Below are positions 1-64,000 of a stretch of DNA of 64,000 nt, one piece after another; position 1 is the first letter of the stretch, and every line of letters begins with the position of its first letter. The translations under genes and the position numbers were made by a program. The stretch is from Natronorubrum halophilum (GTDB lineage: Archaea; Halobacteriota; Halobacteria; Halobacteriales; Natrialbaceae), in NCBI RefSeq assembly GCF_003670115.1, contig NZ_QQTY01000002.1:682001-746000 (forward strand). The letters run 5' to 3'. The notes under the pieces were generated by a model. That model made no database searches. It saw nothing but the letters and a program-made list of their open reading frames with translations, and was not told the origin of the DNA.

Positions 1-432
1 CCAGATTCTCCTGAGGCTGGCCAGCGAAAACCGCGACTCCGTTCTGGCATACGACGTCTGATACTCGACGAGACCGTCGTTCGTGTCGAACTCGATATCA
101 CCCGACGCGTCGAGTTCCGGAAGTCGGTCTTGATGGAGCCGTTCGTGAACGTTCGCCCAGGTATCGATCGGCGGTCGTGCCGGGTGAAGTAACTGATCCG
201 TCACTTCATCGACGGTTGTTGGTGTCCCTACCTCGTCGAGCGCAGCTAACAGCTCGGTGTCGGACTCCGGGATAAAATTCGCCGCTCGCTGCGTATCCTC
301 GGGATCACCCTCCTGGACGGTGTTCGGTGGGGCGTGATATATCGTAACCCCGGAAGTAGTATCCGAATTCTCGGATCGCTCCTCTGGGGAATCATCTGAC
401 GAAGAGCGAAGCCAAGACGGTGTCAGACGCAT
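1..432 (-). CDS. DUF7344-like haloarchaeal protein, C-terminus cut by window edge
   Basis: An open reading frame runs from ATG at 432 (minus strand) off the window edge, giving about 144 visible residues. After an acidic Ser/Glu-rich N-terminus it reads SDTELLAALDEVG, then TTVDEVTDQLLHP and WANVHERLHQDRLPELDASG. This is the layout of the haloarchaeal winged-helix domains often listed as DUF7344: a short helix, a recognition-like segment, then 'H..LP.L...G'. A TATA box 23-31 nt upstream of the ATG supports this start and a leaderless mRNA. It lies upstream of the surface-polysaccharide genes and could regulate them, but that is inference. The missing C-terminus prevents a firm family call. Confidence 0.6.
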   Translation of the reverse strand, partial: MRLTPSWLRSSSDDSPEERSENSDTTSGVTIYHAPPNTVQEGDPEDTQRAANFIPESDTELLAALDEVGTPTTVDEVTDQLLHPARPPIDTWANVHERLHQDRLPELDASGDIEFDTNDGLVEYQTSYARTESRFSLASLRRIW

Positions 433-454
433 ATTCCACGGTAAAACCCCTTGG

Positions 455-463
455 CATATAAGT
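455..463 (-). promoter_or_regulatory. TATA box for the DUF7344-like gene
   Basis: Read on the minus strand the bases are ACTTATATG, 23-31 nt upstream of the ATG at 432. That is the usual haloarchaeal spacing for a leaderless transcript. Confidence 0.5.
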
Positions 464-600
464 ATTCTCACGGTTCTACAATCGCAAGCAATATATCTGG
501 TTGTTAGCGCGGTTGCACCGATTTTTTACACAATTAACATCTGACAAATATCAAGGAAACAGACGGAAATTGGCAGCCAGCGAATGTGTTCTCTAACGTG

Positions 601-2295
601 CTATCCTACCGAGGACTCCGGCGGAGTCAACCACGGTAGCGGCTGCTTCTTCGGACCTAGCCCGCGCTCGAGCCAGCCACGAAGATCGGTAAGTCGCAGT
701 TTATGTCTGGCCGGCAGTTGGTGGACGTACGCCATATCGGATAACAGCCGCTGGTCGAACCCGTACTGCTCGAAGAGCGTTTCACGATCCGGCCACGGGG
801 GTTGGAACGCCGGGAGAAGCGGCGTCTTTCGACGGACGAATCCCTCGATCTCGTTGAGGAGGGTACTATCGTACGGTCGATCGGGTGGTCTGTATCGCAA
901 GATTTCGTCGTCCAGTTGCTCACACGCTTGCAAGAAGGTGTCCGTCGTTCGGTGTGCTGGCGGCGTCTGTAGATGCCACTCGATCAGTTCGCGATCCGTC
1001 GCCAGAAACGACGTGATGAACTGATCCGAGAGGTGGTTGTGGAACGGAACCGACGGCTGGTTGGCGATCCCAACGCAGGTGAGCGTGTTCTGTATCGTCT
1101 CCGCGTGCGAGCGCCTCGAGTCGATTTCGTCGGCGAGTGCCTCCCTGACGAACGCTTCTGGATCGACGTCGAACGACGTTCGGTCGGCGAGTTCGAGGCT
1201 CGCCTCGCGGCTGTATCCGAACTTCTCGAGCAACACCTCGACCGGGTCCGGATCGGGATCGAGGCGACCGGTCGGAATGCGTTTATCGAGGACGTCGACG
1301 GTATCCTGTGCGGTAAAATGGCCCCGGAAGAAGGTGTCACTGAGGAGGCCGTGGTACATCGTGTCGACGTCGATCTCGTCCGTGTAGCCGGCGTGGTGGA
1401 TGTGCAGCGATTCTTTGATCCCGTTCGAGTACCGTATCTTCGACTCGTCGGGACGGAGATACCGCTCGTCCGGCGGAAACGCGGTATGGCTCGCGCCGTA
1501 CTGGTCGGCGAGCTGTTTCGCTCCCTGTACCTCCTGTGCGTTCGGTGCACCGACCGTGTAGCTGTGGTCGATATCGGTCACCTGCGAGAGGATGATCCGC
1601 GAATCGTATCCCGCCGAGAGGAGCACCCCCTTTCGTCCAGGGAGCACCGATCGCCGCTGAAGCGCTCGTTCGAGCCGATCGGCGAGCTCTCCCGCGTAGT
1701 CGAACTCGCGCGGTTGGTAGACGAAGCGATCGAGCGACTCGACTGATGCGGGCGTGAGCCGACTATCCAGCGGGAGACGATGCAGTTCCGTGATCGCCGT
1801 TTTTTCGCCGAGCGTCACACCCATGTGGAGGAACTCGAGGATTCCATTCCGGTTCACCGTCGGCTCGGTAATCGTGCGGCTGACCTCGGCGGCGTCGGTT
1901 CCGAAGACTCGAACCCCGGGTTCGTCGGTGTAGAAACACTCTCGAGATCGGACCGGATCCGTGGCGACGAACCCCCCGTCACTCGTCCCGTCGTCGAGAA
2001 CGGCGACGTACGAGCCGTTGAGCGCCGATAGCGCGTCGCGTCCGTCCGTCTCGTAGCGCTCGAGGAGCCAGCGTGCGGCGTTAGCGCTGTCGTCGGGAGC
2101 GTATATCTCTCCCCAGATAACACAGTAACCGTCGTCGCTGGCGTACTGAGCGCTCCATCCTTGCGTTCCGAGATCGGCGTCCCTGATTCCGACCGTGATG
2201 GCCGGTCCAGTGAGCACCTCGTCGAACTCGTCACCGGATCTGAACCGCCCGAACGCCTCGATACCGCCGAATACGCCGAAGAGTTCCCTGTTCAT
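601..2295 (-). CDS. Asparagine-synthase-like protein without the N-terminal Cys
   Basis: This 564-residue protein has an Ntn-hydrolase-like N-terminal half and an asparagine-synthase-type ATP-pyrophosphatase C-terminal half. The PP-loop is seen as GVLLSAGYDSR (SxGxDS) at about residue 225. Canonical glutamine-dependent AsnB enzymes begin Met-Cys, with the Cys as nucleophile. This one begins MNRELFGVFGG, so glutamine hydrolysis by that mechanism is not expected. Related proteins occur in polysaccharide and lasso-peptide clusters, where they amidate or ligate carboxylates. The neighbouring deacetylase, ATP-grasp and glycosyltransferase genes suggest a role in surface-polymer amidation, which is inference. 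It is divergent from the deacetylase at 2524. Confidence 0.75.
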   Translation of the reverse strand: MNRELFGVFGGIEAFGRFRSGDEFDEVLTGPAITVGIRDADLGTQGWSAQYASDDGYCVIWGEIYAPDDSANAARWLLERYETDGRDALSALNGSYVAVLDDGTSDGGFVATDPVRSRECFYTDEPGVRVFGTDAAEVSRTITEPTVNRNGILEFLHMGVTLGEKTAITELHRLPLDSRLTPASVESLDRFVYQPREFDYAGELADRLERALQRRSVLPGRKGVLLSAGYDSRIILSQVTDIDHSYTVGAPNAQEVQGAKQLADQYGASHTAFPPDERYLRPDESKIRYSNGIKESLHIHHAGYTDEIDVDTMYHGLLSDTFFRGHFTAQDTVDVLDKRIPTGRLDPDPDPVEVLLEKFGYSREASLELADRTSFDVDPEAFVREALADEIDSRRSHAETIQNTLTCVGIANQPSVPFHNHLSDQFITSFLATDRELIEWHLQTPPAHRTTDTFLQACEQLDDEILRYRPPDRPYDSTLLNEIEGFVRRKTPLLPAFQPPWPDRETLFEQYGFDQRLLSDMAYVHQLPARHKLRLTDLRGWLERGLGPKKQPLPWLTPPESSVG

Positions 2296-2523
2296 GGTTG
2301 AAGAGTAGTTTGCAGACGATGTACGGTCGCGTCGTGAACCGGACGATTTCCGATCGCGATCCTCGCTCGCGTACGTCTCATTATCCTGTCTCCGGACGAG
2401 TCAACAATTACTATGGCATCGTTAAGGTCCGAAACAGCCGTACGAAAGCGGTCTTGACCGTTCACCGGTCCCGACTATAGGATCCATAATAATGGGTTCG
2501 CTGTCGGTAGTTTCGACCCGTCA

Positions 2524-3858
2524 ATGTCACAGAAGCAACCAACGCGACGACGATTCCTCGCTCTGTCGAGTGCGGTTGGGATCGCCGGTATGGCCGGCTG
2601 TGCTGACCGACTCAACTCGGCGCTCGGCCGTTCTGACGGTGACTCCTCGGACGACCCCTCGGACGGTTCGGACGGGTCGACTGCGGCAGCGCTCGCGGAC
2701 GGCGTCCCGCCGCTCGAAACCGAATACAATAGCCGAGAGCAGTACCGCCAGCCCGGAGACTCCTTCGACGATCTGAGTAACCTCGACGACTGGGAGGTCG
2801 TCCAGGGGTCGGGGGAAGCGGACCAGGACGTCGTCTTTGCGGGCGATCAGAGCCTCAAACTGCAGTCCAACGGCAGCGAGAACATCGTCGCGCAGCGATC
2901 CCTCTCGGGAGAGGACCTGACCGAGACGGACCTCTCCTTTGCGATTCGGACGACGACACCGCAGAGCCTCGCGGTCAATCTCCGACTCGTCGACCAGTTC
3001 GGGAGCGAGAAGGTGCACTCGCTCCGGGAGGTCACGTATCGAGCGCCGGACGTCGGCTGGTTCCGCTCGAGCCCCGGCGTCTTCCAACAGAGCGAGTACG
3101 AACCGGCGATGGATTCCCTCGACCGTCTCGAGATCCAGGTCCTGCACTCCATGGACGAGGCGGAGGTCTGGATCGACGACATACGCTCCCACGAGAAACC
3201 CGATCAGGGGTACGTCATGCTGACCTGGGACGACGGCAGTCTGGATTACTACGAGACGGCGTCGCCCCTGCACGACGAGTACGGATTTCAGACGGTTCAA
3301 GCTCCGATTCCACGGTGGACGGAGCAAGGTCGTGACGGAATCATGTCGGTCTCGGAACTTCAGGAGCGCCAGGACGAGGGCGATCAGATCGTCGTCCACG
3401 GCACGCACAACCCTATCCACGAGGAGGACGACGAAGAAGCAATGGAGGCTCGCCTTCGGCAGGACAAACAGTGGTACATCCAAAACGAGTTCGAGGGCGC
3501 GGATTACATCGTCTACCCGCACAACAGCTACAACAAGACCAGTCTCGAGTACACGACGGACTACCACTACTGTGGCGGCTTCAATCAGTCTGGCAACGTC
3601 AACACGACAAGCGTCTACGGCTTCGATCCGCTCGCGCTGCCGCGGACGATCGGCCACGACCTCGACATCTCGAAGCGCTGTGTCGACCTCGCCGCCGAAC
3701 ACAACCAGTGTACGATCTTGAACTTCCACACGTTCGAGGCGAACAACACGATGTCCGAGGGCGACTACGAGGACCTCCTCGAGCACATCGACAGCGCTGA
3801 CGTCGAGGTCGTTACCTTCGACGGCCTCTGGAAGCTTCGGACGGACCAACACTACTAA
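2524..3858 (+). CDS. Tat lipoprotein with C-terminal NodB polysaccharide deacetylase domain
   Basis: The 444-residue protein starts with a twin-arginine signal (RRRFLAL) and a lipobox ending at Cys26 (GMAGC), so it is exported folded and lipid-anchored outside the membrane. An acidic Ser/Asp linker follows, then a beta-sandwich-like region (about residues 65-225) resembling a carbohydrate-binding module. The NodB-homology domain starts near residue 229, with TWDDG (metal and base motif 1), VHGTHN (HxxH-type motif 2) and VYPHN in the place of motif 3. NodB enzymes remove N-acetyl groups from polysaccharides. A paralogue with a similar layout but lost motifs lies at 7875. The AT-rich CATAATAATG at 2485-2494 may be the promoter. 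Confidence 0.85.
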   Translation: MSQKQPTRRRFLALSSAVGIAGMAGCADRLNSALGRSDGDSSDDPSDGSDGSTAAALADGVPPLETEYNSREQYRQPGDSFDDLSNLDDWEVVQGSGEADQDVVFAGDQSLKLQSNGSENIVAQRSLSGEDLTETDLSFAIRTTTPQSLAVNLRLVDQFGSEKVHSLREVTYRAPDVGWFRSSPGVFQQSEYEPAMDSLDRLEIQVLHSMDEAEVWIDDIRSHEKPDQGYVMLTWDDGSLDYYETASPLHDEYGFQTVQAPIPRWTEQGRDGIMSVSELQERQDEGDQIVVHGTHNPIHEEDDEEAMEARLRQDKQWYIQNEFEGADYIVYPHNSYNKTSLEYTTDYHYCGGFNQSGNVNTTSVYGFDPLALPRTIGHDLDISKRCVDLAAEHNQCTILNFHTFEANNTMSEGDYEDLLEHIDSADVEVVTFDGLWKLRTDQHY

Positions 3859-4032
3859 TTCTTCGCTACGCCCGCCGTCGACTCCTATCTCGACTCGTCG
3901 CAGGCGATTCTGCAGAGTGATGCCGGCGTTCACTCCGATAGCTACCGTGATACGTGACGGAAAAACAGCGGTGGAAACCGAATGATACGGCGTGATGTCC
4001 ACGACCGAGCGCCCGAAAGCGCCGGTGACAAA

Positions 4033-5235
4033 CTATTCCGTCGAGAGCGTGATCGAGTCGGTATCGGTCCGCCCGTCGTCGTCGACCACGCGCAGGACGA
4101 CCGAGTCTCGAGCGTTCGCGCCGACCGTCACCGTAATCGTTTCACCGGTTTCGTCGAACTCACCGGTCTTGCCGACGTCCCACTCGTAGTCGACGATGTC
4201 ACCGTCCGAGGCCGACGAGCACGAAGCGTTGAGTTCGATCGTCTGGCCCGACTCGAGGGCCCGTTCGTCGGCTCCCTCGGGAACCGTCTTGATCGTCGCG
4301 GTCGGCGACTCGGGTTCGTCTGCGTCGGCATCGTCGGACGCATCCTCGTCCGGTTTGTCCTCGTCAGGTTCCTCCGGCTCGTCCGGTTCCGCCTCTTCGG
4401 GCTCGTCGGGGGTGTTCCCGTCCTCGGGGAACAATCCGTCTGCAACCAGTTGCTCGGTGATTGCCAGGTGCCACTCGACGCGGGTTTCGAGGTCGACGTC
4501 GACCGAGAGCGTCTCCACCAGGAACGCGTCGGCACCCAGGTCTCGAGCGGCCTTGTGAACGAGCAGTCCCTGCGGGTCGTTGTCCGGCCTGGAGAACGGC
4601 CCAGTCTGGAACGCGCGCGTCGGATCGTCCACGTAGTTCCGAGTCACGTAGTCGGCGGTCTCCGCGGCGGCGTTGACGGCCTCGTCGTTGCTCGAGTGGA
4701 AGATCGCTTGTCCGACGCCGTCGACGGGATCGTCCGCGTAGATGCCCCTCGATTCGTGGAGATCGACGACGACATCGGGATCGTACTCGCTGATGACGGC
4801 CCAGATGGCCCGTGCGAGTTCCGTCTCCGGATCGTCGCCCTCGTGGAACTGCCGGTTGAGATCGACGCCCTCGTCGTCGGTTCGAGTCCCGCGATCGACC
4901 GCGACGGTATCCGCTCTGGGGATGGTGACGAGCGTCCCCACGTCGATCGCCCAGTCGGCGACCTCCTCTGCGGCCGCGTAGCCGGCGACTTCGTTGCCGT
5001 GGATGCCGCCGACGACGACGACCGTCGGACCGTCCGCGTCCGCAGTCGTGACGTGGACCGTCGTTTCCCGGTTCGTTCCGTCCATAATCGGGAACGAGTC
5101 TCGCGTGATACCCGCATCGTCCTCGTTCGATTCGTCGTCGTCCTGGCCGCTGACCGTGGCGATACCGATGCCCGCGAGCGCACAGCCAGCCGTAGTGGTT
5201 AGTACTGCTCTCCGCGAAATGTCATCACCTTGCAT
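4033..5235 (-). CDS. Secreted M14-like (succinylglutamate desuccinylase/aspartoacylase-type) hydrolase with PKD domain
   Basis: This 400-residue protein carries a Tat signal (SRRAVL, Arg8-Arg9) followed by a hydrophobic stretch ending at SGQ. The catalytic domain shows the zinc-binding GGIHGNE (His79, Glu82) and a third ligand candidate in VVDLHES (His160), as in the zinc carboxypeptidase-like AstE/ASPA superfamily. A Pro/Glu/Asp-rich linker (about residues 275-310) leads to a C-terminal PKD-type beta-sandwich containing VDYEWDVG. The family hydrolyses amide bonds of amino-acid derivatives. An extracellular substrate is likely, but which one cannot be told. It runs opposite to the deacetylase at 2524 and converges with it. 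Confidence 0.8.
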   Translation of the reverse strand: MQGDDISRRAVLTTTAGCALAGIGIATVSGQDDDESNEDDAGITRDSFPIMDGTNRETTVHVTTADADGPTVVVVGGIHGNEVAGYAAAEEVADWAIDVGTLVTIPRADTVAVDRGTRTDDEGVDLNRQFHEGDDPETELARAIWAVISEYDPDVVVDLHESRGIYADDPVDGVGQAIFHSSNDEAVNAAAETADYVTRNYVDDPTRAFQTGPFSRPDNDPQGLLVHKAARDLGADAFLVETLSVDVDLETRVEWHLAITEQLVADGLFPEDGNTPDEPEEAEPDEPEEPDEDKPDEDASDDADADEPESPTATIKTVPEGADERALESGQTIELNASCSSASDGDIVDYEWDVGKTGEFDETGETITVTVGANARDSVVLRVVDDDGRTDTDSITLSTE

Positions 5236-5387
5236 GTCAGTACGGAGTTTGAAACGGGTGATGTTTACTATCGCGAGTATAACCCAGGAACATTTTCCAT
5301 TTCATTCGCGAAATGGTTAGCTCGTCGTCGATACGGCGGAATACGGCCTTTTAGCTCGCCTGCGACCGAAATCCGACGGAAGACAGG

Positions 5388-6521
5388 CTAACACACACCG
5401 TGTCGTTCGTAGAACTCCCGAACGCGGTCGTCCGTCAACAGCGGCCCGTGGACCTGGATCGACTTGAGACCGGGGTAGCTGTTCGCCTCGATGACCGAGA
5501 ACTCCCCATCGTCGCCGGTGACGATGACGTCCCAGCCGATGTACGGCAGGAACGAGCAGGCGTCGGCCATCTCGAGTACGCCCGCTCGAATGCGGTCCCA
5601 GCCGGGAATTCGCACCCCTTCGACCGGCGTCCCGGTGTCCGGGTGGGTCGAGTGCCACCCGACGCGGTCGCCCTCGGGCGGCTGCGCACCGGGACCGAGT
5701 TCACCCGTCTCGAGGTCGATCTTCGCGGAGAGTCCGCCCTGCGTGAAGTTGTCCAAGGGGGCGGACCTCGTCGTCCCGATGCGCTGGATCGCCGCGGCGA
5801 CGAACGGTTCGCCGGCCGCCTCGTCGTACATCGTGATGATTCGGAGGGTGTTCGGCGTCGACGGGTACAGGACGGCCGAGAACGAGCTCTGCGCGACGAA
5901 CTCGCAGACGAGGTACTCATCGAGATCCGCGACCAGCGAACGGAGTTCCGCCTCGGTGTACTCGTCGCCGTTCACCCGGTAGCCGTCGTCGGTGTTCACA
6001 CACAGGAGCACGTTGTGTCCGCCGCCGCCGTGAGCCCACTTGAGGACCAGTCGGTTCTCGTCCTCAAGTCGGTCGACGACTCGCTCGCCGGCGTCGTACG
6101 TTTCCGGCGCCTTCTCGCCGCCGGAACCGACCGCCGCCGTGGTGCTCGACCCGCCGTCCGTCAGCGGGAGATGGGACTCCGTCGCGTCGACCGAGTGGTA
6201 CGTACCATCACGGACCATTCCGTAGACGGTCATTCGCCTGTCGTCGAACGGCTGCATCACCCGGTGAAAGAGGAGCTTGTTCGACAGCGCGACCGACCAC
6301 GTTCCGTTAATCTTCTTCGTCCGCACGTACCGTTGATAGTCGCTCACGTAGTCCTGTGCCGTGGACTCCTCGAGGTCGTACACGGCGTCGGATTGGCTCA
6401 CGAAGCCGCGACGCCAGAGCCAGAGCCGACGACGGAGCGATCGTGAAGCCGTCGACTCGCGTTCGGCCGCTGTGAATCCCTGCACTCCCCTGGCGGTGTG
6501 GTAGAGCGATCGGACGTTCAT
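5388..6521 (-). CDS. Sugar-transfer-associated ATP-grasp protein
   Basis: This 377-residue protein resembles the ATP-grasp family found beside glycosyltransferases in polysaccharide and teichuronopeptide clusters. Visible features are the N-terminal SNKLLFHRVM segment, the ATP-grasp lysine and glycine loop LVLKWAHGGGGHNV, and the late motif IGWDVIVTGDDGEFSVIEANSYPG, whose Asp/Glu/Asn probably bind Mg-ATP. ATP-grasp enzymes activate a carboxylate as acyl phosphate and join it to an amine or thiol. Here that probably means decorating a surface glycan with an amino acid, which is inference. It lies on the same strand as, and downstream of, the glycosyltransferase at 6684, separated by 162 nt. 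Confidence 0.8.
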   Translation of the reverse strand: MNVRSLYHTARGVQGFTAAERESTASRSLRRRLWLWRRGFVSQSDAVYDLEESTAQDYVSDYQRYVRTKKINGTWSVALSNKLLFHRVMQPFDDRRMTVYGMVRDGTYHSVDATESHLPLTDGGSSTTAAVGSGGEKAPETYDAGERVVDRLEDENRLVLKWAHGGGGHNVLLCVNTDDGYRVNGDEYTEAELRSLVADLDEYLVCEFVAQSSFSAVLYPSTPNTLRIITMYDEAAGEPFVAAAIQRIGTTRSAPLDNFTQGGLSAKIDLETGELGPGAQPPEGDRVGWHSTHPDTGTPVEGVRIPGWDRIRAGVLEMADACSFLPYIGWDVIVTGDDGEFSVIEANSYPGLKSIQVHGPLLTDDRVREFYERHGVC

Positions 6522-6683
6522 AGCCGATCCTGCCGTCCGGATCGTGTTAGTTACCGATCGGTAAAGATCGTTTCAGGTATGAGAGCGACGGGAGGGCGAC
6601 GAGGTGGGGACGGATCCGCGAGGTGCCCTTGAGCGTTCGCCGACCGGTGCCGCCGGTGCGTTGCCCACCCGGTTGAAGCGCAG

Positions 6684-7682
6684 CTACTCGGTGAGAACGC
6701 GACGGGCGATCGAATACCGCCCCAGAACGGCCAGAACGGTCACGAGTGCGAGGACCGCAATCATTGCGACGATCGGAACCGGGCGACGCCGGACGCCGGT
6801 GCCGGCAGCCCAGCAGACGCCGGGAACATGTCGCGGCGACACCGACGCCTTTCGGCCGTGCCACGCGCCCCGCAGGAGACGCCCTTCGGCGAAGTACCGC
6901 TTCGCGAGGAGCAGTTCGTGCGTCGATCGAATGTCGTATCCCTCGGCCTCGAAGCGATCGACCGTTTCGTCGTACGCCGACAGGTACTGCTCGTCGGCGT
7001 CCCGGACGACGTCGGCCGGCGGGTGTCCCGTCTCCTCGCGGACGACGAGTTCCTCGTCGACGTACGCGAGTTTGCCAGCCTCGAGCACGCGCAGACAGAA
7101 CTCGGGATCCTGGAACCGGTCGAGTTGTTCGTCGAATCCACCGATCTCGCTCGCGACGTCGGTTCGGACGAGCAGCGTCGAACCGGCCCCCGGTTGGACG
7201 TTGTCCGCCAGGATTTCGCCGATCAGTTCCTCACCCCCTTCCCTCGCGGGCTCCTCGTCCTCGCGAGCGAGCACGGCTGCGACGGCCGATCGGAGCCTGC
7301 CGCTCGCTCCCGACAGTTCGTACGCCGAGTCGCAGTACGCGCCGACCCACTCGCTCGAGCGATCCTCGAGGACGGCGAGTTGGCGCTCGAGTTTCTCGGG
7401 ACGCCACTCGTCGTCCGAGTCGAGGAAGGCGACGTACTCGCCGCGGGCGTGTTCGATGCCCGTGTTCCGAGCGACGTTCGCCCCCTGGTTCGTCGCGTGG
7501 ATGACCGGCCGAACTCGGGGATCGTCGTATCCGGCCAGTACCGAATCGGTGTCGTCGGTCGAGCCGTCGTCGACGACGACGACCTCCAGGTCGTCGACCG
7601 TTTGCTCGAGTGCGCTGTCGATCGCGCGAGGAAGCGTCGCCGCTCTGTTGTACGTCGGAATGATGACGCTGATACGAGTCAT
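6684..7682 (-). CDS. Family 2 glycosyltransferase (GT-A)
   Basis: The 332-residue protein opens with the classic GT2 signature ISVIIPTYNRAATLPRAIDS and VVVVDDGSTDDT. The nucleotide-sugar/metal motif is AFLDSDDEW. The C-terminus contains a hydrophobic segment (VPIVAMIAVLALVTVLAVLG) that should place it at the membrane. The donor and acceptor cannot be inferred. It is divergent from the deacetylase-like gene at 7875; the 186-nt spacer should hold both promoters. It probably forms a transcription unit with the ATP-grasp gene downstream. Confidence 0.88.
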   Translation of the reverse strand: MTRISVIIPTYNRAATLPRAIDSALEQTVDDLEVVVVDDGSTDDTDSVLAGYDDPRVRPVIHATNQGANVARNTGIEHARGEYVAFLDSDDEWRPEKLERQLAVLEDRSSEWVGAYCDSAYELSGASGRLRSAVAAVLAREDEEPAREGGEELIGEILADNVQPGAGSTLLVRTDVASEIGGFDEQLDRFQDPEFCLRVLEAGKLAYVDEELVVREETGHPPADVVRDADEQYLSAYDETVDRFEAEGYDIRSTHELLLAKRYFAEGRLLRGAWHGRKASVSPRHVPGVCWAAGTGVRRRPVPIVAMIAVLALVTVLAVLGRYSIARRVLTE

Positions 7683-7837
7683 TTTTCGGTAGTAGTCGCT
7701 CGGATGGGATTATTATCGCGTGGGTAAACGCCGCGTCAGCGCACGTTCCCGCTTGCAGCGAGACGAGTTCTCGACGAGAGCAACACGAAACGACCCGATC
7801 ACTACGCCCTGAGTGGGTGGCACCTCCTTCTAATAAC

Positions 7838-7845
7838 TGTATAAG
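7838..7845 (+). promoter_or_regulatory. TATA box for the deacetylase-like gene at 7875
   Basis: The bases TGTATAAG are centred about 27 nt before 7869. The predicted transcript would begin at or just before the GTG at 7869, giving either a leaderless GTG start or a leader of about 6 nt to the ATG at 7875. Confidence 0.5.
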
Positions 7846-7874
7846 AAAGACCGAACGATTCGTGGCCGGTGTTA

Positions 7875-9137
7875 ATGACGAACCGAAACCGACGAACGTT
7901 CATAACTACGGTTGCAGCGACCGGAACGCTCGGACTCGCCGGGTGCCTCTCGAGCATCCGCGAGTGGCGCGGCGGGGACGAGAAGTCGCCGTCTCAGCCG
8001 GGCGACGAGGACGACGAACCCGAGCCGAGCGATCTGCCCGATCTCCCCGGGGAGTCGATCGAGACTTTCGAGAACCTCGATGAGTGGGCATCGCTGATCG
8101 ACGCCGGGGCGCTCGAGGCCGGAACGGACGATCCCTACGCGGGCTCTCAGTCCGCCCACCTCACAGCGGACGAGGAGACCGACTACGCGGCGATCTACAG
8201 GACGATCTCCGATGGGATGGACCTGCGGGATTCGAACCTCTCGCTCGCCGTCTCCTTCACCGGCCGCGACCAACTACGGCTCACCCTCGAGTTGTTCGCA
8301 CCGAACTCGCGTAACGTGTACACGATGCGCCGGACGCTTACCGGACCCACCGACCGCTGGGTCCGCGTCGACTTCGGGACGACTCGCGTCGAAACCCAAC
8401 CCGATCTCTCGGACGTTCGCGAGATTCGCCTGACAGCGCGGCGGCGCGGCAATCAAACCGGTTCGATCGACTGCCGAGTCGACGACCTCCGCACCGTCGA
8501 CCGGCCCGAGACGGGACGGGTCATGTTGCTGTTCGACGGGACGCTCGAGAGCCACCGCACGAACGCGTTCGAGCGCATGCAAGAGTACGGCTTTTCGGGC
8601 GTCGAGGCAGTCATCCCCGAGGCCGTCGGTGAGCAGGGGAGGCTTACGATCGACGCGCTCAGCGAACTTGACGACGCCGGATGGGACATGGCGGCCCGTC
8701 CGCGAACGGGCGCACAATCCATCCACGAGTTCTCACCCGAAGAGCAAGAGGGGATGATCAGACGGACGAAAGCGTACCTCGAGAACCGCGGCTTCGCCGA
8801 CGGTGCGAAACACTTCGTCACGCCCCGGAACGTGCTCGGGTCGGACACCATCGATCTCGTCAGGGAGTACCACGAGCAAGCGTTCCGGTTCGGCGGCGGT
8901 CCGAACGGCGTGCCGTTTACGGATCCCCACAACGTGGGATTCTTCTCCGGCGACGCGGGAGCGGAAACGGAGAGGTACGTCGATTACGCCGCCGAGTACG
9001 GCCAGCTCGCGGTGTTGCACTTCGAGTACATCGGGCAAGAGGGGCTGTCCGAACGAGCGTTCGATGACCTGCTCGAGTACATCGACGACGCCGACGTCGA
9101 GGTCGTCACCGCGACGGAACTGCTGGAGGGGTCATGA
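7875..9137 (+). CDS. Tat lipoprotein, NodB-like deacetylase homologue with degenerate active site
   Basis: From the ATG at 7875 this is 420 residues; an in-frame GTG at 7869 would add two. It has a Tat motif (NRRTFI) and lipobox LAGC (Cys24), an acidic linker, a beta-sandwich like that of the 2524 protein, and a C-terminal domain in the position of NodB. The catalytic motifs are altered: where the paralogue has TWDDG this has LLFDGT, and where the paralogue has VHGTHN this has MAARPRTG, with both motif-2 histidines gone. Metal-dependent deacetylation is therefore unlikely, and a glycan-binding or structural role is more plausible. The stop codon overlaps the ATG of the 22-codon ORF at 9134. 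Confidence 0.8.
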   Translation: MTNRNRRTFITTVAATGTLGLAGCLSSIREWRGGDEKSPSQPGDEDDEPEPSDLPDLPGESIETFENLDEWASLIDAGALEAGTDDPYAGSQSAHLTADEETDYAAIYRTISDGMDLRDSNLSLAVSFTGRDQLRLTLELFAPNSRNVYTMRRTLTGPTDRWVRVDFGTTRVETQPDLSDVREIRLTARRRGNQTGSIDCRVDDLRTVDRPETGRVMLLFDGTLESHRTNAFERMQEYGFSGVEAVIPEAVGEQGRLTIDALSELDDAGWDMAARPRTGAQSIHEFSPEEQEGMIRRTKAYLENRGFADGAKHFVTPRNVLGSDTIDLVREYHEQAFRFGGGPNGVPFTDPHNVGFFSGDAGAETERYVDYAAEYGQLAVLHFEYIGQEGLSERAFDDLLEYIDDADVEVVTATELLEGS

Positions 9138-9202
9138 CGGTGCGTACTCCCGACGCCGACACACCGGCTATCGAACGCGTTGACACGACGGAGGTGAGCT
9201 AA
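9134..9202 (+). CDS. 22-residue microORF linking deacetylase-like and glycosyltransferase genes
   Basis: A 23-codon frame starts with ATG overlapping the upstream stop (ATGA at 9134-9137). It ends in TAA, whose last base is the first base of the next ATG (TAATG at 9200-9204). GAGGTGA (9191-9197) just before its end could serve as a ribosome-binding site for the glycosyltransferase. The peptide is hydrophilic (Thr, Asp, Val-rich) with no recognised motif. Both junctions have the form of translational coupling, so it may be a relay for ribosomes rather than a functional peptide. Expression is unproven. Confidence 0.4.
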   Translation: MTVRTPDADTPAIERVDTTEVS

Positions 9203-10260
9203 TGTATCGAGACACTACCGTCGGCGTCGTGATGCCCGCCTACAACGAGGAGGGATTCGTCGGCGACGTGATCCGCGAGATGCCCGACTACGTCGATCGA
9301 ATCTACGCGATCGACGATCAGTCGACGGACGGCACCTGGGAGGCGATTCACGAGGCGGCTCGCGAGGACGCGAGTTCGACGCCGACCGGCGACGTGGCGG
9401 GCGAAACCCAACTCGTGGCCGACGGCGGTGTGTCCACGCTCGCCGAGCGAGCGTCGGTCCTCGATAGCATCGGCCGCGTCGTCCCGATTCAACACCGTAC
9501 GAATCTCGGTGCCGGCGGGGCGATCAAGACCGGCTACCTCGCCGCGCTCGAGGACGGCGTCGACGCGACGGTCACCGTCGACGCGGACGGGCAGATGGAC
9601 CTCTCCCAGATGCCGCGGCTGCTCGATCCGATCGTCGACGGGAACGCCGACTACGCGAAGGGGAACCGACTCCTCTCGAAGGAGTATCGGGCGGCGATGC
9701 CCCGATTCCGGTTCGTCGGCAACGCGATCCTCTCGTTCCTGACGAAGATCGCCTCGGGCTACTGGAAGACCATGGACCCCCAGAACGGCTACACGGCCAT
9801 CTCTCACGACGCGCTCGAGGCGATCGACGTCGACAACCTCTATGAGTACTACGGCTACTGCAACGACCTGCTGGTGAAGTTAAACGTCCAGGACATGCGC
9901 GTCGCCGACGTCGCGATGCCGGCCGTCTACGGCGACGAGGAGTCGAGCATCGAGTACTCCAGTTACATTCCGAAGGTCTCGACGATGCTGCTCGGGAACT
10001 TCCTGTGGCGGCTGAAGGCGAAGTACCTCGTCCTGGATTTCCACCCGCTCGCGCTGTTTTATTTCGTCGGGGCCGGGATGGCCGCGACGGGCGTACTCGG
10101 TGCGGGTCTGTCGGTGATCGCCGTCCTCGCGGGTCTTGGCTCCGCGTTCGTTCAGGGGTCGGCGAGCCTGTTGCTGTTCGTCGCCGGCATCACGCTGCTC
10201 CTGTTCGCGATGCTGTTCGACATGGCCGAGAGCGAACACCTCGAGAGCCAGGTGGAGTAA
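9202..10260 (+). CDS. Family 2 glycosyltransferase, polyprenyl-phosphate type with C-terminal membrane anchor
   Basis: This 352-residue protein has the DPM1-like GT2 signature VGVVMPAYNEEGFVGDV and YAIDDQSTDGT, the metal motif TVDADGQMD, and the downstream segment MDPQNGYTAIS. A roughly 50-residue insertion rich in Ala/Asp/Thr (about residues 55-85) separates the first strands. Two hydrophobic segments lie at about 285-310 and 315-340. Enzymes of this type load a sugar onto a dolichol-phosphate or extend lipid-linked glycans on the cytoplasmic face. Its start is translationally coupled to the microORF upstream, so it is in one operon with the deacetylase-like lipoprotein. Confidence 0.87.
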   Translation: MYRDTTVGVVMPAYNEEGFVGDVIREMPDYVDRIYAIDDQSTDGTWEAIHEAAREDASSTPTGDVAGETQLVADGGVSTLAERASVLDSIGRVVPIQHRTNLGAGGAIKTGYLAALEDGVDATVTVDADGQMDLSQMPRLLDPIVDGNADYAKGNRLLSKEYRAAMPRFRFVGNAILSFLTKIASGYWKTMDPQNGYTAISHDALEAIDVDNLYEYYGYCNDLLVKLNVQDMRVADVAMPAVYGDEESSIEYSSYIPKVSTMLLGNFLWRLKAKYLVLDFHPLALFYFVGAGMAATGVLGAGLSVIAVLAGLGSAFVQGSASLLLFVAGITLLLFAMLFDMAESEHLESQVE

Positions 10261-10564
10261 CGTTCGCGTTCGTCGTAACGGCGAGCGTCCGACGACGGTC
10301 GCCGAGTTCGAGACTCGCGGTTCGAGACGTTTTTTCGCCGATGTGCTCCGCGTTCCGTCGTCAGTGCCCGTGGACCCGCCGTCGAGCCCGCTAACGAGGG
10401 CGTTGCGGTTAATTCTCCTCCAAGACTATCGCGCGCGAGATGCGCCAGTACCGACGTCTCAGGACACTCCTCGGGACGATCCATACGTCCCGAGACGCCG
10501 ATCGGTCCCCTTGCTAACCGGACATCGAAGGGTGGGAAAACGAGACGGTCCGCCGAGCGCGGTC
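10261..10564. other. Convergent intergenic region without a recognised gene
   Basis: These 304 nt separate the stop codons of two convergent genes. Nothing protein-like or RNA-like is evident apart from frames opposite the flanking genes. It should hold the two transcription terminators, but I see no clear T-run or strong hairpin. Confidence 0.4.
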
Positions 10565-12229
10565 TTAGATCTCGGGACCCAGTATTCCGAGGGCGATTCC
10601 GGAGGCGAACAGCGCGATCCCGGCAGCGAGGAGCAGCGTCTGTATCCAGCTTCGCGACGATTGGTCGTTCGTCCTCGCCTCGAGGCGCTCGTAGATCTCG
10701 TTCGCCCTCGAGCCGATCGGATCGGGGAATATCGACAGGATCTCGAACGGCTCCGCCGAGTCGAGAGCGCCGACGAAAATCGCGAAGGCGACGAAAACCA
10801 GGAACCCGACGGGCGGGACGATTGCGAGGGCGAGCCACTGATTCGTGATCACCGACGCGAGGGAGACGATGGGAATGCCGGCGAGGATAGCCGCGATCGC
10901 ACCGCGACCGAGTCGCGCATCCGCGAGCGGATCGAATCCGATGACTCGAGCGCTCACGCAGTGGAAGGCGAACATCGATCCGTAGCCGATGCTGGTCGCG
11001 ACGGCCGCGCCGCTCATCCCGTACCGCGGGATCAACACGGCGTTGAGGATGACGTTGATCACGGCTGCGATGCCGGTCGCTGCGACCGGGTACCGGAGGG
11101 TTCCGTTCCCCTGTGAAATGGCGAGGATCGGTCTGGCGAGTGCGAACCCGAGCGCTCCGGGGAGCAACAACAACAGCGGCTCGATCGCTGGTTTCGCTTC
11201 GGCACCGAAGTATACCGGCACGGCGACATCGGCCAGCGCCGCGAGACCGACGGCCATGATGGCGGTCACGAGGAACGTGTATCGCGTCGTCCGCGATGCG
11301 AGCTCCGTAATCTTTCGATGACGGTTCTGGGACCACAGCTCCGACGTGGAGTGAACGTACACCGTCTGGAGGGCGATCGGAACGAACCAGAGGAACTCGG
11401 CGAGCGTGAGCGCCGCCCGGTAGTTCCCGACCGACGCGCTGTCCCTGAACTGCTGGAGCATCACGATGTCGATGTGGTAGAGCGACATCAGCAGGAAGAC
11501 GAGGACGATACTCATCGAGTTGAACGTGAACATCTCTCGGCGCGGAAAGTCGCTGGTCGGCTTGCTGAACACGCACGACAACGGGATCCGACGATTGACG
11601 AGGGCGAGTCCGACGGCGGCCACGAGTATGCTCGCGAACAGGTGACCCGCGAGGGCACCTAATACGCCGGCACCGAAGTACACGAGCGGAATCGAGACGA
11701 CGACGAAGCCGACCTTATCGAGTACCTTCAGCGGCTCCGAATAGCGCTCGAGGCCGAATCCCATGAGCGTCTTCCGGGCGTAGTCGCGAAACTGTGCGGT
11801 GATCACGAGGAGCGTGAGGGCGTAGAAGTAGATCGACAACCCGTCACCGAACACGGAGCTGACGATCCCGGATTGGGCGGCGATCAGGAGCAACACCGCG
11901 CCACCGACGGCGAGGATGGCGGCGAGTCGGAAGTAAAAGCCGACGACGTGCTCGCTCCAGTTCGCCGCGGTACGGTCCTCGGCGAGAAATTTCCGGACGC
12001 CATCGGTAATGCCGGAGCTGACGAAGATCATGTAGATGGCAAACACCGACATCAGGAACGAGTAGTCGCCGAAGCCGGAGGCACCGAGAAATCGGTACAG
12101 CAACGGCATCGAGACGGCGGTGACGACGAGAACGACGACCTTCGTACTGACGACGGAGAAGACACCGCTCGCGATACTTCTATTCACGGTTTCACCCATG
12201 GACGATCGAACCACCGATCGGTTCCCCAC
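10565..12229 (-). CDS. Oligosaccharide flippase, MOP superfamily (Wzx/AglR-like)
   Basis: This 554-residue protein has about 12-14 hydrophobic helices across residues 15-470, then a soluble acidic segment (about 490-530), then a final hydrophobic stretch near the C-terminus. The pattern ASGVFSVVSTKVVVLVVTAVSMPLLYRFLG...FGDYSFLM is typical of polysaccharide-biosynthesis exporters: an N-terminal helix, then 'G..FG.Y'. Such proteins flip lipid-linked oligosaccharides across the membrane. It fits with the two glycosyltransferases and the mutase as the export step of the locus. The late soluble segment plus extra helix is less usual. Confidence 0.85.
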   Translation of the reverse strand: MGNRSVVRSSMGETVNRSIASGVFSVVSTKVVVLVVTAVSMPLLYRFLGASGFGDYSFLMSVFAIYMIFVSSGITDGVRKFLAEDRTAANWSEHVVGFYFRLAAILAVGGAVLLLIAAQSGIVSSVFGDGLSIYFYALTLLVITAQFRDYARKTLMGFGLERYSEPLKVLDKVGFVVVSIPLVYFGAGVLGALAGHLFASILVAAVGLALVNRRIPLSCVFSKPTSDFPRREMFTFNSMSIVLVFLLMSLYHIDIVMLQQFRDSASVGNYRAALTLAEFLWFVPIALQTVYVHSTSELWSQNRHRKITELASRTTRYTFLVTAIMAVGLAALADVAVPVYFGAEAKPAIEPLLLLLPGALGFALARPILAISQGNGTLRYPVAATGIAAVINVILNAVLIPRYGMSGAAVATSIGYGSMFAFHCVSARVIGFDPLADARLGRGAIAAILAGIPIVSLASVITNQWLALAIVPPVGFLVFVAFAIFVGALDSAEPFEILSIFPDPIGSRANEIYERLEARTNDQSSRSWIQTLLLAAGIALFASGIALGILGPEI

Positions 12230-12378
12230 AGCGGCGACGTTCGAGTAACGTCCGACGTACTCACAGTACTTCCACAGTGACAGCTTCGAGGCGTTATTAT
12301 ACGGGTGTTAAACCCCCGAAGAGGTGATCTATCGGCGGGTGAGAGTGCCCGACTCCGAGCGGATTTCCGGAGATTCGA

Positions 12379-14028
12379 TTACTCGTACGTGTTGTTCCAC
12401 GTCGTGACCTCGCTTGCGCCGAGGTCACGTATCCCATCGACCAGCTGATTCTTTTTGAATTCCGGATTTTCCGCCGACGAGTAGAGACAGACCGCCTCGT
12501 TTCCGTCTGTGGATTCGAGAACCGAGTCACGAACGAGCGCGTCGGAGCCGAGGTCGACGTACGGGTACTGACTCGCACGTAGCTCACTCCGATAGACGGT
12601 CAGGTTATCACCCATATTAACGATGGCATTTCGATCGACTCCATCGCGGCCGGGTTGTTCGATATCGACGTGACTGAGCCGACAGTTGTCCCGCTCGCAG
12701 CGAATGCCATCGCGGAACCCCCCCGCATCTCCCGCTCGTCCCGTGATTGTGAGGTTTTCGGCGAGCACCTGCTCGGGTCTGTCGCTGTCCCGAATCCACA
12801 CTGGATAGCCGCCCGCAGTCTCGTGCGTGATCGACGTGTCGACGATGATGGTCTCCCCGCAGTCGGGAGAAACGACGATACCGTGGTTCACATCCGAACC
12901 GCTCATCCGAATCCTGGTGTTATCGATTCGAGCACTTTCGCATGTGTTCATCGCCGAAATCGCGTGACTGGTAGGCTTCGGCGAGGTAATTTCGATAGCC
13001 GCGCCGTAGATCTCGATATTGCGACCGTTCTCGATCCGGATCCCGCGCTGTGTTCGGTCCTCCGGCCGCGTGTCGTTGACTTGGACGGTCGGCCACCGGA
13101 TCTCGCTGTTCCGTCCGCCGACGCGGACGTTTGCGCCGTTGCTGTTCCGGTAAAGGCCGCCGTGAACGACGATCTTCCCGTCGCCGCCGGCCGCGTAGAG
13201 ACCGTTGTTCGGGAACGCACCGAGTCCACAGCGTCTGAACTCGAGCGTTCCCCGGTTCTGGTTCGCCTCGATTCCGATGGGGCCGCGCCAGCGGTTGCCG
13301 GCGTACAGCGTATTGTTGACCCATCTAGCGCCGTCCATCGCCCGAAACCGTTCGACGATTCCCCACCCGTCAGGGTCGGTGATATTGAACTGTCCGGGCC
13401 CCCACGTCCCGCTGTCGTGCTCGCCGCGGACGGTGATGTCGCGAACCTCGAGTCGGTCGGAGACGTTCGCTTCGATCGTTCGAATTCCCGTGTTGGGAGC
13501 CGTCTGGTCGATGTCGAATCCCTCGAACCGGAGCATTCGTCCGGGACGGTACGACACACCCAGACGGAACAATCGGTACTGTGGACCGTCGAAATCGCGG
13601 TAGTTCGCCGGGACCAGCGTCGCGTTGTCACCGACGACACCGAAGTTTTCGAATCCGGTGAATCTGAACTGTTCGTCCATATAGTACCGCCCCTCGGGAA
13701 AGACGAGCAACGTCTCGTCGGCACGGAGGTCCTCGAGAACGGGCGTTATCGATTCGTTGCCGGTGTTATCGGCACCGGCCTCCACGACGTCGATGACGTT
13801 CTCGTAGTCACCGTAGTACTGTGATGACGGCGTCGATGCCGCACTAACGGCCGACGTTAGTCCGATTCCGGCGGCGGCTACGGCTGACGCACCCCGCAAA
13901 AACGTCCGTCGTGACCGTTGCGAGCGAGACCGTCCCGCGAAAGAATACTGCTCGTCTGGTTGACAAGTCGACTGAGAACACGGAAAATTCCCACGATCCG
14001 AGTTCCGAATACCACTTCGTTCCGACAT
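12379..14028 (-). CDS. Tat-exported right-handed parallel beta-helix protein
   Basis: This 549-residue protein begins with a roughly 38-residue basic/polar leader and then a Tat signal (RRTFLRG with AVAAAGIGLTSAVSA), so it is exported. The mature part has a pectate-lyase-like opening (VIDVVEAGADNTGNESI), typical of glycan lyases/hydrolases and tailspike-like proteins, followed by repeated strand-turn units with Asn/Gly/Asp ladders (for example HGGLYRNSNGANVRVGG). Families of this fold bind or cleave acidic polysaccharides. No catalytic triad can be assigned by eye. The gene is monocistronic, with its own TATA box. Confidence 0.82.
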   Translation of the reverse strand: MSERSGIRNSDRGNFPCSQSTCQPDEQYSFAGRSRSQRSRRTFLRGASAVAAAGIGLTSAVSAASTPSSQYYGDYENVIDVVEAGADNTGNESITPVLEDLRADETLLVFPEGRYYMDEQFRFTGFENFGVVGDNATLVPANYRDFDGPQYRLFRLGVSYRPGRMLRFEGFDIDQTAPNTGIRTIEANVSDRLEVRDITVRGEHDSGTWGPGQFNITDPDGWGIVERFRAMDGARWVNNTLYAGNRWRGPIGIEANQNRGTLEFRRCGLGAFPNNGLYAAGGDGKIVVHGGLYRNSNGANVRVGGRNSEIRWPTVQVNDTRPEDRTQRGIRIENGRNIEIYGAAIEITSPKPTSHAISAMNTCESARIDNTRIRMSGSDVNHGIVVSPDCGETIIVDTSITHETAGGYPVWIRDSDRPEQVLAENLTITGRAGDAGGFRDGIRCERDNCRLSHVDIEQPGRDGVDRNAIVNMGDNLTVYRSELRASQYPYVDLGSDALVRDSVLESTDGNEAVCLYSSAENPEFKKNQLVDGIRDLGASEVTTWNNTYE

Positions 14029-14087
14029 TGATAGTCACTCTGTTCTGGTAATGAAAGGGTCCAGTAGCTATGGATTCGGATGGCAAG

Positions 14088-14096
14088 CTTTTAAAA
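14088..14096 (-). promoter_or_regulatory. TATA box with BRE-like CCGG for the beta-helix gene
   Basis: Minus-strand reading is CCGG followed by TTTTAAAAG, 60-68 nt before the ATG at 14028. This predicts a leader of about 30-40 nt, unlike the mostly leaderless genes nearby. Confidence 0.5.
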
Positions 14097-14277
14097 CCGG
14101 TCGGATATCGTGAGTGTGCCGAAATGCTGATATACTAATATAATGACATCTTTGCGGAGCGTCGAATTCGATTTCGCTCGGATAGGGCATCCCACCGGTA
14201 TCGTTCCCCTCGACGAACGCTTACCATCCGTCTAAACCCTCGAGAATGACCGGCAAGACTGAGGAAGACTGAGGGCG

Positions 14278-14940
14278 TCATTCGTACTCCATGGGCGTGC
14301 GATCGTTCTTGATCGTTCCCGCAATTAACTCCGAAACGGCACGACGAAGTCGCTGTGAAACTGCCGAATCCGAGATATCGAGGTGCTCGGCGAGGTCGTC
14401 TTGCGTGACCGAACGCGGCGTATCAAAGTAACCGGTATCGTATGCCAGCGTGAGGATATTGTGTTGTTGTTCGGTCAGAACGTACGTTCCGTCGTCGGAT
14501 ACCGTCGAGTCGTACAGCCGTGTCACGTGGAACGAGATGCCGTCCCCTCGGCAATACTCCCGGAACGTGGCCAGTGCGTCGCGGTCCGGCAGGTGGACGC
14601 GGGCGACCCACCCGTGGCCATCGCTCGTGATCGTAAAGACGAACAGACCACGCTCTGCACAACAGCTGGGGAGGATCTCGAGTTCGGTCTCGACCGCTAC
14701 GCGATAGATCGTCCGATTCTCGAACGTCGCAATTCGCGTCGGGTTCGAGATCGTGTGATCCGCCTCCATCGCCTCCTCGAGCGCCGAATGTTTGTCATCG
14801 AACGCGGAGATGAACTGCAGACGCTTCCCGTCGGTTGGCACCTCGTATTCGTATCTGAGCGTGACGTCGGGATGTCGCTCGATCGTCGGTACTAACGCGA
14901 GATCGGCGTGAGAGAGATGGATTTCAGCGATAAAGCCCAT
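14278..14940 (-). CDS. Bacterio-opsin-activator-type HTH regulator
   Basis: This 220-residue protein matches the haloarchaeal HTH_10 (Bat-like) family. An N-terminal sensor-like domain of about 150 residues contains paired FITSDGHGWVARVHLPDRDAL-type strands. The C-terminal HTH (about 160-215) contains NILTLAYDTGYFDTPR, TQDDLAEHLDISDSAVSQRLRRA. These proteins regulate nearby or metabolic genes through the C-terminal HTH. It sits between the beta-helix protein and the phosphatase-superfamily enzyme and may control the polysaccharide locus, which is inference. No PAS or GAF domain is present; the protein is the short form. Confidence 0.85.
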   Translation of the reverse strand: MGFIAEIHLSHADLALVPTIERHPDVTLRYEYEVPTDGKRLQFISAFDDKHSALEEAMEADHTISNPTRIATFENRTIYRVAVETELEILPSCCAERGLFVFTITSDGHGWVARVHLPDRDALATFREYCRGDGISFHVTRLYDSTVSDDGTYVLTEQQHNILTLAYDTGYFDTPRSVTQDDLAEHLDISDSAVSQRLRRAVSELIAGTIKNDRTPMEYE

Positions 14941-15063
14941 AGCGTTGTTCGTGACCTACCACAGCGTCTGATTCGGGTACCTTATTTACCGTCTGGGTAG
15001 CCGACAGTTGCACCGTCCATAACGGTCGGGAATCCAGCCTGTCGGTGCACTCGAACGGCACCG

Positions 15064-16749
15064 CTACGATAGGTATCCCAGATCCGCCAGCCGGTCCGTG
15101 ACTTCCTCGTCCGGCGCTGTTTGCTCCCCGGTATCCGTGTCGTCGTACGCCGGATACGACATCGAGTCGACCTGCTCGACGATCGGCACGACGCTCCCGT
15201 CCATTCGGTCGCTGTGGGGGACTCCCATCGCAGCCATGATCGTCGGTGCAACGTCGAAGATGTGGGCCCGATCGAGCGACTGCTCCTCGTCGATCCCCTC
15301 GCCCGTCGCCACGAACACGCCATCGATTTTGTGGTTCCACGGCTCGACCGGACCGAAGTAGTCGCAACCGGTTACCTGCTCGGAGAGCGTGTGTTCGAAC
15401 CCGTTAGGGATCGTCACGATATCGACGGTGTCGTCGACGTACGCCCCGTGGAAGTAGCGCTCGCGCGGTGCGACCGTCTCGAAGAACGGCTCTCCGTCGG
15501 GCGTTTCGATGGACTGGAGCGTCCGGATGAGCTCCTCGCGGAACTCGTCGTACTCCTCGGGCGGAACGACGCCCGCCGGATCCCGCCCCTCGAGGTTGAT
15601 CCTGACGCCGAGTTCGGTGCGCGCACGGACGTACGCCTTCGATTCTTCGAAGTCGACCTGCTGGTTTGCCGTCCGGGAAATACCGCCCGGTGCGTACTTT
15701 ATGGCGAGGTCGGCGAGTCCGACTCGCTCGAGCGCGATTCTGAGTCGGCGAGCGGTGATGCCGAATTGGGCAGCGACTGCGGCGACGCGCGCCGCCGTTC
15801 CTGGCTCCCACGTGTCGTACTCTTCACCTTCGCGGAGTCGCCTCCGCATCGGCGTCCACGACGGCATCCCCTTTCCGCCCGTCGTCGTTTCGAGGTGGCC
15901 TTCATCGCGAAGGAACTCGTTGAGGCGGAACTCGTAGCCGTCGTACGGCCCCATCCCGTGATCGCTCACGAGGAAGATGCGGTCCGGATCACAGGTCTCG
16001 AGGATCGACGCGATCTGTGCGTCGGTCGCTTCGTACACGCGTTCGACGCTCGTTTCGTCGCCGTCGAACTCGTGGAACACCGTGTCCGTCTTCTGGAACT
16101 GCACGAACCCGAGGTCCGGTTCGAACTCGTCGACGAGGTAGCGAAACGCTCGCCCGCGCATCTCGACCAGGCTTCGATACTCCTCGATCTTCTCGGCGTC
16201 GGAAATGGTGTCGTCGTCGCGCGTGTACGACGGATACACGCGATACTCGCCGATCGCGTCACGAACCTCGTCCAGGAGGCCGACGGGGTGACAGTCCGGA
16301 TCCTCCGGACCGAGAAAGCCCGGAATCACCGCACCGTCGAACTCCTCGGGCGGATGCGTCACCGGAGCGTTGACGACGACGCTCGAGCGGTCGTGTCGAT
16401 CCAGCAACGTCCAGAACGGGTGTTCGTTGACGTCTTCGTTACTCGTTACGTGCCAGTCGTAGCCGTCGTACCCGACGAAGCCAATCGCGCCGTGTTTCCC
16501 CGGATTGACCCCGGTGTAGATCGACGGCCACGCGCTCGGCGTCCACGGCGGGATCTGTGACTCGAGCGGGGCGGTGACACCGTCCGAACAGAGCCGCTCG
16601 ATGGTCGGAATCCGATCGTCCTCGAAGAGCCGCTCGAAAACCGGCAAACAGCCCGCGTCGATCCCGATAACCAGTGTCTCAAGCGAATCCGATCCGCTCG
16701 CATCGCTTGAAGTCGATGCAACGCTGTCACGGTTAGACGTCCCGGTCAT
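15064..16749 (-). CDS. Alkaline phosphatase superfamily enzyme (type I phosphodiesterase/nucleotide pyrophosphatase-like)
   Basis: This 561-residue protein shows the superfamily core: LVIGIDAG (first metal Asp), PPWTPSAWPSIYTGVNPGKHG (nucleophile Thr/Ser region), then FVQFQKTDTVFHEFDGD (Asp/His metal ligands) and RIFLVSDHGMGP (Asp-His metal ligands). No signal peptide or lipobox is evident, so it is probably cytoplasmic. Members hydrolyse phosphodiesters, nucleotide-sugars or phosphonates. Haloarchaeal versions are common beside polysaccharide and N-glycosylation genes, suggesting a role in nucleotide-sugar or glycan-phosphate turnover. The 329-nt upstream spacer holds its promoter and the end of the mutase gene. 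Confidence 0.85.
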   Translation of the reverse strand: MTGTSNRDSVASTSSDASGSDSLETLVIGIDAGCLPVFERLFEDDRIPTIERLCSDGVTAPLESQIPPWTPSAWPSIYTGVNPGKHGAIGFVGYDGYDWHVTSNEDVNEHPFWTLLDRHDRSSVVVNAPVTHPPEEFDGAVIPGFLGPEDPDCHPVGLLDEVRDAIGEYRVYPSYTRDDDTISDAEKIEEYRSLVEMRGRAFRYLVDEFEPDLGFVQFQKTDTVFHEFDGDETSVERVYEATDAQIASILETCDPDRIFLVSDHGMGPYDGYEFRLNEFLRDEGHLETTTGGKGMPSWTPMRRRLREGEEYDTWEPGTAARVAAVAAQFGITARRLRIALERVGLADLAIKYAPGGISRTANQQVDFEESKAYVRARTELGVRINLEGRDPAGVVPPEEYDEFREELIRTLQSIETPDGEPFFETVAPRERYFHGAYVDDTVDIVTIPNGFEHTLSEQVTGCDYFGPVEPWNHKIDGVFVATGEGIDEEQSLDRAHIFDVAPTIMAAMGVPHSDRMDGSVVPIVEQVDSMSYPAYDDTDTGEQTAPDEEVTDRLADLGYLS

Positions 16750-17078
16750 CGTTGTACTGATTCTCGTTTCTGGCCACTATTTCCGTTTGACCACTGCCGA
16801 GAACGCAGCGGCAGCGGCGTCGTTCGTTGCAACACAGCAATCTATCTCCAGAGGGGGGAACAGAATACTTCATTATCATCCCGTTAAACCGGCCTCAGCG
16901 CGAAAAAACACCGTTCCCGGTGACTGTGTGGTCGAATGAGAGGATTCCGTTCGCCTCGACGTCTCGTTATCGGCGACGATCCTGCACATCTGATCGAACG
17001 ACAACCGGACAATGAGTGCGTGAGTCGCGCTAACTGATGCGAACGCCGGCTCGTCTTTTTGGACCCCTCACAACGCGG
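16750..17078. other. Intergenic region between phosphatase-superfamily and mutase genes
   Basis: These 329 nt hold the promoter of the minus-strand gene starting at 16749 and the terminator of the mutase ending at 17079. No convincing coding frame or RNA is seen. A GTTTAAC (minus) near 16886 is a weak TATA candidate. Confidence 0.35.
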
Positions 17079-18404
17079 TCACGGATTCGCTTCGGTCGCG
17101 TTCTCGAGGATCGCCACGGCATCGGCTGCTAGTTGCTCGGCCCGAGACTCGGTTCGCGCCTCGGCCGTGGCCCGTACGACCGGTTCGGTCCCGCTCGCAC
17201 GCAGGAGGATCCACCCGTCATCCACGGTGATCGAAACGCCATCCAGCGTCTCGACGTCGTCGTATTGCTCGCGGACGCGGTCGCGAACTCGAGCCATTGC
17301 GGCGTCTTTCTCCTCGACCGCTACCGACGTTCGACGGATGGGGTACGTCTCGACGCTTTCGACGAGCGACGAGAGCGGTCCTCGATCGGCGACGAGTTCG
17401 ACGAGTTTGCACGCGGCGAGCGGTCCGTCCGGACAGAGCGTTTCGGTAGGCCAGATCCACGCGCCGCTGGGTTCGCCACCGAAGACGACGTCGGACTGCG
17501 TCGCACGATTGGCCACGAATACATCGCCGACCGGCGTTCGAGTGACCGACGCACCGACGGCCGCGAGCGCGTCGTCGACGGACATACTCGTCCCGACCGG
17601 TGCGGCGACGACGTCACCTTCGGACGCCGTATCACGCGCGAACAGCGCGAACAGGACGTCTTTCGGGACGAACGTTCCGGTGTCGTCGACGGCCAGCATC
17701 CGATCGGCGTCTCCGTCGTGGGCGATGCCGAGTTGGGCGTCCGTCGATCCGACGACCGAGGAAAGCGCGGTGAGCGTCTCCCGAGTCGGCTCGCTCGGCC
17801 TCCCCGGAAAGCTCCCGTCCTGTTGCCCGTTCAACGTAATGACGTCACAGCCGAGGTCGGCGAGCACGCGGGCGGTGATCCCGCCGGTACCGTTCCCGAC
17901 GTCGACGACGACGCTCGGCGGGTCGTCGAGCGAGACGGCGTCGGCCAGTTCCGCCGCGTGTCGATCGACCGCGCCCTCGAGTCGCTGGCTCGAGCCCTGT
18001 TCGGTCCAGGGCTGCAACTCGTACTCGTCGCGTTCGATGCGGGACGCGATGGCGTCGCATTGCTCAGGATCGAAGGCCTTCCCGGTCGCGGTCCAGAGTT
18101 TGAATCCGTTGTCCGGTGCGGGGTTGTGAGAGGCCGTGACGACAATGCCCGCATCTGCACCTTCTCGCGGGACGGCTCTCGCAACCGTCGGTGTCGGTGC
18201 GACGCCGGCCTCGAGGACGGTCGCACCACACTCCCGAAGCCCGGCGGTCACTGCGTCGACGAGAACCGCACCGCTCTCTCGAGCGTCTCGGCCGACGACG
18301 ACCCGGTCGTAGCCATCGGATGCGACGGCACGACCCACGGAGAGTGCGAGTGCACCGGTCACATCGTCTCCAACTGTTCCGCGGATACCGCTGGTTCCGA
18401 ACAT
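17079..18404 (-). CDS. glmM: Phosphoglucosamine/phosphomannose mutase
   Basis: This 441-residue protein is a full-length alpha-D-phosphohexomutase. The N-terminus is FGTSGIRG, the phosphoserine loop is VTASHNP (Ser92), the metal loop is HDGDADR, the sugar-binding loop is GGEPSGAW, and the phosphate-binding loop RASGTEP is near the C-terminus. It interconverts hexose (or glucosamine) 6- and 1-phosphates, supplying nucleotide-sugar precursors. Sugar specificity among glucosamine, mannose and glucose cannot be settled by eye in archaea. Its place at the edge of the polysaccharide locus fits precursor supply. A TATA box 27-34 nt upstream supports this ATG as a leaderless start. Confidence 0.9.
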   Translation of the reverse strand: MFGTSGIRGTVGDDVTGALALSVGRAVASDGYDRVVVGRDARESGAVLVDAVTAGLRECGATVLEAGVAPTPTVARAVPREGADAGIVVTASHNPAPDNGFKLWTATGKAFDPEQCDAIASRIERDEYELQPWTEQGSSQRLEGAVDRHAAELADAVSLDDPPSVVVDVGNGTGGITARVLADLGCDVITLNGQQDGSFPGRPSEPTRETLTALSSVVGSTDAQLGIAHDGDADRMLAVDDTGTFVPKDVLFALFARDTASEGDVVAAPVGTSMSVDDALAAVGASVTRTPVGDVFVANRATQSDVVFGGEPSGAWIWPTETLCPDGPLAACKLVELVADRGPLSSLVESVETYPIRRTSVAVEEKDAAMARVRDRVREQYDDVETLDGVSITVDDGWILLRASGTEPVVRATAEARTESRAEQLAADAVAILENATEANP

Positions 18405-18430
18405 GGATGAACGCTCGCCGAAACGCCGAT

Positions 18431-18438
18431 TACTATAG
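18431..18438 (-). promoter_or_regulatory. TATA box for the mutase gene
   Basis: Minus-strand CTATAGTA lies 27-34 nt before the ATG at 18404, the position expected for a leaderless mRNA. Confidence 0.5.
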
Positions 18439-18695
18439 GGCTGCTAAGCCCTCGTCCGTCTCCGCTGCTAACAGTTACTTGAGAGTAAACCACGAAAATC
18501 ACTAACTATGCGTCACATATGGTACTGATCGGAGACCGACACGAGACGCAAACGCGTCGGCGGGAACGTGGACCGAATATTCGCTGGCCGCGGGCTCGAA
18601 GGTAATCGCTCGAGCGGCGGTGAGACGTGCCTTATCTTCCCCTTCGGTGTACTACACGGCGGGCGAGGCTACACGACGCTTCTCTCCCGCACGAA

Positions 18696-19337
18696 TCAAT
18701 GCGTCGAGCGCGTGTCGATTGACCGGTTCGATGAGCGTGAGGTCGTGACGGTCGTCGCGACTCTGGCCAGTACGAACAGGCCGACGATGAGCGTCCCGAG
18801 GGCCACTCCGGAGATTCGAACGAAACCACCCGCGAAGGCGGCTAACAGGCTAATACTCGCACAGATGGCCGGAACGTTGTAGTCCCCGGCAGCGCGCATG
18901 ACGATGGAATGGGACAGTCCGGCCGCCCGCCGATCGATATCCTCGTTTGTCGCCTCGAGATAGGGACGAAACTTCTCGACCTCGTCGGTCGGTCGCACGA
19001 TCCCGCGGGGCTTGTCGTACTCGATGAGTCCCTTCTCGTCGAGCTTCGAGAGGTGCGACTGGTACAGCGGAATGTAGACCCGCTGGCGCTGCGTGGAGGT
19101 GAGGTTCGCCACGGTGGTATCGTTTTCCTTTGCTGCGACGTGTTCGGCGATCTCCCCCATCTTGACCGGTCCTGATTTGTCGAGCAGGTAATCGATCACG
19201 TCCCTTCGCCGACTCGTCTGAAGAATGTGAAAAATCTCGTCTTGAGAGAGGGTCAACGCCTCATCGGACTGTGTACTGTTAGCGGGGTCGTCGGAACAGT
19301 CTAGCGGGCGATTAGTTGTGGGCGTCATACTCTGCAT
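18696..19337 (-). CDS. DUF7344-type winged-helix membrane protein
   Basis: This 213-residue protein has a DUF7344-type HTH in its first half: LSQDEIFHILQTSRRRDVIDYLLD, MGEIAEHVAAKENDT, RQRVYIPLYQSHLSKLDEKGLIEYD. After a polar segment there are two hydrophobic helices near the C-terminus (about 152-195), so it is probably a membrane-tethered regulator with a cytoplasmic DNA-binding domain. Such proteins are common in haloarchaea and often unassigned. A TATA box 22-29 nt upstream of the first ATG supports this start over the second Met three codons later. It is adjacent to the mutase gene but has its own promoter. Confidence 0.8.
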   Translation of the reverse strand: MQSMTPTTNRPLDCSDDPANSTQSDEALTLSQDEIFHILQTSRRRDVIDYLLDKSGPVKMGEIAEHVAAKENDTTVANLTSTQRQRVYIPLYQSHLSKLDEKGLIEYDKPRGIVRPTDEVEKFRPYLEATNEDIDRRAAGLSHSIVMRAAGDYNVPAICASISLLAAFAGGFVRISGVALGTLIVGLFVLARVATTVTTSRSSNRSIDTRSTH

Positions 19338-19358
19338 GCTGAGTCGGAATCTATACCC

Positions 19359-19366
19359 GTATAAAC
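19359..19366 (-). promoter_or_regulatory. TATA box for the DUF7344-type gene
   Basis: Minus-strand GTTTATAC is 22-29 nt upstream of the ATG at 19337, consistent with a leaderless transcript. Confidence 0.5.
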
Positions 19367-19523
19367 CTTCTGTTCTAGCAGACCTATATTAATATTTTGT
19401 ATATATAATTGAAAATAGCAGTTACTAGTATCGATCGGTGTTCACCGAGAAGTTGGGCGACGATACCGTCCATCGGAGCGGCGGGGAGATCTCATAATCT
19501 TGATTTCTTGTACTCCGTGTTTT

Positions 19524-19607
19524 CTACTTCGGACGGAGCAATCCGATCCCAATAAGCGTAGTTCCAACAATATTTGGGACAACGAGGATGTATTGCATCG
19601 CTATCAC
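19524..19607 (-). CDS. Candidate very small hydrophobic protein (24-27 residues)
   Basis: A short frame on the minus strand starts at ATG 19598, or at an in-frame GTG at 19607. It encodes a single hydrophobic segment (VVPNIVGTTLIGIGLL) ended by Arg-Pro-Lys, which would fit one membrane helix with a positive cytoplasmic end. It lies in an otherwise gene-free stretch between the DUF7344-type gene and tRNA-Gln. No obvious TATA box was found. It could be chance; conservation would decide. Confidence 0.25.
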   Translation of the reverse strand: MIAMQYILVVPNIVGTTLIGIGLLRPK

Positions 19608-19805
19608 CAGTGATGGCAGTCAAAAAGGCGTTCCACAGTAATATCGTGACGACTGGGTCGTTCGTGGTCACTTAAAATGAGCGTACCATCGTCGGAACCG
19701 CTGAGTGCAATACAGCGTGGGTCTCAGGAAGTATCTGGAAACGTGTTCGAAAAGGTATGTCCCCAGAGCGGATTCGAACTATTCGCTCCTCAGTCCGTCG
19801 CAGAA

Positions 19806-19908
19806 TAGTCCCGGGCGGATTCGAACCGCCGTCATAGGCTGTCTTCCGTGACGGACCGAACCGAGCACGTCCAAAGGCCCATATGATTGGCCACTACACC
19901 ACGGGACT
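19806..19908 (-). tRNA. tRNA-Gln (anticodon TTG) with a 30-nt intron
   Basis: On the minus strand the acceptor arm AGTCCCG (19908-19902) pairs with CGGGACT, and discriminator A73 is at 19806. The T arm reads GGCGG-TTCGAAT-CCGCC. The anticodon stem TGGGC/GCCTA encloses loop CT-TTG-G/A once a 30-nt intron (19841-19870) is removed after position 37. The splice region folds as a canonical bulge-helix-bulge: GG^A bulge, four-pair CTTT/GAAG helix, AC^A bulge, closed by CGTG/CACG. The mature length is 73 nt and no CCA is encoded. An intron in tRNA-Gln(UUG) is known in haloarchaea such as Haloferax volcanii. Confidence 0.95.
19841..19870 (-). other. tRNA-Gln intron (bulge-helix-bulge type)
   Basis: This is the 30-nt intron between nucleotides 37 and 38 of the tRNA. 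Both cuts fall in 3-nt bulges separated by 4 bp, the strict motif recognised by the archaeal splicing endonuclease. Confidence 0.9.
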
Positions 19909-20009
19909 TCTCACTTCGTTCGCCGCCCCGCGCAACTCGCAAATCCATACGGACCTGCTCGCCATCACGGGACTTCACTTATCGGATAGACCGCCGCCGC
20001 ACAATAGTG

Positions 20010-20759
20010 TTACTTTTCGTCTCGAGACAAAACGGCTATTGTTCCCGCTTCAGCACGTCGATGGCAGCGCCGGCAGAGTGTGATGACGTTTTCCATCGAG
20101 TGTGCTTTCTCGGGCTGTTCGAACGACCGAACGGGCTTCAAGTGGTGCACGTCCGGATTCCGGTCGAGTTCATCTTTGTCCACACCGCAGTGTTGACACT
20201 CGTACTCATCACGCTCGAGCGCCTGCCGTCGAATCCGCCACCATCGTTTTCCATACGTGATCGAGCCACCCTCCCACTGATGATGGTCGGGGCCGACGAC
20301 GTTCTCCGAAAGCCATTCGCCGTAGCATTCGAGCGTGCAGAAAACGCTGTAGCGGCGATCAATCGCTCGAGACGGCACGACTTCGAGTCCCGTTTCGCAG
20401 TACTGGCAGGTTACAGCCACTCGCTCGCCCGGATCTGACGGATTCTCAGGCAAGAGACCGTCAGCCGACCTAACGCACTCTGGACAGTACGTTCCGTCCT
20501 TGTTCGAGGGATAGTACGAGAAGGAGTCGCCACAGCTCGTACACGTTGCCGTTTCACTCGCATCGGACCAGTTGCCGTTGTGCTTGCCGGCGTTCGGATT
20601 ACACTCTTCGCAGAATTTCCGCCGCGATTTCGGATCGTAAAACTCCGACTCGCAGCCCTTGCACGTCCGGTTCGGCAGGGGATCGCCGTGAACCTTCGTG
20701 TGGTGCTGGCGCATCCCCTGTTCCGTCGCCAGCGATTTCCCGCACGTCGGACAGTCCAT
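20010..20759 (-). CDS. HNH endonuclease with multiple zinc-binding CxxC knuckles
   Basis: This 249-residue protein begins with a C2H2-type finger (CPTCG...HHTKVH). Three further Cys pairs follow (CKGC/CEEC, CTSCG/CPEC, CQYC/CTLEC). The C-terminal HNH domain reads YECQHCG, DVHHLKPV, then NVITLCRRCHRRAE, with both metal-organising CxxC pairs and the catalytic His. Such proteins nick or cut DNA, but the biological role of these haloarchaeal copies is unknown. A TATA box 23-30 nt upstream suggests leaderless expression. It is 101 nt from tRNA-Gln, a typical neighbourhood for mobile-element remnants, but no integrase is present. Confidence 0.85.
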   Translation of the reverse strand: MDCPTCGKSLATEQGMRQHHTKVHGDPLPNRTCKGCESEFYDPKSRRKFCEECNPNAGKHNGNWSDASETATCTSCGDSFSYYPSNKDGTYCPECVRSADGLLPENPSDPGERVAVTCQYCETGLEVVPSRAIDRRYSVFCTLECYGEWLSENVVGPDHHQWEGGSITYGKRWWRIRRQALERDEYECQHCGVDKDELDRNPDVHHLKPVRSFEQPEKAHSMENVITLCRRCHRRAEAGTIAVLSRDEK

Positions 20760-20781
20760 GCCCGGTTTCGTCCCGTGATCG

Positions 20782-20789
20782 ATTATAAA
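20782..20789 (-). promoter_or_regulatory. TATA box for the HNH endonuclease gene
   Basis: Minus-strand TTTATAAT lies 23-30 nt before the ATG at 20759. Confidence 0.5.
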
Positions 20790-20831
20790 CTCACGGGCAG
20801 GAGCGGTGGCGCGAGCGCTTCGAGTTGACGC

Positions 20832-21980
20832 TTACAGGTAGCCTTCCTCGGCCAGTCGCTCGATCCCTTCCTCGAGCCGCGCTTCGCTCGCGGCGTAGGA
20901 GATCCGCGCGTAGCCGGGCGTGCCGAACGCGCTGCCGGGAACGGTCGCGACGTGGGCGTCCTCGATCGCCCCCTCACACCACGCCTGATCGTCGTCCGCG
21001 ACGGGGAGCATCATGTAGAACGCCCCCTCGGGAACGGCGACATCGACGTCGTGCTCGTCGAGCAGGTCGACGACGAGATCTCGGCGCTCCTCGAACGCCT
21101 CGGTCATCTCCGCGACGGCCTCGTCGGTGTTCTCGAGCGCGTCGATGCCGGCGTGCTGGACGAAGTTCACGGCGGAGGAAACCGAGTGGCTGTGGAGTTT
21201 GCCGGCCTGCTCGATCAGCTCCTCGGGACCGGCGAAGTAGCCGAGTCGCCAGCCGGTCATCGAGTAGGCCTTCGAGAAGCCGTTGACCGTGATCGTGCGA
21301 TCGGCCATGCCCTCGAGCGTGCCGAGACTCGTCGGTTCGACGCCGTAGGTGATCTCCTTGTAGATCTCGTCGGAGATCACGGTGATGTCGTGTTCGACGG
21401 CGAGGTCGCGGACGCCCTCGAGCGCCGCGTCGGAGTAGACGGCACCGGTCGGGTTCGACGGCGAGTTGACGATCAGCAGTTCCGTGTCGTCGGAAACGGC
21501 GTCCGCGAGGTCGTCGAGAGCGGGCTCGAGCTGGAACGCCGAATCGGAGAGATCGACGCGGGTGAGGTCGCCGCCAGCCATCTTGACCATCGCCTCGTAG
21601 GAGACCCACGCAGGGTCGAGGAGCACGACCTCGTCGCCCTCCTGAATGAGCGCTTGCACGATCTCGTAGAGGGCTTGCTTCGCGCCCGGCGTGACGATGA
21701 TGTTCTCGGGGCCGTGGTCGAGGCCGTCGGCGGCCAGTTTGTCGGCGATCGCCTCGCGGAGTTCGAGGATGCCGGCGGAGGTGGTGTAGCCGGTGTGGCC
21801 GGCGTCCATCGCGTCCTGGCCGGCGTCGATGATGTTCTGTGGCGTCGGGAAGTCGGGTTCGCCGACGGAGAGGTCGACGACGTCTGCGCCGTCGGCCTCG
21901 AGTTCGGTGGCGAGCGCGGAGATGGCGAGCGTTGCGGACGGTTCGACTCGGGTCAGGCGGTCGGTAAATTCCATCGTCAT
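20832..21980 (-). CDS. aspC: Class I PLP-dependent aminotransferase (aspartate type)
   Basis: This 382-residue fold-type I aminotransferase has the substrate region DLSVGEPDFPTPQNI, the PLP-contact NSPSNPTGAVYSD and SDEIYKEITY, the Schiff-base lysine in NGFSKAYSMTGWRLGY, and the C-terminal arginine motif YARISYA. It transfers amino groups between aspartate (or aromatic amino acids) and 2-oxoglutarate; exact specificity is uncertain. The ATG at 21980 overlaps the ribH stop as ATGA, so the two are translationally coupled. An alternative Met is two codons later. Confidence 0.9.
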   Translation of the reverse strand: MTMEFTDRLTRVEPSATLAISALATELEADGADVVDLSVGEPDFPTPQNIIDAGQDAMDAGHTGYTTSAGILELREAIADKLAADGLDHGPENIIVTPGAKQALYEIVQALIQEGDEVVLLDPAWVSYEAMVKMAGGDLTRVDLSDSAFQLEPALDDLADAVSDDTELLIVNSPSNPTGAVYSDAALEGVRDLAVEHDITVISDEIYKEITYGVEPTSLGTLEGMADRTITVNGFSKAYSMTGWRLGYFAGPEELIEQAGKLHSHSVSSAVNFVQHAGIDALENTDEAVAEMTEAFEERRDLVVDLLDEHDVDVAVPEGAFYMMLPVADDDQAWCEGAIEDAHVATVPGSAFGTPGYARISYAASEARLEEGIERLAEEGYL

Positions 21981-22408
21981 TGTGAGGCTGAATCGGTATC
22001 TGGATCGGGAAGTTGTTCGACGAGGTCGAGCGCCCCGTCGACGGCTTTCGCCGCGTTTGCGACGCGCTCGCGCGCTTCGGCGGCGGACATGCCGGGGCCA
22101 GTCACGCCGAGTGTGACAGGGGTGTCACGCTCGAGACACACATCGGAGAGTCGCTGAGCGGTCGCGTCGGTGATCACCTGATCGTGATCGGTGTCGCCGG
22201 TGATGACCGTCCCGATGACGGCCACGGCGTCGACGGCCTCGAGGCGGGCGAGTCGGTCCGCCGCGAGGGGCGCGTCGTACACGCCCGGAACGGTGACCGT
22301 CTCGTACACCTCGGCACCCGCGGCGTTGGCGGCCTCGAGGGCGGCGTCTTCCATCTGCTCGGTGATCGGACGGTTGAATTCCGCGACCACCAGTCCGAGC
22401 GTGGTCAT
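21977..22408 (-). CDS. ribH: 6,7-dimethyl-8-ribityllumazine synthase
   Basis: This 143-residue protein matches the archaeal RibH size. It reads LGLVVAEFNRPITEQMEDAAL at the N-terminus, TVPGVYDAPLAADRLA (substrate loop with GxxxxP), and VIGTVITGDTDHDQVITDATAQRL, containing the catalytic-histidine region seen as DTDHDQV. It condenses ribityl-aminouracil with dihydroxybutanone phosphate in riboflavin synthesis. It is first in a two-gene unit with the aminotransferase. Confidence 0.93.
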   Translation of the reverse strand: MTTLGLVVAEFNRPITEQMEDAALEAANAAGAEVYETVTVPGVYDAPLAADRLARLEAVDAVAVIGTVITGDTDHDQVITDATAQRLSDVCLERDTPVTLGVTGPGMSAAEARERVANAAKAVDGALDLVEQLPDPDTDSASQ

Positions 22409-22574
22409 ACGCGAGCGGTAGAGAGGGTGGGTAAAAGAGGTACCGTTCTCGATGGACGACGTAACTCGCCGCGAATATCTCGAGCCGGTTGTATCGGTTC
22501 GTCGGACTGTCTAGGAGATGCCAGATAAGAGTTTACCAGCGTGTCCACCGTATACCCGTTCACAGCAATTCACC

Positions 22575-23846
22575 ATGAGCAAAGACAACCCCCACCAGAA
22601 CCTGGCTATTATCGGTCACGTCGACCACGGGAAGAGCACGCTCGTGGGGCGACTCCTCTACGAGACGGGGAGCGTACCCGAGCACGTCATCGAACAGCAC
22701 CGCGAGGAAGCGGAAGAGAAGGGCAAGGGCGGCTTCGAATTCGCCTACGTCATGGACAACCTCGCCGAAGAGCGAGAGCGGGGTGTCACCATCGACATCG
22801 CCCATCAGGAGTTCGATACCGACGAGTACGATTTCACCATCGTGGATACGCCCGGTCACCGGGACTTCGTCAAGAACATGATCACCGGGGCGAGTCAGGC
22901 CGACCACGCCGTCCTCGTCGTCGCGGCCGACGACGGTGTCGCACCCCAGACCCAGGAGCACGTCTTCCTGGCCCGAACCCTCGGTATCGACGAACTCATC
23001 GTCGCCGTCAACAAGATGGACATCGTCGACTACTCGGAGGAGACCTACAGGGAGGTCGTCGAAGAGGTCACCCAACTACTCAATCAGGTCCAGTTCAATA
23101 CCGAGGACGCCTCGTTCATCCCGGTATCGGCGTTCGAGGGCGACAACGTCGCGGAACACTCCGAGAACACGCCGTGGTACGACGGCGAGATCCTGCTCGA
23201 GGCGCTGAACAGCCTTCCCGAGCCGCAGCCGCCGACGGACGCACCGCTTCGAGTCCCCATTCAGGACGTCTACACGATTTCGGGGATCGGTACCGTTCCG
23301 GTCGGACGCATCGAGACCGGTATCATGAACATCGGCGACAGCGTCTCCTTTCAGCCCAGCGACGTGGGCGGCGAAGTGAAGACGATCGAGATGCACCACG
23401 AAGAGGTGCCACAGGCAGCGCCCGGCGACAACGTCGGATTCAACGTCCGCGGCCTCGGCAAGGACGACATCCGCCGCGGCGACGTCTGCGGCCCGGCCGA
23501 CGACCCGCCGAGCGTCGCCGAGACGTTCCAGGCCCAGATCGTCGTCATGCAGCACCCGTCCGTGATCACGGCCGGTTACACGCCGGTCTTCCACGCGCAC
23601 ACGGCCCAGGTCGCCTGTACGATCGAGTCCATCGACAGGAAGATGGATCCCTCGAGCGGCGAGGTCGACGAGGAGAACCCCGACTTCATCCAGTCGGGCG
23701 ACGCCGCCGTGGTCACCATCCGACCACAAAAGCCACTCAGTATCGAGCCATCGAGCGAGATCCCCGAACTCGGGAGCTTCGCCATCCGCGACATGGGTCA
23801 GACAATCGCTGCCGGGAAGGTCCTCGAGGTCCACGAACGGGAGTAA
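22575..23846 (+). CDS. tuf: Translation elongation factor EF-1 alpha (stand-alone copy)
   Basis: From the ATG at 22575 ([21 protein letters not shown]) this is 423 residues, the normal aEF1A length; the frame extends upstream but that part is not conserved. The GTPase motifs are [20 protein letters not shown] and the SAF loop. Domains 2 and 3 are complete through [16 protein letters not shown]. It delivers aminoacyl-tRNA to the ribosome as a GTP complex. In most haloarchaea, to my knowledge, tuf is followed by rpsJ; here purK follows and no S10 gene is present. The G3 motif is DTPG where DCPG is usual in archaeal EF-1A. It may therefore be a second, divergent copy. Confidence 0.88.
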
Positions 23847-24014
23847 TACGTCCAATCCGACGGTGGAACGCCGTCCGCACTCCCGATTTGTCAGCCCCGT
23901 TCGAGACGTCCGAAAACCGGGGAAGCCGAGAGGAAGCAGCCGACTAGATGCCGGTTGTCGAGCCCGATCACCGATTACCAATTCTTAAGCGCAATCGCCG
24001 TCAACCGGCGCGCA

Positions 24015-25175
24015 ATGACAACGATACGGACACCAGGGCCGACGCTCGGGGTCGTCGGCGGCGGACAACTCGGACGAATGCTCGCCGAAGCGGCGTCGCC
24101 GCTCGGCGTCGAAGTCGTCGTGCTCGATCCGACGCCCGACTGCCCGGCCGCGCCCGTCGTCCGCGATCAGATCGTCGCCGACTTCGACGACGAAGCCGGG
24201 ATCCGCGAACTCGCCGCGCGCGCGGACGTTCTCACGTTCGAGATCGAACTCGCTGACCAGAACGTTCTCGAGCGCGTCAGCGAGGACTCGGGGACGCCGG
24301 TCCACCCGAAGCCGTCGACGCTGGAGACGATCCACGACAAACTCGTCCAGAAGCGCGACCTCGAGGCCGCCGGGATTCCGGTCCCGCCGTTTCGCGAGGT
24401 CGAGGACGCCGACGACATCCGCGACGCCATCGACGACTACGGCGCGCCGGTGATGCTCAAAGCCCGCACGGGCGGCTACGACGGCCGCGGGAACGTTCCC
24501 GTCGAGTCGAAAGACGAAGCAGCGGAGGCCCTCGAGTCGGTCGCCGGCCCCGCGATGGTCGAAGCGTTCGTCGAGTTCGAACGGGAGATCTCGGTGATCG
24601 CCGTCAAGGGCGAGGACGAGATCGCTACCTTCCCCGTCGGCGAGAACATTCACGAAGACGAGATCCTTCGGGAGACGGTCGTCCCCGCGCGCTCGAGCGC
24701 GGCCGCGACGGAGCGAGCCTACGAGGTCGCGCGCGACGTTCTCGAGGTCATGGACGGGCGCGGTGTGTACGGAATCGAACTCTTCGAGTCCGATGAAGAG
24801 ATCCTGCTCAACGAGATCGCCCCGCGCCCGCACAACTCCGGCCACTGGACCATCGAGGGCGCACACAGTTCCCAGTTCGAACAGCACGCGCGGGCTGTCC
24901 TCGGCTGGCCGCTCGGCTCGACCGAACTCCGCTCGCCGACGGCCCTGGCGAACCTGCTGGCCGACGTCGAGGAAACCCAGGACGCACAACTGAGCGATAT
25001 CGACCGCGTGCTCGAGACGCCCGGCGCGCACCTCCACTGGTACGGCAAACGGCAGGCCCGTCCGGGACGCAAGATGGGGCACGTGACGGTTTCGGCGGAC
25101 GATTCGGACGCGGACGTCGAGACGCTCCTCGAGACCGCGCGCGAACTCGAGGGTGCGGTGACGTTCCGGTCGTAG
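24015..25175 (+). CDS. purK: 5-(carboxyamino)imidazole ribonucleotide synthase
   Basis: This 386-residue ATP-grasp protein from ATG 24015 (TTIRTPGPTLGVVGGGQLGRML) has the PurK N-terminal Rossmann-like domain, the ATP-grasp core (PVMLKARTGGYDGRGN, EREISVIAV) and the metal/nucleotide motif ILLNEIAPRPHNSGHWT. It makes N5-CAIR from AIR, bicarbonate and ATP, and PurE (next gene) rearranges the product. TTCTTAAG near 23981-23988 fits a leaderless promoter for this start. The frame is open upstream, but the N-terminal extension is not conserved. Confidence 0.93.
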   Translation: MTTIRTPGPTLGVVGGGQLGRMLAEAASPLGVEVVVLDPTPDCPAAPVVRDQIVADFDDEAGIRELAARADVLTFEIELADQNVLERVSEDSGTPVHPKPSTLETIHDKLVQKRDLEAAGIPVPPFREVEDADDIRDAIDDYGAPVMLKARTGGYDGRGNVPVESKDEAAEALESVAGPAMVEAFVEFEREISVIAVKGEDEIATFPVGENIHEDEILRETVVPARSSAAATERAYEVARDVLEVMDGRGVYGIELFESDEEILLNEIAPRPHNSGHWTIEGAHSSQFEQHARAVLGWPLGSTELRSPTALANLLADVEETQDAQLSDIDRVLETPGAHLHWYGKRQARPGRKMGHVTVSADDSDADVETLLETARELEGAVTFRS

Positions 25176-25264
25176 CGTAGGTAGTGGCAGAGCAGTAGCC
25201 CTACTGTACCGTTATTGCGATCCATTGCGGCCCATTGAAGTCACCCGCGCGAGCATCATCAGCT

Positions 25265-25897
25265 ATGAGCGACAGCGTTTCCGACCTGATCGACCGGCTA
25301 CACCGGGAGGCCGAACAGGACCGTCCGACCGAAGAGACGCCCGACGTGGGCATCGTCATGGGGAGCGACTCCGACCTCGAGGTCATGTTGACCGGCGGGA
25401 AGCGGGGCGGGGCCTACGACGCCTTCATCGACGAACTCGGCTTCGGCGAACAGACGGACTACGAGAACGCGCCCGACGAGCGGTTCACGTTCGAGACGTA
25501 CGTCACCTCCGCCCACCGCACGCCCGACTTAATGACGGCTTACGCCGAGACGGCCGAGGAGCGGGGGCTCGAGGTTATCATCGCCGGTGCCGGCGGCAAG
25601 TCGGCGGACCTGCCGAATATGACCGCCTCGATCGCCTATCCGCTACCGGTGATCGGCGTCCCGGTTCAGGAGAAGTCCGTCGACAGCGTTATCGGAATGC
25701 CCACCGGCGCGCCGCTCGTCGCGGTCGACGCCGGAAAATCGTTCAACGCCGCGCTCTCTGCGGCCCAGATCCTCGCCCGCCAACACGAATCGGTCCGCGA
25801 CCGGCTCGTCGCCTATCACGACGGCCTCCGCGAGAGCGTCGGCACCGTCTCTCGAGAGCTTCACGACCGCGGGACAGAATCGTTTTCGAACGAGTAA
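25265..25897 (+). CDS. purE: 5-(carboxyamino)imidazole ribonucleotide mutase
   Basis: From ATG 25265 this is 210 residues. It shows VGIVMGSDSDLEVM (phosphate/ribose loop), YVTSAHRTPDLM (catalytic His) and IIAGAGGKSADLPNM, then PVIGVPV. PurE converts N5-CAIR to CAIR in purine synthesis. A short insertion follows the first motif (about residues 45-70, GGKRGGAYDAFIDELGFGEQ), making it longer than bacterial PurE (about 165 residues). It lies 89 nt after purK on the same strand. Confidence 0.93.
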   Translation: MSDSVSDLIDRLHREAEQDRPTEETPDVGIVMGSDSDLEVMLTGGKRGGAYDAFIDELGFGEQTDYENAPDERFTFETYVTSAHRTPDLMTAYAETAEERGLEVIIAGAGGKSADLPNMTASIAYPLPVIGVPVQEKSVDSVIGMPTGAPLVAVDAGKSFNAALSAAQILARQHESVRDRLVAYHDGLRESVGTVSRELHDRGTESFSNE

Positions 25898-26249
25898 CAA
25901 CTCGTTCTCGGGGTATTTATCGGCTATTACCGGCTGTGAACTCGCGATCGTTTTCGCCGCGGAACGGTCGATCCGGCGATAGTGGGTTGAAAAAGTGCTC
26001 GAGCGGTCGGAGTTTCGGACGTCTCCGGGAGATGTTCTCGATCGAGAATCGGTCGTTCGACTACCGATCGCAGCCGGATGTAACGAGATGCTACCGGTGT
26101 ATTCACCCCTCGCTGGGCGATCTGTAATATCCAGGGAGGATTCAACTGCATGATTTGTCGCGGAAGACGGCGCTGTGTCCGCTATTTCGCCGAAAAACGA
26201 ACAATCAACCCTTATATGCGTGCGGTTTGAACCCTCGAACGTTACGGAG
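25898..26249. other. Intergenic region between purE and the nuo operon
   Basis: These 352 nt contain no convincing gene. They end with the nuo promoter. The rest shows only random short frames. Confidence 0.5.
26211..26218 (+). promoter_or_regulatory. TATA box of the nuo operon
   Basis: CTTATATG lies 32-39 nt before the nuoA ATG at 26250, implying a very short leader (about 5-10 nt). Confidence 0.5.
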
Positions 26250-26663
26250 ATGAATGATTGGATCGCTATCGGGGCATTGGCGCTCGTCGGATTGCTGATA
26301 CCGCTCGGAATGATGGCGGTATCGTACCTCCTTCGACCGTCCGTCCCCGAAACGAGTAAACGTGCCACCTACGAGAGTGGCGAGATTCCGACCGGTGGAA
26401 CACGCATCCGGTTCAACATCCAATACTACATGGTTGCGCTTCTGTTCGTCGTTTTCGATATCGAAACCGTCCTCCTGTTCCCGTGGGCGGTCGTCTACCT
26501 GGATGCCGTCGAATCGGATACCGTCTCGCTGCTCGGGATTCTCGGACCCATGCTGTTGTTCGTCGCCATCCTACTGGTCGGACTCGCGTGGGCGTGGCGC
26601 AACGGTGCAGTACAGTGGGCACAGACACCGCGTCAGGCAGCGTCCGACACTGATCGACAATGA
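26250..26663 (+). CDS. nuoA: NADH dehydrogenase-like complex I subunit A
   Basis: This 137-residue protein has three membrane helices and the NuoA signature YESGEIPTGGTRIRFNIQYYMVALLFVVFDIETVLLFPWA. It is part of the membrane arm at the junction with the peripheral arm. The ATG at 26250 is preferred over upstream in-frame codons because the TATA box lies downstream of those. The stop overlaps nuoB (ATGA at 26660). Confidence 0.93.
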   Translation: MNDWIAIGALALVGLLIPLGMMAVSYLLRPSVPETSKRATYESGEIPTGGTRIRFNIQYYMVALLFVVFDIETVLLFPWAVVYLDAVESDTVSLLGILGPMLLFVAILLVGLAWAWRNGAVQWAQTPRQAASDTDRQ

Positions 26664-27367
26664 GTAGCAACAATCCACGACAATCGATCCACGATAGCAC
26701 CGCCCCGTCGACGGATACCCGCGACTCGCGGATCGGCGAAGGACCCGACGACCGGTTCAACTCCAAGCTTCGGGAGGCCTTCGGCTCGACGCCGTTCATC
26801 CTCACGAAGTTCGACAAGTTCATGAACTGGGTACGGGGGAACTCGATGTTCATGCTGCAGTTCGGGATCGCCTGTTGCAGCATCGAGATGATGCACACGT
26901 ACGCGATCAAACACGACCTCGATCGCTTCGGTGCCGGCGTTCCTCGCGCCTCACCGCGACAGGCCGATGTGATGATCGTTCCGGGGACGATCGTCTCGAA
27001 GTTCGGCCCCCGCATGAAACGCGTCTACGACCAGATGCCCGAGCCCAAGTTCGTCGTCGGTATGGGCTCGTGTACGATCTCCGGCGGCCCCTTCCAGGAG
27101 GGCTACAACGTCGTCAAGGGTGCCGAGGAGATCATCCCGATCGACATCCACGTTCCTGGCTGTCCGCCCCGACCGGAGGCGCTCATCTACGGCGTCGCCA
27201 AACTCCAAGAGCGGATCCAGAACGGCGAATCGTCACCGGTCGTCGTCAAACCCTACGAACTCGAGCAGTTCGGCGACCTTCCGAAGGACGAACTCGTCCA
27301 GAAACTCGCGAGCGAAATCGACGAAGACGACCTCGTCATGCGCTACAACTGGGCTGATTCGCCATGA
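26660..27367 (+). CDS. nuoB: Complex I subunit B (cluster N2)
   Basis: This 235-residue protein has a roughly 45-residue acidic N-terminal extension before the conserved core. The four N2 cluster cysteines are visible in GIACCSIEM, VVGMGSCTISGG and HVPGCPPRPEALIYG. It passes electrons to quinone (menaquinone in haloarchaea) at the junction of the complex arms. The ATGA overlaps on both sides show strict operon coupling. Confidence 0.95.
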   Translation: MSSNNPRQSIHDSTAPSTDTRDSRIGEGPDDRFNSKLREAFGSTPFILTKFDKFMNWVRGNSMFMLQFGIACCSIEMMHTYAIKHDLDRFGAGVPRASPRQADVMIVPGTIVSKFGPRMKRVYDQMPEPKFVVGMGSCTISGGPFQEGYNVVKGAEEIIPIDIHVPGCPPRPEALIYGVAKLQERIQNGESSPVVVKPYELEQFGDLPKDELVQKLASEIDEDDLVMRYNWADSP

Positions 27368-29025
27368 GCACGGGACTCACGCGACGGTCACAGCCGCCGA
27401 TCGAAGTCAGCGAGGACGAACTCGAGGCGCTGATCGGTGATCGCGCGCTCGCACGCGACGATCACCTGAACGCTCCTGGTTTCGTTATTCGACCGGACGC
27501 CGTTCAGGACGTTCTCACGGACCTCAGAGACGAGGCAGGGTTCGATCACCTCTCCTGTCTCACCGCCCAGGAGTACGCGGATCGGTACGAATCGATCTAC
27601 CACATGAAGAAGTACGCCGATCCGACCCAGGAGGTCTCGATCGTCGTCCCGACGTCGACAGACGACCCGGTTAGCCAGTCGGCCGAACCGGTGTTCCGGA
27701 CCGCGGACTGGCACGAACGCGAGGCGTTCGATCTCGTCGGCATCGACTACGAGGGCCATCCGGATCCGCGCCGGATCCTCCTGCCCGAGACGTGGCAGGG
27801 CCATCCGCTCTCGCGGGGATACGATCAGGAAAAGCCGCAGGTCGTCACCCTCACGGAGCACGCGAACCCGATCCAGCCCGATCACCACGAGGCCGAGTCG
27901 GACACGATGTTCTTGAACATCGGACCCCACCACCCGGCGACCCACGGCGTGCTCCACATCAAGACGGTGCTCGACGGCGAGACCGTCGTCGACGTCGATC
28001 CCGACATCGGCTATCTCCACCGCTGTGAGGAACAGATGTGCCAAAACGGCACGTATCGCCACCAGATCATGCCCTATCCCGACCGCTGGGATTACGTCTC
28101 GGCGGGGCTGTTAAACGAGTGGGCCTACGCTCGCGCAGCCGAGGATCTGGCCGATATCGACGTCCCCGAGTACGCCCAGATCATCCGCACGATGGGCGCT
28201 GAGCTGTGCCGGATCGCATCGCACATGCTCGCGCTGGCCACGTTCGCACTGGACGTCTACGGCGACTTCACCGCGGTGTTCCAGTACGGGATGCGCGACC
28301 GCGAGGTCATTCAGGACATCCTCGAGGATCTGACCGGACAGCGGCTGATGTTCAACTACTTCCGGCTCGGCGGGGTCGCCTGGGATCTGCCCGAACCCCG
28401 CGAGGAGTTCGTCGCGAAGACGCGTGACTTCCTCGACGAACTGCCGGCGAAGGTCGACGAGTACAACGCTCTCATCACCGGCAACGAGATCTTCCAGGTC
28501 CGGTGTCACGACACCGGGATCCTAGAACCCGAGATGGCCAAGGAGTACGGCTGTACCGGCCCCGTCGCCCGCGGCTCGGGGATCGACTACGATCTCCGAC
28601 GCGACGACCCCTACGGTTACTACGAGAACCTCGAGTGGGACGTCGTCACCGAAGACGGCTGCGACAACTACAGTCGCGTCCTCGTGCGCATGCAGGAAGT
28701 CGAGGAATCGGCCAAGATCATCGAGCAGTGTCTCGACTTGCTCGAGGAGTGGCCCGAAGACGAACGGGAGGTTCAGGCGAACGTGCCACGAACCCTGAAA
28801 CCCGATGCCGACACCGAAGTCTACCGCGCCGTGGAAGGCGCGAAGGGCGAACTCGGAATCTACATGCGGTCCGACGGGACGGACAAACCCGGTCGGTTCA
28901 AGATTCGGAGCCCGTGTTTCCACAACCTCTCGGCGCTCGAGGTCATGTCCGAAGGGGAGTACATTCCCGATCTGATCGCCTCGCTCGGTAGTCTCGATAT
29001 CGTTCTTGGGGAGGTGGATCGGTAA
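27364..29025 (+). CDS. nuoCD: Complex I fused subunits C and D
   Basis: This 553-residue fusion has a NuoC-like part in about residues 40-165 (HLSCLTAQEY, DWHEREAFDLVGIDYEGHPDPRRIL) and a NuoD part from about residue 181 (NIGPHHPATHGVLH, YLHRCEEQMCQNGTY). The C-terminal SLGSLDIVLGEVDR is the standard NuoD end. NuoD lines the quinone pocket with NuoB. C-D fusion is common in haloarchaea and some bacteria. It overlaps nuoB by 4 nt; nuoH begins two bases after its stop. Confidence 0.95.
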   Translation: MSTGLTRRSQPPIEVSEDELEALIGDRALARDDHLNAPGFVIRPDAVQDVLTDLRDEAGFDHLSCLTAQEYADRYESIYHMKKYADPTQEVSIVVPTSTDDPVSQSAEPVFRTADWHEREAFDLVGIDYEGHPDPRRILLPETWQGHPLSRGYDQEKPQVVTLTEHANPIQPDHHEAESDTMFLNIGPHHPATHGVLHIKTVLDGETVVDVDPDIGYLHRCEEQMCQNGTYRHQIMPYPDRWDYVSAGLLNEWAYARAAEDLADIDVPEYAQIIRTMGAELCRIASHMLALATFALDVYGDFTAVFQYGMRDREVIQDILEDLTGQRLMFNYFRLGGVAWDLPEPREEFVAKTRDFLDELPAKVDEYNALITGNEIFQVRCHDTGILEPEMAKEYGCTGPVARGSGIDYDLRRDDPYGYYENLEWDVVTEDGCDNYSRVLVRMQEVEESAKIIEQCLDLLEEWPEDEREVQANVPRTLKPDADTEVYRAVEGAKGELGIYMRSDGTDKPGRFKIRSPCFHNLSALEVMSEGEYIPDLIASLGSLDIVLGEVDR

Positions 29026-29027
29026 GT

Positions 29028-30122
29028 ATGGTCGGTGGAGTAACAGCAGTTCCGTTACAAAACGACGAGACCGTCCTGCTTCCCGAGCGAATCGGCGACC
29101 TGACGGGATTGGATGGGCTCGGCGTCGGCGGCGAACTGCTCGCGACGTTCCTCGCGGCCTTTCTCATCGGCAACCTGATGTTGGCGATGACCGGTATCGC
29201 CGGCCCGTGGGCGAAGCGAAAGATCACCGCCGCGTTCACCGACCGAATCGCGGTCAACCGGCTCGGACCGGCCGGGTTGTTTATCATCGTTGCCGACGCC
29301 GTACGACTGCTCTCGAAGGAACTCGTCATTCCCGAGAACGCGGATCGACCGGCCTACGATCTCGCGCCGATCGTCGTCGCGTCGTCGGCGCTCCTCGGGT
29401 TCGCCGTTATTCCGATGGGGAGCGGCATCCAGCTCGCCGATCCCGAAGTCGGACTGGCGTACGTCTTTGCGGTCGCCGGTATCGCCAGTCTCGGACTGGT
29501 GATGGCCGGCTACGCGTCGGCGAACAAGTACTCGATGCTCGGCGGGCTTCGTGCGGTGGCACAGAACATCGCCTACGAAATCCCGCTGGTCGTCACCGGG
29601 ATGTCGGTCGTCATCTTCGCCGGCTCCCTGCAGATGAGTACGATCGTCGACACGCAGGCGGCGACCCTCGTTTCGCTCGGCGGACTCGACATTCCGGCGT
29701 GGTACGCGCTCGTCAACCCGTTCGCGTTCGCCCTCTTTCTCGTTGCGAACTTCGCGGAGGTCGGCCGGAACCCATTCGACACGCCAGAGGCACCGACCGA
29801 GATCGTCGCCGGCTACCAGACCGAGTACTCCTCCGTCTACTTCGTGTTGATCTACCTCGGGGAGTTCCTCCACATCTTCCTCGGCGGGGCGATCATCGCG
29901 ACGATCTTCCTCGGCGGCCCGGCTGGACCCGGTCCGGCAGCGCTTGGGATCGTCTGGTTCCTCATCAAGATCTGGGCGGTGTTCTTGCTGACCCAGTGGC
30001 TCCGTTCGGCGGTGCCGCGCGTCAGAATCGACCAACTGATCGAGATCGGCTGGAAGGGACTGCTCGTCCTCTCCTTTGCGAATCTCGTGCTCACCGCGGT
30101 TATTGTGGGGCTGATAGCATGA
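29028..30122 (+). CDS. nuoH: Complex I subunit H
   Basis: This 364-residue protein has about eight membrane helices and the NuoH signatures GPAGLFIIVADAVRLLSKE, GGLRAVAQNIAYEIPL and NFAEVGRNPFDTPEAPTEIVAGYQTEYSS. It forms the quinone entry chamber between the arms. The stop overlaps the nuoI ATG (ATGA, 30119-30122). Confidence 0.95.
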   Translation: MVGGVTAVPLQNDETVLLPERIGDLTGLDGLGVGGELLATFLAAFLIGNLMLAMTGIAGPWAKRKITAAFTDRIAVNRLGPAGLFIIVADAVRLLSKELVIPENADRPAYDLAPIVVASSALLGFAVIPMGSGIQLADPEVGLAYVFAVAGIASLGLVMAGYASANKYSMLGGLRAVAQNIAYEIPLVVTGMSVVIFAGSLQMSTIVDTQAATLVSLGGLDIPAWYALVNPFAFALFLVANFAEVGRNPFDTPEAPTEIVAGYQTEYSSVYFVLIYLGEFLHIFLGGAIIATIFLGGPAGPGPAALGIVWFLIKIWAVFLLTQWLRSAVPRVRIDQLIEIGWKGLLVLSFANLVLTAVIVGLIA

Positions 30123-30580
30123 TCGGACTACTCAAATCCATGGCTACGACGATGAAACACGCACTGGATGGCTCGACGTTCACCGTCGAGTATCCGGAGA
30201 CCGCACCGGACGTCTCGCCGCGGTTCAGGGGCGTCCACAAGTTCAGCCAGGAGCGCTGTATCTGGTGTCGACAGTGCGAGAACGTCTGTCCGAACGACAC
30301 CATCCAGATCGTGATGGACGACCAGCGCAACGGCGAACAGTACAACCTCCACATCGGACAGTGCATTTACTGCCGGCTCTGCGAGGAGGTCTGTCCCGTC
30401 GACGCCATCTTGCTCACCCAGAACTTCGAGTTCACGGGTGACACCAAACACGATCTGGTCTACAACAAAGAGCAACTGAAGGCCGTCCCGTGGTACAAGG
30501 ATATCGACCCGCTCGAGTCGCGCGAACCCGACCGTGGTGCGTGGATCGGCGAGGGTGACGGGGAGGTTGATTACCAGTAA
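30119..30580 (+). CDS. nuoI: Complex I subunit I (two 4Fe-4S ferredoxin domains)
   Basis: This 153-residue protein has two CxxCxxCxxxCP motifs, CIWCRQCENVCP and CIYCRLCEEVCP, binding clusters N6a and N6b that carry electrons to N2 in NuoB. The start at 30119 is set by the ATGA overlap with nuoH and the conserved N-terminus MIGLLKSMATTMKHALDG; the longer upstream frame is not used. With no nuoE, F or G, NuoI is the outermost Fe-S subunit encoded here. Confidence 0.95.
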   Translation: MIGLLKSMATTMKHALDGSTFTVEYPETAPDVSPRFRGVHKFSQERCIWCRQCENVCPNDTIQIVMDDQRNGEQYNLHIGQCIYCRLCEEVCPVDAILLTQNFEFTGDTKHDLVYNKEQLKAVPWYKDIDPLESREPDRGAWIGEGDGEVDYQ

Positions 30581-30582
30581 CA

Positions 30583-30852
30583 ATGTTGTATACGATCGCA
30601 TTTGCGGCGTTTGCGTTCGTGACGCTCGCCAGCGCAGTGGGTGTTGTCCTCCTACAAGATCCCTGGCACTCGGCGCTCATGCTCGGCGTCTCGCTACTGA
30701 GCATCGCGGTTCACTTCGTGATGCTGGCAGCCGAGTTCGTGGCGATGATGCAGATCCTCGTCTACGTCGGCGGGGTGCTCGTCCTCATCACGTTCGCCGT
30801 GATGCTCACCCAGCGCGAGGAGCCGGCGTCCGAAGAGGTGGTACAGACATGA
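30583..30852 (+). CDS. nuoJ1: Complex I subunit J, N-terminal part
   Basis: This 89-residue protein contains three helices and the NuoJ core HFVMLAAEFVAMMQILVYVGGVLVLITFAVML, ending right after the third helix. NuoJ is normally about 165-200 residues, so here it is divided between two genes. It overlaps nuoJ2 as ATGA at 30849. Confidence 0.92.
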   Translation: MLYTIAFAAFAFVTLASAVGVVLLQDPWHSALMLGVSLLSIAVHFVMLAAEFVAMMQILVYVGGVLVLITFAVMLTQREEPASEEVVQT

Positions 30853-31361
30853 CGGACGGACCGAAACTCAGACTCGGACCGTCGTTGCTTCCGGGCGTGC
30901 TCGCCGTCGCCCTGTTCGGGCTGATGGCGCTGGTCGTCCTCAACACGCCGTTCGAGTCGATGGCGGACGGCGGCTTCCCGGGGGTCGAATCGATCACCGC
31001 CGGGATCGGTTACGCGCTGTTCAATCTCGAGGCGCTCCAGGAGGCAAACGGCGTCCCGGGAACCGAGCTGTTCCTCGCCGCGTTCTTCCTGGTCGCGCTC
31101 GCGCTCGACGCTGCACTCGACGCCTCGCTCGTCCTCGCGAAACGCGAGGAGGACGGCGAACCGGTCTCTGCGCTCGAGAGCACGAGTCCCGGCGACACCG
31201 CGGCACCCGACTCGAGCGGTTTTGGCCGCTCCGAACCGACGGTGACGGACGGCGGTTCCGCCGATACCGAGACGGAATCGACCGGCGATACCGCTGCCAC
31301 CGAAACGGAGTCAGCGGACGGCGCGGCCGACACCGAGTCGGCCGGGGGTGAGGATCGATGA
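30849..31361 (+). CDS. nuoJ2: Complex I subunit J, C-terminal part with long acidic tail
   Basis: This 170-residue protein has two hydrophobic segments (LLPGVLAVALFGLMALVVL; LFLAAFFLVALALDAALDASLVLA), corresponding to the last two NuoJ helices. A roughly 75-residue tail rich in Thr, Glu, Asp and Ser follows with no fold signature. Splitting of NuoJ into J1 and J2 is usual in haloarchaea; the tail length is notable. It overlaps nuoK as ATGA at 31358. Confidence 0.88.
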   Translation: MTDGPKLRLGPSLLPGVLAVALFGLMALVVLNTPFESMADGGFPGVESITAGIGYALFNLEALQEANGVPGTELFLAAFFLVALALDAALDASLVLAKREEDGEPVSALESTSPGDTAAPDSSGFGRSEPTVTDGGSADTETESTGDTAATETESADGAADTESAGGEDR

Positions 31362-31663
31362 GTGTCGGCGTCGAGTACTACGTGTTACTGTCGATGGCCC
31401 TGTTCTGTATCGGGCTCTTCGGCGTGCTGACGCGTCGCAACGCACTGATGTTCCTGATGTCCGTCGAGCTCATGCTGAACGCGGCGAACATCAACCTGAT
31501 CGCCTTCGCGTTCTACCACGGCAATCTCACGGGGCAGATCTTCGCGCTGTTTACGATGGCGCTGGCTGCCGCGGAGGTCGCCGTCGGGCTCGGGATCATC
31601 CTCGTGTTGTACCGCAACTTCCGTGATATCGACGTCACGGTTCCGACGACGATGAGGTGGTAA
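31358..31663 (+). CDS. nuoK: Complex I subunit K
   Basis: This 101-residue protein has three helices and the NuoK signature FLMSVELMLNAANINLIAF with its buried Glu, and FTMALAAAEVAVGLGIIL with the second conserved Glu. It belongs to the proton-pumping membrane arm. The start is set by the ATGA overlap with nuoJ2. Confidence 0.95.
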   Translation: MSVGVEYYVLLSMALFCIGLFGVLTRRNALMFLMSVELMLNAANINLIAFAFYHGNLTGQIFALFTMALAAAEVAVGLGIILVLYRNFRDIDVTVPTTMRW

Positions 31664-31664
31664 G

Positions 31665-33707
31665 ATGGCAGGAACAGGCGCATTTGGCTACGCACCGGTA
31701 ATCGCAGTGTTCCCGCTCGTGGCGTTCGTCGTGACCCTCACGTTCGGCAAGTACTTGCCGAAGAAGGGCGCGATTCCGGGTATCTTCGCGACGGCAGGCT
31801 CGTTGCTGTTCTCGCTGTGGATGCTCGCGACCGTCGCTGGCGGCGAAGTGTATCACGAGACGTTGTACGAGTGGACGGCCGGCGACGCCGCGAGTGAGGT
31901 CGGGACGGAGGGAATCGCGTTTACCTTCGGGCTCCTGATCGATCCGCTCTCGGCGCTCATGCTGGTCATCGTTTCACTCGTCGCCGTCCTCGTCCACGTG
32001 TTCAGTCTCGGCTACATGAACGCGGAGGGCGAAACGGGGCTGCCCCGGTACTACGCCGGACTCGGCCTCTTTACGTTCAGCATGCTCGCCTTCGTCTACG
32101 CGGACAACCTGCTGATGGCGTTCATGTTCTTCGAACTCGTCGGCCTCTGTTCGTACCTGCTGATCGGGTTCTGGTTCCGCACGCGCAGTGCCCCCTCGGC
32201 CGCGAAGAAGGCGTTCCTCGTCACCCGCTTCGGTGACTACTTCTTCCTGATCGGGGTCGTCGCGATCGCAGCGACGTTCGGCACGGTCGCGTTCGCCGGC
32301 GACGACTCGTTCGTCGTGGCCGCCGAGACCGCGATCGACGACGGTAACACGCTGTTCGGGTTCGACGCCCGGACGTGGGTGACGATCACCGGGCTGCTCG
32401 TGCTGGGCGGCGTGCTGGGTAAATCCGCCCAGTTCCCGTTCCACACCTGGCTGCCCGACGCCATGGAGGGTCCGACGACCGTCTCCGCGCTCATTCACGC
32501 GGCGACGATGGTCGCGGCCGGCGTCTACCTGGTCGCCCGCATGTTCGGCTACTACGCGCTCTCCCCGACGGCACTCGCGATCATCGCGTTCGTCGGCGGC
32601 TTCACCGCGCTGTTCGCCGCGACGATGGCCGTCGTCAAGGACGACATCAAGCAGGTGCTGGCGTACTCGACGATCAGCCAGTACGGCTACATGATGCTCG
32701 GACTCGGCGTCGGCGGCTACGTCGCCGGCGTCTTCCACCTCATGAATCACGCCTTCTTCAAGGCGCTACTGTTCCTCGGTGCCGGGGCCGTCATCCTCCT
32801 CATGCACCACGAACAGAACATGTGGAAGATGGGGGGACTCAAGGACAAAGCGCCCGTCACTTACTACACGTTCCTCGCCGGCGCGCTCGCGCTCGCGGGA
32901 ATCGTCCCCTTCTCCGGCTTCTGGTCGAAAGACGAGGTGCTGTTCGACGCGCTCATCGTCGGCTTAGAGCAGCCGGTCATCCTCCTCGCGTACGCGATGG
33001 GGCTCATCGCCGTCTTCTTCACCGGCTTCTACACCTTCCGGATGGTCTTCCTGACCTTCCACGGCGAGCCGCGGTCCGAAGCGGCCGAGGAGCCACACGG
33101 GGTCGGCTGGCCGATCAAGCTCCCGCTCGTCGCCCTCGGAATCCTGGCGACCGTCGCTGGGCTCGCGAACCTCGCACCAATCGCTAAGCTCGCGGGCGCG
33201 GACATCACGTTCCTCGAGTTCTGGCTCGACGGGGAGTACGGTGCCGTCGACGGGCTGACCTACCACGCCTATCACGAGATGGTCGCCTTCGAAGAGGGCT
33301 ACATCGGCTCCGAGACGGTCACCATGTTGCTCGGTGCGGGACTCTCGCTCGGACTGGCACTCGCCGGCGCGTTCACGGCGCACACGCTCTACAACGTGCC
33401 CGAGCCGACGCGTCACATGACGAAACTCGGTGGCGCGTACGACGTCTTGCGAAGTAACTACTACCAGGACGAGTACCAAGTCTGGCTCGCGGAACGAGTC
33501 ACGGTCCCGCTCGCACGCGCGGCGGATCGATTCGATCAGACGGTCATCGACGGTACCGTCAACGGCGTCTCGAGCGTCAGCCTGTTCAGCAGTAGCTGGA
33601 TAAAGCGCATCCAGACGGGGATCGTGACGAACTATGCGGCACTGCTGGTGGCCGGATTCATCGGCTTACTGGTCGTTCTCGGGTTCTATGGAGGGTGGTT
33701 CCTATGA
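31665..33707 (+). CDS. nuoL: Complex I antiporter-like subunit L
   Basis: This 680-residue protein has about 15-16 helices. The Mrp-antiporter core shows VGLCSYLLIGFWF, KSAQFPFHTWLPDAMEGPTTVSALIHAATMV and KDDIKQVLAYSTISQYGYMMLG, with the conserved lysines and glutamate for proton transfer. The C-terminal lateral-helix region is present. It begins one base after the nuoK stop and overlaps nuoM. Confidence 0.95.
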   Translation: MAGTGAFGYAPVIAVFPLVAFVVTLTFGKYLPKKGAIPGIFATAGSLLFSLWMLATVAGGEVYHETLYEWTAGDAASEVGTEGIAFTFGLLIDPLSALMLVIVSLVAVLVHVFSLGYMNAEGETGLPRYYAGLGLFTFSMLAFVYADNLLMAFMFFELVGLCSYLLIGFWFRTRSAPSAAKKAFLVTRFGDYFFLIGVVAIAATFGTVAFAGDDSFVVAAETAIDDGNTLFGFDARTWVTITGLLVLGGVLGKSAQFPFHTWLPDAMEGPTTVSALIHAATMVAAGVYLVARMFGYYALSPTALAIIAFVGGFTALFAATMAVVKDDIKQVLAYSTISQYGYMMLGLGVGGYVAGVFHLMNHAFFKALLFLGAGAVILLMHHEQNMWKMGGLKDKAPVTYYTFLAGALALAGIVPFSGFWSKDEVLFDALIVGLEQPVILLAYAMGLIAVFFTGFYTFRMVFLTFHGEPRSEAAEEPHGVGWPIKLPLVALGILATVAGLANLAPIAKLAGADITFLEFWLDGEYGAVDGLTYHAYHEMVAFEEGYIGSETVTMLLGAGLSLGLALAGAFTAHTLYNVPEPTRHMTKLGGAYDVLRSNYYQDEYQVWLAERVTVPLARAADRFDQTVIDGTVNGVSSVSLFSSSWIKRIQTGIVTNYAALLVAGFIGLLVVLGFYGGWFL

Positions 33708-35227
33708 TGATCGAAGCACTGATCGCAGTTGCACTGGTCGGCGCGCTCGTCACGTTCGTCGCGCCGAATCGCGTCGCGGGAAAACTGGCCTTCGCGATCA
33801 GCCTCGTTCCCGCTGCACTCAGCCTGTGGATGTTCACCGCGTTCGACGGCAGCGGGAACGCCCTCCTGAACGGAACGCTCGCCTTCGAATCCCACCTCGA
33901 GTGGATTCAACTGGCCGACTACTCGATTTCGTGGTTCGTCGGCGTCGACGGAATTAGCCTGCCCCTCGTCGTCTTGACGACGATCCTCACGTCGCTCGCC
34001 ATCATGAGCTCGTGGACGCCGATCGACGACCGCGAGTCCCAGTTCTACGGACTCGTCCTCTTCATCGAGGCGAACCTGATCGGCGTCTTCACGGCGCTGG
34101 ATTTCTTCCTCTGGTTCATCTTCTGGGAGGCCGTGTTGATCCCGATGTACCTGCTGATCGGTATCTGGGGCGGCCCCGACCGGAAGTACGCCGCCATCAA
34201 GTTCTTCGTCTACACGAACGTGGCGTCGCTGCTGATGTTCGGCGCGTTCATCGCGCTCGTCTTCGGCCTCGGCGACTCCGTCTCGAGCTTTGCACTCCCC
34301 GAAATCGCGGATGCGATGCTCACCGGTGGCCCAGAAGGACTGTTCGGACTCGAGGGAACCACCCTTGCGTCGGTCGTGTTCGTCGCGATGTTCCTCGGTT
34401 TCGCGGTGAAAGTACCGGTCGTGCCGTTCCACACGTGGCTGCCCGACGCTCACGTGCAGGCACCGACACCCGCGTCGGTGCTCCTGGCCGGCGTGCTGTT
34501 GAAGATGGGGACCTACGCCCTGCTCCGGTTCAACTTCACGATGTTCCCGGATCAGGTCGAGACGTACGCGGTTCCGATCGCCGCCATCGCGGTGGTCAGC
34601 GTCATCTACGGCGCGATGCTCGCGCTCGCTCAAACCGACCTGAAACGGATCGTCGCCTACTCCTCGGTGTCGTCGATGGGGTACGTCATCCTCGGATTGG
34701 TCGCCTACACCCAGTTCGGGATCGGCGGCGCGACCTTCCAGATGGTCTCTCACGGCCTCATCTCGGGGCTGATGTTCATGGCCGTCGGCGTCATCTACAA
34801 CGCGACCCACACCCGACTCGTCACGGATATGTCCGGGATGGCGGATCGGATGCCCGTCGCCGTGGGCATCCTCGTCGCCGGCGCGTTCGGCTACATGGGA
34901 CTGCCGCTGATGAGCGGCTTCGCAGCGGAGTACTTCATCTTCTTCGGCGCGTTCGGTGCCGGCTTCGACTACGCTCCGCTGTTCACGGCGCTGGCGATGT
35001 TCGGCATCGTCATCGTCGCCGGTTACCTACTCTTTGCGCTCCAGCGGGCGGTCTTCGGTCCGTACAACCTGGAAACCGACTACGAGGTGGGTCGCGCGCC
35101 GCTGCACGACATCGCACCGATGTTCGTGTTGCTGGGTATCATTATCGCCCTCGGCGTGGCTCCCGATCTGATCTTCGAGATGATAACCGACGCAGTCGAT
35201 CCGATCCTGACCGGAGGTGAGCTGTGA
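33704..35227 (+). CDS. nuoM: Complex I antiporter-like subunit M
   Basis: This 507-residue protein has about 14 helices and the NuoM signature WFIFWEAVLIPMYLLIGIWGG, FHTWLPDAHVQAPTPASVLLAGVLLKMGTY and TDLKRIVAYSSVSSMGYVILG. It is one of three proton channels of the membrane arm. Two ATGs (33704, 33707) are possible; 33704 overlaps the nuoL stop as ATGA. Confidence 0.95.
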   Translation: MMIEALIAVALVGALVTFVAPNRVAGKLAFAISLVPAALSLWMFTAFDGSGNALLNGTLAFESHLEWIQLADYSISWFVGVDGISLPLVVLTTILTSLAIMSSWTPIDDRESQFYGLVLFIEANLIGVFTALDFFLWFIFWEAVLIPMYLLIGIWGGPDRKYAAIKFFVYTNVASLLMFGAFIALVFGLGDSVSSFALPEIADAMLTGGPEGLFGLEGTTLASVVFVAMFLGFAVKVPVVPFHTWLPDAHVQAPTPASVLLAGVLLKMGTYALLRFNFTMFPDQVETYAVPIAAIAVVSVIYGAMLALAQTDLKRIVAYSSVSSMGYVILGLVAYTQFGIGGATFQMVSHGLISGLMFMAVGVIYNATHTRLVTDMSGMADRMPVAVGILVAGAFGYMGLPLMSGFAAEYFIFFGAFGAGFDYAPLFTALAMFGIVIVAGYLLFALQRAVFGPYNLETDYEVGRAPLHDIAPMFVLLGIIIALGVAPDLIFEMITDAVDPILTGGEL

Positions 35228-36762
35228 TGGAACCGTACCAACTGCCCGAGTGGGCCGCACTCGCGCCGGCGCTGATCATGGCGGCGACCGCGATGGCGCT
35301 GTTCATCTTCGACAGCATCTCGCCGCGGTCGACTAACCGCTCGCTGCTGGCCACGGTCGCAGCCGGCGGTTCGCTCGCTTCGCTCGCCGTCGCCGTTTGG
35401 TTCATCTTCGCCGGCGTCGGCACGCCGACCGTCGACGGCGGACTCGGCGTCGTTGATATTCTCGGGGGCCAACTCGTCGTCGACCAGCTCGCGCTGTACT
35501 TCATGATCGTCGTCTCGATCGTGACGGCCCTGGTCGCCGTCGCGAGCTACGACTACCTGGTCGATCACGCCTACCAGGCGGAGTACTACTCCCTCGTCGT
35601 CCTCGCCGCGACCGGCATGTCGATGATGGCCGCGTCGAACAGCCTCGTGACGGTCTTCATCGCCCTCGAGCTGGCGAGTCTCCCATCGTACGCCCTCGTG
35701 GCGATCCTCAAGGACAATCGCGGCAGCGTCGAGGCCGGTCTGAAGTACTTCCTGATCGGCGCGCTGTCCTCGGCGATCTTCGTCTACGGGATCTCGCTGG
35801 TCTACGGCGCGACCGGCCACCTGCAACTCGAAAACATCGCAGCGGTCATCGAAACCGGGGAGGCGGATCAGTACGGCGGTCTGCTCGGTCTCGGCATCCT
35901 CATGCTGATCGGCGGCTTCGCGTTCAAGACTGCGAGCGTCCCGTTCCACTTCTGGGCACCCGAGGCGTACGAAGGGGCTCCCGCGCCGATCAGCGCGTTC
36001 CTCTCCTCGGCCTCGAAGGCCGCCGGCTTCGTGATCGCATTCCGCGTGTTTACGGAAGCGTTCCCGCTCGCCGCCACGGCCGACGTGATCGGCCTCGACT
36101 GGACGGTCGCGTTCATCATCCTCGCGATCGTCACCATGACGGTCGGGAACTTCGCGGCGGCGACCCAGAACAACGTCAAGCGGATGCTCGCCTACTCCTC
36201 GATCGGCCACGCCGGCTACGCGCTGATCGGCCTGGCGGGGCTCTCCGCCGAAGGCGGCGAGTTGGTGATGGGTGCCGCGATGATGCACCTGCTCGTCTAC
36301 GGCTTCATGAACACGGGCGCGTTCCTGTTCGTCGCGCTGGCCGAACACTGGGGCGTCGGCCGCACCTTCGAGGACTACAACGGCCTCTCGACGCAGGCGC
36401 CCGTCGCCTGCGCCGCGATGGCCGTCTTCCTGTTCAGTCTCGCTGGCGTCCCGCCTTTCGGCGGCTTCTTCAGCAAGTTCTTCCTGTTCACGGGGGCTAT
36501 CGAAGCGGCGTCAGCCAACACCGCGATGCTCGCCGTCGCCGCCGCGCTCGTAGTCAACAGCGCGCTCTCGCTGTACTACTACTCGCGGCTGGTCAAGGCG
36601 CTCTGGATCGAGGAGCCCGCCGCGACTCGAGACCGACTCGCCCAGCCCACCGGGCTCTACGCGGCGATCATCGTCGCCGCCGTGATGACGATCGTCATCC
36701 TCCCCGGCTTCGGTCCGGTCGCCGACGCCGCGCTCGATGCTGCGGCGTCGGTCGTCGGCTGA
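35227..36762 (+). CDS. nuoN: Complex I antiporter-like subunit N
   Basis: This 511-residue protein has about 14 helices with the NuoN core LASLPSYALVAILKDNRGSVEAGLKYFLIG, KTASVPFHFWAPEAYEGAPAPISAFLSSASKAAGF and NVKRMLAYSSIGHAGYALIG. It is the last gene of the nuo operon. ATG 35227 overlaps the nuoM stop (TGATG); an in-frame GTG precedes it by one codon. Confidence 0.95.
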   Translation: MEPYQLPEWAALAPALIMAATAMALFIFDSISPRSTNRSLLATVAAGGSLASLAVAVWFIFAGVGTPTVDGGLGVVDILGGQLVVDQLALYFMIVVSIVTALVAVASYDYLVDHAYQAEYYSLVVLAATGMSMMAASNSLVTVFIALELASLPSYALVAILKDNRGSVEAGLKYFLIGALSSAIFVYGISLVYGATGHLQLENIAAVIETGEADQYGGLLGLGILMLIGGFAFKTASVPFHFWAPEAYEGAPAPISAFLSSASKAAGFVIAFRVFTEAFPLAATADVIGLDWTVAFIILAIVTMTVGNFAAATQNNVKRMLAYSSIGHAGYALIGLAGLSAEGGELVMGAAMMHLLVYGFMNTGAFLFVALAEHWGVGRTFEDYNGLSTQAPVACAAMAVFLFSLAGVPPFGGFFSKFFLFTGAIEAASANTAMLAVAAALVVNSALSLYYYSRLVKALWIEEPAATRDRLAQPTGLYAAIIVAAVMTIVILPGFGPVADAALDAAASVVG

Positions 36763-36811
36763 GGCGGACAACCCGGTAGCTTTTCCCCGTCGGGGCTGCA
36801 AACCGCGATAT

Positions 36812-38311
36812 ATGCTTTTTCGGCTCGTGCTCGGCTGTGGAACCGTCGGCCGCCAGGTCGCCGAGCAGTGCCCCGAGCGCGACGGTGACGACCGCGAGCG
36901 ACTCCTCGTCGTGACCGACGACGAGACCGTCGTCGAGGCGCTTCGGGACGAGAGCATTCCCGCCCGTTGTGCCGACCCGACCGATCCGTCGGTGATCGCG
37001 AACACCGACACGCCGGACGTGATTTTCGTCGGCAGCGATCGAACCGACGTCAACCGAACCGCACTCGGACACGCCCGGGAACGCTTCCCGCGGGCGTCGA
37101 TCGTCGCCTATCTGGGCGGGAACGCGACGCCAGCGGACCGGGCGACCTTCGACGAACTCGCGGATCACGTCGTCGACGCGGAAACGGCGATGGTCGAGCA
37201 CGTACTCGACGGCGTGGCCCGACCGTCGGCCGACGCCGCCATCGGGCTCCGGAAACAGCTGGCAACGATCGACGACCGACTGGCCGTCGTCATGCACGAC
37301 AATCCCGATCCCGACGCGATCGCCAGCGCCGTTGCGCTGGTTGACATCGCCGAGGAAGTGGGCGTCGGCGCCGACGCGTGTTACTTCGGGGACATCTCTC
37401 ACCAGGAGAACCGCGCGATGGTCAACCTGCTCGAGCTCGATCTCAGAAACCTGTCGCCGACCGATTCGCTCGAGGAGTACGACGCGTTCGCGCTGGTCGA
37501 TCACTCCCGTCCGGGCGTCAACGATCAGCTACCCGAGGAGCTTCACGTCGATATCGTCATCGACCACCACCCGCCCCGCGGACCGGTCCCCGGCGACTTC
37601 GTGGATTTGCGCGAACACGCCGGCGCGACGAGTACCGTCATGACCGACTACCTCGATCGATTCGGCCTCGAGCCCAGACGGGCGACGGCGACGGCGTTAC
37701 TGTACGGTATCCGGATCGATACGAACGACTTCACTCGAGAGGTTTCGCCGTCGGATTTCGACGCCGCATCGATCCTCTGGCCCCACGTCGATACGTCCGT
37801 CATGAGCCTGATCGAGCAGCCGACGGTCGAAGGCGAGACGTTAGAGACGATCGCTCGAGCCATCAAGAACCGTATCCAGCGCGGTTCGGTCGCCGTCGCG
37901 AGCGTGGGTCGGGTTAGCAATCGCGACGCCTTACCGCAGGCGGCCGATCAGTTGCTGTCGATGGAGGGTGTCGAGACGACTCTGGTCTTTGGCTTCCGGG
38001 AGCAGATGGTGTTTCTCTCGGCACGATCGCGAGCGGGTGACGTCGACCTCGGCGAGACGCTCAGGGACGCGTTCGATCGGATCGGCAGCGCCGGCGGTCA
38101 CGCCGATATGGCCGGCGCGCAACTCGAGATCGGTATTTTAGGGAGCGCCGACCACGAGGACGAGGTCGAGTCGATCGTCAGCGTGGTCGAGGAAGTGATC
38201 ACGAACCGGTTTTTCGAAGCGATCGACACCCGACCGGGGGCACCGGTCGGAGCGTACACCCAGACCAGCGAGTGGCTGTTTTCGCTCGATCAGGACGGCG
38301 GGTCCGCGTAA
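36812..38311 (+). CDS. TrkA-N/DHH phosphoesterase fusion protein
   Basis: This 499-residue protein has an N-terminal nucleotide-binding TrkA-N-like domain (about 1-120: LVLGCGTVGRQVAEQC, VIFVGSDRTDVNRTAL). A DHH domain follows: motif I HDNPDPDAIASAVAL, then DHSRPG, the DHH motif itself IDHHPPRG, and FTREVSP. The C-terminal DHHA1 region includes GSAGGHADMAGAQLEIG (GGH motif). DHH/DHHA1 enzymes cleave phosphodiesters, including pAp, oligoribonucleotides and cyclic dinucleotides. The regulatory N-terminal domain suggests nucleotide control. The substrate is unknown. The start at 36812 is chosen because the Rossmann strand begins there. Confidence 0.87.
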   Translation: MLFRLVLGCGTVGRQVAEQCPERDGDDRERLLVVTDDETVVEALRDESIPARCADPTDPSVIANTDTPDVIFVGSDRTDVNRTALGHARERFPRASIVAYLGGNATPADRATFDELADHVVDAETAMVEHVLDGVARPSADAAIGLRKQLATIDDRLAVVMHDNPDPDAIASAVALVDIAEEVGVGADACYFGDISHQENRAMVNLLELDLRNLSPTDSLEEYDAFALVDHSRPGVNDQLPEELHVDIVIDHHPPRGPVPGDFVDLREHAGATSTVMTDYLDRFGLEPRRATATALLYGIRIDTNDFTREVSPSDFDAASILWPHVDTSVMSLIEQPTVEGETLETIARAIKNRIQRGSVAVASVGRVSNRDALPQAADQLLSMEGVETTLVFGFREQMVFLSARSRAGDVDLGETLRDAFDRIGSAGGHADMAGAQLEIGILGSADHEDEVESIVSVVEEVITNRFFEAIDTRPGAPVGAYTQTSEWLFSLDQDGGSA

Positions 38312-38374
38312 GTACCAGGTTCGGCCCGTAAACGGGAAGACAGTCTTTTCCACGCGGAGGCCCTCGTCTCCACC

Positions 38375-39181
38375 ATGGAGGTCGCGTCGGACAGGAACAA
38401 ACCGCAGGTCAAAGACTACATGACACGCGACGTCGTGACGGTCGCCCCCGACGAAACCGTCGGCGGCGTCGCGACGCGGATCGCCGAGAGCGACGAACAC
38501 AGCGGGTTTCCCGTCTGCGAGCGTCGCCGCGTCGAGGGCTTCATCAGCGCCCGCGATCTGTTGTTGGCCGACGAGGACGACCTCATCTTCAAGGTGATGG
38601 CGACGGATCTGCTCGTCGCCCATCCGGACATGAAGGTGACCGACGCGGCCCGCGTCATCCTCCGATCCGGCATCCAGAAACTACCCGTGGTCGACGACGC
38701 CGGCAACCTGGTGGGGATCATCTCCAACGCCGACGTCATCCGCAGTCAGATCGAGCGCGCGACGCCCGAGAAGGTCGGAAAGCTGATGCGGACGCTCGAG
38801 CAGATTCACGGGATCGAACTCGAACAGGAACGACGGACGGTCTCGCTCGCGGCGCTGACACCGACGCAGGGCCGGGTCTACGCCGACGAACTCGAGGGGC
38901 GGCGGTACGAACTCGAGCACGGACTGGCGGAGCCGCTGGTCGTCATCGACAACAACGGAACGCTCTTGCTCGCGGACGGGCACCACCGCGTGCTCGCATC
39001 TGACCGACTCGGGATCGACGAGATGGACGCCTACGTCATCGTGATCGACCAGCAGATCGAACTCGGGATGGCCGAAACCGCGCGAAAAGAAGAACTCGAG
39101 CGGATCGACGATATCGACGTCGTCGACTACGCCCGGCACCCGCTCGTCCAGACGACGAAGCGACTCCAGTCGGACGACTAA
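38375..39181 (+). CDS. CBS-pair protein with C-terminal ParB-like domain
   Basis: This 268-residue protein starts with two CBS domains (about 10-135: VKDYMTRDVVTVAPDETVGG; VHPDMKVTDAARV-type second repeat ending in LVGIISNADVIRSQ), which usually bind adenine nucleotides. The C-terminal half is ParB/sulfiredoxin-like, with LVVIDNNGTLLLADGHHRVLASDRLG containing the GHHR nucleotide-binding motif of that fold. Archaeal proteins with this pairing include serine-kinase-like and DNA-binding candidates, so the catalytic role is open. It lies 63 nt after the DHH gene. Confidence 0.85.
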   Translation: MEVASDRNKPQVKDYMTRDVVTVAPDETVGGVATRIAESDEHSGFPVCERRRVEGFISARDLLLADEDDLIFKVMATDLLVAHPDMKVTDAARVILRSGIQKLPVVDDAGNLVGIISNADVIRSQIERATPEKVGKLMRTLEQIHGIELEQERRTVSLAALTPTQGRVYADELEGRRYELEHGLAEPLVVIDNNGTLLLADGHHRVLASDRLGIDEMDAYVIVIDQQIELGMAETARKEELERIDDIDVVDYARHPLVQTTKRLQSDD

Positions 39182-39307
39182 CCGGAAGACGACCGCGTTC
39201 GTTCCGGATCCGTAGCACCGTCGTGTCCGCGTTGTGACCGCGAGCGGGACTGTCGCGTCCGTTGATTACTGGTGAAGATTATCCGTATCCGGACAGTATC
39301 TCGGTCG

Positions 39308-40072
39308 ATGACCGACACTGGATCCCGACCAGCGACAGCCGAACGCATACTCATCGCCGGAGCGAGCGGTGATACCGGGCACGAACTGCTGTCCGTCCTG
39401 CGACCGACCGATCTGACCGTTCGCGCGACGACGCGCTCCTATGCGAACGTCGATACGTTAGAGCGACTCGGAGCCGACGAAGTGATCGTCGCCGACTTCT
39501 TCGAGTCTGCCGACGCCGTCGCTGCGGTCGAGGACTGCGATATCGTCTACTGTGCGCTCGGTACGCCGCCGAGCCTGCGGCACACGATCGGCGGCAAACT
39601 GGTCGACCGAACCGGGGTTATCAATCTCGTGACGGCCGCGATGGGCGCAACTGCGTCGTATTTCGTCCTCGAGAGCGCGATCGGCGTCGGAAGTTCGAAG
39701 GCCGGGCTGTCGCTGCCCGCGCGACTCTTGATCCGCGGCTCGCTGCGTGCCAAACGGGACGCCGAGACGGCCCTCCGCCGCTCGGGACTGGCGTACACGA
39801 TCATCCGACCCGGGAAACTCACCACCGGCCCGCCGACCAACGACCCCGTCGTCGGCGAGGGAGGGAACTCCGTGTCGGGATCGATCCCGCGAGCCGACGT
39901 CGCACAGCTGATGGCCGCTGCACCGTTCACCGACGAGGCAGCCGGCCGGACGCTCGAGGTCGTCAGTCGGAGCGGCCTGGCCGAGACGTCACGGAACACG
40001 GTCGACATCGACTGGGAACTCGACCGGCTCAACGGCCCCGAAACGACCGAGCGGGATCACACGCACCGCTGA
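39308..40072 (+). CDS. NAD(P)-binding Rossmann protein (atypical SDR, NmrA/BVR-B-like)
   Basis: From ATG 39308 this is 254 residues. The dinucleotide motif is ILIAGASGDTGHELL (GxxGxxG), with DCDIVYCALGTPPS at the fourth strand and YTIIRPGKLTTGPP typical of atypical short-chain dehydrogenases lacking the YxxxK motif. Substrate unknown; such proteins often act on quinones, isoprenoids or serve as redox sensors. An in-frame GTG 36 nt upstream (39272) is less likely because it adds a basic non-conserved N-terminus. Confidence 0.8.
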   Translation: MTDTGSRPATAERILIAGASGDTGHELLSVLRPTDLTVRATTRSYANVDTLERLGADEVIVADFFESADAVAAVEDCDIVYCALGTPPSLRHTIGGKLVDRTGVINLVTAAMGATASYFVLESAIGVGSSKAGLSLPARLLIRGSLRAKRDAETALRRSGLAYTIIRPGKLTTGPPTNDPVVGEGGNSVSGSIPRADVAQLMAAAPFTDEAAGRTLEVVSRSGLAETSRNTVDIDWELDRLNGPETTERDHTHR

Positions 40073-40282
40073 GCGGCGCGACGCTGCATCGCCGAAATCG
40101 TTACTTTTGCGGTCGAAAAATAGTTCGCCTATGGACGAGGAGGATCTCGAGGTGATCCGTCGGGCCACGGACGCGTGGGAGCGGGACCCCTCGAACCGAC
40201 ACTTTCGTGCCAGTGGTACTCCCGCCGCTGTTGCAAGCCTCACTTACGGTCACGCCGCCCTCCGCCGGCCCGGTCGGCCACA

Positions 40283-40290
40283 GTTAAGTA
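40283..40290 (+). promoter_or_regulatory. TATA box of the que operon
   Basis: GTTAAGTA is 22-29 nt before the queD ATG at 40312. Confidence 0.45.
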
Positions 40291-40311
40291 ATACCAGGAG
40301 AATACTGGAAT

Positions 40312-40788
40312 ATGACCGAACGAGCAGCCGACTCCGATCCTGCGCCTGTGGTCGACGACGATCCGATCGTCGGGACGGAGCGCATCCTCCACGTCGGCCG
40401 TGATCGACCGATCAGGATCAGCGCTGGTCACCGGATTCTCCACCACGACGGGAAGTGTGCGCGACCGCACGGTCACAACTACGAGGTCGCCGTCACCGTC
40501 ACCGGCGAACTGACTGCCGAAGGGTGGGTTGCCGACAAGGGCGAGATCACCGACGTGATCGACGACTGGGATCACATGTTCCTGCTCGAGGAGGGCGATC
40601 CCCTCGTCGACGCCTTCGAGGCCGCGGGCGACGACGACGGCGTCGTCGTCCTCGAGCACCCGCCGACGGCGGAAGTGATGAGCGTCCTTCTGGAGCGCAA
40701 ACTCGAGGCCGCGCTGCCCGCAAACGTCACCGACGTTGCGGTCCAGGTCAACGAGACGAGCGAACTCTGTGGCGGGAGTCGGTTCTGA
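40312..40788 (+). CDS. queD: 6-carboxy-tetrahydropterin synthase (PTPS family)
   Basis: This 158-residue protein has the PTPS zinc-histidine pattern: ISAGHRILHHDGKCARPHGHNYEV (ligand His residues and catalytic Cys), DWDHMFLLEEGD, and VNETSELCGG near the end. QueD converts dihydroneopterin triphosphate to carboxytetrahydropterin, an early step to preQ0. In archaea preQ0 becomes archaeosine in tRNA. First gene of queD-queE-queC; queE starts one base after its stop. Confidence 0.92.
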   Translation: MTERAADSDPAPVVDDDPIVGTERILHVGRDRPIRISAGHRILHHDGKCARPHGHNYEVAVTVTGELTAEGWVADKGEITDVIDDWDHMFLLEEGDPLVDAFEAAGDDDGVVVLEHPPTAEVMSVLLERKLEAALPANVTDVAVQVNETSELCGGSRF

Positions 40789-40789
40789 G

Positions 40790-41572
40790 ATGCCAGTCTC
40801 GAACTCGGTCGATCGGGACGGCGGCACGGACGAGGTCGCGGGCGACGGCCTCCCGATCAACGAACTGTTCTACTCGCTCCAGGGGGAGGGAACGCTCGCC
40901 GGCGTTCCCTCGGTGTTCGTCCGCACGAGCGGTTGTAACCTCCGTTGTTGGTTCTGTGACTCCTATCACACGTCCTGGGAACCCACCCACGCCTGGATGG
41001 ATCTCGAGGCGATTCTGGCGGAGATCGAGTCGTACGAAGCGGCGGACCACGTCGTTCTCACCGGCGGCGAACCGATGCTGCACGAGGCGTGCGTCGACCT
41101 GCTCGAGGCCCTCGACGAGCGAGGTTATCACACGACCGTCGAGACCAACGGGACGATCTATCGGGACGCGCCGATCGATCTCGCCTCGGTGAGTCCGAAA
41201 CTCGAGAGCAGTACGCCGACGCCGGAGCGCGCGCCGGACGACGCCGACGCGGGCCAGTGGGAAGACCGCCACGAGAACGATCGGATCGATCTCGAGGCAC
41301 TCGCTCGCCTCGTCGAGACCTACGAGTTCCAACTGAAGTTCGTCGTCACCGACGGCGACGATCTGCCGGAGGTCCTCGAGTTGCTCGCGAGCCTTCGCGA
41401 GGCGGCCGCCGTCCCGATCCGGGACGACGACGTTCTCCTGATGCCCGAGGGAGCGACCCGGGAGCGACTCGAGGAGACTCGCGACCGCGTCGCACGACTG
41501 GCGATGGACCACGGCTTTCGGTACACGCCGCGACTTCACGTCGACCTCTGGAACGACGCCCCCGAAACGTGA
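40790..41572 (+). CDS. queE: 7-carboxy-7-deazaguanine synthase (radical SAM)
   Basis: This 260-residue protein from ATG 40790 has the QueE-type cluster motif SGCNLRCWFCDS (Cys49, Cys53, Cys56; CX3CX2C), preceded by LFYSLQGEGTLAGVPSVFVR. The SAM-binding VVLTGGEPMLH and VETNGTI follow. An Asp/Glu-rich insertion (about 143-170) is a haloarchaeal trait. It rearranges carboxytetrahydropterin to CDG, the substrate of QueC. The upstream stretch of the frame overlaps queD and is not used. Confidence 0.93.
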   Translation: MPVSNSVDRDGGTDEVAGDGLPINELFYSLQGEGTLAGVPSVFVRTSGCNLRCWFCDSYHTSWEPTHAWMDLEAILAEIESYEAADHVVLTGGEPMLHEACVDLLEALDERGYHTTVETNGTIYRDAPIDLASVSPKLESSTPTPERAPDDADAGQWEDRHENDRIDLEALARLVETYEFQLKFVVTDGDDLPEVLELLASLREAAAVPIRDDDVLLMPEGATRERLEETRDRVARLAMDHGFRYTPRLHVDLWNDAPET

Positions 41573-41579
41573 TTCGACC

Positions 41580-42308
41580 ATGACCGAGACGACACACTCC
41601 ACGACCGACGAACCGACCGACAAACGCGCCGTCGTCCTCCTCTCCGGCGGGATGGACAGCGCCACCGCCGCCGTCGAGGCCCGCGAGCGCGGCTACGAGA
41701 TCTACGCCTTACACACCTCCTACGGCCAGCGAACCGAGGACCGCGAACTCGAATGCGCCCGCCGACTCGCCGACGAACTCGACGCGGCGGAGTTCCTGCG
41801 GATCGAGACGGGCCACCTCGCCGAAATCGGGGCCTCGAGTCTCACCGACGACGAGATGACCGTCGACGACGCGGACATGGAGAGCGACGAGATCCCCACG
41901 TCGTACGTCCCGTTCCGGAACGCGAACCTGCTCTCGATGGCCGTCTCCTACGCCGAGGCCAACGACTGCGAGGGGGTGTTCATCGGCGCACACAGCGAGG
42001 ACTTTTCGGGGTATCCCGACTGTCGACCCGAGTTCTTCGACGCCTTCGAACGGGTGGTCGACGTCGGGACGAAACCGGACACGGAGATCACCATCGAAGC
42101 GCCCTTCGTCGAGTACTCGAAGACCGACATCGCCGAGCACGGAGTCGACCTTGAGGTCCCGTACGAACACACGTGGAGCTGTTACCGCGAGAACGAACCC
42201 GCCTGTGGAACCTGCGACTCGTGTGCGTTCCGCCTGCAAGCGTTCCAGAACATCGGCGTTCGCGATCCGATCGAGTACGCCGAACGGCCGTCGTACATCG
42301 ACGCGTAG
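41580..42308 (+). CDS. queC: 7-cyano-7-deazaguanine (preQ0) synthase
   Basis: This 242-residue PP-loop ATPase has AVVLLSGGMDSATAAVEA (SGGxDS), LHTSYGQRTEDRELECA, VPFRNANLLSMAVSYAE, and the zinc-binding CYRENEPACGTCDSC cluster. It converts CDG to preQ0 with ATP and ammonia. It closes the archaeosine precursor operon; the arcTGT gene is not in this window. Confidence 0.94.
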   Translation: MTETTHSTTDEPTDKRAVVLLSGGMDSATAAVEARERGYEIYALHTSYGQRTEDRELECARRLADELDAAEFLRIETGHLAEIGASSLTDDEMTVDDADMESDEIPTSYVPFRNANLLSMAVSYAEANDCEGVFIGAHSEDFSGYPDCRPEFFDAFERVVDVGTKPDTEITIEAPFVEYSKTDIAEHGVDLEVPYEHTWSCYRENEPACGTCDSCAFRLQAFQNIGVRDPIEYAERPSYIDA

Positions 42309-42338
42309 CACTTCCAGCAGCGATCGCTCGATCGAACG

Positions 42339-43979
42339 TTACTCTTTCCGTTCTCCGTCTCCCTCGTCGGCAACGGCTCGCCGGCGGAGCCACTCGAGGG
42401 AGAGTGCGCCGCCGGCGACGCCGACGCCCGTGGTGAATCCGGGCGTGCCGTCGGTACCGTCGTCGGATTCGGTCGCTCCGCTTTCGGGTGCGGTCTCGCT
42501 CTCGTTTTCGGCTGCGGTCGTCTCGTCTCCGGAGGAGTTTCTCTCCCCCTCTTGGGCTGCGGGCGTCTCGTTTCCGGACGAGTTGTCCGTCCCGTCTTGG
42601 ACTGTGGTAGTCTCGTTTTCGGAGGGGTTTACGCCTCCGTCTTCGGTCGTATCGTTTTCGACGGGGCTCTCCGCTTCGTCTTCGGTTGTGGTGGACTCGT
42701 CTTCGGGGGCGTCCTCGTTTCCGCCTCCAGCCGCGCTGCGAATCGCGTGCAGGGCATCGCCGCTCGCGTAGACGGTTTCGTCGATGACCGCCACCTGATT
42801 CGGACGCGCATCGATGTTGATTTTCCACCGTTGGTCCCCGTTCGCGTGGTTGAACGCGACGACGCCGGTCTCCGTCGCCGTCTCTTCGAAACCGACGTAG
42901 ACGGATTTGTCGTCAACGGCCACCGTACCGAGTGAAAGCGCACGTACCGATCGAAGCCAGATACCGTCTCCCGTTTTTCGGTCGTAGCCGGTGATAACCC
43001 TGTGCTCGTCGTCGTCACGGGTATCGTCTTTACGAACGGTGTAGATGCGGTCGTCGGTGAGAGCATCGACCGAGTGGCCGGGAACGGTCGCCCGTTCGGT
43101 GCCAGTGTCCGTCTCGAAAATCGTCACGGTGTCGGCTTTGACGACGGCGACGAACCCGTCTGCGGCGACCGCCGGCCCGGAGAACGTACTGGCTGCCCAG
43201 TTCTCCCGAATCGTGTCCGTCCACCGTTCGTCCCCGGTTTCGACGTCCCGTGCGAACAGCCGATTGTTGCTCAGGACGAAGACCGTCCCATCCGCGACGG
43301 CAACCGGGTTTCTCTGGAGTGGATCGTCGTGTTCCCGATCGTCGTCGAACGTCGCCGGTTCCGGCTCGAAGCTCCATTGTTTCTCACCGGTATGCGCGTC
43401 GAGGCAGTACAGGACCCTATCAGCGACGAGAAAGACTCGCTCGTCCGCGACGATGGGTGCCAGATTCGTCTCGTAGCCGAGGTCTCCGAGCTGCCAGCGG
43501 ATTTCCCCGGTCGCAGCGTCGAGGGCGGTCAGGTCCGGATCCCCCCGCTCGCCGCTGACGTACACGGTATCGTACGCCACCGCCGGTGACCCCGCCGCCG
43601 CCATCGGTTCCGCGTGCTCCTCCCTCGTGACTCCGTTTTTCCACTCGAGGGAGCCGTCGGTTGCGTCGACCGCGTGTACCTGACCGTCGGCCGTGAGATA
43701 GATCGTCCCGTCGACGACGGCGAACGGACCGCCGTGGTCGTACTCCCAGGCGGTCGTCACCGGCGGTTCCGGTCCCGTTGCCCGCGAAACGTAGCCGGTG
43801 TTCCCCGCGTTCCCGCGAGTGGATACCCACCCGTTCGAATCGCTGGATACCGCCGTCCCGTCGTCGCCTTCTTCGGCGGCGGTTTCGTTGGCAGTTACTA
43901 CGCCCCACGCGGGGGCGGTCCCGGCGGCTATCGCGAGTCCGGTACCCTTCAACACGTCCCGTCTCTCGTACTCGGTCAT
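42339..43979 (-). CDS. Tat-exported PQQ-type beta-propeller repeat protein
   Basis: This 546-residue protein has a Tat signal (ERRDVLKGTGLAIAAG), then WD/PQQ-like blades recognised by repeated 'A.DA.TGE..W' units (LTALDAATGEIRWQLGD, LYCLDAHTGEKQWSFE, LFARDVETGDERWTD, VVAFNHANGDQRWKI). A roughly 90-residue Thr/Glu/Asn-rich linker and a C-terminal hydrophobic patch (GFTTGVGVAGGALSLEW) may anchor it at the cell surface. It resembles outer-membrane BamB-type propellers and PQQ enzymes. No catalytic assignment is possible. It converges with queC (30-nt gap). Confidence 0.85.
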   Translation of the reverse strand: MTEYERRDVLKGTGLAIAAGTAPAWGVVTANETAAEEGDDGTAVSSDSNGWVSTRGNAGNTGYVSRATGPEPPVTTAWEYDHGGPFAVVDGTIYLTADGQVHAVDATDGSLEWKNGVTREEHAEPMAAAGSPAVAYDTVYVSGERGDPDLTALDAATGEIRWQLGDLGYETNLAPIVADERVFLVADRVLYCLDAHTGEKQWSFEPEPATFDDDREHDDPLQRNPVAVADGTVFVLSNNRLFARDVETGDERWTDTIRENWAASTFSGPAVAADGFVAVVKADTVTIFETDTGTERATVPGHSVDALTDDRIYTVRKDDTRDDDEHRVITGYDRKTGDGIWLRSVRALSLGTVAVDDKSVYVGFEETATETGVVAFNHANGDQRWKINIDARPNQVAVIDETVYASGDALHAIRSAAGGGNEDAPEDESTTTEDEAESPVENDTTEDGGVNPSENETTTVQDGTDNSSGNETPAAQEGERNSSGDETTAAENESETAPESGATESDDGTDGTPGFTTGVGVAGGALSLEWLRRRAVADEGDGERKE

Positions 43980-44129
43980 GGTCCTACTCGAAGACAGGCA
44001 TCGAGGGGGGTTACTTATCGATCCGATAGGACTGTTTCACCGAGGAACACGGTTCGAAAAAATCGATTATCCAGTTCGATAGTCGACGACGGCGGTTCGA
44101 CGACGCGCGTTCCTAGGGGTGTCCGGAGG

Positions 44130-45368
44130 TTACCACGCTCGCTCGAGGATTCCCTCGAGATCCTCGAGCGAGGGATCGAGTCTCGGCGGCGCGTTCGGCA
44201 TGAAGTGATCTGCCAGCACCCACTCGGCGACGACGGGGAACTCGTCGGGCTCGGGTCCGTCGACGTCGCGCAGTCGCGACGGGAGGCCGAGTCCGTCTCG
44301 GATCTCGGTGACCGCCTCGATGACCGCAGCGCCGTGATCCGCGGCGTTGCCGACGCCGAGTGCGTTCGCGAGCGTCCCCGCTCGAGCGTCCACGCCGTCC
44401 TGTTCGAAGAGGTACTCGAGGACGTGCGGAACGATGACGGCGTGGGCGGTTCCCTGTTGTACGTCGTACGTCCGCGTGAGTCCGTGCCCGAAGGCGTGGA
44501 CGATCGAGAGCATCGTCTCGCCGGGTCGAGAGATGCCGTACTGAACCAGCACGATCCCCTCGAGGACCGTTTCGAACGTCTCGGTATCGCGCTCGCCGTC
44601 GCCGAACGCGCGGAGGCCGTCTTCGAGTTTCTCGAGGCCGTGTCCGGCCGTGGCGTCGGTCACCGGTGTCGACGTGGCGGCGTAGATCGCCTCGAGTCCC
44701 TTGTCGAAGCCGTTCATGGCCGACCCGGCGAGGATCGAGTCGGGGGTGGTCGCGACCAGTTCCGGATCGTAAACCGCAGCGGCGGGCATGAGGCCCGGAT
44801 CGGAGATCCCGCCGCTGACGTCCGCTTCTACCAGCCCCGAATCGGGTGTCGCGGTGATCCCCGCACCCATGGAGAGATCGGCACCGGCGAGGGTCGTCGG
44901 AATCGCCACGATCGGGATCAGTCCCGAATCGGGAACGGTGATCGTGCCCGTCTCGGCGAACGCTGCACCGATATCCGCTGGCTCCCGGTCGCTCGCTGCG
45001 AGCACGCTGATCGCCTTCGCGACGTCGAGGCTGCTGCCGCCGCCGAGGCTGACGAGCGCGTCGGCCCCCGCGTCCTCGAGGCGGGCGAGCCCGTCGAACG
45101 CGGTTTCCAGACGCTTCTTCGGCGTCGTTTCGTCGAACACGCCACCGAGCCGATCGCCGAGCCCCGCCGTGACCGGATCGATCACCTCGGGCGTGCTCCC
45201 GACCGTCGACCCGCAGACGACGAGTCCTCGCTCGAGACCCTGCGCCTCGAGTTCGGTCTCGAGGTCGTCGACGCAGCCGGATCCGAACCTGATCGTCGAC
45301 GGCTCGTACTCGAATCGAAAGGACGGATCTCGGTTTCGGCGACGGTTGCTCGACCGTGGTGGAGTCAT
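44130..45368 (-). CDS. Iron-containing alcohol dehydrogenase family protein
   Basis: From the ATG at 45368 (Thr-Pro-Pro-Arg) this is 412 residues; the frame continues upstream without conserved sequence. Group III ADH features are visible: SLGGGSSLDVAKAISVL (NAD-binding GGGS), AIPTTLAGADLSMGAGI, and the metal-binding histidines in IVHAFGHGLTRTYDVQQGTAHAVIVPHVLEYL. The family reduces aldehydes or oxidises alcohols and glycerol-like compounds; the substrate is uncertain. Confidence 0.87.
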   Translation of the reverse strand: MTPPRSSNRRRNRDPSFRFEYEPSTIRFGSGCVDDLETELEAQGLERGLVVCGSTVGSTPEVIDPVTAGLGDRLGGVFDETTPKKRLETAFDGLARLEDAGADALVSLGGGSSLDVAKAISVLAASDREPADIGAAFAETGTITVPDSGLIPIVAIPTTLAGADLSMGAGITATPDSGLVEADVSGGISDPGLMPAAAVYDPELVATTPDSILAGSAMNGFDKGLEAIYAATSTPVTDATAGHGLEKLEDGLRAFGDGERDTETFETVLEGIVLVQYGISRPGETMLSIVHAFGHGLTRTYDVQQGTAHAVIVPHVLEYLFEQDGVDARAGTLANALGVGNAADHGAAVIEAVTEIRDGLGLPSRLRDVDGPEPDEFPVVAEWVLADHFMPNAPPRLDPSLEDLEGILERAW

Positions 45369-45609
45369 GCTCGTCCGTACGGAGCGAGGGGTGTTAAAAG
45401 CGAGAACATCGGCGATCGACGGTTGATTCGTTCGAGCGATACGCTGTCGGGAGACCCGGTTACGGGAGCCGCCGTCACCGTCCGGCGATGCCACCGCACT
45501 GCCGACTCGTCGACGGTATCGCGAGCAGTGAGAAACCAGGAGCGGTGACCGTGAACGGATATGATAGAACTCCTATAGATTGATAGTTATTGACTACCAA
45601 GGGCCAACT

Positions 45610-46320
45610 ATGGACCGTCGAAGGTTCATCACCCACGTAGGAGCGGGACTTGGGGCCGCTGGCTACGGGGGCACGACGGTTAGCGCACAGGGCGACGATC
45701 CGGCGCTGTTCGAAGTGACGTTCGTCGGGACGAACTCGCCCGTCGGTGGGGGCGAACTGCTCGAGGTGGACGCGACCATCGAGAACGTCGGCGGCGAGAC
45801 GGGGAGGACGGATATCGAACTCGTCGTCGGGTACAGTCCGGAAGTCGAGGACAGCGAGATGTTGACGCTCGGACCGGGCGACAGTCAGACGATCACTCTC
45901 GTATTCCGGGCGGGACAGCCCTCGGGCGGTCGTGAGGAGTTCCCCGTCCGGGTCGACACCGGCGCGCACACGGTCACTGAAATGGTCGTCGTCACGGACG
46001 AGCAAAACGGAACGGCGGATCCGGCGCTGTTCGAGGCGACGAACTTACAGACGAACTCGCCCGTCGGCGGCGGTGAACTGCTCGAGGTAGACGCGATCAT
46101 CGAGAACGTCGGCGGCGAGACGGGGAGGACGGATATCGAACTCGTCGTCGGCTACAGTCCGGAGGTCGAGGACAGCGAGATGCTGACGCTCGGACCGGGC
46201 GACAGTCGGGCGATTACCCTCACGTTCCGGGCAGGACAACCCTCGGGTGGTCGCGAATCGTTCCCCGTCCGGGTCGACACCGGCGCGCACACGGTCAGCG
46301 AGATGGTCACCGTCACGTGA
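45610..46320 (+). CDS. Tat-exported protein with two nearly identical CARDB-like domains
   Basis: From ATG 45610 this is 236 residues: a short Tat signal (DRRRFITHVGAG) and two domains of about 100 residues. Each starts ADPALFE or DDPALFE, then TNSPVGGGELLEVDA, IENVGGETGRTDIELVVGYSPEVEDSEMLTLGPGDS, FRAGQPSGGRE and FPVRVDTGAHTV. This is the CARDB/cell-adhesion beta-sandwich type. The domains differ at few positions and the DNA copies are offset by 321 nt, so a recent in-frame duplication is likely. A surface role is inferred from export. TATA-like CCTATAGAT lies at 45572-45580. Confidence 0.82.
   Translation: MDRRRFITHVGAGLGAAGYGGTTVSAQGDDPALFEVTFVGTNSPVGGGELLEVDATIENVGGETGRTDIELVVGYSPEVEDSEMLTLGPGDSQTITLVFRAGQPSGGREEFPVRVDTGAHTVTEMVVVTDEQNGTADPALFEATNLQTNSPVGGGELLEVDAIIENVGGETGRTDIELVVGYSPEVEDSEMLTLGPGDSRAITLTFRAGQPSGGRESFPVRVDTGAHTVSEMVTVT
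45697..46317 (+). repeat. Tandem duplication of a 321-nt unit inside the CARDB gene
   Basis: The first copy begins at 45697 with GATCCGGCGCTGTTCGA and the second at 46018 with the same 17 bases. Long stretches match, for example around the codons for GYSPEVEDSEM. The second copy ends with the gene. Confidence 0.8.
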
Positions 46321-46371
46321 GTGCGCTCACAACCGAACGCATCGACTCGAGAAAACCGATTTTTCGCCCGA

Positions 46372-47376
46372 TCAGTCCTCGACGGTCGGTCCGTCGAACG
46401 GCGGTAACTGCGCCTCGATCCGCTCGCGCTCGTCCTCGAGCCACTCGGGCAGCGCTAGGCTCGATCCCAGTTCCTCGCGGTCTTCGTCGGCGGTAAAGCC
46501 CGGTTCCGTCGTCGCCATCTCGAAGAGGACGCCGCCCGGTTCGCGCGTATAGACCGACTGGAAGTACGTGCGATCGATGACTTCCGAGGGGGACAGTCCG
46601 TGCTCGCCGTACGCCTCGCGCCAGCGCCGCTGTTCCTCGAGGTTTCGAGCCGTGAACGCGACGTGATGGACCGTCCCGACGCCCATTCGCCCGCGACCCG
46701 CGTCAGTTTCGACCAGATCGACGATCGAACCCGGCCCGCCCGCCGCGCTCCGGTACCGGTGCCGGCCGTCGGCTTCGGTCTCGAGGTCGTAGCCGAGGAC
46801 GTCGGTCAGGACGGTCGCCGTCGGTTCAATTTCGGCGACGGCCAGCGTCACGTTGTAAAAGCCCTGTAGCTGGTGGTCCCGCGGGACCGGACTGTCGTCC
46901 CACGGCGTGGCGACCGGACCGTCGCTCGCCGCGGTATCCTCCGCTGCGTCGTCCGGGTTTCCGTGTGCCCGCTCGTCGTCGGCCGCGACGAGTTCGAGAC
47001 CGATTCCGTCGGGATCCGCGAATCGAAGGATCGTTTCGCCGAAGCGCTCGTCTTCCTCGACGTCGACGCCATTCGATTCGAGGCGATCGAGCCAGTAGTC
47101 GACCGACCCCTCGGGGATTCGATAGGCGGTGGTCCGCGTCTGACCGGCGCCGAACTGCCCCTCGCGACCCTGCTCGGTCCACGGGAAGAACGTGATGTTC
47201 GTGCCGGGAGTTCCCCGCTCGTCGCCGAAGTAGAAGTGGTAGGTTCCCGTATCGTCGTGGTTGACGGTTTTCTTGACGAACCGCAACCCGAGCGTCCCGA
47301 CGTAGAAGTCGGCGTTGCGCTGTGGATCGCCCGCGATCGCCGTCACGTGGTGGAGCCCTGGCGTGTTCGGTGACAT
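46372..47376 (-). CDS. Ring-cleaving dioxygenase/glyoxalase family protein (VOC fold)
   Basis: This 334-residue protein has four beta-alpha-beta-beta-beta (VOC) modules: GLHHVTAIAGDPQRNADFYVGTLGLRFVKKTVNHDD (first metal His), then GFYNVTLAVAEIEPTATVLTDVLGY, GTVHHVAFTARNLEEQ (second His) and GGVLFEMATTEPGFTADED (Glu ligand). This is the MhqO/LinE-like family of putative hydroquinone dioxygenases or glyoxalases. An acidic insertion (about 130-155) separates the two halves. The true substrate is unknown. Confidence 0.85.
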   Translation of the reverse strand: MSPNTPGLHHVTAIAGDPQRNADFYVGTLGLRFVKKTVNHDDTGTYHFYFGDERGTPGTNITFFPWTEQGREGQFGAGQTRTTAYRIPEGSVDYWLDRLESNGVDVEEDERFGETILRFADPDGIGLELVAADDERAHGNPDDAAEDTAASDGPVATPWDDSPVPRDHQLQGFYNVTLAVAEIEPTATVLTDVLGYDLETEADGRHRYRSAAGGPGSIVDLVETDAGRGRMGVGTVHHVAFTARNLEEQRRWREAYGEHGLSPSEVIDRTYFQSVYTREPGGVLFEMATTEPGFTADEDREELGSSLALPEWLEDERERIEAQLPPFDGPTVED

Positions 47377-47577
47377 ACCGGTACTACGGGCTCGCGACTT
47401 AGGACGTTTTGCTCACGGTGATGTCACCCGGGGACGTTCGGGTTACCGTCGCCCGAGGCGCTTCGGTGCGAGAAAAATCGGATGGCTACAGTCGGCCGTC
47501 GGGATCGAATCTCGCCGCTCACGGACCGTTTCGTCCCCCGTGCTAACCCGAGGCCACCACGGCGTTCGAGCCTCGCG

Positions 47578-48219
47578 TTAGTCGTCCGTCGCGACGTCTT
47601 CTTCGTCGACGTCGACCGCGGTCGCTTCCTCTTCGGCGACTTCCTCGGGGTGGGCCTCGAGCGTCGTCTTCTGGATCTCGACGCGGCGAAGCGGGTAGAT
47701 CGTCTTGGCTTCGCCGTAGATGCCGGAGGAGAGTCGGCCTTCGACGACGCTGTCGATGAGCTCCTCGAAGTCGCGTTCGGCGGCGGCCTCCTCGATCATC
47801 TGGACCATCTGTTCGCGGATGGCCTTCTCCTGACTCGCGTCGGCCTTCTTGGTCGTGAACGCGACGGGCTGGATCTGAACGCGGTAGTCGTCCGTCGTGA
47901 GGACGGTGACGTAGGCCTCGATCTTCGAGGCACCGCGTCGGACCAGCGAACGCAGGTAGTCGCGGGTCAGCGAGTGTTCGACGAACTCCGTGTACGCCGA
48001 GTCGCTGCCGACGTCGTCGATCTTGAAGGTCAGCTTGGTGTTGTTCTCGCTCGCGTTGTTGGTCAGGTCGCCGAGCGTCGTTTCGATCGTTCGGCCGTAG
48101 ACTTTCTCCGGTTCGTCAGCGGGGGTTTCGCCGAGCTCCTTCCGGTCGAACTGCTCCGGTGCAAGCACGGTGTACCACCGCTTCTCCTGTTTTGCGCGTG
48201 AAACTGATCGTTCACTCAT
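47578..48219 (-). CDS. rps3ae: 30S ribosomal protein S3Ae (eS1)
   Basis: From the ATG at 48219 (SERSVSRAKQEKRWYTV) this is 213 residues, matching archaeal eS1. Recognisable segments include TLGDLTNNASENNTKLTFKI and LTRDYLRSLVRRGASKIEAYV. A C-terminal acidic tail is typical of haloarchaea. Part of the small subunit near the mRNA exit. Its first eight bases overlap the pcc1 end, so translation is coupled in the operon rps15 - DHH-like - pcc1 - rps3ae. Confidence 0.95.
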   Translation of the reverse strand: MSERSVSRAKQEKRWYTVLAPEQFDRKELGETPADEPEKVYGRTIETTLGDLTNNASENNTKLTFKIDDVGSDSAYTEFVEHSLTRDYLRSLVRRGASKIEAYVTVLTTDDYRVQIQPVAFTTKKADASQEKAIREQMVQMIEEAAAERDFEELIDSVVEGRLSSGIYGEAKTIYPLRRVEIQKTTLEAHPEEVAEEEATAVDVDEEDVATDD

Positions 48220-48511
48220 TGTGTGTTGTGTGTTCTGGATTGTGGTCGGACACAGGTCCCGTGTCCGTCGGTTGATCGTGCTGTCCGGCTCGTGCCTGCG
48301 CGGCGACGTCGACCGCGACCTCGAGGTTGACGACGTAGTCGTCGACCGTCGAGTGGAGCCCGCCGGTCGAGTCGCGGTCGATCCGCGTGACGACCGCATC
48401 GCCGTCGTCGGCAACGACGGTCTCCATCTCGTCGGTGTTGTCCGGGCGCAGCGCCCGTGCGACGAGCGCCGGATCGTCGTGCTCCGTCCGGATCGTCGCT
48501 CGTCGACTCAC
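48212..48511 (-). CDS. pcc1: KEOPS complex subunit Pcc1
   Basis: This 99-residue protein has the Pcc1 pattern: an N-terminal strand (ATIRTEHDDPALVARALRPDN), EMETVVADDGDAVVTRIDRDSTGGLHSTVDDYVVNLEVA, then a disordered tail. Pcc1 bridges Kae1 dimers in KEOPS, which makes t6A37 in tRNAs. The start overlaps the upstream stop as ATGA. The tail is encoded over the rps3ae start. Confidence 0.88.
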   Translation of the reverse strand: MSRRATIRTEHDDPALVARALRPDNTDEMETVVADDGDAVVTRIDRDSTGGLHSTVDDYVVNLEVAVDVAAQARAGQHDQPTDTGPVSDHNPEHTTHNE

Positions 48512-49734
48512 AGTAGGTCCCTCACTGTCGCGATGATCGTCGATTCGTCCCTCCCCGTGTCGTACCGAAGGTAGCCGCGGCGGCGACCGCTGTCGTACGC
48601 GATGGTTCCCTCGTGGCTCGGTTCCGAGTCCGCGTTCGAGTCCGCGTCGGCGGCGGTCTCGAGTTCCCGCGCAACGGCCTCGACGGTCGCGCCGAGAGCG
48701 TCGTCGTTGCGGGTCGCGATCGCGGACTCACCGGTACCGATGGCGAGGACGACCGGTTCCGGCGATCGAAACGCGACGGCGAGACGGGCGACCGCCTCGA
48801 CCGGTCCGTCGTCGACGCCGACGACGAACAGCCCGTCGTACCGCCCGGTCGAGCCGGCCTCGAGTGCCAGCTGCGCGCGACGGCCGTACTCGCGCCACGC
48901 TTCGAGCGCGGGTTCGTGGGCGTCGTGGCCCATCGCGAGCGCGGCGCCCGTCCCGGCTTCGGCCCGGGCGGTCGCCTCGAGGACGTCGGCGTAGCCGCCG
49001 ACCGTCGCGAACGCGTGCTCCGGCGTCGCGTACGGGCGAAGCGCCCGCTGAACCGTCTCCGCCGCGCCCGCGTCCGCTCCGTCGGCACCGACGACGTCGA
49101 GCGCGACGGCGGAACCGATCGCTCGATGGTCGTCCGCGTCGAAGGATTCGGGCTCGTCGAGGTCGACGGCGACACCGGCGAGAGCGTCGCGGGCGGCGTC
49201 GATATCGCCCGACCACGACGCACAGAGGCGCGTCGAGTGGGCGACGCCGTCGACCGGGTCCGCGGTCGGAACCGCGACACCCGGACGGCGCTCGACGAGA
49301 CCGCGTTCGCGTGCGGTCTCGAGAACCCACTCGCTCTCGCCGGCACCCGGTTCGACGTCGGCGGCAACGAGGCCGGCGAGTGCGAGTACGGGATCCGGTG
49401 TCGTACCGAGTTCGCGAGCGAACTCGAGCGCGGCGAGCGTGGCCGGCCGATCGTCCGCGTCGAGTCGGGTCACGTCCGCATCGACGGCGCCGACGCCGAT
49501 CGTTACGTCGTCCGCTGCCGGTTCTCGAGCCCGAACGCGTGCGGTTCGATCCGCGACGGTCCGATCGACGCTCACCTGAAACGGCGTCCCGCGTTCGGCC
49601 AGCGCCCTCGCGAGGAGGCCGCTCGCGGCGAGTGCGTCACCGTCGGCTCGGGCGACGATATGGACGAAGCCGGCGCTCTCGAGTCTCCTCGAGGCGGCGG
49701 ACGGCGACTCGGCGGAACGACCCTCGGTTGCCAT
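48508..49734 (-). CDS. RecJ/DHH-like protein with degenerate motif I
   Basis: This 408-residue protein sits where haloarchaea carry a RecJ-like gene between rps15 and pcc1. The usual DHH motif I (HxDADGxxS) appears only as VARADGDALAASGLL: the Asp and Ser survive but the His does not. I see no DHH motif. The later glycine-histidine motif is weak (LAMGHDAHEPALEAW). A role in DNA or RNA degradation is therefore doubtful; it may be a structural partner in the replication GINS/RecJ-like context or in KEOPS. It overlaps pcc1 by ATGA. Confidence 0.72.
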   Translation of the reverse strand: MATEGRSAESPSAASRRLESAGFVHIVARADGDALAASGLLARALAERGTPFQVSVDRTVADRTARVRAREPAADDVTIGVGAVDADVTRLDADDRPATLAALEFARELGTTPDPVLALAGLVAADVEPGAGESEWVLETARERGLVERRPGVAVPTADPVDGVAHSTRLCASWSGDIDAARDALAGVAVDLDEPESFDADDHRAIGSAVALDVVGADGADAGAAETVQRALRPYATPEHAFATVGGYADVLEATARAEAGTGAALAMGHDAHEPALEAWREYGRRAQLALEAGSTGRYDGLFVVGVDDGPVEAVARLAVAFRSPEPVVLAIGTGESAIATRNDDALGATVEAVARELETAADADSNADSEPSHEGTIAYDSGRRRGYLRYDTGRDESTIIATVRDLL

Positions 49735-49755
49735 TGTGTACAGGGATGGGGGCGC

Positions 49756-50223
49756 TTACTCCTCGAGGAGTTCCAGCGCGACGTCGTAGGAGTACTGGAA
49801 GTCCGCCTCGAGTTCGTTGCCGCGGTAGTAGTTGGCCAGTCGGCGCACTTTCGACTCCGTGTTCTGCAGGGCGCGCTTGTTCTGGTAGTCCTGTGGGTTC
49901 TGCTGGATGTGCTCGCGCAGACGCACGGCACGGACCATCAGGTTCCGCAGGTCCTCGGGAAGGTCGTTGTCCGCGTCGTTTTCCTCGAGGATTTCGGTGA
50001 GCTTCTTGCCGGTCGCCAGCTTGACGTCCGGAATCGGCGTGCCCGTGACACCCTCGTCACGCAGCTTCATGCCGATCTGGCTCGGTTCGTAGCCTTGCTC
50101 TGCTAGTTCGACGACTCGGTCTTCGATCTTGTCCGAGTCGACGTCGCTCCACTCCGGCGGTTCGTCTGCCGCTGGCTTGTCCGAACCGGACGAGCCTCGG
50201 CGGCGGGTGTGCATTCGTGCCAT
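49756..50223 (-). CDS. rps15: 30S ribosomal protein S15 (uS15)
   Basis: From the ATG at 50223 (ARMHTRRRGSSGSDKP) this is 155 residues, the usual archaeal uS15 with its N-terminal extension. Conserved blocks are AEQGYEPSQIGMKLRDEGVTGTPIPDVKLATG and RDVE-like QNTESKVRRLANYYR. It binds 16S rRNA in the platform. It is the first gene of the four-gene unit. In-frame codons upstream add no conserved sequence. Confidence 0.95.
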   Translation of the reverse strand: MARMHTRRRGSSGSDKPAADEPPEWSDVDSDKIEDRVVELAEQGYEPSQIGMKLRDEGVTGTPIPDVKLATGKKLTEILEENDADNDLPEDLRNLMVRAVRLREHIQQNPQDYQNKRALQNTESKVRRLANYYRGNELEADFQYSYDVALELLEE

Positions 50224-50790
50224 TGGCTGAGGATAGGAATCGCACTGACCGCTCGAGTTACTCAACAGTCGGACCACCCGGCTGTCGTGCACTTCCGCAA
50301 TCCCAAGCCATCCGAAACAGTGGATGGCACAGTCAGATTTGCGGCCGTGCGCTTCCCAGGGAACGGTTCCGGTCGGACGGACTAAAGGGTTTCTAGACCG
50401 GCCCGTGGTCCCGCCTGCGTGCGAGTCGGCCGAGCGATACGGTCTTGAGACGGCTGTGGTTCTACAGCAGCGTTCGAATTCTCGCGGATGCTCGACGGTC
50501 AGCCACACGGATTCACGTGATGCGCGTGCATCTTCTCTCGTGACGGGTGCTAGCAGCGGTTCGTCGCTCACGGCTATTTCAACGCCTGTCCTCGCGACGG
50601 GTCGGAGCCGCAGATCTGTGCGTGTCTCGTCTGAATCGTACTGTCTAGCTACTGGCTGTTGATTTGCGGGTTCGGAGCCGTTTTGAGGGGACCCTCGAGA
50701 CGGACCCGACCATGTGAGTCACAAGCAGGGATGGCTCGAGAGTTTCGAGGGGTTTATCTATTCCCGAGGGAAATCAACGAATGCGAACGA
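50224..50790. other. Intergenic region between rps15 and tRNA-Ala
   Basis: These 567 nt should hold the rps15 promoter (minus) and the tRNA-Ala promoter (plus; GTTTATC near 50752-50758). No convincing gene was found. CCCTTTAGT on the minus strand near 50385 could be a rps15 TATA box but would give a leader of over 100 nt. Confidence 0.4.
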
Positions 50791-50862
50791 GGGCTCGTAG
50801 ATCAGCGGTAGATCACTCCCTTGGCATGGGAGAGGCCGCGGGTTCAAATCCCGCCGAGTCCA
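50791..50862 (+). tRNA. tRNA-Ala (anticodon GGC)
   Basis: The acceptor arm GGGCTCG (50791-50797) pairs with CGAGTCC (50855-50861) with the alanine identity pair G3-U70, and A73 is at 50862. The anticodon arm is CTCCC-TTGGCAT-GGGAG with GGC at 50823-50825. The T arm is GCGGG-TTCAAAT-CCCGC. No intron and no encoded CCA beyond the natural end. It marks the boundary of the accessory region downstream. Confidence 0.96.
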
Positions 50863-51029
50863 CTCGAAATTAAACGTTTCCCGAGGGTTCCTACATTTCG
50901 AGTAGAAGCGCTGTTCTCCGTAGGATCGTCCGAATCGCTATTTGAGGTATCTCCATCTACAGGAGAGTTCAACGGGTTCCCTTGCGCGGGTCCCTACCGT
51001 CCTGTGGCTCGCAGAGGGAGGTGGTCGGC

Positions 51030-51263
51030 GTGACGATCGCCCCGTGGCCGTCTGCCAGCACCGAATCGACGTGCCGTCACTGCGGCGCGTACGTCACGGA
51101 CCAGTTCTGCCGCGTCTACGGTGACAACGACGATCGGATCCACCGTTACGGCGAGTGCGACAGCTACCGACGGCTGACCCGCGGCTCCGCCACCGGTGTC
51201 GATTTCTCGATTCCCGACCCCGAGACGTCGCCCGGTCGTCACAGAGGTGAGGCCGATGTGTAA
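51030..51263 (+). CDS. Small zinc-finger-like protein with one Cys missing
   Basis: From GTG 51030, preceded by AGGGAGGTG (51014-51022) as a possible Shine-Dalgarno site, this is 77 residues. It reads CRHCGAYVTDQFCRVYGDN and then RIHRYGECDSYRRL. Haloarchaeal relatives have a second CxxC where this has YGEC, so one of four expected zinc ligands is replaced by Tyr. The end is PDPETSPGRHRGE. Such small zinc-finger proteins (DUF7563-like) are abundant near mobile elements; their function is unknown. It overlaps the next frame by 8 nt. Confidence 0.6.
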   Translation: MTIAPWPSASTESTCRHCGAYVTDQFCRVYGDNDDRIHRYGECDSYRRLTRGSATGVDFSIPDPETSPGRHRGEADV

Positions 51264-51714
51264 CGATCTGTTCGTCCCGGCGAGTCGGCTGTACAACGTC
51301 GACAGTCGGACGCCCATAGCCCATCAAGTGAGTGACGCCGACGTTCGGCGCGCGCTCGAGCAGCGAGAGATTCGGGCCGATGGCGGTAACGTCTCGAGCG
51401 GTACTGTTCACTCTTCGGTCAACTCACTGGAAGCAGATTCGTCGTCAACATCTTCAATTAGACGAAACTCGGTTGACCCACAGTCGCAGGTCTCGCTTCC
51501 GATCGGCTGGATGTCGCCAGTAGGCAATTGGCGAGCCGCGTATGCAGAACCGCATTCGGCACACTCAGCTAATTCCCTCTCTATGTCATCCCTATCTGCC
51601 ATACTTTGCCGTCTAAGAGGGCCTGCGTATCGAATTAATTTTTCTATTCAAAAAAGTGCCAGCCGATGTTCACTACAGCCGGATACTGAACTCGACGACG
51701 AGGGTTCGCGATGA
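51256..51714 (+). CDS. Uncertain ORF (possibly truncated small haloarchaeal protein)
   Basis: The frame starts at ATG 51256 inside the end of the zinc-finger gene, giving 152 residues. The first about 55 residues (CNDLFVPASRLYNVDS...SDADVRRALEQREIRADGG) look coding. The rest lies opposite the zinc-ribbon gene at 51408-51602 and has Ser/Arg-rich composition of an antisense frame. The likely reading is a short real N-terminal protein whose end was lost when the region rearranged. The stop overlaps ATG 51711, which starts another weak frame. Confidence 0.35.
   Translation: MCNDLFVPASRLYNVDSRTPIAHQVSDADVRRALEQREIRADGGNVSSGTVHSSVNSLEADSSSTSSIRRNSVDPQSQVSLPIGWMSPVGNWRAAYAEPHSAHSANSLSMSSLSAILCRLRGPAYRINFSIQKSASRCSLQPDTELDDEGSR
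51408..51602 (-). CDS. Small zinc-ribbon protein
   Basis: This 64-residue protein has ELAECAECGSAYAARQ and, 20 residues later, ETCDCGSTEFRLI, a CxxC...CxC zinc ribbon. The first residues (MADRDDIERE) and acidic tail fit haloarchaeal micro-proteins of the CPxCG type. Function unknown. It lies opposite the frame at 51256, and of the two it has the better protein-like sequence. Confidence 0.65.
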   Translation of the reverse strand: MADRDDIERELAECAECGSAYAARQLPTGDIQPIGSETCDCGSTEFRLIEDVDDESASSELTEE

Positions 51715-51823
51715 ATCGCCTCGTCGAGTCTGACGAGGAACGGTGCGGCGATCGTATCGACGGACTCCGCCGACTGTGTTCCGACTGCACGCGCGACGTT
51801 CGCGACGCGCGGGAGGGACCGCT

Positions 51824-52141
51824 ATGTGTTCGCGGACGTCCGCCCTCGAGAGTTCGAAGGCCAGCGCTGACGCCGATCGTGACCTCAAGGCCGAACTCTC
51901 GAGTTCGGCAGCTGGCCAGACTGGAATTCCCGTCGATGCAATCTGCGTGGGCTGTGGGCGAACGCACGTCAAACGCGCCCGTCCCGAGGAGATGGACCAG
52001 GCCCCGCACGTCGATCCGACGACCCTCGAGGCGGCGGACTGCACGTCGTTCAAACACGTCTGCTACCCGTTCCAGGGGGCGACGTGGTGGAATCCGGTGG
52101 CTGTACTGACCGAATTGCTCGAGTCGGAGGACGGTGAGTAG
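51824..52141 (+). CDS. Small haloarchaeal protein with CxxC pair, unknown function
   Basis: From ATG 51824, with a GGGAGGG site 7-13 nt upstream, this is 105 residues. It contains PVDAICVGCGRTHVKRARPEEMD, then TSFKHVCYPFQGATWWNPVAVLTELL. The CxxC and the later Cys could bind a metal. A longer in-frame start upstream overlaps a second frame (51711) that also contains a Cys motif (LRRLCSDCTRD), so a frameshift joining the two is possible. Its stop (52139-52141) overlaps the next frame. Confidence 0.5.
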   Translation: MCSRTSALESSKASADADRDLKAELSSSAAGQTGIPVDAICVGCGRTHVKRARPEEMDQAPHVDPTTLEAADCTSFKHVCYPFQGATWWNPVAVLTELLESEDGE

Positions 52142-52143
52142 TT

Positions 52144-52480
52144 GTGTCGCAAATCGAGACGACGCCTCACGAGATCGAGGGGAGCCGTTTGAGGGGTATC
52201 TCGAACTGAATATCGAGGTCGACGGCGAGCCCTGGCTCTTCGAGTTCGGTACAGCAAGTCCGGGTTCGCGCTGCGGCTGTCGGACGGGATAAACGCTGAA
52301 TGGCTATACGAATGGAATATCGTAGGTCGCGGACGAGGTGAACGAAAGGCGTCGTTCAATATCTCGCCGCGGTTTCCGAATATGCGCCACTGGGAAACCG
52401 GCGGCCCGATACAGCTTCCCTGGGAGAATCAGGTGGGCGAGGTCGATGCATCTCAAGCGGTAAGTACAGATGCTTACTGA
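52144..52480 (+). pseudogene. DUF7845-like protein, decayed (two frameshifts, truncated)
   Basis: Three successive frames give one protein-like sequence: from GTG 52144 SQIETTPHEIEG; then GYLELNIEVDGEPWLFEF in the next frame (to about 52255); then SGFALRLSDGINAEWLYEWN and RKASFNISPRFPNMRHWE in the third, ending at TGA 52478-52480. The pieces match haloarchaeal DUF7845 proteins I recall, which begin with a TTPHE motif and contain a KASF..PRFP.M.HYETG block, but those are far longer. Both frame changes are -1 or +2. A 52-codon frame from GTG 52134 that covers the middle piece is probably part of this relic. Confidence 0.6.
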
Positions 52481-52503
52481 CCGATTCAGAGACTGACTGA
52501 GGT

Positions 52504-52941
52504 TTAACACTCTGACCGATAGATGCCAAATTGCGGCTCATTAGTGTCGTCTGGCTGGATTGTGAACCGATATGCTCTGCAATCCGCATCTGTATTAGCA
52601 GCCCGAGCCCAGAATTCACCTTCCGTATCTTCAGGTCGTCGAGCGAGGTTGAAGTATATATCATATACACCGGGGGCTTCGGGGAGGTCTTCGACTTCCC
52701 GGACGGTAGGTGGCTCGCCGTCCGCTGGTGGAACCGCCGTAAATTCACCGTACACTTGTTCGCCGTCATCCTCGACGATTACCAACACCGATTGTTCGTC
52801 CGTCGTGTAATTATGGAACTCAACGGTACCTATCCTCGCCTCCTGTTGTTCAGACCACGCCACCTCAAAACACCCAGCTAAACCCATACTACAGATCATA
52901 CTCCCGCTTTGGAGGAACCGACGACGAGAACTCAGGGACAT
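52504..52941 (-). CDS. Tat lipoprotein of unknown function
   Basis: From the ATG at 52941 (SLSSRRRFLQSG) this is 145 residues. A Tat signal is followed by lipobox MGLAGC, so it is exported and lipid-anchored. The mature part resembles a small beta-rich domain: VEFHNYTTDEQSVLVIVEDDGEQVY, PEAPGVYDIYFNLA. Such domains are frequent in haloarchaeal lipoproteins of unknown role. In-frame codons further upstream lie before the signal and are rejected. AT content here is higher than in the surrounding core. Confidence 0.7.
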   Translation of the reverse strand: MSLSSRRRFLQSGSMICSMGLAGCFEVAWSEQQEARIGTVEFHNYTTDEQSVLVIVEDDGEQVYGEFTAVPPADGEPPTVREVEDLPEAPGVYDIYFNLARRPEDTEGEFWARAANTDADCRAYRFTIQPDDTNEPQFGIYRSEC

Positions 52942-53268
52942 AGGTAGATGTATTTTCACCTTGATAAATATCTTATCATAGACAGGAAACACCCTGTCCG
53001 GTCGCACTGTAAACTCCCTGTACTGAACGCGAGATCCATAGAACCCCGAGAAACCAGATTTCGATACGAATCCTTGGTTGCACGCCGATAGATCCGGTTT
53101 CCCAAATATGCACACGAGATCGGAAATGCCGTGTGCATATTGTGTGACGATCGCCGCGAGGAACCCCGGAACAACTCTGAAAGAGTGATAGAAACACCCC
53201 GATTATGGGCTATGGGCGGCGTTGAGTGAGTCGAAAAAACTAGGATTCGGGGGTTCGTGTGTACGAGT

Positions 53269-53472
53269 ATGCGAATCCGAACCGACGACTATGCACACCG
53301 AATGGACGCAATTGAACGAGCAGCCCGCTTCTATGACTGTAACAAGACTCGAGCAGTGGTGAGTGCCTGCGACGACGTGCCTCATCTGGTTGCAGCTGCC
53401 GCCAGGTCCTCGAGCGACGACTTTCGAGGTCGAGCGTACGGTACTGGTCGACCGAGGGTCGACCGAGAGTAG
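53269..53472 (+). pseudogene. DUF7692-like small protein, C-terminus lost
   Basis: From ATG 53269 the product starts RIRTDDYAHRMDAIERAARFYDCNKTRAVVSACDDVPHLV, which matches the N-terminal half of small haloarchaeal proteins I know as DUF7692. The remaining residues are Arg/Gly-rich and unlike the family. A different frame immediately after reads TTFEVERTVLVD, which resembles the family's C-terminal strand. This suggests an internal deletion with a frameshift near 53400-53420. Confidence 0.5.
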
Positions 53473-53532
53473 ACCGAAACTGCGATTCGAATCGCCAGTA
53501 GGCTTTTGCAATTAGACCGGCAATCGTTCTGT

Positions 53533-53685
53533 GTGAGCCTCACAACCGACGACTTCGCCGAATTCATGGCTGGTGACCCTGAGGATGACGAAGACGTTCC
53601 ACTCGGTGACGCGCTTCGAGAGTTGGCTGTCGACGAGGAAGTTGATTCTGTTGAAGCGGTCCGAGATGTTCGCGAGCGCCTATGA
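53533..53685 (+). CDS. Antitoxin-like small acidic protein (VapB partner)
   Basis: From GTG 53533 this is 50 residues (SLTTDDFAEFMAGD..., LGDALRELAVDEEVDSVEAVRDVRERL). It is too short for usual length cut-offs but has the size and helical acidic C-terminus of antitoxins paired with PIN toxins in haloarchaea. Its stop overlaps the ATG of the toxin-like gene (ATGA at 53682). No N-terminal DNA-binding ribbon is clear. Confidence 0.6.
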   Translation: MSLTTDDFAEFMAGDPEDDEDVPLGDALRELAVDEEVDSVEAVRDVRERL

Positions 53686-54059
53686 AGCTCAAACGTTATG
53701 TTGCAGCTGTTACGAAGGATACAGACCGTTCTGACACTGCTGTTCGTGTTCTCAACGACTCCGGTGAGACCTATACCTCGGTGCTAAATCTCATGGAACT
53801 ACGAACTGTACTCACAAAAAAGAAAAAGTTCGAACGCGAACGCGTTGAGCAAATCGAGCAGCGAGTTAGTTCCAGAACGACTGTAACGTTTCCCGATGCC
53901 TCGGACATGGTGAACGCAAACCAACTTCAAGACGAGACGTTGCTCTATCCGATGGATGCTATCGTGTTGGCTGCCTCGAACGCCGTCGATGCAACTCTTG
54001 TTTCGTTTGACGGCGAACTACGAGACCACGGTGCAGAACGTCCGCAAGATCTCGTCTAA
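53682..54059 (+). CDS. PIN-domain (VapC-like) toxin lacking the N-terminal DTN motif
   Basis: This 125-residue protein follows the antitoxin by a 4-nt overlap. It has VLNLMELRTVLTKKKKFERERVEQIEQR, DASDMVNANQLQDETLLYPMDAIVLAASNAVDATLVSFDGELRDHG, with the later acidic PIN residues (Glu in MELR, Asp in PMDA, Asp in SFDGE). The expected start of the fold, an F-V-D-T-N segment with the first catalytic Asp, is missing: the sequence runs MKLKRYVAAVT. The RNase is therefore probably inactive. A small N-terminal deletion explains this best. Confidence 0.75.
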   Translation: MKLKRYVAAVTKDTDRSDTAVRVLNDSGETYTSVLNLMELRTVLTKKKKFERERVEQIEQRVSSRTTVTFPDASDMVNANQLQDETLLYPMDAIVLAASNAVDATLVSFDGELRDHGAERPQDLV

Positions 54060-54071
54060 GCGGACTGATCC

Positions 54072-54389
54072 TCAGAAGATATCCGTAATTGCGATTTTTG
54101 CTTGCTCGGTTCCGCGGTGATCGCCGCCCCCGTACCACCGGAACAGCGGGAGATCGCCCGCTCGAACCATCTTGTCCTTGACGACCGTGCAGCCGGAGCG
54201 CCCATGTGGCCGATAGCCGACGAAGCAACACCAGCCGTCCGCTCGCCGAAGCTTTTCGTGATAGGCTTTGTAGACCTTGAAGTTGCCCGGCTGGCCGTCG
54301 GCCTGCTCGAGCATCGTACTCTTAACTTGACGGGCGTTCCGTTTCCGAACCTGACGTCGTGCCAGCTGGCTCGCTCGAGTTTGAAGCAT
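54072..54389 (-). CDS. Haloarchaeal protein with YKAYHEKLxRADGW / WHGGGDHRGTEQAKI-type core
   Basis: From the ATG at 54389 this is 105 residues; the start is uncertain (an alternative Met at 54314 gives 80). The conserved part is FKVYKAYHEKLRRADGW, YRPHGRSGCTVVKDKMVRAGDLPLFRWYGGGDHRGTEQAKIAI, a family common in haloarchaeal accessory regions with unknown function. The stop is 12 nt from the end of the toxin gene (convergent). Upstream frame to 54563 is basic and probably not translated. Confidence 0.6.
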   Translation of the reverse strand: MLQTRASQLARRQVRKRNARQVKSTMLEQADGQPGNFKVYKAYHEKLRRADGWCCFVGYRPHGRSGCTVVKDKMVRAGDLPLFRWYGGGDHRGTEQAKIAITDIF

Positions 54390-54569
54390 CGCTTCTTGTC
54401 CATCCGTTTCTCGCAGGCTGTTCCGAAGTGGTTCGTTCGCTTCGATCAACTCCGAGTCATGGCTGACGAATCGAGCCAGGAACGTACTTCTACGGGAGGC
54501 TAAGTGCCATACAAGCACCCGTTTCCCCGCCCTGACGAAAAGGTCAGGGAAACCAAGGTTCACCGACCG

Positions 54570-54576
54570 TTATACC
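54570..54576 (+). promoter_or_regulatory. TATA box for the small AbrB-like gene
   Basis: GTTATAC-type bases centred near 54573 lie 23-29 nt before ATG 54599. Confidence 0.4.
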
Positions 54577-54598
54577 AAGGCAGGTTGCCGCCAGTCGC

Positions 54599-54784
54599 AT
54601 GGCGCTGAACAAACTCAGACAGTTAGGCCAGAACTCTGCCGGGATTACGCTGCCGAACGACGATCTCCGAATTGAGGGCCTGCTCGACGAGAACGGGAGC
54701 GTCGACGATGAATATCACTTCCACGTTCGTCATATCGGTGACAGTGAGTGGACGCTCGAACTCGTTGAAGGGATTGATACATGA
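54599..54784 (+). CDS. Small DUF8053-like protein, AbrB-type fold suspected
   Basis: This 61-residue protein reads ALNKLRQLGQNSAGITLPNDDLRIEGLLDENGSVDDEYHFHVRH. The pattern 'G..S..ITLP.DDLR..GL.D..G' resembles the swapped-hairpin AbrB/MazE DNA-binding fold. Haloarchaea carry many solitary copies of unknown role. Leaderless expression is suggested by the TATA box. It may act as antitoxin-like regulator, which is inference. Confidence 0.7.
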   Translation: MALNKLRQLGQNSAGITLPNDDLRIEGLLDENGSVDDEYHFHVRHIGDSEWTLELVEGIDT

Positions 54785-54967
54785 TGAGGCCATGATGACG
54801 GAAATTTCATATCCGAAATCCAATTATTGCCGAAGTGTAGGTGTTAGTCAAATCCCTGAACATTAATATCGATGCTAGATCTATATTATATGAGTGTAGG
54901 ATCACACCATATATTGCTACATAAACTCTTGTAGAAACACCCAGAAAGAAGACCGAAAAAGAAAGGG

Positions 54968-55471
54968 TTAGGGTTCGTGTTCGGCGATGATATTCGATGT
55001 ATCGTCGCTTTCCCATACGATGGTTACTTTATCAATTGCAGTCCCAGAGCTATGGGAGTACGAACTTCCAGTTATCGTAGTTGGTGTCCCATCGAATGTA
55101 ACCTCCACCTCGTCAGCAGATCCAGTGGCAGTAGTGATATCTATCGTATCTCCAGCAGTGTATTCTCCGCTACCACTGCCGATGACACCACTTTCTGTGT
55201 TCCCATCTACAGTAACCCTAATTGTAAGATCACTCATACTAATGTCATCGCCACTGGTGTGTGATACAGCGAAGTCGGACCCACTACTTTCCCATTCGTA
55301 CTGCGCACTAGGTGCACTTTCGTCAAGATTGCCCATAGCCAGTACGAACGCCGCAATCACGGCTGCGAGAATTACAGTGATTGTCACCATCAATATCACG
55401 CCAATAACTGGCGATACGGCTCACTGTTCTTCACTACCAATGAGTTTTCTGCGATACTTTTTAAAATCCAT
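54968..55471 (-). pseudogene. Type IV pilin-like protein with nonsense codon at the peptidase site
   Basis: From the ATG at 55471 the frame reads DFKKYRRKLIGSEEQ, a TGA stop (55421-55423), then [25 protein letters not shown] and an acidic pilin-like domain to 54968. The neighbour at 55475 has [11 protein letters not shown] at the same place, so the stop replaces the Arg just before the prepilin-peptidase cleavage site. The downstream part could start at an internal GTG (55399) but would lack the class III signal. Either a pseudogene or a recoded gene; simple nonsense is the more likely. Confidence 0.8.
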
Positions 55472-55474
55472 TGT

Positions 55475-55894
55475 TTAGTATGATTCCTCAGCGATAACAC
55501 TTGAGGAGCCATCTCCTTCCCACACGATTTGGAAGTCACCAGAATCGGTGTCGTAGACGAATGTTTCGCCTGCAGTCCAAGTATCTCCGGATACACTCAC
55601 ATCGGAATTGGCATCTTCGCCTCCACCGTTGAACGCAAGATTGTCCGTTTCGATATCATCTCCGCTAGTCAGTGTAACTGTGACTCTGTCGTCTGTACCG
55701 AAAGTTTGTACTTCCCATTCGTATTGTGCATTGGGTGCACTTCCGTCAAGATCACCCATATCCAGCACGAATGCCGCGATCACAGCCGCGAGAATGACGG
55801 TAATCGCAACCATCAAAATCACGCCAATAACTGGTGATACTGCCCGTTCGTCTTCGCTTCCGATCAGCTTGTTTCGGTATTTGCTTAGATCCAT
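55475..55894 (-). CDS. Archaeal type IV pilin (DUF1628-type)
   Basis: From the ATG at 55894 this is 139 residues. The signal is [17 protein letters not shown], cleaved before [26 protein letters not shown], the conserved H-domain of haloarchaeal adhesion pilins. The mature domain is acidic with Thr/Ser/Asp-rich beta strands ([24 protein letters not shown]). It is expected to form or join a surface pilus after processing by PibD. It shares the N-terminus with the broken copy 3 nt downstream. A TATATATA at 56053-56060 is a candidate promoter with a leader of over 100 nt. Confidence 0.85.
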
Positions 55895-56234
55895 AGTTGG
55901 ATTTCTGTTTACCACGCACCCTTCGACGGTGAGAACGCTTCTTTGGGGAGTGTGGTAGCGCCCCGGTGACGCTCGAGGGGGATTGGAAACCGCACCACCT
56001 CGGCGTCGCCTTCTCGTCGTCGTCGGGTTAATCTCACCGAGAGAATTCGGGGTATATATAATTAGTTGATAGTGAGAAGGTTCTTGACAAATAGAATAAA
56101 CGACACGGTTTCAATGCTGATAATTAGGTGGGTACAGAAGAGCTACAGTAGTGTCTTGAAGCCACGCAGTCATGCGATATCAAATGTGAGACCGTAGACG
56201 GTACCATTTTTCCATCTCGATGTAAACTTCGCCT

Positions 56235-56432
56235 CTGGAGTGGGACGCCCCGTTGATCGCCGAGCGCGACCTCGCGCGCACCTACGACGGCGGTGCGTAC
56301 AGCGACCCGTGGACCGCCGTTCTCGACTACCAGGCGGTGCTTCGCTACGCGAGCCAGCATCCGAACAAGGGTTCGCACGCGATCGCGACCACACTCGAGA
56401 TCCGCGGCCTCGAGGTAAACCCTGTTACGTGA
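56235..56432 (+). pseudogene. N-terminal fragment of a haloarchaeal protein family (copy 1)
   Basis: In one frame without a good start codon the sequence reads LEWDAPLIAERDLARTYDGG, DPWTAVLDYQAVLRYASQ, HPNKGSHAIATTLEIRGLEV, then stops. Full-length haloarchaeal relatives I recall start this way and continue into a helix-turn-helix-like region and a longer body. Only about 65 residues remain. A second, shorter copy with a frameshift lies at 57599. Confidence 0.55.
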
Positions 56433-56493
56433 GTCGTTCCACAACCGATGACGATCGATTGAATTTCTGCCTCTAAGTCATCTCTCCGAATCC

Positions 56494-56500
56494 CTTATAC
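56494..56500 (+). promoter_or_regulatory. TATA box for the response regulator gene
   Basis: CTTATAC lies 24-30 nt before ATG 56524, predicting a leaderless mRNA. Confidence 0.55.
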
Positions 56501-56523
56501 CCGTCAATCCGAATCATCACCCT

Positions 56524-56964
56524 ATGGGAAGCGGATCATCGGAGGCGGTAATACTGTTAGTAGAAGACAACCCCGGTGATGTTCGCCTTATCGAAGAAGC
56601 CTTCACAGACGGCAACATCGAAAACACGCTCAACACCGTCACTGACGGCCAAGCGGCGCTCGATTTCATCTATCGACGCGGAACGTACGAGGACGCTCCT
56701 CGACCGGATATCGTACTGCTCGACCTGAAACTGCCGAAAGTGAACGGCGAAGACGTCCTACACGAAATCAAACACCACCCCGAACTGGATCACGTTCCAG
56801 TGATCGTCCTCACCGGGATGGACGAAGACCTGATCGAATCCCGCGACCTCGATCACGATGCGGACGAAGATGCAATCCTCGAGAAGCCGATTGATCCCGG
56901 CGAGTTCGTTTCGATAATTCGGTCGTTCGAGCAGTTCCGGTTGGCAGTTATGCGAGAGGACTGA
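56524..56964 (+). CDS. Stand-alone receiver-domain response regulator (Rcp1-like)
   Basis: This 146-residue protein is a single receiver domain: acidic pocket LVEDNPGDVRLIEEAF, phosphoacceptor Asp67 in IVLLDLKLPKVNGEDVL, switch Thr in VIVLTGMD and the conserved Lys121 in ILEKPIDPGEF. There is no output domain, so it would act by protein binding or as part of a phosphorelay. The extended LDLKLPKVNG and NPGDVRLI signatures are those of Rcp1-type regulators common in haloarchaea. No histidine kinase lies beside it. Confidence 0.92.
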   Translation: MGSGSSEAVILLVEDNPGDVRLIEEAFTDGNIENTLNTVTDGQAALDFIYRRGTYEDAPRPDIVLLDLKLPKVNGEDVLHEIKHHPELDHVPVIVLTGMDEDLIESRDLDHDADEDAILEKPIDPGEFVSIIRSFEQFRLAVMRED

Positions 56965-57138
56965 TGGGGAGCGCGTCGATGGTGTCTGTTACTGTGCGAA
57001 CCGATACGTGTGCTCTCCGTACCTATCGCCGAGAGCACCGAGCCTCTCAATTCAGGGGCGAGCCACCGTGTCCAGTCACCCACAGAATCACTGGATAGGG
57101 ACCTAACAGCTATCGTATTCCCGGTCATAGACGTACTG

Positions 57139-57543
57139 ATGGACGACGTAGTCGGCATTACGCTGGTCTGCAACGAAGAGTACGGAGCGCAGTTCGAAGA
57201 CGGATTATTCGAAAACACGGTGGGAATTACTATCGAGGGAATCGTAGACCCATCCACAGTTCGGGACGGTTGGGACCCGTCAGGGACAGGTTGTGTAATC
57301 AGCGTCGATACTCGGCACGAACCACCGATAGAGCCGATCTACGAGTATCTCCGCGAAAATTGGCAGGAACAGCCCGTTATCGTCGCATCGGACGAAGGTG
57401 AGGACGTTGAGTTGATCAGTAAACTCGTCAACGACGAGAAGGGGGACTACGTTTTTCTACCGGAGGGAGACATTCCGTTCGGATTGCTCTCAGCCCGGTG
57501 CAAACGGCTTACCACGGACGAGGAACGCAACAGCACGGAATGA
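57139..57543 (+). CDS. Receiver-like protein of unknown function
   Basis: From ATG 57139 this is 134 residues (DDVVGITLVCNEEYGAQFEDGLFEN...). The strand pattern, with TGCVISVDT, EQPVIVASDEGEDVELISKLVNDEKGDYVFLPEGD, resembles a degenerate receiver domain as found at the N-terminus of haloarchaeal sensor proteins. Phosphorylation capacity is doubtful because the acidic pocket is not visible. It follows the response regulator by 174 nt. Confidence 0.55.
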   Translation: MDDVVGITLVCNEEYGAQFEDGLFENTVGITIEGIVDPSTVRDGWDPSGTGCVISVDTRHEPPIEPIYEYLRENWQEQPVIVASDEGEDVELISKLVNDEKGDYVFLPEGDIPFGLLSARCKRLTTDEERNSTE

Positions 57544-57598
57544 GAAGACATCGCCGATCGGGATGGTCGCTTGCTCGACTCCGCGGTGATCAACCGGC

Positions 57599-57704
57599 GA
57601 AAACCCGTGGACCGCGGTACTCGATTATCAGGCGGTCATGCGGTGCGCGAGCGAGCAAGTCGAACGCGGGTTCGCACGCGACCGCGACAGCCCTCGAACT
57701 CCGC
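57599..57704 (+). pseudogene. Second fragment of the same family as 56235 (copy 2), with a frameshift
   Basis: The frame at 57599 reads ENPWTAVLDYQAVMRCASE. After a one-base insertion near 57655 another frame continues SNAGSHATATALELRF. Together these mirror copy 1 (PWTAVLDYQAVLRYAS, then KGSHAIATTLEIR) at both protein and DNA level. It is a relic, probably from duplication or repeated insertion of the gene. Confidence 0.5.
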
Positions 57705-57723
57705 TTTGCGCGTCCACAGCTAC

Positions 57724-58119
57724 TCACTCTCGAGCCCGCTCTGCCCGCGCTCGAGCGTCCGTAATCTTCCCATCTAACTTCTTCAGCACAGTGTATTTGA
57801 ACTCGTCGGGCATCTGGCCGTAGGTCACGTCGACGGTAAGCATCGCGTCGCAGTCGTCGACGATTTCGGGAGCCCACTTGCCGCGGGCGAGCTTCGACTC
57901 CTCCGTCACGACCAGGTCGCCGTCCTCGAGATCGAGAAACGCGGTCACGATGGTCCAGATCTGGGGATCGCTCGTGGTCGCCTCGTCGAACAGGGTTTCG
58001 AGCCGCGAGTCCTTGATCGGGTTCTCCGCCACTTCGTCGCGCAGGTCCTCGAGCGCGTCGGCCAGGGCCTCGTACTCGGCGGCAGTGCCGTCCGACTCGT
58101 CGAGAATCATCGACGCCAC
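57724..58119 (-). CDS. Haloarchaeal protein of unknown function
   Basis: This 131-residue acidic protein reads ILDESDGTAAEYEALADALEDLRDEVAENPIKDSRLETLFDEATTSDPQIWTIVTAFLDLEDGDLVVTEESKLARGKWAP. It looks coding by composition (acidic helix-rich) but I do not recognise the family. A second Met at residue 4 (58110) is an alternative start. It closes the accessory region on this side. Confidence 0.6.
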   Translation of the reverse strand: MASMILDESDGTAAEYEALADALEDLRDEVAENPIKDSRLETLFDEATTSDPQIWTIVTAFLDLEDGDLVVTEESKLARGKWAPEIVDDCDAMLTVDVTYGQMPDEFKYTVLKKLDGKITDARARAERARE

Positions 58120-58290
58120 CCCGCGTCGTCGGTGTTGGTACGCATCTGTACGAAGAGGTTGTGACTGGATCCCTAAGACTCCCGTCCTTCGGTCGGCACG
58201 GACGACTGCGGTGCCGGTCCGCCACCGGTCGGCGCTCTCGAGCGGGAACCGCCGCTCGAGTCACGACCGGAGCGAGTTCACTCCACTCCG

Positions 58291-58476
58291 GTGTCGACGG
58301 CTGGATCCTCGTCGGAATCGGATACGACTTCGAACGAACTCCCGCCACACGAGCACCCGCGTAACGCCGTCTTTGTGTGCCATCCCCACTGGCCGGAGAA
58401 CACGAACTGCAGGAGAGAAGCGTTCTACTTCGAAACCGCGTGCCGGATGAGAAATCTCGATTCGAGTCCGGTGTGA
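58291..58476 (+). CDS. Uncertain small ORF
   Basis: From GTG 58291 a 61-residue frame reads STAGSSSESDTTSNELPPHEHP, then NAVFVCHPHWPENTNCRREAFYFETACRM. The Ser/Thr-rich acidic N-terminus and the Cys/His-containing middle resemble real haloarchaeal small proteins more than antisense frames do. No promoter or ribosome site is clear. Could be a fragment. Confidence 0.3.
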   Translation: MSTAGSSSESDTTSNELPPHEHPRNAVFVCHPHWPENTNCRREAFYFETACRMRNLDSSPV

Positions 58477-58648
58477 GCAGAACGGTCGGGACGCATTCCA
58501 CGCAGATCGATGACCGATCCGTCGGCCTCCGTGACAGTCACTGCGCTCTCGAGGAGATGGGGGCCCAGATAAAACAACGACCGTCCGAATCGGTCAGGAG
58601 CGACGTACACGAACGGACGGTATCGTTCTATCAAACGTAGTGACAACC

Positions 58649-58657
58649 TATTTAATA
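58649..58657 (+). promoter_or_regulatory. TATA box upstream of the HalOD1 gene region
   Basis: TATTTAATA is a strong haloarchaeal TATA element. A transcript would start near 58680, at the GTG of a 72-codon frame (58681-58899), or give the HalOD1 gene a leader of about 240 nt. Confidence 0.4.
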
Positions 58658-58920
58658 TTGGTCCTGTCCACGGGATTCGTGTGACGCTGATCGATCAGTT
58701 TCGGGGAGTGTGTTCGGGGTGTGCGCTGGTAGTCGAGAGTCATCGGCCGTTGATCCGAGCGCCGGCAGTCACGACCGGCGACGGGATAGTGGCCTCGAAC
58801 TCAGTCGGTCACGCTCGAGGATCGTGGGTCCGGTCGGCAGCGCACCCGGATCGAACGAAACGACGGGCGTACGCGGGCGTCGAAGCCGCGAGACGCTAAG
58901 TCACAGCAAGGAATTCGCTC

Positions 58921-59241
58921 ATGGATATCCATCACTCGAGGCCGAATCGACGGATGTCGGCGCAGCAGTATCAGGACGGGATTATCCTCGACGTCGTTGA
59001 GGCACTGGCCGAGGCCGATCGACTCGATCTCGAGGAAGTCGAGTACACCCTCTACGAGTACATCAATCCGGAGGTCCTGACGCAACTGGCCGACGACCGG
59101 GGGAGCACGTGGGAGTTTACGTTCGAGGTCGCCGACCACGAGGTAACGATCACGAGCGACGGCCGACTGTTCGTCGACGGCATCCTCTGTCGGACCGACC
59201 TGACACTGAACCGATTCTCGTCGGGTTGCGCGTACAGCTGA
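58921..59241 (+). CDS. HalOD1 domain protein
   Basis: This 106-residue protein is a solitary halobacterial output domain 1: ILDVVEALAEADRLDLEEVEYTLYEYINPEVLTQLADDRGSTWEFTFEVADHEVTITSDGRLFVDG. HalOD1 is found as the presumed output part of haloarchaeal response regulators, but here stands alone. Biochemical role unknown. The receiver protein at 56524 is the nearest signalling partner. Confidence 0.88.
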   Translation: MDIHHSRPNRRMSAQQYQDGIILDVVEALAEADRLDLEEVEYTLYEYINPEVLTQLADDRGSTWEFTFEVADHEVTITSDGRLFVDGILCRTDLTLNRFSSGCAYS

Positions 59242-59400
59242 CGCTGGGCGTGGGTACGGCGATCCGTCCAGCGACTACGTCGAGTGTACCGTTCTACGAG
59301 CTCGACGACGAGCGACGGCAGTAGCGGGCGGCGGTCGATTCGGAGTTCCGACCGCTGCGGTGTGTTCGGTCCCGTTACCGGTCGCGCTACCGGCAGTCGC

Positions 59401-59547
59401 TTACAGCAGGAACGAGACGACCGCGAGGACCAGGAAGAGTATCACGAGCCACTTCGCGATGGTCATGGTGATGCCGGCGACGCCAGTCGCGCCGAGTGCG
59501 CCGGCGATGATTGCGATCACGAAGAACAGCAGTGCGAGTTCTAACAT
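59401..59547 (-). CDS. DUF1328 small membrane protein
   Basis: From the ATG at 59547 this is 48 residues, nearly all hydrophobic: [47 protein letters not shown]. Two helices separated by a Gly-rich turn are the DUF1328 (YtjA-like) signature. Function unknown; often stress-induced in bacteria. Confidence 0.88.
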
Positions 59548-59783
59548 ACATGTTGTGACGACAGTCCGAGTGAAGTGAATTCGGCCTGAATACGCCACGT
59601 AGCGGTCGTGTATTCGCTGTGAAAGGATCTGTTCGCCGGACTACTTCGCGACGGCTGCGGCCGTAGACGACGTCGAAGCGAACGCTCGAACCGTCGGTTA
59701 GGGGTCCGGTTTCGAACGGCGGCCGAAAAGCGGACAGGTCACGTGCTCACACGCAGCACACTGTACTCGACGAGCCGAACTCG

Positions 59784-60170
59784 TTACTCGTTGAGGTGGG
59801 AGCGGTACCCCTTCGGCTCGAAGCCGCGCCGGCAGACGACTCGTTTTCGACCGACCGTGATCGCACTGACCTGCCCGTCGTCTTCCATCCCGCTGATGAC
59901 GTCCGCGAGATGCTCGTCCGACCAGCCGGTTTCCTGGCGGACGGTCGCTCGATCGACGCGGCCGCCGCGTTTGACCAGTAATCTGAGAATCTTGTCTTCG
60001 TCCGGCAGTTCCTGTTCGTTGACTCCGTACTCGATCTCCTCGGCGTAACTCAGTGTTTCCTCGTCGACGCCGTCCGATTCCTCACTCGAGGACTCGTCGC
60101 CCGATCCTTCGTTCGTCGAGCCGTTCGACCAGAGAGACGAAAGACGGGCCCAGAGTGCGTTAAATACCAT
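59784..60170 (-). CDS. Winged-helix DNA-binding protein with acidic linker
   Basis: This 128-residue protein begins with MVFNALWARLSSLW and a Ser/Glu/Asp-rich linker (about 18-50). The C-terminal winged helix reads LPDEDKILRLLVKRGGRVDRATVRQETGWSDEHLADVISGMEDDGQVSAITVGRKRVV. It matches the HTH type found in haloarchaeal membrane-associated regulators. Targets are unknown. Confidence 0.8.
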   Translation of the reverse strand: MVFNALWARLSSLWSNGSTNEGSGDESSSEESDGVDEETLSYAEEIEYGVNEQELPDEDKILRLLVKRGGRVDRATVRQETGWSDEHLADVISGMEDDGQVSAITVGRKRVVCRRGFEPKGYRSHLNE

Positions 60171-60372
60171 TGTTGATCACCGTATGCGGAACCGATCGTT
60201 TGTTGAACGCGCATCTACCGTGAGTGTATATTTCATTTGTTATGTATTCCTGTCGCTGTTAGGTACGGTATGACTATCATAATGCTTCCGTTGGCGAATA
60301 GCGACGGCCTTGCGACCCGCAAGTCAGTTATCAGTTCGCCGACCCGACTCGGTCGTCGCTCGAGGCCGGAAC

Positions 60373-60603
60373 TCATACTCGATCACGAACCCGTCGGACG
60401 ATTTCGTCGACGTCGTACGATTCCTCGCTCTTCTCGAAGACCACCTCGTCATCGACGCGAACCGCGAAGACACCGTTTGCACCCGTAACGAGCGTCACCG
60501 CCTCGAGTTGTTCGCCGAACGTCGACAAAAGCGCGTGCTGGAGGTCCTCGGCGCGCTCGAGGAATCCACACGGCACGCAGTATTCGATTTCGACCCTCGC
60601 CAT
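60373..60603 (-). CDS. SelW/Rdx family thioredoxin-like protein
   Basis: From the ATG at 60603 this is 76 residues: VEIEYCVPCGFLERAEDLQHALL with redox Cys9 and Cys12 (CxxC), TLVTGANGVFAVRVDDEVVFEKSEESYDVDEIVRRVRD. These are cysteine forms of the selenoprotein W/T family with a thioredoxin fold. Proposed redox role; partner unknown. The in-frame extension upstream is rejected. Confidence 0.88.
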   Translation of the reverse strand: MARVEIEYCVPCGFLERAEDLQHALLSTFGEQLEAVTLVTGANGVFAVRVDDEVVFEKSEESYDVDEIVRRVRDRV

Positions 60604-60671
60604 GGCTGACGGTTCATCACCCCGATACAAATCAGTTCGGTAGCAGGTGCATTCTCGCTGACGTATCGGCC

Positions 60672-61481
60672 CTAGCACCGGTCCAGTGATTCGGCGGGGC
60701 CCGGATAGCCTTTCGCGAGCGCCGTCAGCGCCTCGGCGTGGGTCGTCGTGTGGGGAGCAGTGAGCGGAGAGACGCTGATGCGGCCCTCGACGACGGCTCG
60801 GCGGTCGGTTCCCTCGGGATCGGGGAGGGTTTCGGGATCCATCCGCTCCCAGACGCGGTCCGTAAGGTGAATGCGAGCGCCGTCGCGTTCGGCGTCCATG
60901 GCGTAGCGTTTCGACGGGTCGGTGATCTCGATCGGCGCGGGCTCGCCATCGGGAAGGGGGACGTTGACGTTGAGGTACGCGGCGTGTTCGAAGACGCCGG
61001 CCTCGAGGGCGCGCTCGACCAGGTAGGACGTTACGCGGGTCGCTTCGGCATAGTCCTCGATGGCGAGGTTGATCTCGCTCAGCGGCGTCCCGTCGACGGG
61101 GATGTACATCGACGTTGCGATCGCGGGAACGTCGAAGAAGGCGGCCTCGACGGCGGCGCTGACCGTCCCGGACCGGCCGAGAACGTACTCGCCGAGGTTC
61201 GCTCCCTTGTTACAGCCCGCGACGACGACGTCCGGCTCCGGGCCGAGTTCGGCCAGTCCGGCGACGACGCAGTCGGAGGGGGTGCCGAAGACGGCGTAGC
61301 CCAGTTCGCGCTCTTCGACGTCGACCTCGTGCGACATCGATCGGCCGCAGGCGCTCCGGTCGGTTGCGGGGGCGACGACGGTCACGTTGGCGCGTTCGGC
61401 GAGGGCGTCGTGTAGTGCCCGAATACCGGTGCTATCGATCCCGTCGTCGTTGGTCAGCAGGATCTCGAGGGGATCGCTCAT
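60672..61481 (-). CDS. surE: 5'/3'-nucleotidase SurE
   Basis: This 269-residue protein has the SurE active site: ILLTNDDGIDSTGIRAL (Asp-Asp metal), VVAPATDRSACGRSMS, GTPSDCVVAG, VVAGCNKGANLGEYVLGRSGTVSAAVEA. It removes phosphate from nucleotides and short polyphosphates. It follows the methyltransferase gene at 47 nt, in the same transcription unit. Confidence 0.93.
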   Translation of the reverse strand: MSDPLEILLTNDDGIDSTGIRALHDALAERANVTVVAPATDRSACGRSMSHEVDVEERELGYAVFGTPSDCVVAGLAELGPEPDVVVAGCNKGANLGEYVLGRSGTVSAAVEAAFFDVPAIATSMYIPVDGTPLSEINLAIEDYAEATRVTSYLVERALEAGVFEHAAYLNVNVPLPDGEPAPIEITDPSKRYAMDAERDGARIHLTDRVWERMDPETLPDPEGTDRRAVVEGRISVSPLTAPHTTTHAEALTALAKGYPGPAESLDRC

Positions 61482-61528
61482 ATCAATCGGGTCGGAAGCC
61501 GGTGCGAAAAGCCCACCGCTTCGGCGAG

Positions 61529-63103
61529 TTACCCGATCCGGTCGACGACCGTCTGCTCGTCGACGACCAGGTTGTAGGCCCCCTCGTCGTCGTTCCAGAG
61601 CGCGAGGATCTGCTCGAACGAGCAGACCTCGCCGTACTCGGCCTCGAGCAGCGGGCGGTTGAGCGAAGTCTCGCTCGTGAGGACGGCGTAGTGGTCGATG
61701 GTCTCGCTCCCGTCGCTGATCTTGAACAGGGGGTTCGAACCGCTCGAGCGGCCGCCGTCGGAGCCGCCATCGCTCAGCGAGCGGCTGAGTTTGGCCGCGA
61801 CGAGATCGATCCGGTTGGTGACGTGTCCCTCCATGTCGGCCATCCTCGCCCAGTCGGCGGTCTCGAGCGAGAGGTCAATTCGCCGCGTTCCGTCGAGTCG
61901 CAACAGGGAGTAGGAGAACTGCACGTCGACGTTGACGAACTCGTTGGGGTCGTGTTCGTCGTCGTCGGCCGGCGTCGCGTCCTCGAGTTTTCGCTGGAAG
62001 GAGGGAACGTCGATATCGGGCCTGACGTCGAACGACCAGCCCCGATCCGATGGACGGGCGTCCGGCCAGAGTCGGACGGCGGGGCCGTATATCGTTACCC
62101 GCCCGAGTCTGTCGTCGGCGTCTCCTGCGGTCTCGGTACCGTCGTCGGCCCCCTTCCCGCCCAGCTCCGCCGGCGTCCACACCCGCTCGTCCTCGAGTTC
62201 GCGTTCGACCTCGCGAAGCTGGATGCTGGTGTTCTTGTCCGCGGGGGCCATCGCGAGCAGCGTCCCGTCCGGCGCGAGCATCTCGAGCGCCGAGCGGAGG
62301 ACGGCCGTCGGGTCCTCGAGTTCGCTCACGACGTTCGCGGCGATGATGAGGTCGAAGCCGTCGTCGGGTGCGGTCGGCTCGAACCCGTCTCCGCCGGTAC
62401 CCGCGTCGGCGACGACTCCCGGGTCGAACGCCTCCGCGGTCGTCCGGTGGATCGTCGGGTGGACGTTCCGGCCCGTCTCCGCGAGCAGTTCCTCGAGAAC
62501 GTCCGCGGCCGCGCTGGGTTCGACCGCGTGGTAGTCGAGCAGGGAGTCCTGTGGCAGGAAGTCGGAAAGGCCCAGCGCGGGGCCGCCGACGCCGGCTCCG
62601 ATATCGAGTACGCGCAGGTTTCGACCGAGGAGGCCGCGCTGGGCGAGATCGTTCAGGGCGTACTGGACGGCGGCGTAGTAGCCCGGCAGGTGATAGATCG
62701 CGTAGCCCGCGGCGACGTCCTCGTCGTAGTCGACCGGTCGCCGGTCAAGGTACTCGGCCTTGAATCGCCGGATGGTCGACCGCAGGAGGTCGCCGGTCGC
62801 GTCTTTGTGCCAGTCGACGCCGTAGCGTTCGACCAGCAGGTCCTCGAGTCGCCTTTCGTAGGCGGTCGGGAACTGCCGGACGGAGCCCTGCATTGGCGGA
62901 ACCGGCTCGTCGTCGACGGGGACGAATGTGCCGTCGTCGCGCTCGAGCAAGCCGAGATCCGGGGCCGCCTCGCGGAGGTGCTGGCGAACGACGGCCGGGT
63001 GGGGGGTCTCCTCGATGTAGTCACAGACTTCTTCGGGGTCGATCGGTCTGACGTTGCGCAGGTACTTGGCGTTCGAGCGGACGGCCTCTCGGTGATCACT
63101 CAT
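61529..63103 (-). CDS. Rsm22-like S-adenosylmethionine-dependent methyltransferase
   Basis: This 524-residue protein has an AdoMet-binding motif (NLRVLDIGAGVGGPALGLSDFL) near residue 175, followed by HAVEPSAAAD and IIAANVVSELED. The N-terminal half (EDLLVERYGVDWHKDATGDLLRSTIRRFKAEY) is typical of Rsm22-family proteins that act on small-subunit rRNA or its assembly. The C-terminal third holds a Cys-poor beta-rich extension. The start overlaps the tyrA stop as ATGA, so it is translated with tyrA. Target rRNA position unknown. Confidence 0.8.
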   Translation of the reverse strand: MSDHREAVRSNAKYLRNVRPIDPEEVCDYIEETPHPAVVRQHLREAAPDLGLLERDDGTFVPVDDEPVPPMQGSVRQFPTAYERRLEDLLVERYGVDWHKDATGDLLRSTIRRFKAEYLDRRPVDYDEDVAAGYAIYHLPGYYAAVQYALNDLAQRGLLGRNLRVLDIGAGVGGPALGLSDFLPQDSLLDYHAVEPSAAADVLEELLAETGRNVHPTIHRTTAEAFDPGVVADAGTGGDGFEPTAPDDGFDLIIAANVVSELEDPTAVLRSALEMLAPDGTLLAMAPADKNTSIQLREVERELEDERVWTPAELGGKGADDGTETAGDADDRLGRVTIYGPAVRLWPDARPSDRGWSFDVRPDIDVPSFQRKLEDATPADDDEHDPNEFVNVDVQFSYSLLRLDGTRRIDLSLETADWARMADMEGHVTNRIDLVAAKLSRSLSDGGSDGGRSSGSNPLFKISDGSETIDHYAVLTSETSLNRPLLEAEYGEVCSFEQILALWNDDEGAYNLVVDEQTVVDRIG

Positions 63104-63960
63104 TCAGTGGGGTCTCCCTCGGTTGGTTCTTCGGTCGCGTCGTCGTCGATACGTTCGTCGGTATCGGTCGGCTCGGTACGACTCGCACGCTCGTCGGTAC
63201 CGTTCCCGTCCGGCTGCCACTGACGGGCCGCGTCTCTGTACAGCGACTCGAATTCGTCGGCGTCGGCGTCGGCGATCGCCGCGGCGGCGTCGGCGACCGC
63301 GTCGGCTCCCCCGAACGTCCGCTGGATATCGGCGTAGACGCGCGGCGTTCCCTCGGTCATTTTCTCGGCCAGCGCCCCGAGTCCCTTGTAGATCGGCGTC
63401 TCGAATCCCTCCGGCACCGACTCCGCGGCGAGGGCGAACGAGAGGACGGCGGCGTGGGTCGCCGCCTGAACCGTCTCCATCGACTCGTCGTGTTCCGCCG
63501 CCGTCGTCTCGAGACAGTCGTTGCCCCGGGCCGCGAACTGCTCGAGCAACGCGTCGATCGTCGGCCCCGCCTCGTCGCGGACGACGGCGATCGAGCCGGG
63601 CGCTCGTTCGGGCGCGAAGAGCGGGTGGAGGCTCGCTCGCTCGAGGCCCGGTGCGTGTTCCGCCATCGCCTCGAGCGGGGGTTCCATCACGCCCGAGACG
63701 TCGACGATCGCTCGTTCGGCCCGGTCGGCGTGGTCGGCGATCGCGTCGACCACGTAGGGCATCGGTACGGCGAGACAGACGACGTCGTAGCTGTCTTCGC
63801 CTTCGAGGGCGGCGGTTCCGGCGTCGCCCCCGACTGCGCCGGCTGCCGTGGTTGCGGCGTCGGCATCCACGTCGGCGAACGCGACCGTGGCGTCCGTGGC
63901 TCGGCCGAACCACGTCCCCATCGATCCCGCGCCGACGATCAGTACGTCCATCGACGTCAT
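63100..63960 (-). CDS. tyrA: Prephenate dehydrogenase
   Basis: This 286-residue protein has VLIVGAGSMGTWFGRA (dinucleotide fold GxGxxG), VVCLAVPMPYVVDAIADHAD, IVDVSGVMEPPLEAMAEHAPGLERASLHPLFAPE and the LSFALAAESVPEGF helix region. It oxidises prephenate to hydroxyphenylpyruvate in tyrosine synthesis. Its acidic C-terminal tail is disordered. The ATGA overlap with the methyltransferase gene is at 63100-63103. An alternative Met is at residue 4. Confidence 0.85.
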   Translation of the reverse strand: MTSMDVLIVGAGSMGTWFGRATDATVAFADVDADAATTAAGAVGGDAGTAALEGEDSYDVVCLAVPMPYVVDAIADHADRAERAIVDVSGVMEPPLEAMAEHAPGLERASLHPLFAPERAPGSIAVVRDEAGPTIDALLEQFAARGNDCLETTAAEHDESMETVQAATHAAVLSFALAAESVPEGFETPIYKGLGALAEKMTEGTPRVYADIQRTFGGADAVADAAAAIADADADEFESLYRDAARQWQPDGNGTDERASRTEPTDTDERIDDDATEEPTEGDPTE

Positions 63961-64000
63961 CTACCCCCCGGCGTTGCAAAAGGCGTTCGATCGCCCCGAC

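What the first reader, a model, noticed from the sequence alone, without database searches (positions are those of the whole stretch)
2524..9137. Pair of deacetylase-type lipoproteins, one apparently dead
Both paralogues have Tat lipoprotein signals, a beta-sandwich and a C-terminal NodB-like domain. The first keeps TWDDG and VHGTHN; the second has LLFDGT and MAARPRTG in these places. A catalytic and pseudo-enzyme pair in one surface-polymer locus suggests the second binds rather than processes glycan.
Basis: partly seen in the sequence, partly recalled or inferred. Interest (0 to 1): 0.5.

Follow-up and report, generated by a model that had tools for sequence, protein, structure and literature searches.

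The report
Conserved dead deacetylase lipoprotein in haloarchaea
A salt-loving archaeon carries two related surface proteins in a sugar-polymer gene cluster, one looking like a working deacetylase and one whose working parts have been replaced by a different, strongly kept set of residues; both have the same predicted shape as the head of the spikes on a virus that infects a related archaeon.

Summary
P1 (2524-3858) and P2 (7869-9137) are Tat-type lipoproteins with a beta-sandwich plus a NodB domain, 29% identical. In 54 P1 homologues both MT1 Asp, two MT2 His, an Arg and the MT5 His are invariant. In 58 P2 homologues the second Asp is Gly/Ala/Ser, both His are gone, the Arg is Phe/Val/Thr and the MT5 His is Glu/Asp in 56. 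P2 is not decaying: its former active site is conserved above the rest of the domain and dN/dS is below 1. The two are not a recent duplicate: each is a separate clade, and P2 groups with proteins of other haloarchaea that keep D-D-H. The locus is conserved in the family: 57 of 60 P2 genomes also carry P1, 56 of 57 within 10 kb. P2 is patchy, often missing from otherwise intact loci. Unexpectedly, both models match the HFTV1 virus turret head over both domains (Z 43.8 and 44.7; next 19.8 and 17.8). Best reading: P2 is a repurposed, non-hydrolytic glycan-binding surface lipoprotein. Binding is inferred, and P1's activity is unproven.

The parts
2524..3858 (+). P1: deacetylase-type lipoprotein, 444 aa
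   Evidence: model pLDDT 84.8
2524..2601 (+). P1 twin-arginine signal and lipobox (RRRF...AGC, aa 1-26)
   Evidence: RR-lipobox pattern in 48 of 54 P1 homologues
2755..3201 (+). P1 beta-sandwich, CBM-like (aa about 78-226)
   Evidence: strands; CBM-bearing 1wky Z 14.3 and CBM11 1v0a Z 13.9
3202..3855 (+). P1 NodB-like domain (aa about 227-444)
   Evidence: Pfam PF01522 at aa 225-349
3229..3234 (+). P1 MT1 Asp pair D236 D237
   Evidence: 54 of 54 homologues
3397..3408 (+). P1 MT2 HGTH, H292 and H295
   Evidence: 54 of 54, a set picked by this string; 46 of 46 in a set picked by BLAST score; spacing differs from HTxxH
7869..9137 (+). P2: dead NodB lipoprotein, 422 aa (start probably ATG 7875)
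   Evidence: model pLDDT 86.9
7869..7946 (+). P2 twin-arginine signal and lipobox (aa 1-26)
   Evidence: pattern in 56 of 58 P2 homologues
8049..8504 (+). P2 beta-sandwich (aa 61-212)
   Evidence: matches the 8qpg turret head on its own, E 1.4e-10; CBM-bearing 1wky Z 14.9
8505..9134 (+). P2 NodB-fold domain without the metal site (aa 213-422)
8532..8555 (+). P2 replaced MT1, FDGTLESH (G224 at the second Asp)
   Evidence: second Asp lost 58 of 58; H229 58 of 58
8697..8711 (+). P2 replaced MT2, RPRTG (R277-G281)
   Evidence: set picked by this motif
8820..8831 (+). P2 MT3-equivalent TPRN (aa 318-321)
   Evidence: P319 and N321 58 of 58, both shared with P1 and HP-type; R or K at 320 in 54 of 58
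8886..8888 (+). P2 R340, Arg in all P2 homologues, Ser/Thr in 12 of 14 HP-type and Asn in P1
   Evidence: 58 of 58
9024..9026 (+). P2 E386 in place of the MT5 His
   Evidence: E 47, D 9, T 1, V 1 of 58
601..2295 (-). asparagine-synthase-like neighbour
   Evidence: PF00733; conserved neighbour
4033..5235 (-). AspA/AstE-like protein with PKD domain, optional in the locus
5388..6521 (-). sugar-transfer ATP-grasp protein, optional in the locus
   Evidence: PF14397
6684..7682 (-). GT2a glycosyltransferase
   Evidence: PF00535
9202..10260 (+). GT2b glycosyltransferase; best NCBIfam match AglJ, far below its cut-off (73.6 against 325 bits)
10565..12229 (-). polysaccharide flippase-type transporter
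   Evidence: PF01943
12379..14028 (-). right-handed beta-helix protein
   Evidence: PF13229

Best explanation
P2 is a conserved pseudo-deacetylase: a membrane-anchored surface lipoprotein whose NodB barrel has lost metal chemistry and been rebuilt, with a new, strongly conserved residue set (FDGTLESH, RPRTG, TPRN, R340, E386), into a pocket that binds the glycan made by its own locus. The beta-sandwich would act as a second sugar-binding part. P1, in the same locus, would be the active or near-active deacetylase. Shown here from sequence and models: anchoring signals, fold, loss of the metal-site residues, purifying selection on the replaced motifs, conserved locus, repeated absence of P2 from otherwise intact loci. 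Inferred: that the ligand is the locus glycan, that it is acidic (several conserved arginines at or near the old motifs), and that the role is holding, organising or presenting the polymer.
For: Second Asp, Arg and MT5 His lost in 58 of 58 P2, kept in 54 of 54 P1. The former motif windows are more conserved than the rest of the P2 domain: mean entropy 0.48 against 1.09, 4 of 5000 random window sets as low; without the MT2 window, which helped define the set, 0.54 against 1.09 and 142 of 20000. NodB dN/dS median 0.33, maximum 0.63 in 1200 overlapping pairs. P2 clade 100/100. Locus AsnSyn-P1-GT2a-P2-GT2b-flippase-beta-helix kept across genera, with exceptions. Both domains superpose on the HFTV1 turret head, Z 43.8, 1.9 A over 350 residues, for which its authors propose glycan binding (PMC12494034, passages). 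Sandwich resembles a CBM-bearing mannanase (1wky Z 14.9). Precedent: lipoproteins BA0330/BA0331 lack activity in assays yet bind peptidoglycan (PMC4505593, section 39).
Against: No binding data. D223 (55 of 58), H229 (58) and E/D386 (56) could still support non-metal chemistry. Taken singly, only the MT1 and MT2 windows of P2 stand out in conservation; MT3, MT4 and MT5 windows do not. P2 is dispensable: no orthologue in 20 of 77 P1 genomes. Three P2 genomes lack P1, against strict partnership. No coordinates were available, so the pocket is inferred from alignment and secondary structure. P2 dN/dS is higher than P1's (medians 0.33 and 0.23). The virus relative itself keeps the catalytic residues, so its likeness does not argue for a dead binder as such.
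Confidence: 0.55

Rival explanations
1. P2 is a new enzyme: the NodB barrel was given a different, metal-independent active site, as in PuuE allantoinases.
For: D223, H229, E/D386, R277 and R340 are nearly invariant in P2. The NodB review reports that PuuE lacks both MT1 Asp and one MT2 His and works without metal (PMC10967932, passages); PuuE 3cl6 is in the fold list (Z 17.7).
Against: No enzyme with this residue set is known to me (recall, not a search). PuuE keeps the MT4 Asp and MT5 His, while P2 has Glu or Asp at the MT5 place.
Confidence: 0.15
2. P2 is a partner or regulator of P1 (mixed trimer or scaffold), since the related virus head is a trimer.
For: 57 of 60 P2 genomes also have P1, 56 of 57 within 10 kb; the HFTV1 turret head is a trimer (PMC12494034, passages).
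Against: P1 occurs without a P2 orthologue in 20 of 77 genomes and P2 without P1 in 3 of 60. P1 and P2 belong to separate deep clades. The virus trimer stalk was not matched: the match starts at head residue 47 (P2) or 35 (P1).
Confidence: 0.18
3. P2 is a decaying gene with no function.
For: It is often missing (absence needs 8 changes on the locus tree), short P2-like pieces remain in 5 of 10 P2-less gaps, and one copy is split by a frameshift (G104).
Against: In the 58 aligned homologues it is under purifying selection, and its old MT1 and MT2 stretches are conserved above the rest of the domain.
Confidence: 0.04

Closest known systems
HFTV1 turret head protein gp31 (PDB 8QPG)
   Same: Same two-domain fold over nearly the whole mature length: P2 Z 43.8 over 350 residues, P1 Z 44.7 over 367; sequence E 1.3e-22 with P2 and 1.4e-8 with P1.
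   Different: The virus protein keeps D-D, HxxxH and the MT5 His and its authors model zinc. Its first residues form a capsid-mounting stalk, where P1 and P2 carry a Tat-lipobox signal and linker.
CE4 / NodB polysaccharide deacetylases (PF01522)
   Same: P1 passes the Pfam cut-off; both have the fold.
   Different: P2 lacks the metal triad; P1 has HGTH rather than HTxxH.
Bacillus CE4 pseudoenzymes and inactive lipoprotein PDAs (BA3943, BA0150, BA0330/BA0331)
   Same: NodB fold; called pseudoenzyme in the PDB title (BA3943) or catalytically inert (BA0150); BA0330/BA0331 are lipoproteins without detected deacetylation that bind peptidoglycan.
   Different: BA0330 keeps its zinc and catalytic residues; P2 does not. 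No haloarchaeal case seen in the listings of searches.
HP-type lipoproteins of Haladaptataceae, Halosimplex and Natrononativus (14 sequences)
   Same: Closest kin of P2 in the tree (P2 plus these 98/93); five that lie in named plasmid records sit in glycan-type loci.
   Different: All 14 keep D-D-H-R-H; all 14 lack the second MT2 His.

Membership tests
CE4 / Polysacc_deac_1, for P1 | Pfam PF01522 above gathering score | tested here: met
   39.6 against 23.1 bits
CE4 / Polysacc_deac_1, for P1 | MT1 tandem Asp and MT5 His | tested here: met
   54 of 54
CE4 / Polysacc_deac_1, for P1 | MT2 HTxxH or H(T/S)xxxH (PMC10967932, passages) | tested here: not met
   HGTH in 54 of 54, a set picked by that string, and 46 of 46 picked by BLAST score. 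So P1 is filed as a NodB-domain protein that may work like a CE4 enzyme, not as a proven CE4 enzyme
CE4 / Polysacc_deac_1, for P1 | deacetylase activity | not testable with these tools
   needs assay
CE4 / Polysacc_deac_1, for P2 | Pfam PF01522 match | tested here: not met
   no family at E up to 10
CE4 / Polysacc_deac_1, for P2 | NodB fold | tested here: met
   3rxz Z 19.8, 2.7 A over 205; 3qbu Z 18.8, 2.6 A over 201
CE4 / Polysacc_deac_1, for P2 | Asp-His-His metal triad | tested here: not met
   G/A/S at the second Asp 58 of 58; R277 and T280/G281 at the His, by alignment
HFTV1-type turret head | beta-sandwich plus NodB in one arrangement | tested here: met
   Z 43.8, 1.9 A, 350 residues
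HFTV1-type turret head | N-terminal stalk that fits a turret base | tested here: inconclusive
   match starts at P2 residue 57 / head residue 47; P2 has a signal, lipobox and low-confidence linker there
HFTV1-type turret head | trimer | not testable with these tools
   no multimer prediction here
Haloarchaeal Tat lipoprotein | RR motif and lipobox Cys | tested here: met
   P1 48 of 54, P2 56 of 58 homologues by pattern
Haloarchaeal Tat lipoprotein | export and lipid attachment | not tested
   needs experiment

The most novel reading that the evidence does not exclude
The head of the HFTV1 virus spike is a haloarchaeal surface glycan protein captured by the virus, with its membrane anchor exchanged for a capsid stalk. 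P2 is the cellular form turned into a pure lectin by rebuilding the active site. Its repeated absence from otherwise intact glycan loci reflects pressure from viruses or other agents that recognise the same glycan.
Probability: 0.18. Interest if true: 0.8.

Novelty: new variant of a known kind. Interest (0 to 1): 0.55.

Why it matters
CE4 pseudoenzymes are described from bacteria and a microsporidian in the sources I saw; this is a conserved archaeal clade in which the dead site remains under strong constraint, with stepwise relatives (D-D-H-H, D-D-H, none). It also gives the HFTV1 turret head, described in its paper as apparently evolved specifically for that virus, a full-length cellular counterpart family, one member of which lies in a glycan-type locus of the virus's own host strain. 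The natural P2-minus genomes make the function testable.

Tried and rejected
Decayed gene: rejected on conservation. Recent enzyme/pseudoenzyme duplication: rejected, P1 and P2 are separate clades at 100/100. Viral relatives: the viral-contig scans with P0001 and P0002 found no relative and the turret-head scan found only a contig with the identical HFTV1 protein; 3 of 8 scans used, and they find close relatives only. In annotated phage records only the two HFTV1 records match over 80% or more of the query; Bacillus phage G, Arthrobacter, Gordonia and EBPR phages match in part. PHROGs gave nothing.

Against a special HFTV1 link: among predicted viral structures (Foldseek) HFTV1 ranks first for P2 (E 8.1e-30), but Bacillus phage G gp673, Arthrobacter phage Qui esterase and two unnamed proteins also match over 369-409 columns (E 4e-25 to 4e-22). 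So the two-domain form is not confined to HFTV1, and the PDB list lacks predicted cellular proteins. I first left this out; because of it I lowered the probability of the novel case from 0.22 to 0.18.

Placement of the virus head within the family is unresolved. It is a long branch (2.37). Its best BLAST hits are P2-type proteins (best E 8.6e-28, 30%). Holding it together with the two Haloferax proteins is not rejected (p-AU 0.467), and the second test did not finish. By domain, its sandwich scores best with HP-type, P2 and the long dead group (74.5, 72.6, 70.2 bits; P1 41.3) while its NodB scores best with the D-D-H-H group (57.3; P2 29.0). Groups differ in size, so I draw no conclusion.

Superposition of metal sites was not possible because model coordinates are not released. 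Bacterial-type promoter scan: not informative for archaea.

Limits of counts: the P1 and P2 sets were picked by HGTH and RP[RQGS]TG strings, so conservation inside those strings is by construction; the tree of 86 representatives shows them as clades. One search set apart one frameshifted P2 copy. Of 20 genomes with P1 but no P2 orthologue, 13 were fetched: in 10 the locus stands without P2, in 3 (L185, L186, L188) the fetched P1 copy lies outside such a locus. Rows were typed from the E-ranked lists. P2-like pieces in gaps were sought within the gap only, so their E-values are lenient; the one in L176 is 13 residues and the one in L177 covers the signal region. Changes counted on trees are the fewest and may include regain or transfer; on the locus tree 99 of 500 shuffles were as low.
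Full report
WHAT IS THERE. The window lies in a haloarchaeon. Two genomes of its genus (G106, G107) have contigs of the same lengths as records of Natronorubrum sulfidifaciens and N. texcoconense, so the genus is probably Natronorubrum. P1 (2524-3858, +) and P2 (7869-9137, +) are each a twin-arginine lipobox protein with a low-confidence linker, a beta-sandwich and a NodB-like domain. They are 29% identical. P1 passes the Pfam deacetylase cut-off; P2 matches no Pfam model. The same genome has three more members of the family at E 3.6e-31 or better with P2.

THE ACTIVE SITE. In an alignment of 147 family members I compared 54 P1-type, 58 P2-type and 14 HP-type sequences. P1: both MT1 Asp, H292, H295, P332, R374, H402 in 54 of 54. 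P2: first Asp kept (55; Asn 3), second Asp replaced by Gly 53, Ala 3, Ser 2; H292 place is Arg and H295 place is Thr in 58; R374 place is Phe 42, Val 9, Thr 7; H402 place is Glu 47, Asp 9, Thr 1, Val 1. The other 19 cellular members are mixed: second Asp kept in 9, first His in 7. That the second Asp binds the metal and the first is the base is recalled from SpPgdA; the review passage I read assigns the first Asp to the metal (PMC10967932). Either way one Asp and both His are gone. In the models the strand that carries MT1 ends at D237 in P1 and at D223 in P2, and the MT2 residues directly follow a later barrel strand in both (288-291 and 273-276), which agrees with the alignment. P1's HGTH has its His three apart; the review gives HTxxH or H(T/S)xxxH. 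So P1 is a likely but not certain enzyme.

NOT DECAY. In 36 P2 representatives the five former motif windows have mean entropy 0.48 against 1.09 for the rest of the domain, and 4 of 5000 random window sets were as low. Leaving out the MT2 window, which helped define the set, the figures are 0.54 against 1.09 and 142 of 20000. Taken singly, MT1 and MT2 windows stand out (114 and 102 of 20000) and the other three do not (3001, 7806, 5445). P1's windows are also more conserved than the rest of its domain (75 of 5000). NodB dN/dS: median 0.33 for P2 (1200 pairs, 0.05 to 0.63) and 0.23 for P1 (1252 pairs, 0.05 to 0.74); the pairs overlap. Residues that set P2 apart from both P1 and HP-type are G224, R277, R340 and E/D386; H229 and R258 are shared with most HP-type proteins; R or K at 320 is found in 54 of 58 P2 and K in 12 of 14 HP-type.

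HISTORY. A tree of 86 representatives has P1 and P2 each as a clade at 100/100. P2 plus the 14 HP-type proteins forms a group at 98/93. All 14 keep D-D-H-R-H but lack the second His, so the metal site was probably eroded before P2 lost the rest. Five named plasmid stretches show such proteins beside various sets of asparagine-synthase-like, glycosyltransferase, flippase or polysaccharide-biosynthesis, DUF1616 and beta-helix genes. In Natrononativus the gene lies between the asparagine-synthase-like gene and a GT2 gene, and no P1 was found in that stretch (L042). The label 'second Asp and first His both lost' needs at least 5 changes on a tree built without the motif columns, 4 of them forced by well-supported branches, so several independent losses are likely; regain is not excluded. 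One further dead group is mostly 620-660 residues long.

LOCUS. Among 125 genomes of the family P2 orthologues occur in 60, P1 orthologues in 77, both in 57; in 56 of these 57 their starts lie within 10 kb; in the 57th, G096, they are 96 kb apart. The order AsnSyn, P1, optional AspA-like and ATP-grasp genes, GT2a, P2, GT2b, flippase, beta-helix is widely kept, with exceptions: P1 is not seen in L039 and L042, and GT2b is not seen in several. Of 20 genomes with P1 but no P2 orthologue I fetched 13; in 10 the locus stands without P2 and in 3 the fetched P1 copy lies elsewhere. In the ten, the gap beside GT2a is 303-564 bases (in L187 measured to the flippase) against 1448-1546 in three P2 loci, and five gaps still hold short P2-like pieces, two of them weak or confined to the signal region. 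On a tree of three locus markers from 45 loci the absence label needs 8 changes. P1 is missing beside P2 in three genomes of one genus (G018-G020; a fourth, G022, has both). So P2 behaves as an optional part, kept intact or deleted.

THE VIRUS LINK. Against solved structures both models match one entry far above all others: the turret of Haloferax tailed virus 1. P2: Z 43.8, 1.9 A, 350 residues, next 19.8. P1: Z 44.7, 2.2 A, 367 residues, next 17.8. Sequence agrees (P2 E 1.3e-22, P1 1.4e-8). The match covers both domains and starts after the signal and linker. In the virus the N-terminal part belongs to a stalk set in a turret base (PMC12494034, passages). The authors propose that the head binds and deacetylates host glycans, and describe it as apparently evolved specifically for HFTV1; the word lipoprotein does not occur in their main text. 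Virions bind cells head-first in 50 to 70% of cases (PMC9973310, passages). The host strain LR2-5 has a family member (HfgLR_RS18360) on pHGLR2 near an ATP-grasp, a GT2, a DUF1616 and a lipopolysaccharide-biosynthesis gene; the host genome paper's main text does not contain the word deacetylase (PMC7921747, find). Two limits: other phage proteins also match P2 over both domains among predicted viral structures, and no library of predicted cellular structures was on hand. Which cellular branch the virus protein comes from, and the direction of transfer, are unresolved.

HOW IT LIKELY WORKS. P2 is exported, lipid-anchored, and holds or organises the locus glycan through its sandwich and a rebuilt pocket with conserved arginines; P1 trims acetyl groups. 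Signals, fold, residue loss, selection and locus come from sequence and models; glycan binding, ligand charge and P1 activity are inference. A new metal-free enzyme or a P1 partner remain possible.

NOVELTY. CE4 pseudoenzymes are known (BA3943 by PDB title; BA0150 and EcCDA in the review passages; inactive lipoprotein PDAs in PMC4505593, outline and section 39). I saw no report of this haloarchaeal clade in the listings of searches, which cover only open-licence papers. I therefore call it a new variant of a known kind.

Noticed in passing
L120:8818-10074 (pHGLR2 of Haloferax gibbonsii LR2-5): The host strain of HFTV1 carries a cellular relative of the virus turret head (34.6% identical to P2) in a glycan-type locus.
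   Followed up: partly
L078:9056-10957 and similar (own genome C1:534088): A second dead NodB lipoprotein group, mostly 620-660 aa (one of 420), with YGGHDSH- and YPRVSAP-like motifs, occurs in the same genome and relatives.
   Followed up: partly
L057, L086, L087, L080: Further family members with differently lost metal sites (HGGYESH, PENTTEV), suggesting several independent losses.
   Followed up: partly
G087-G095 (genus code g20): Several P1-type copies in most of these genomes, about 47-56% identical to P1, with no P2 orthologue; one of them (G095, L187) keeps a short P2-like piece in the locus.
   Followed up: partly
L049:8228-9283 (G104): P2 is split by a frameshift in this draft genome.
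   Followed up: no
window 4033-5235: AspA/M14-like protein with PKD domain and a twin-arginine-like start, an optional gene of the glycan locus; role unknown.
   Followed up: no
G074:C1, C2, C3 and C4: One genome has four P2 copies on four contigs; three match plasmid records of Natrinema sp. DC36, and the plasmid copy looked at lies away from a full glycan locus.
   Followed up: partly
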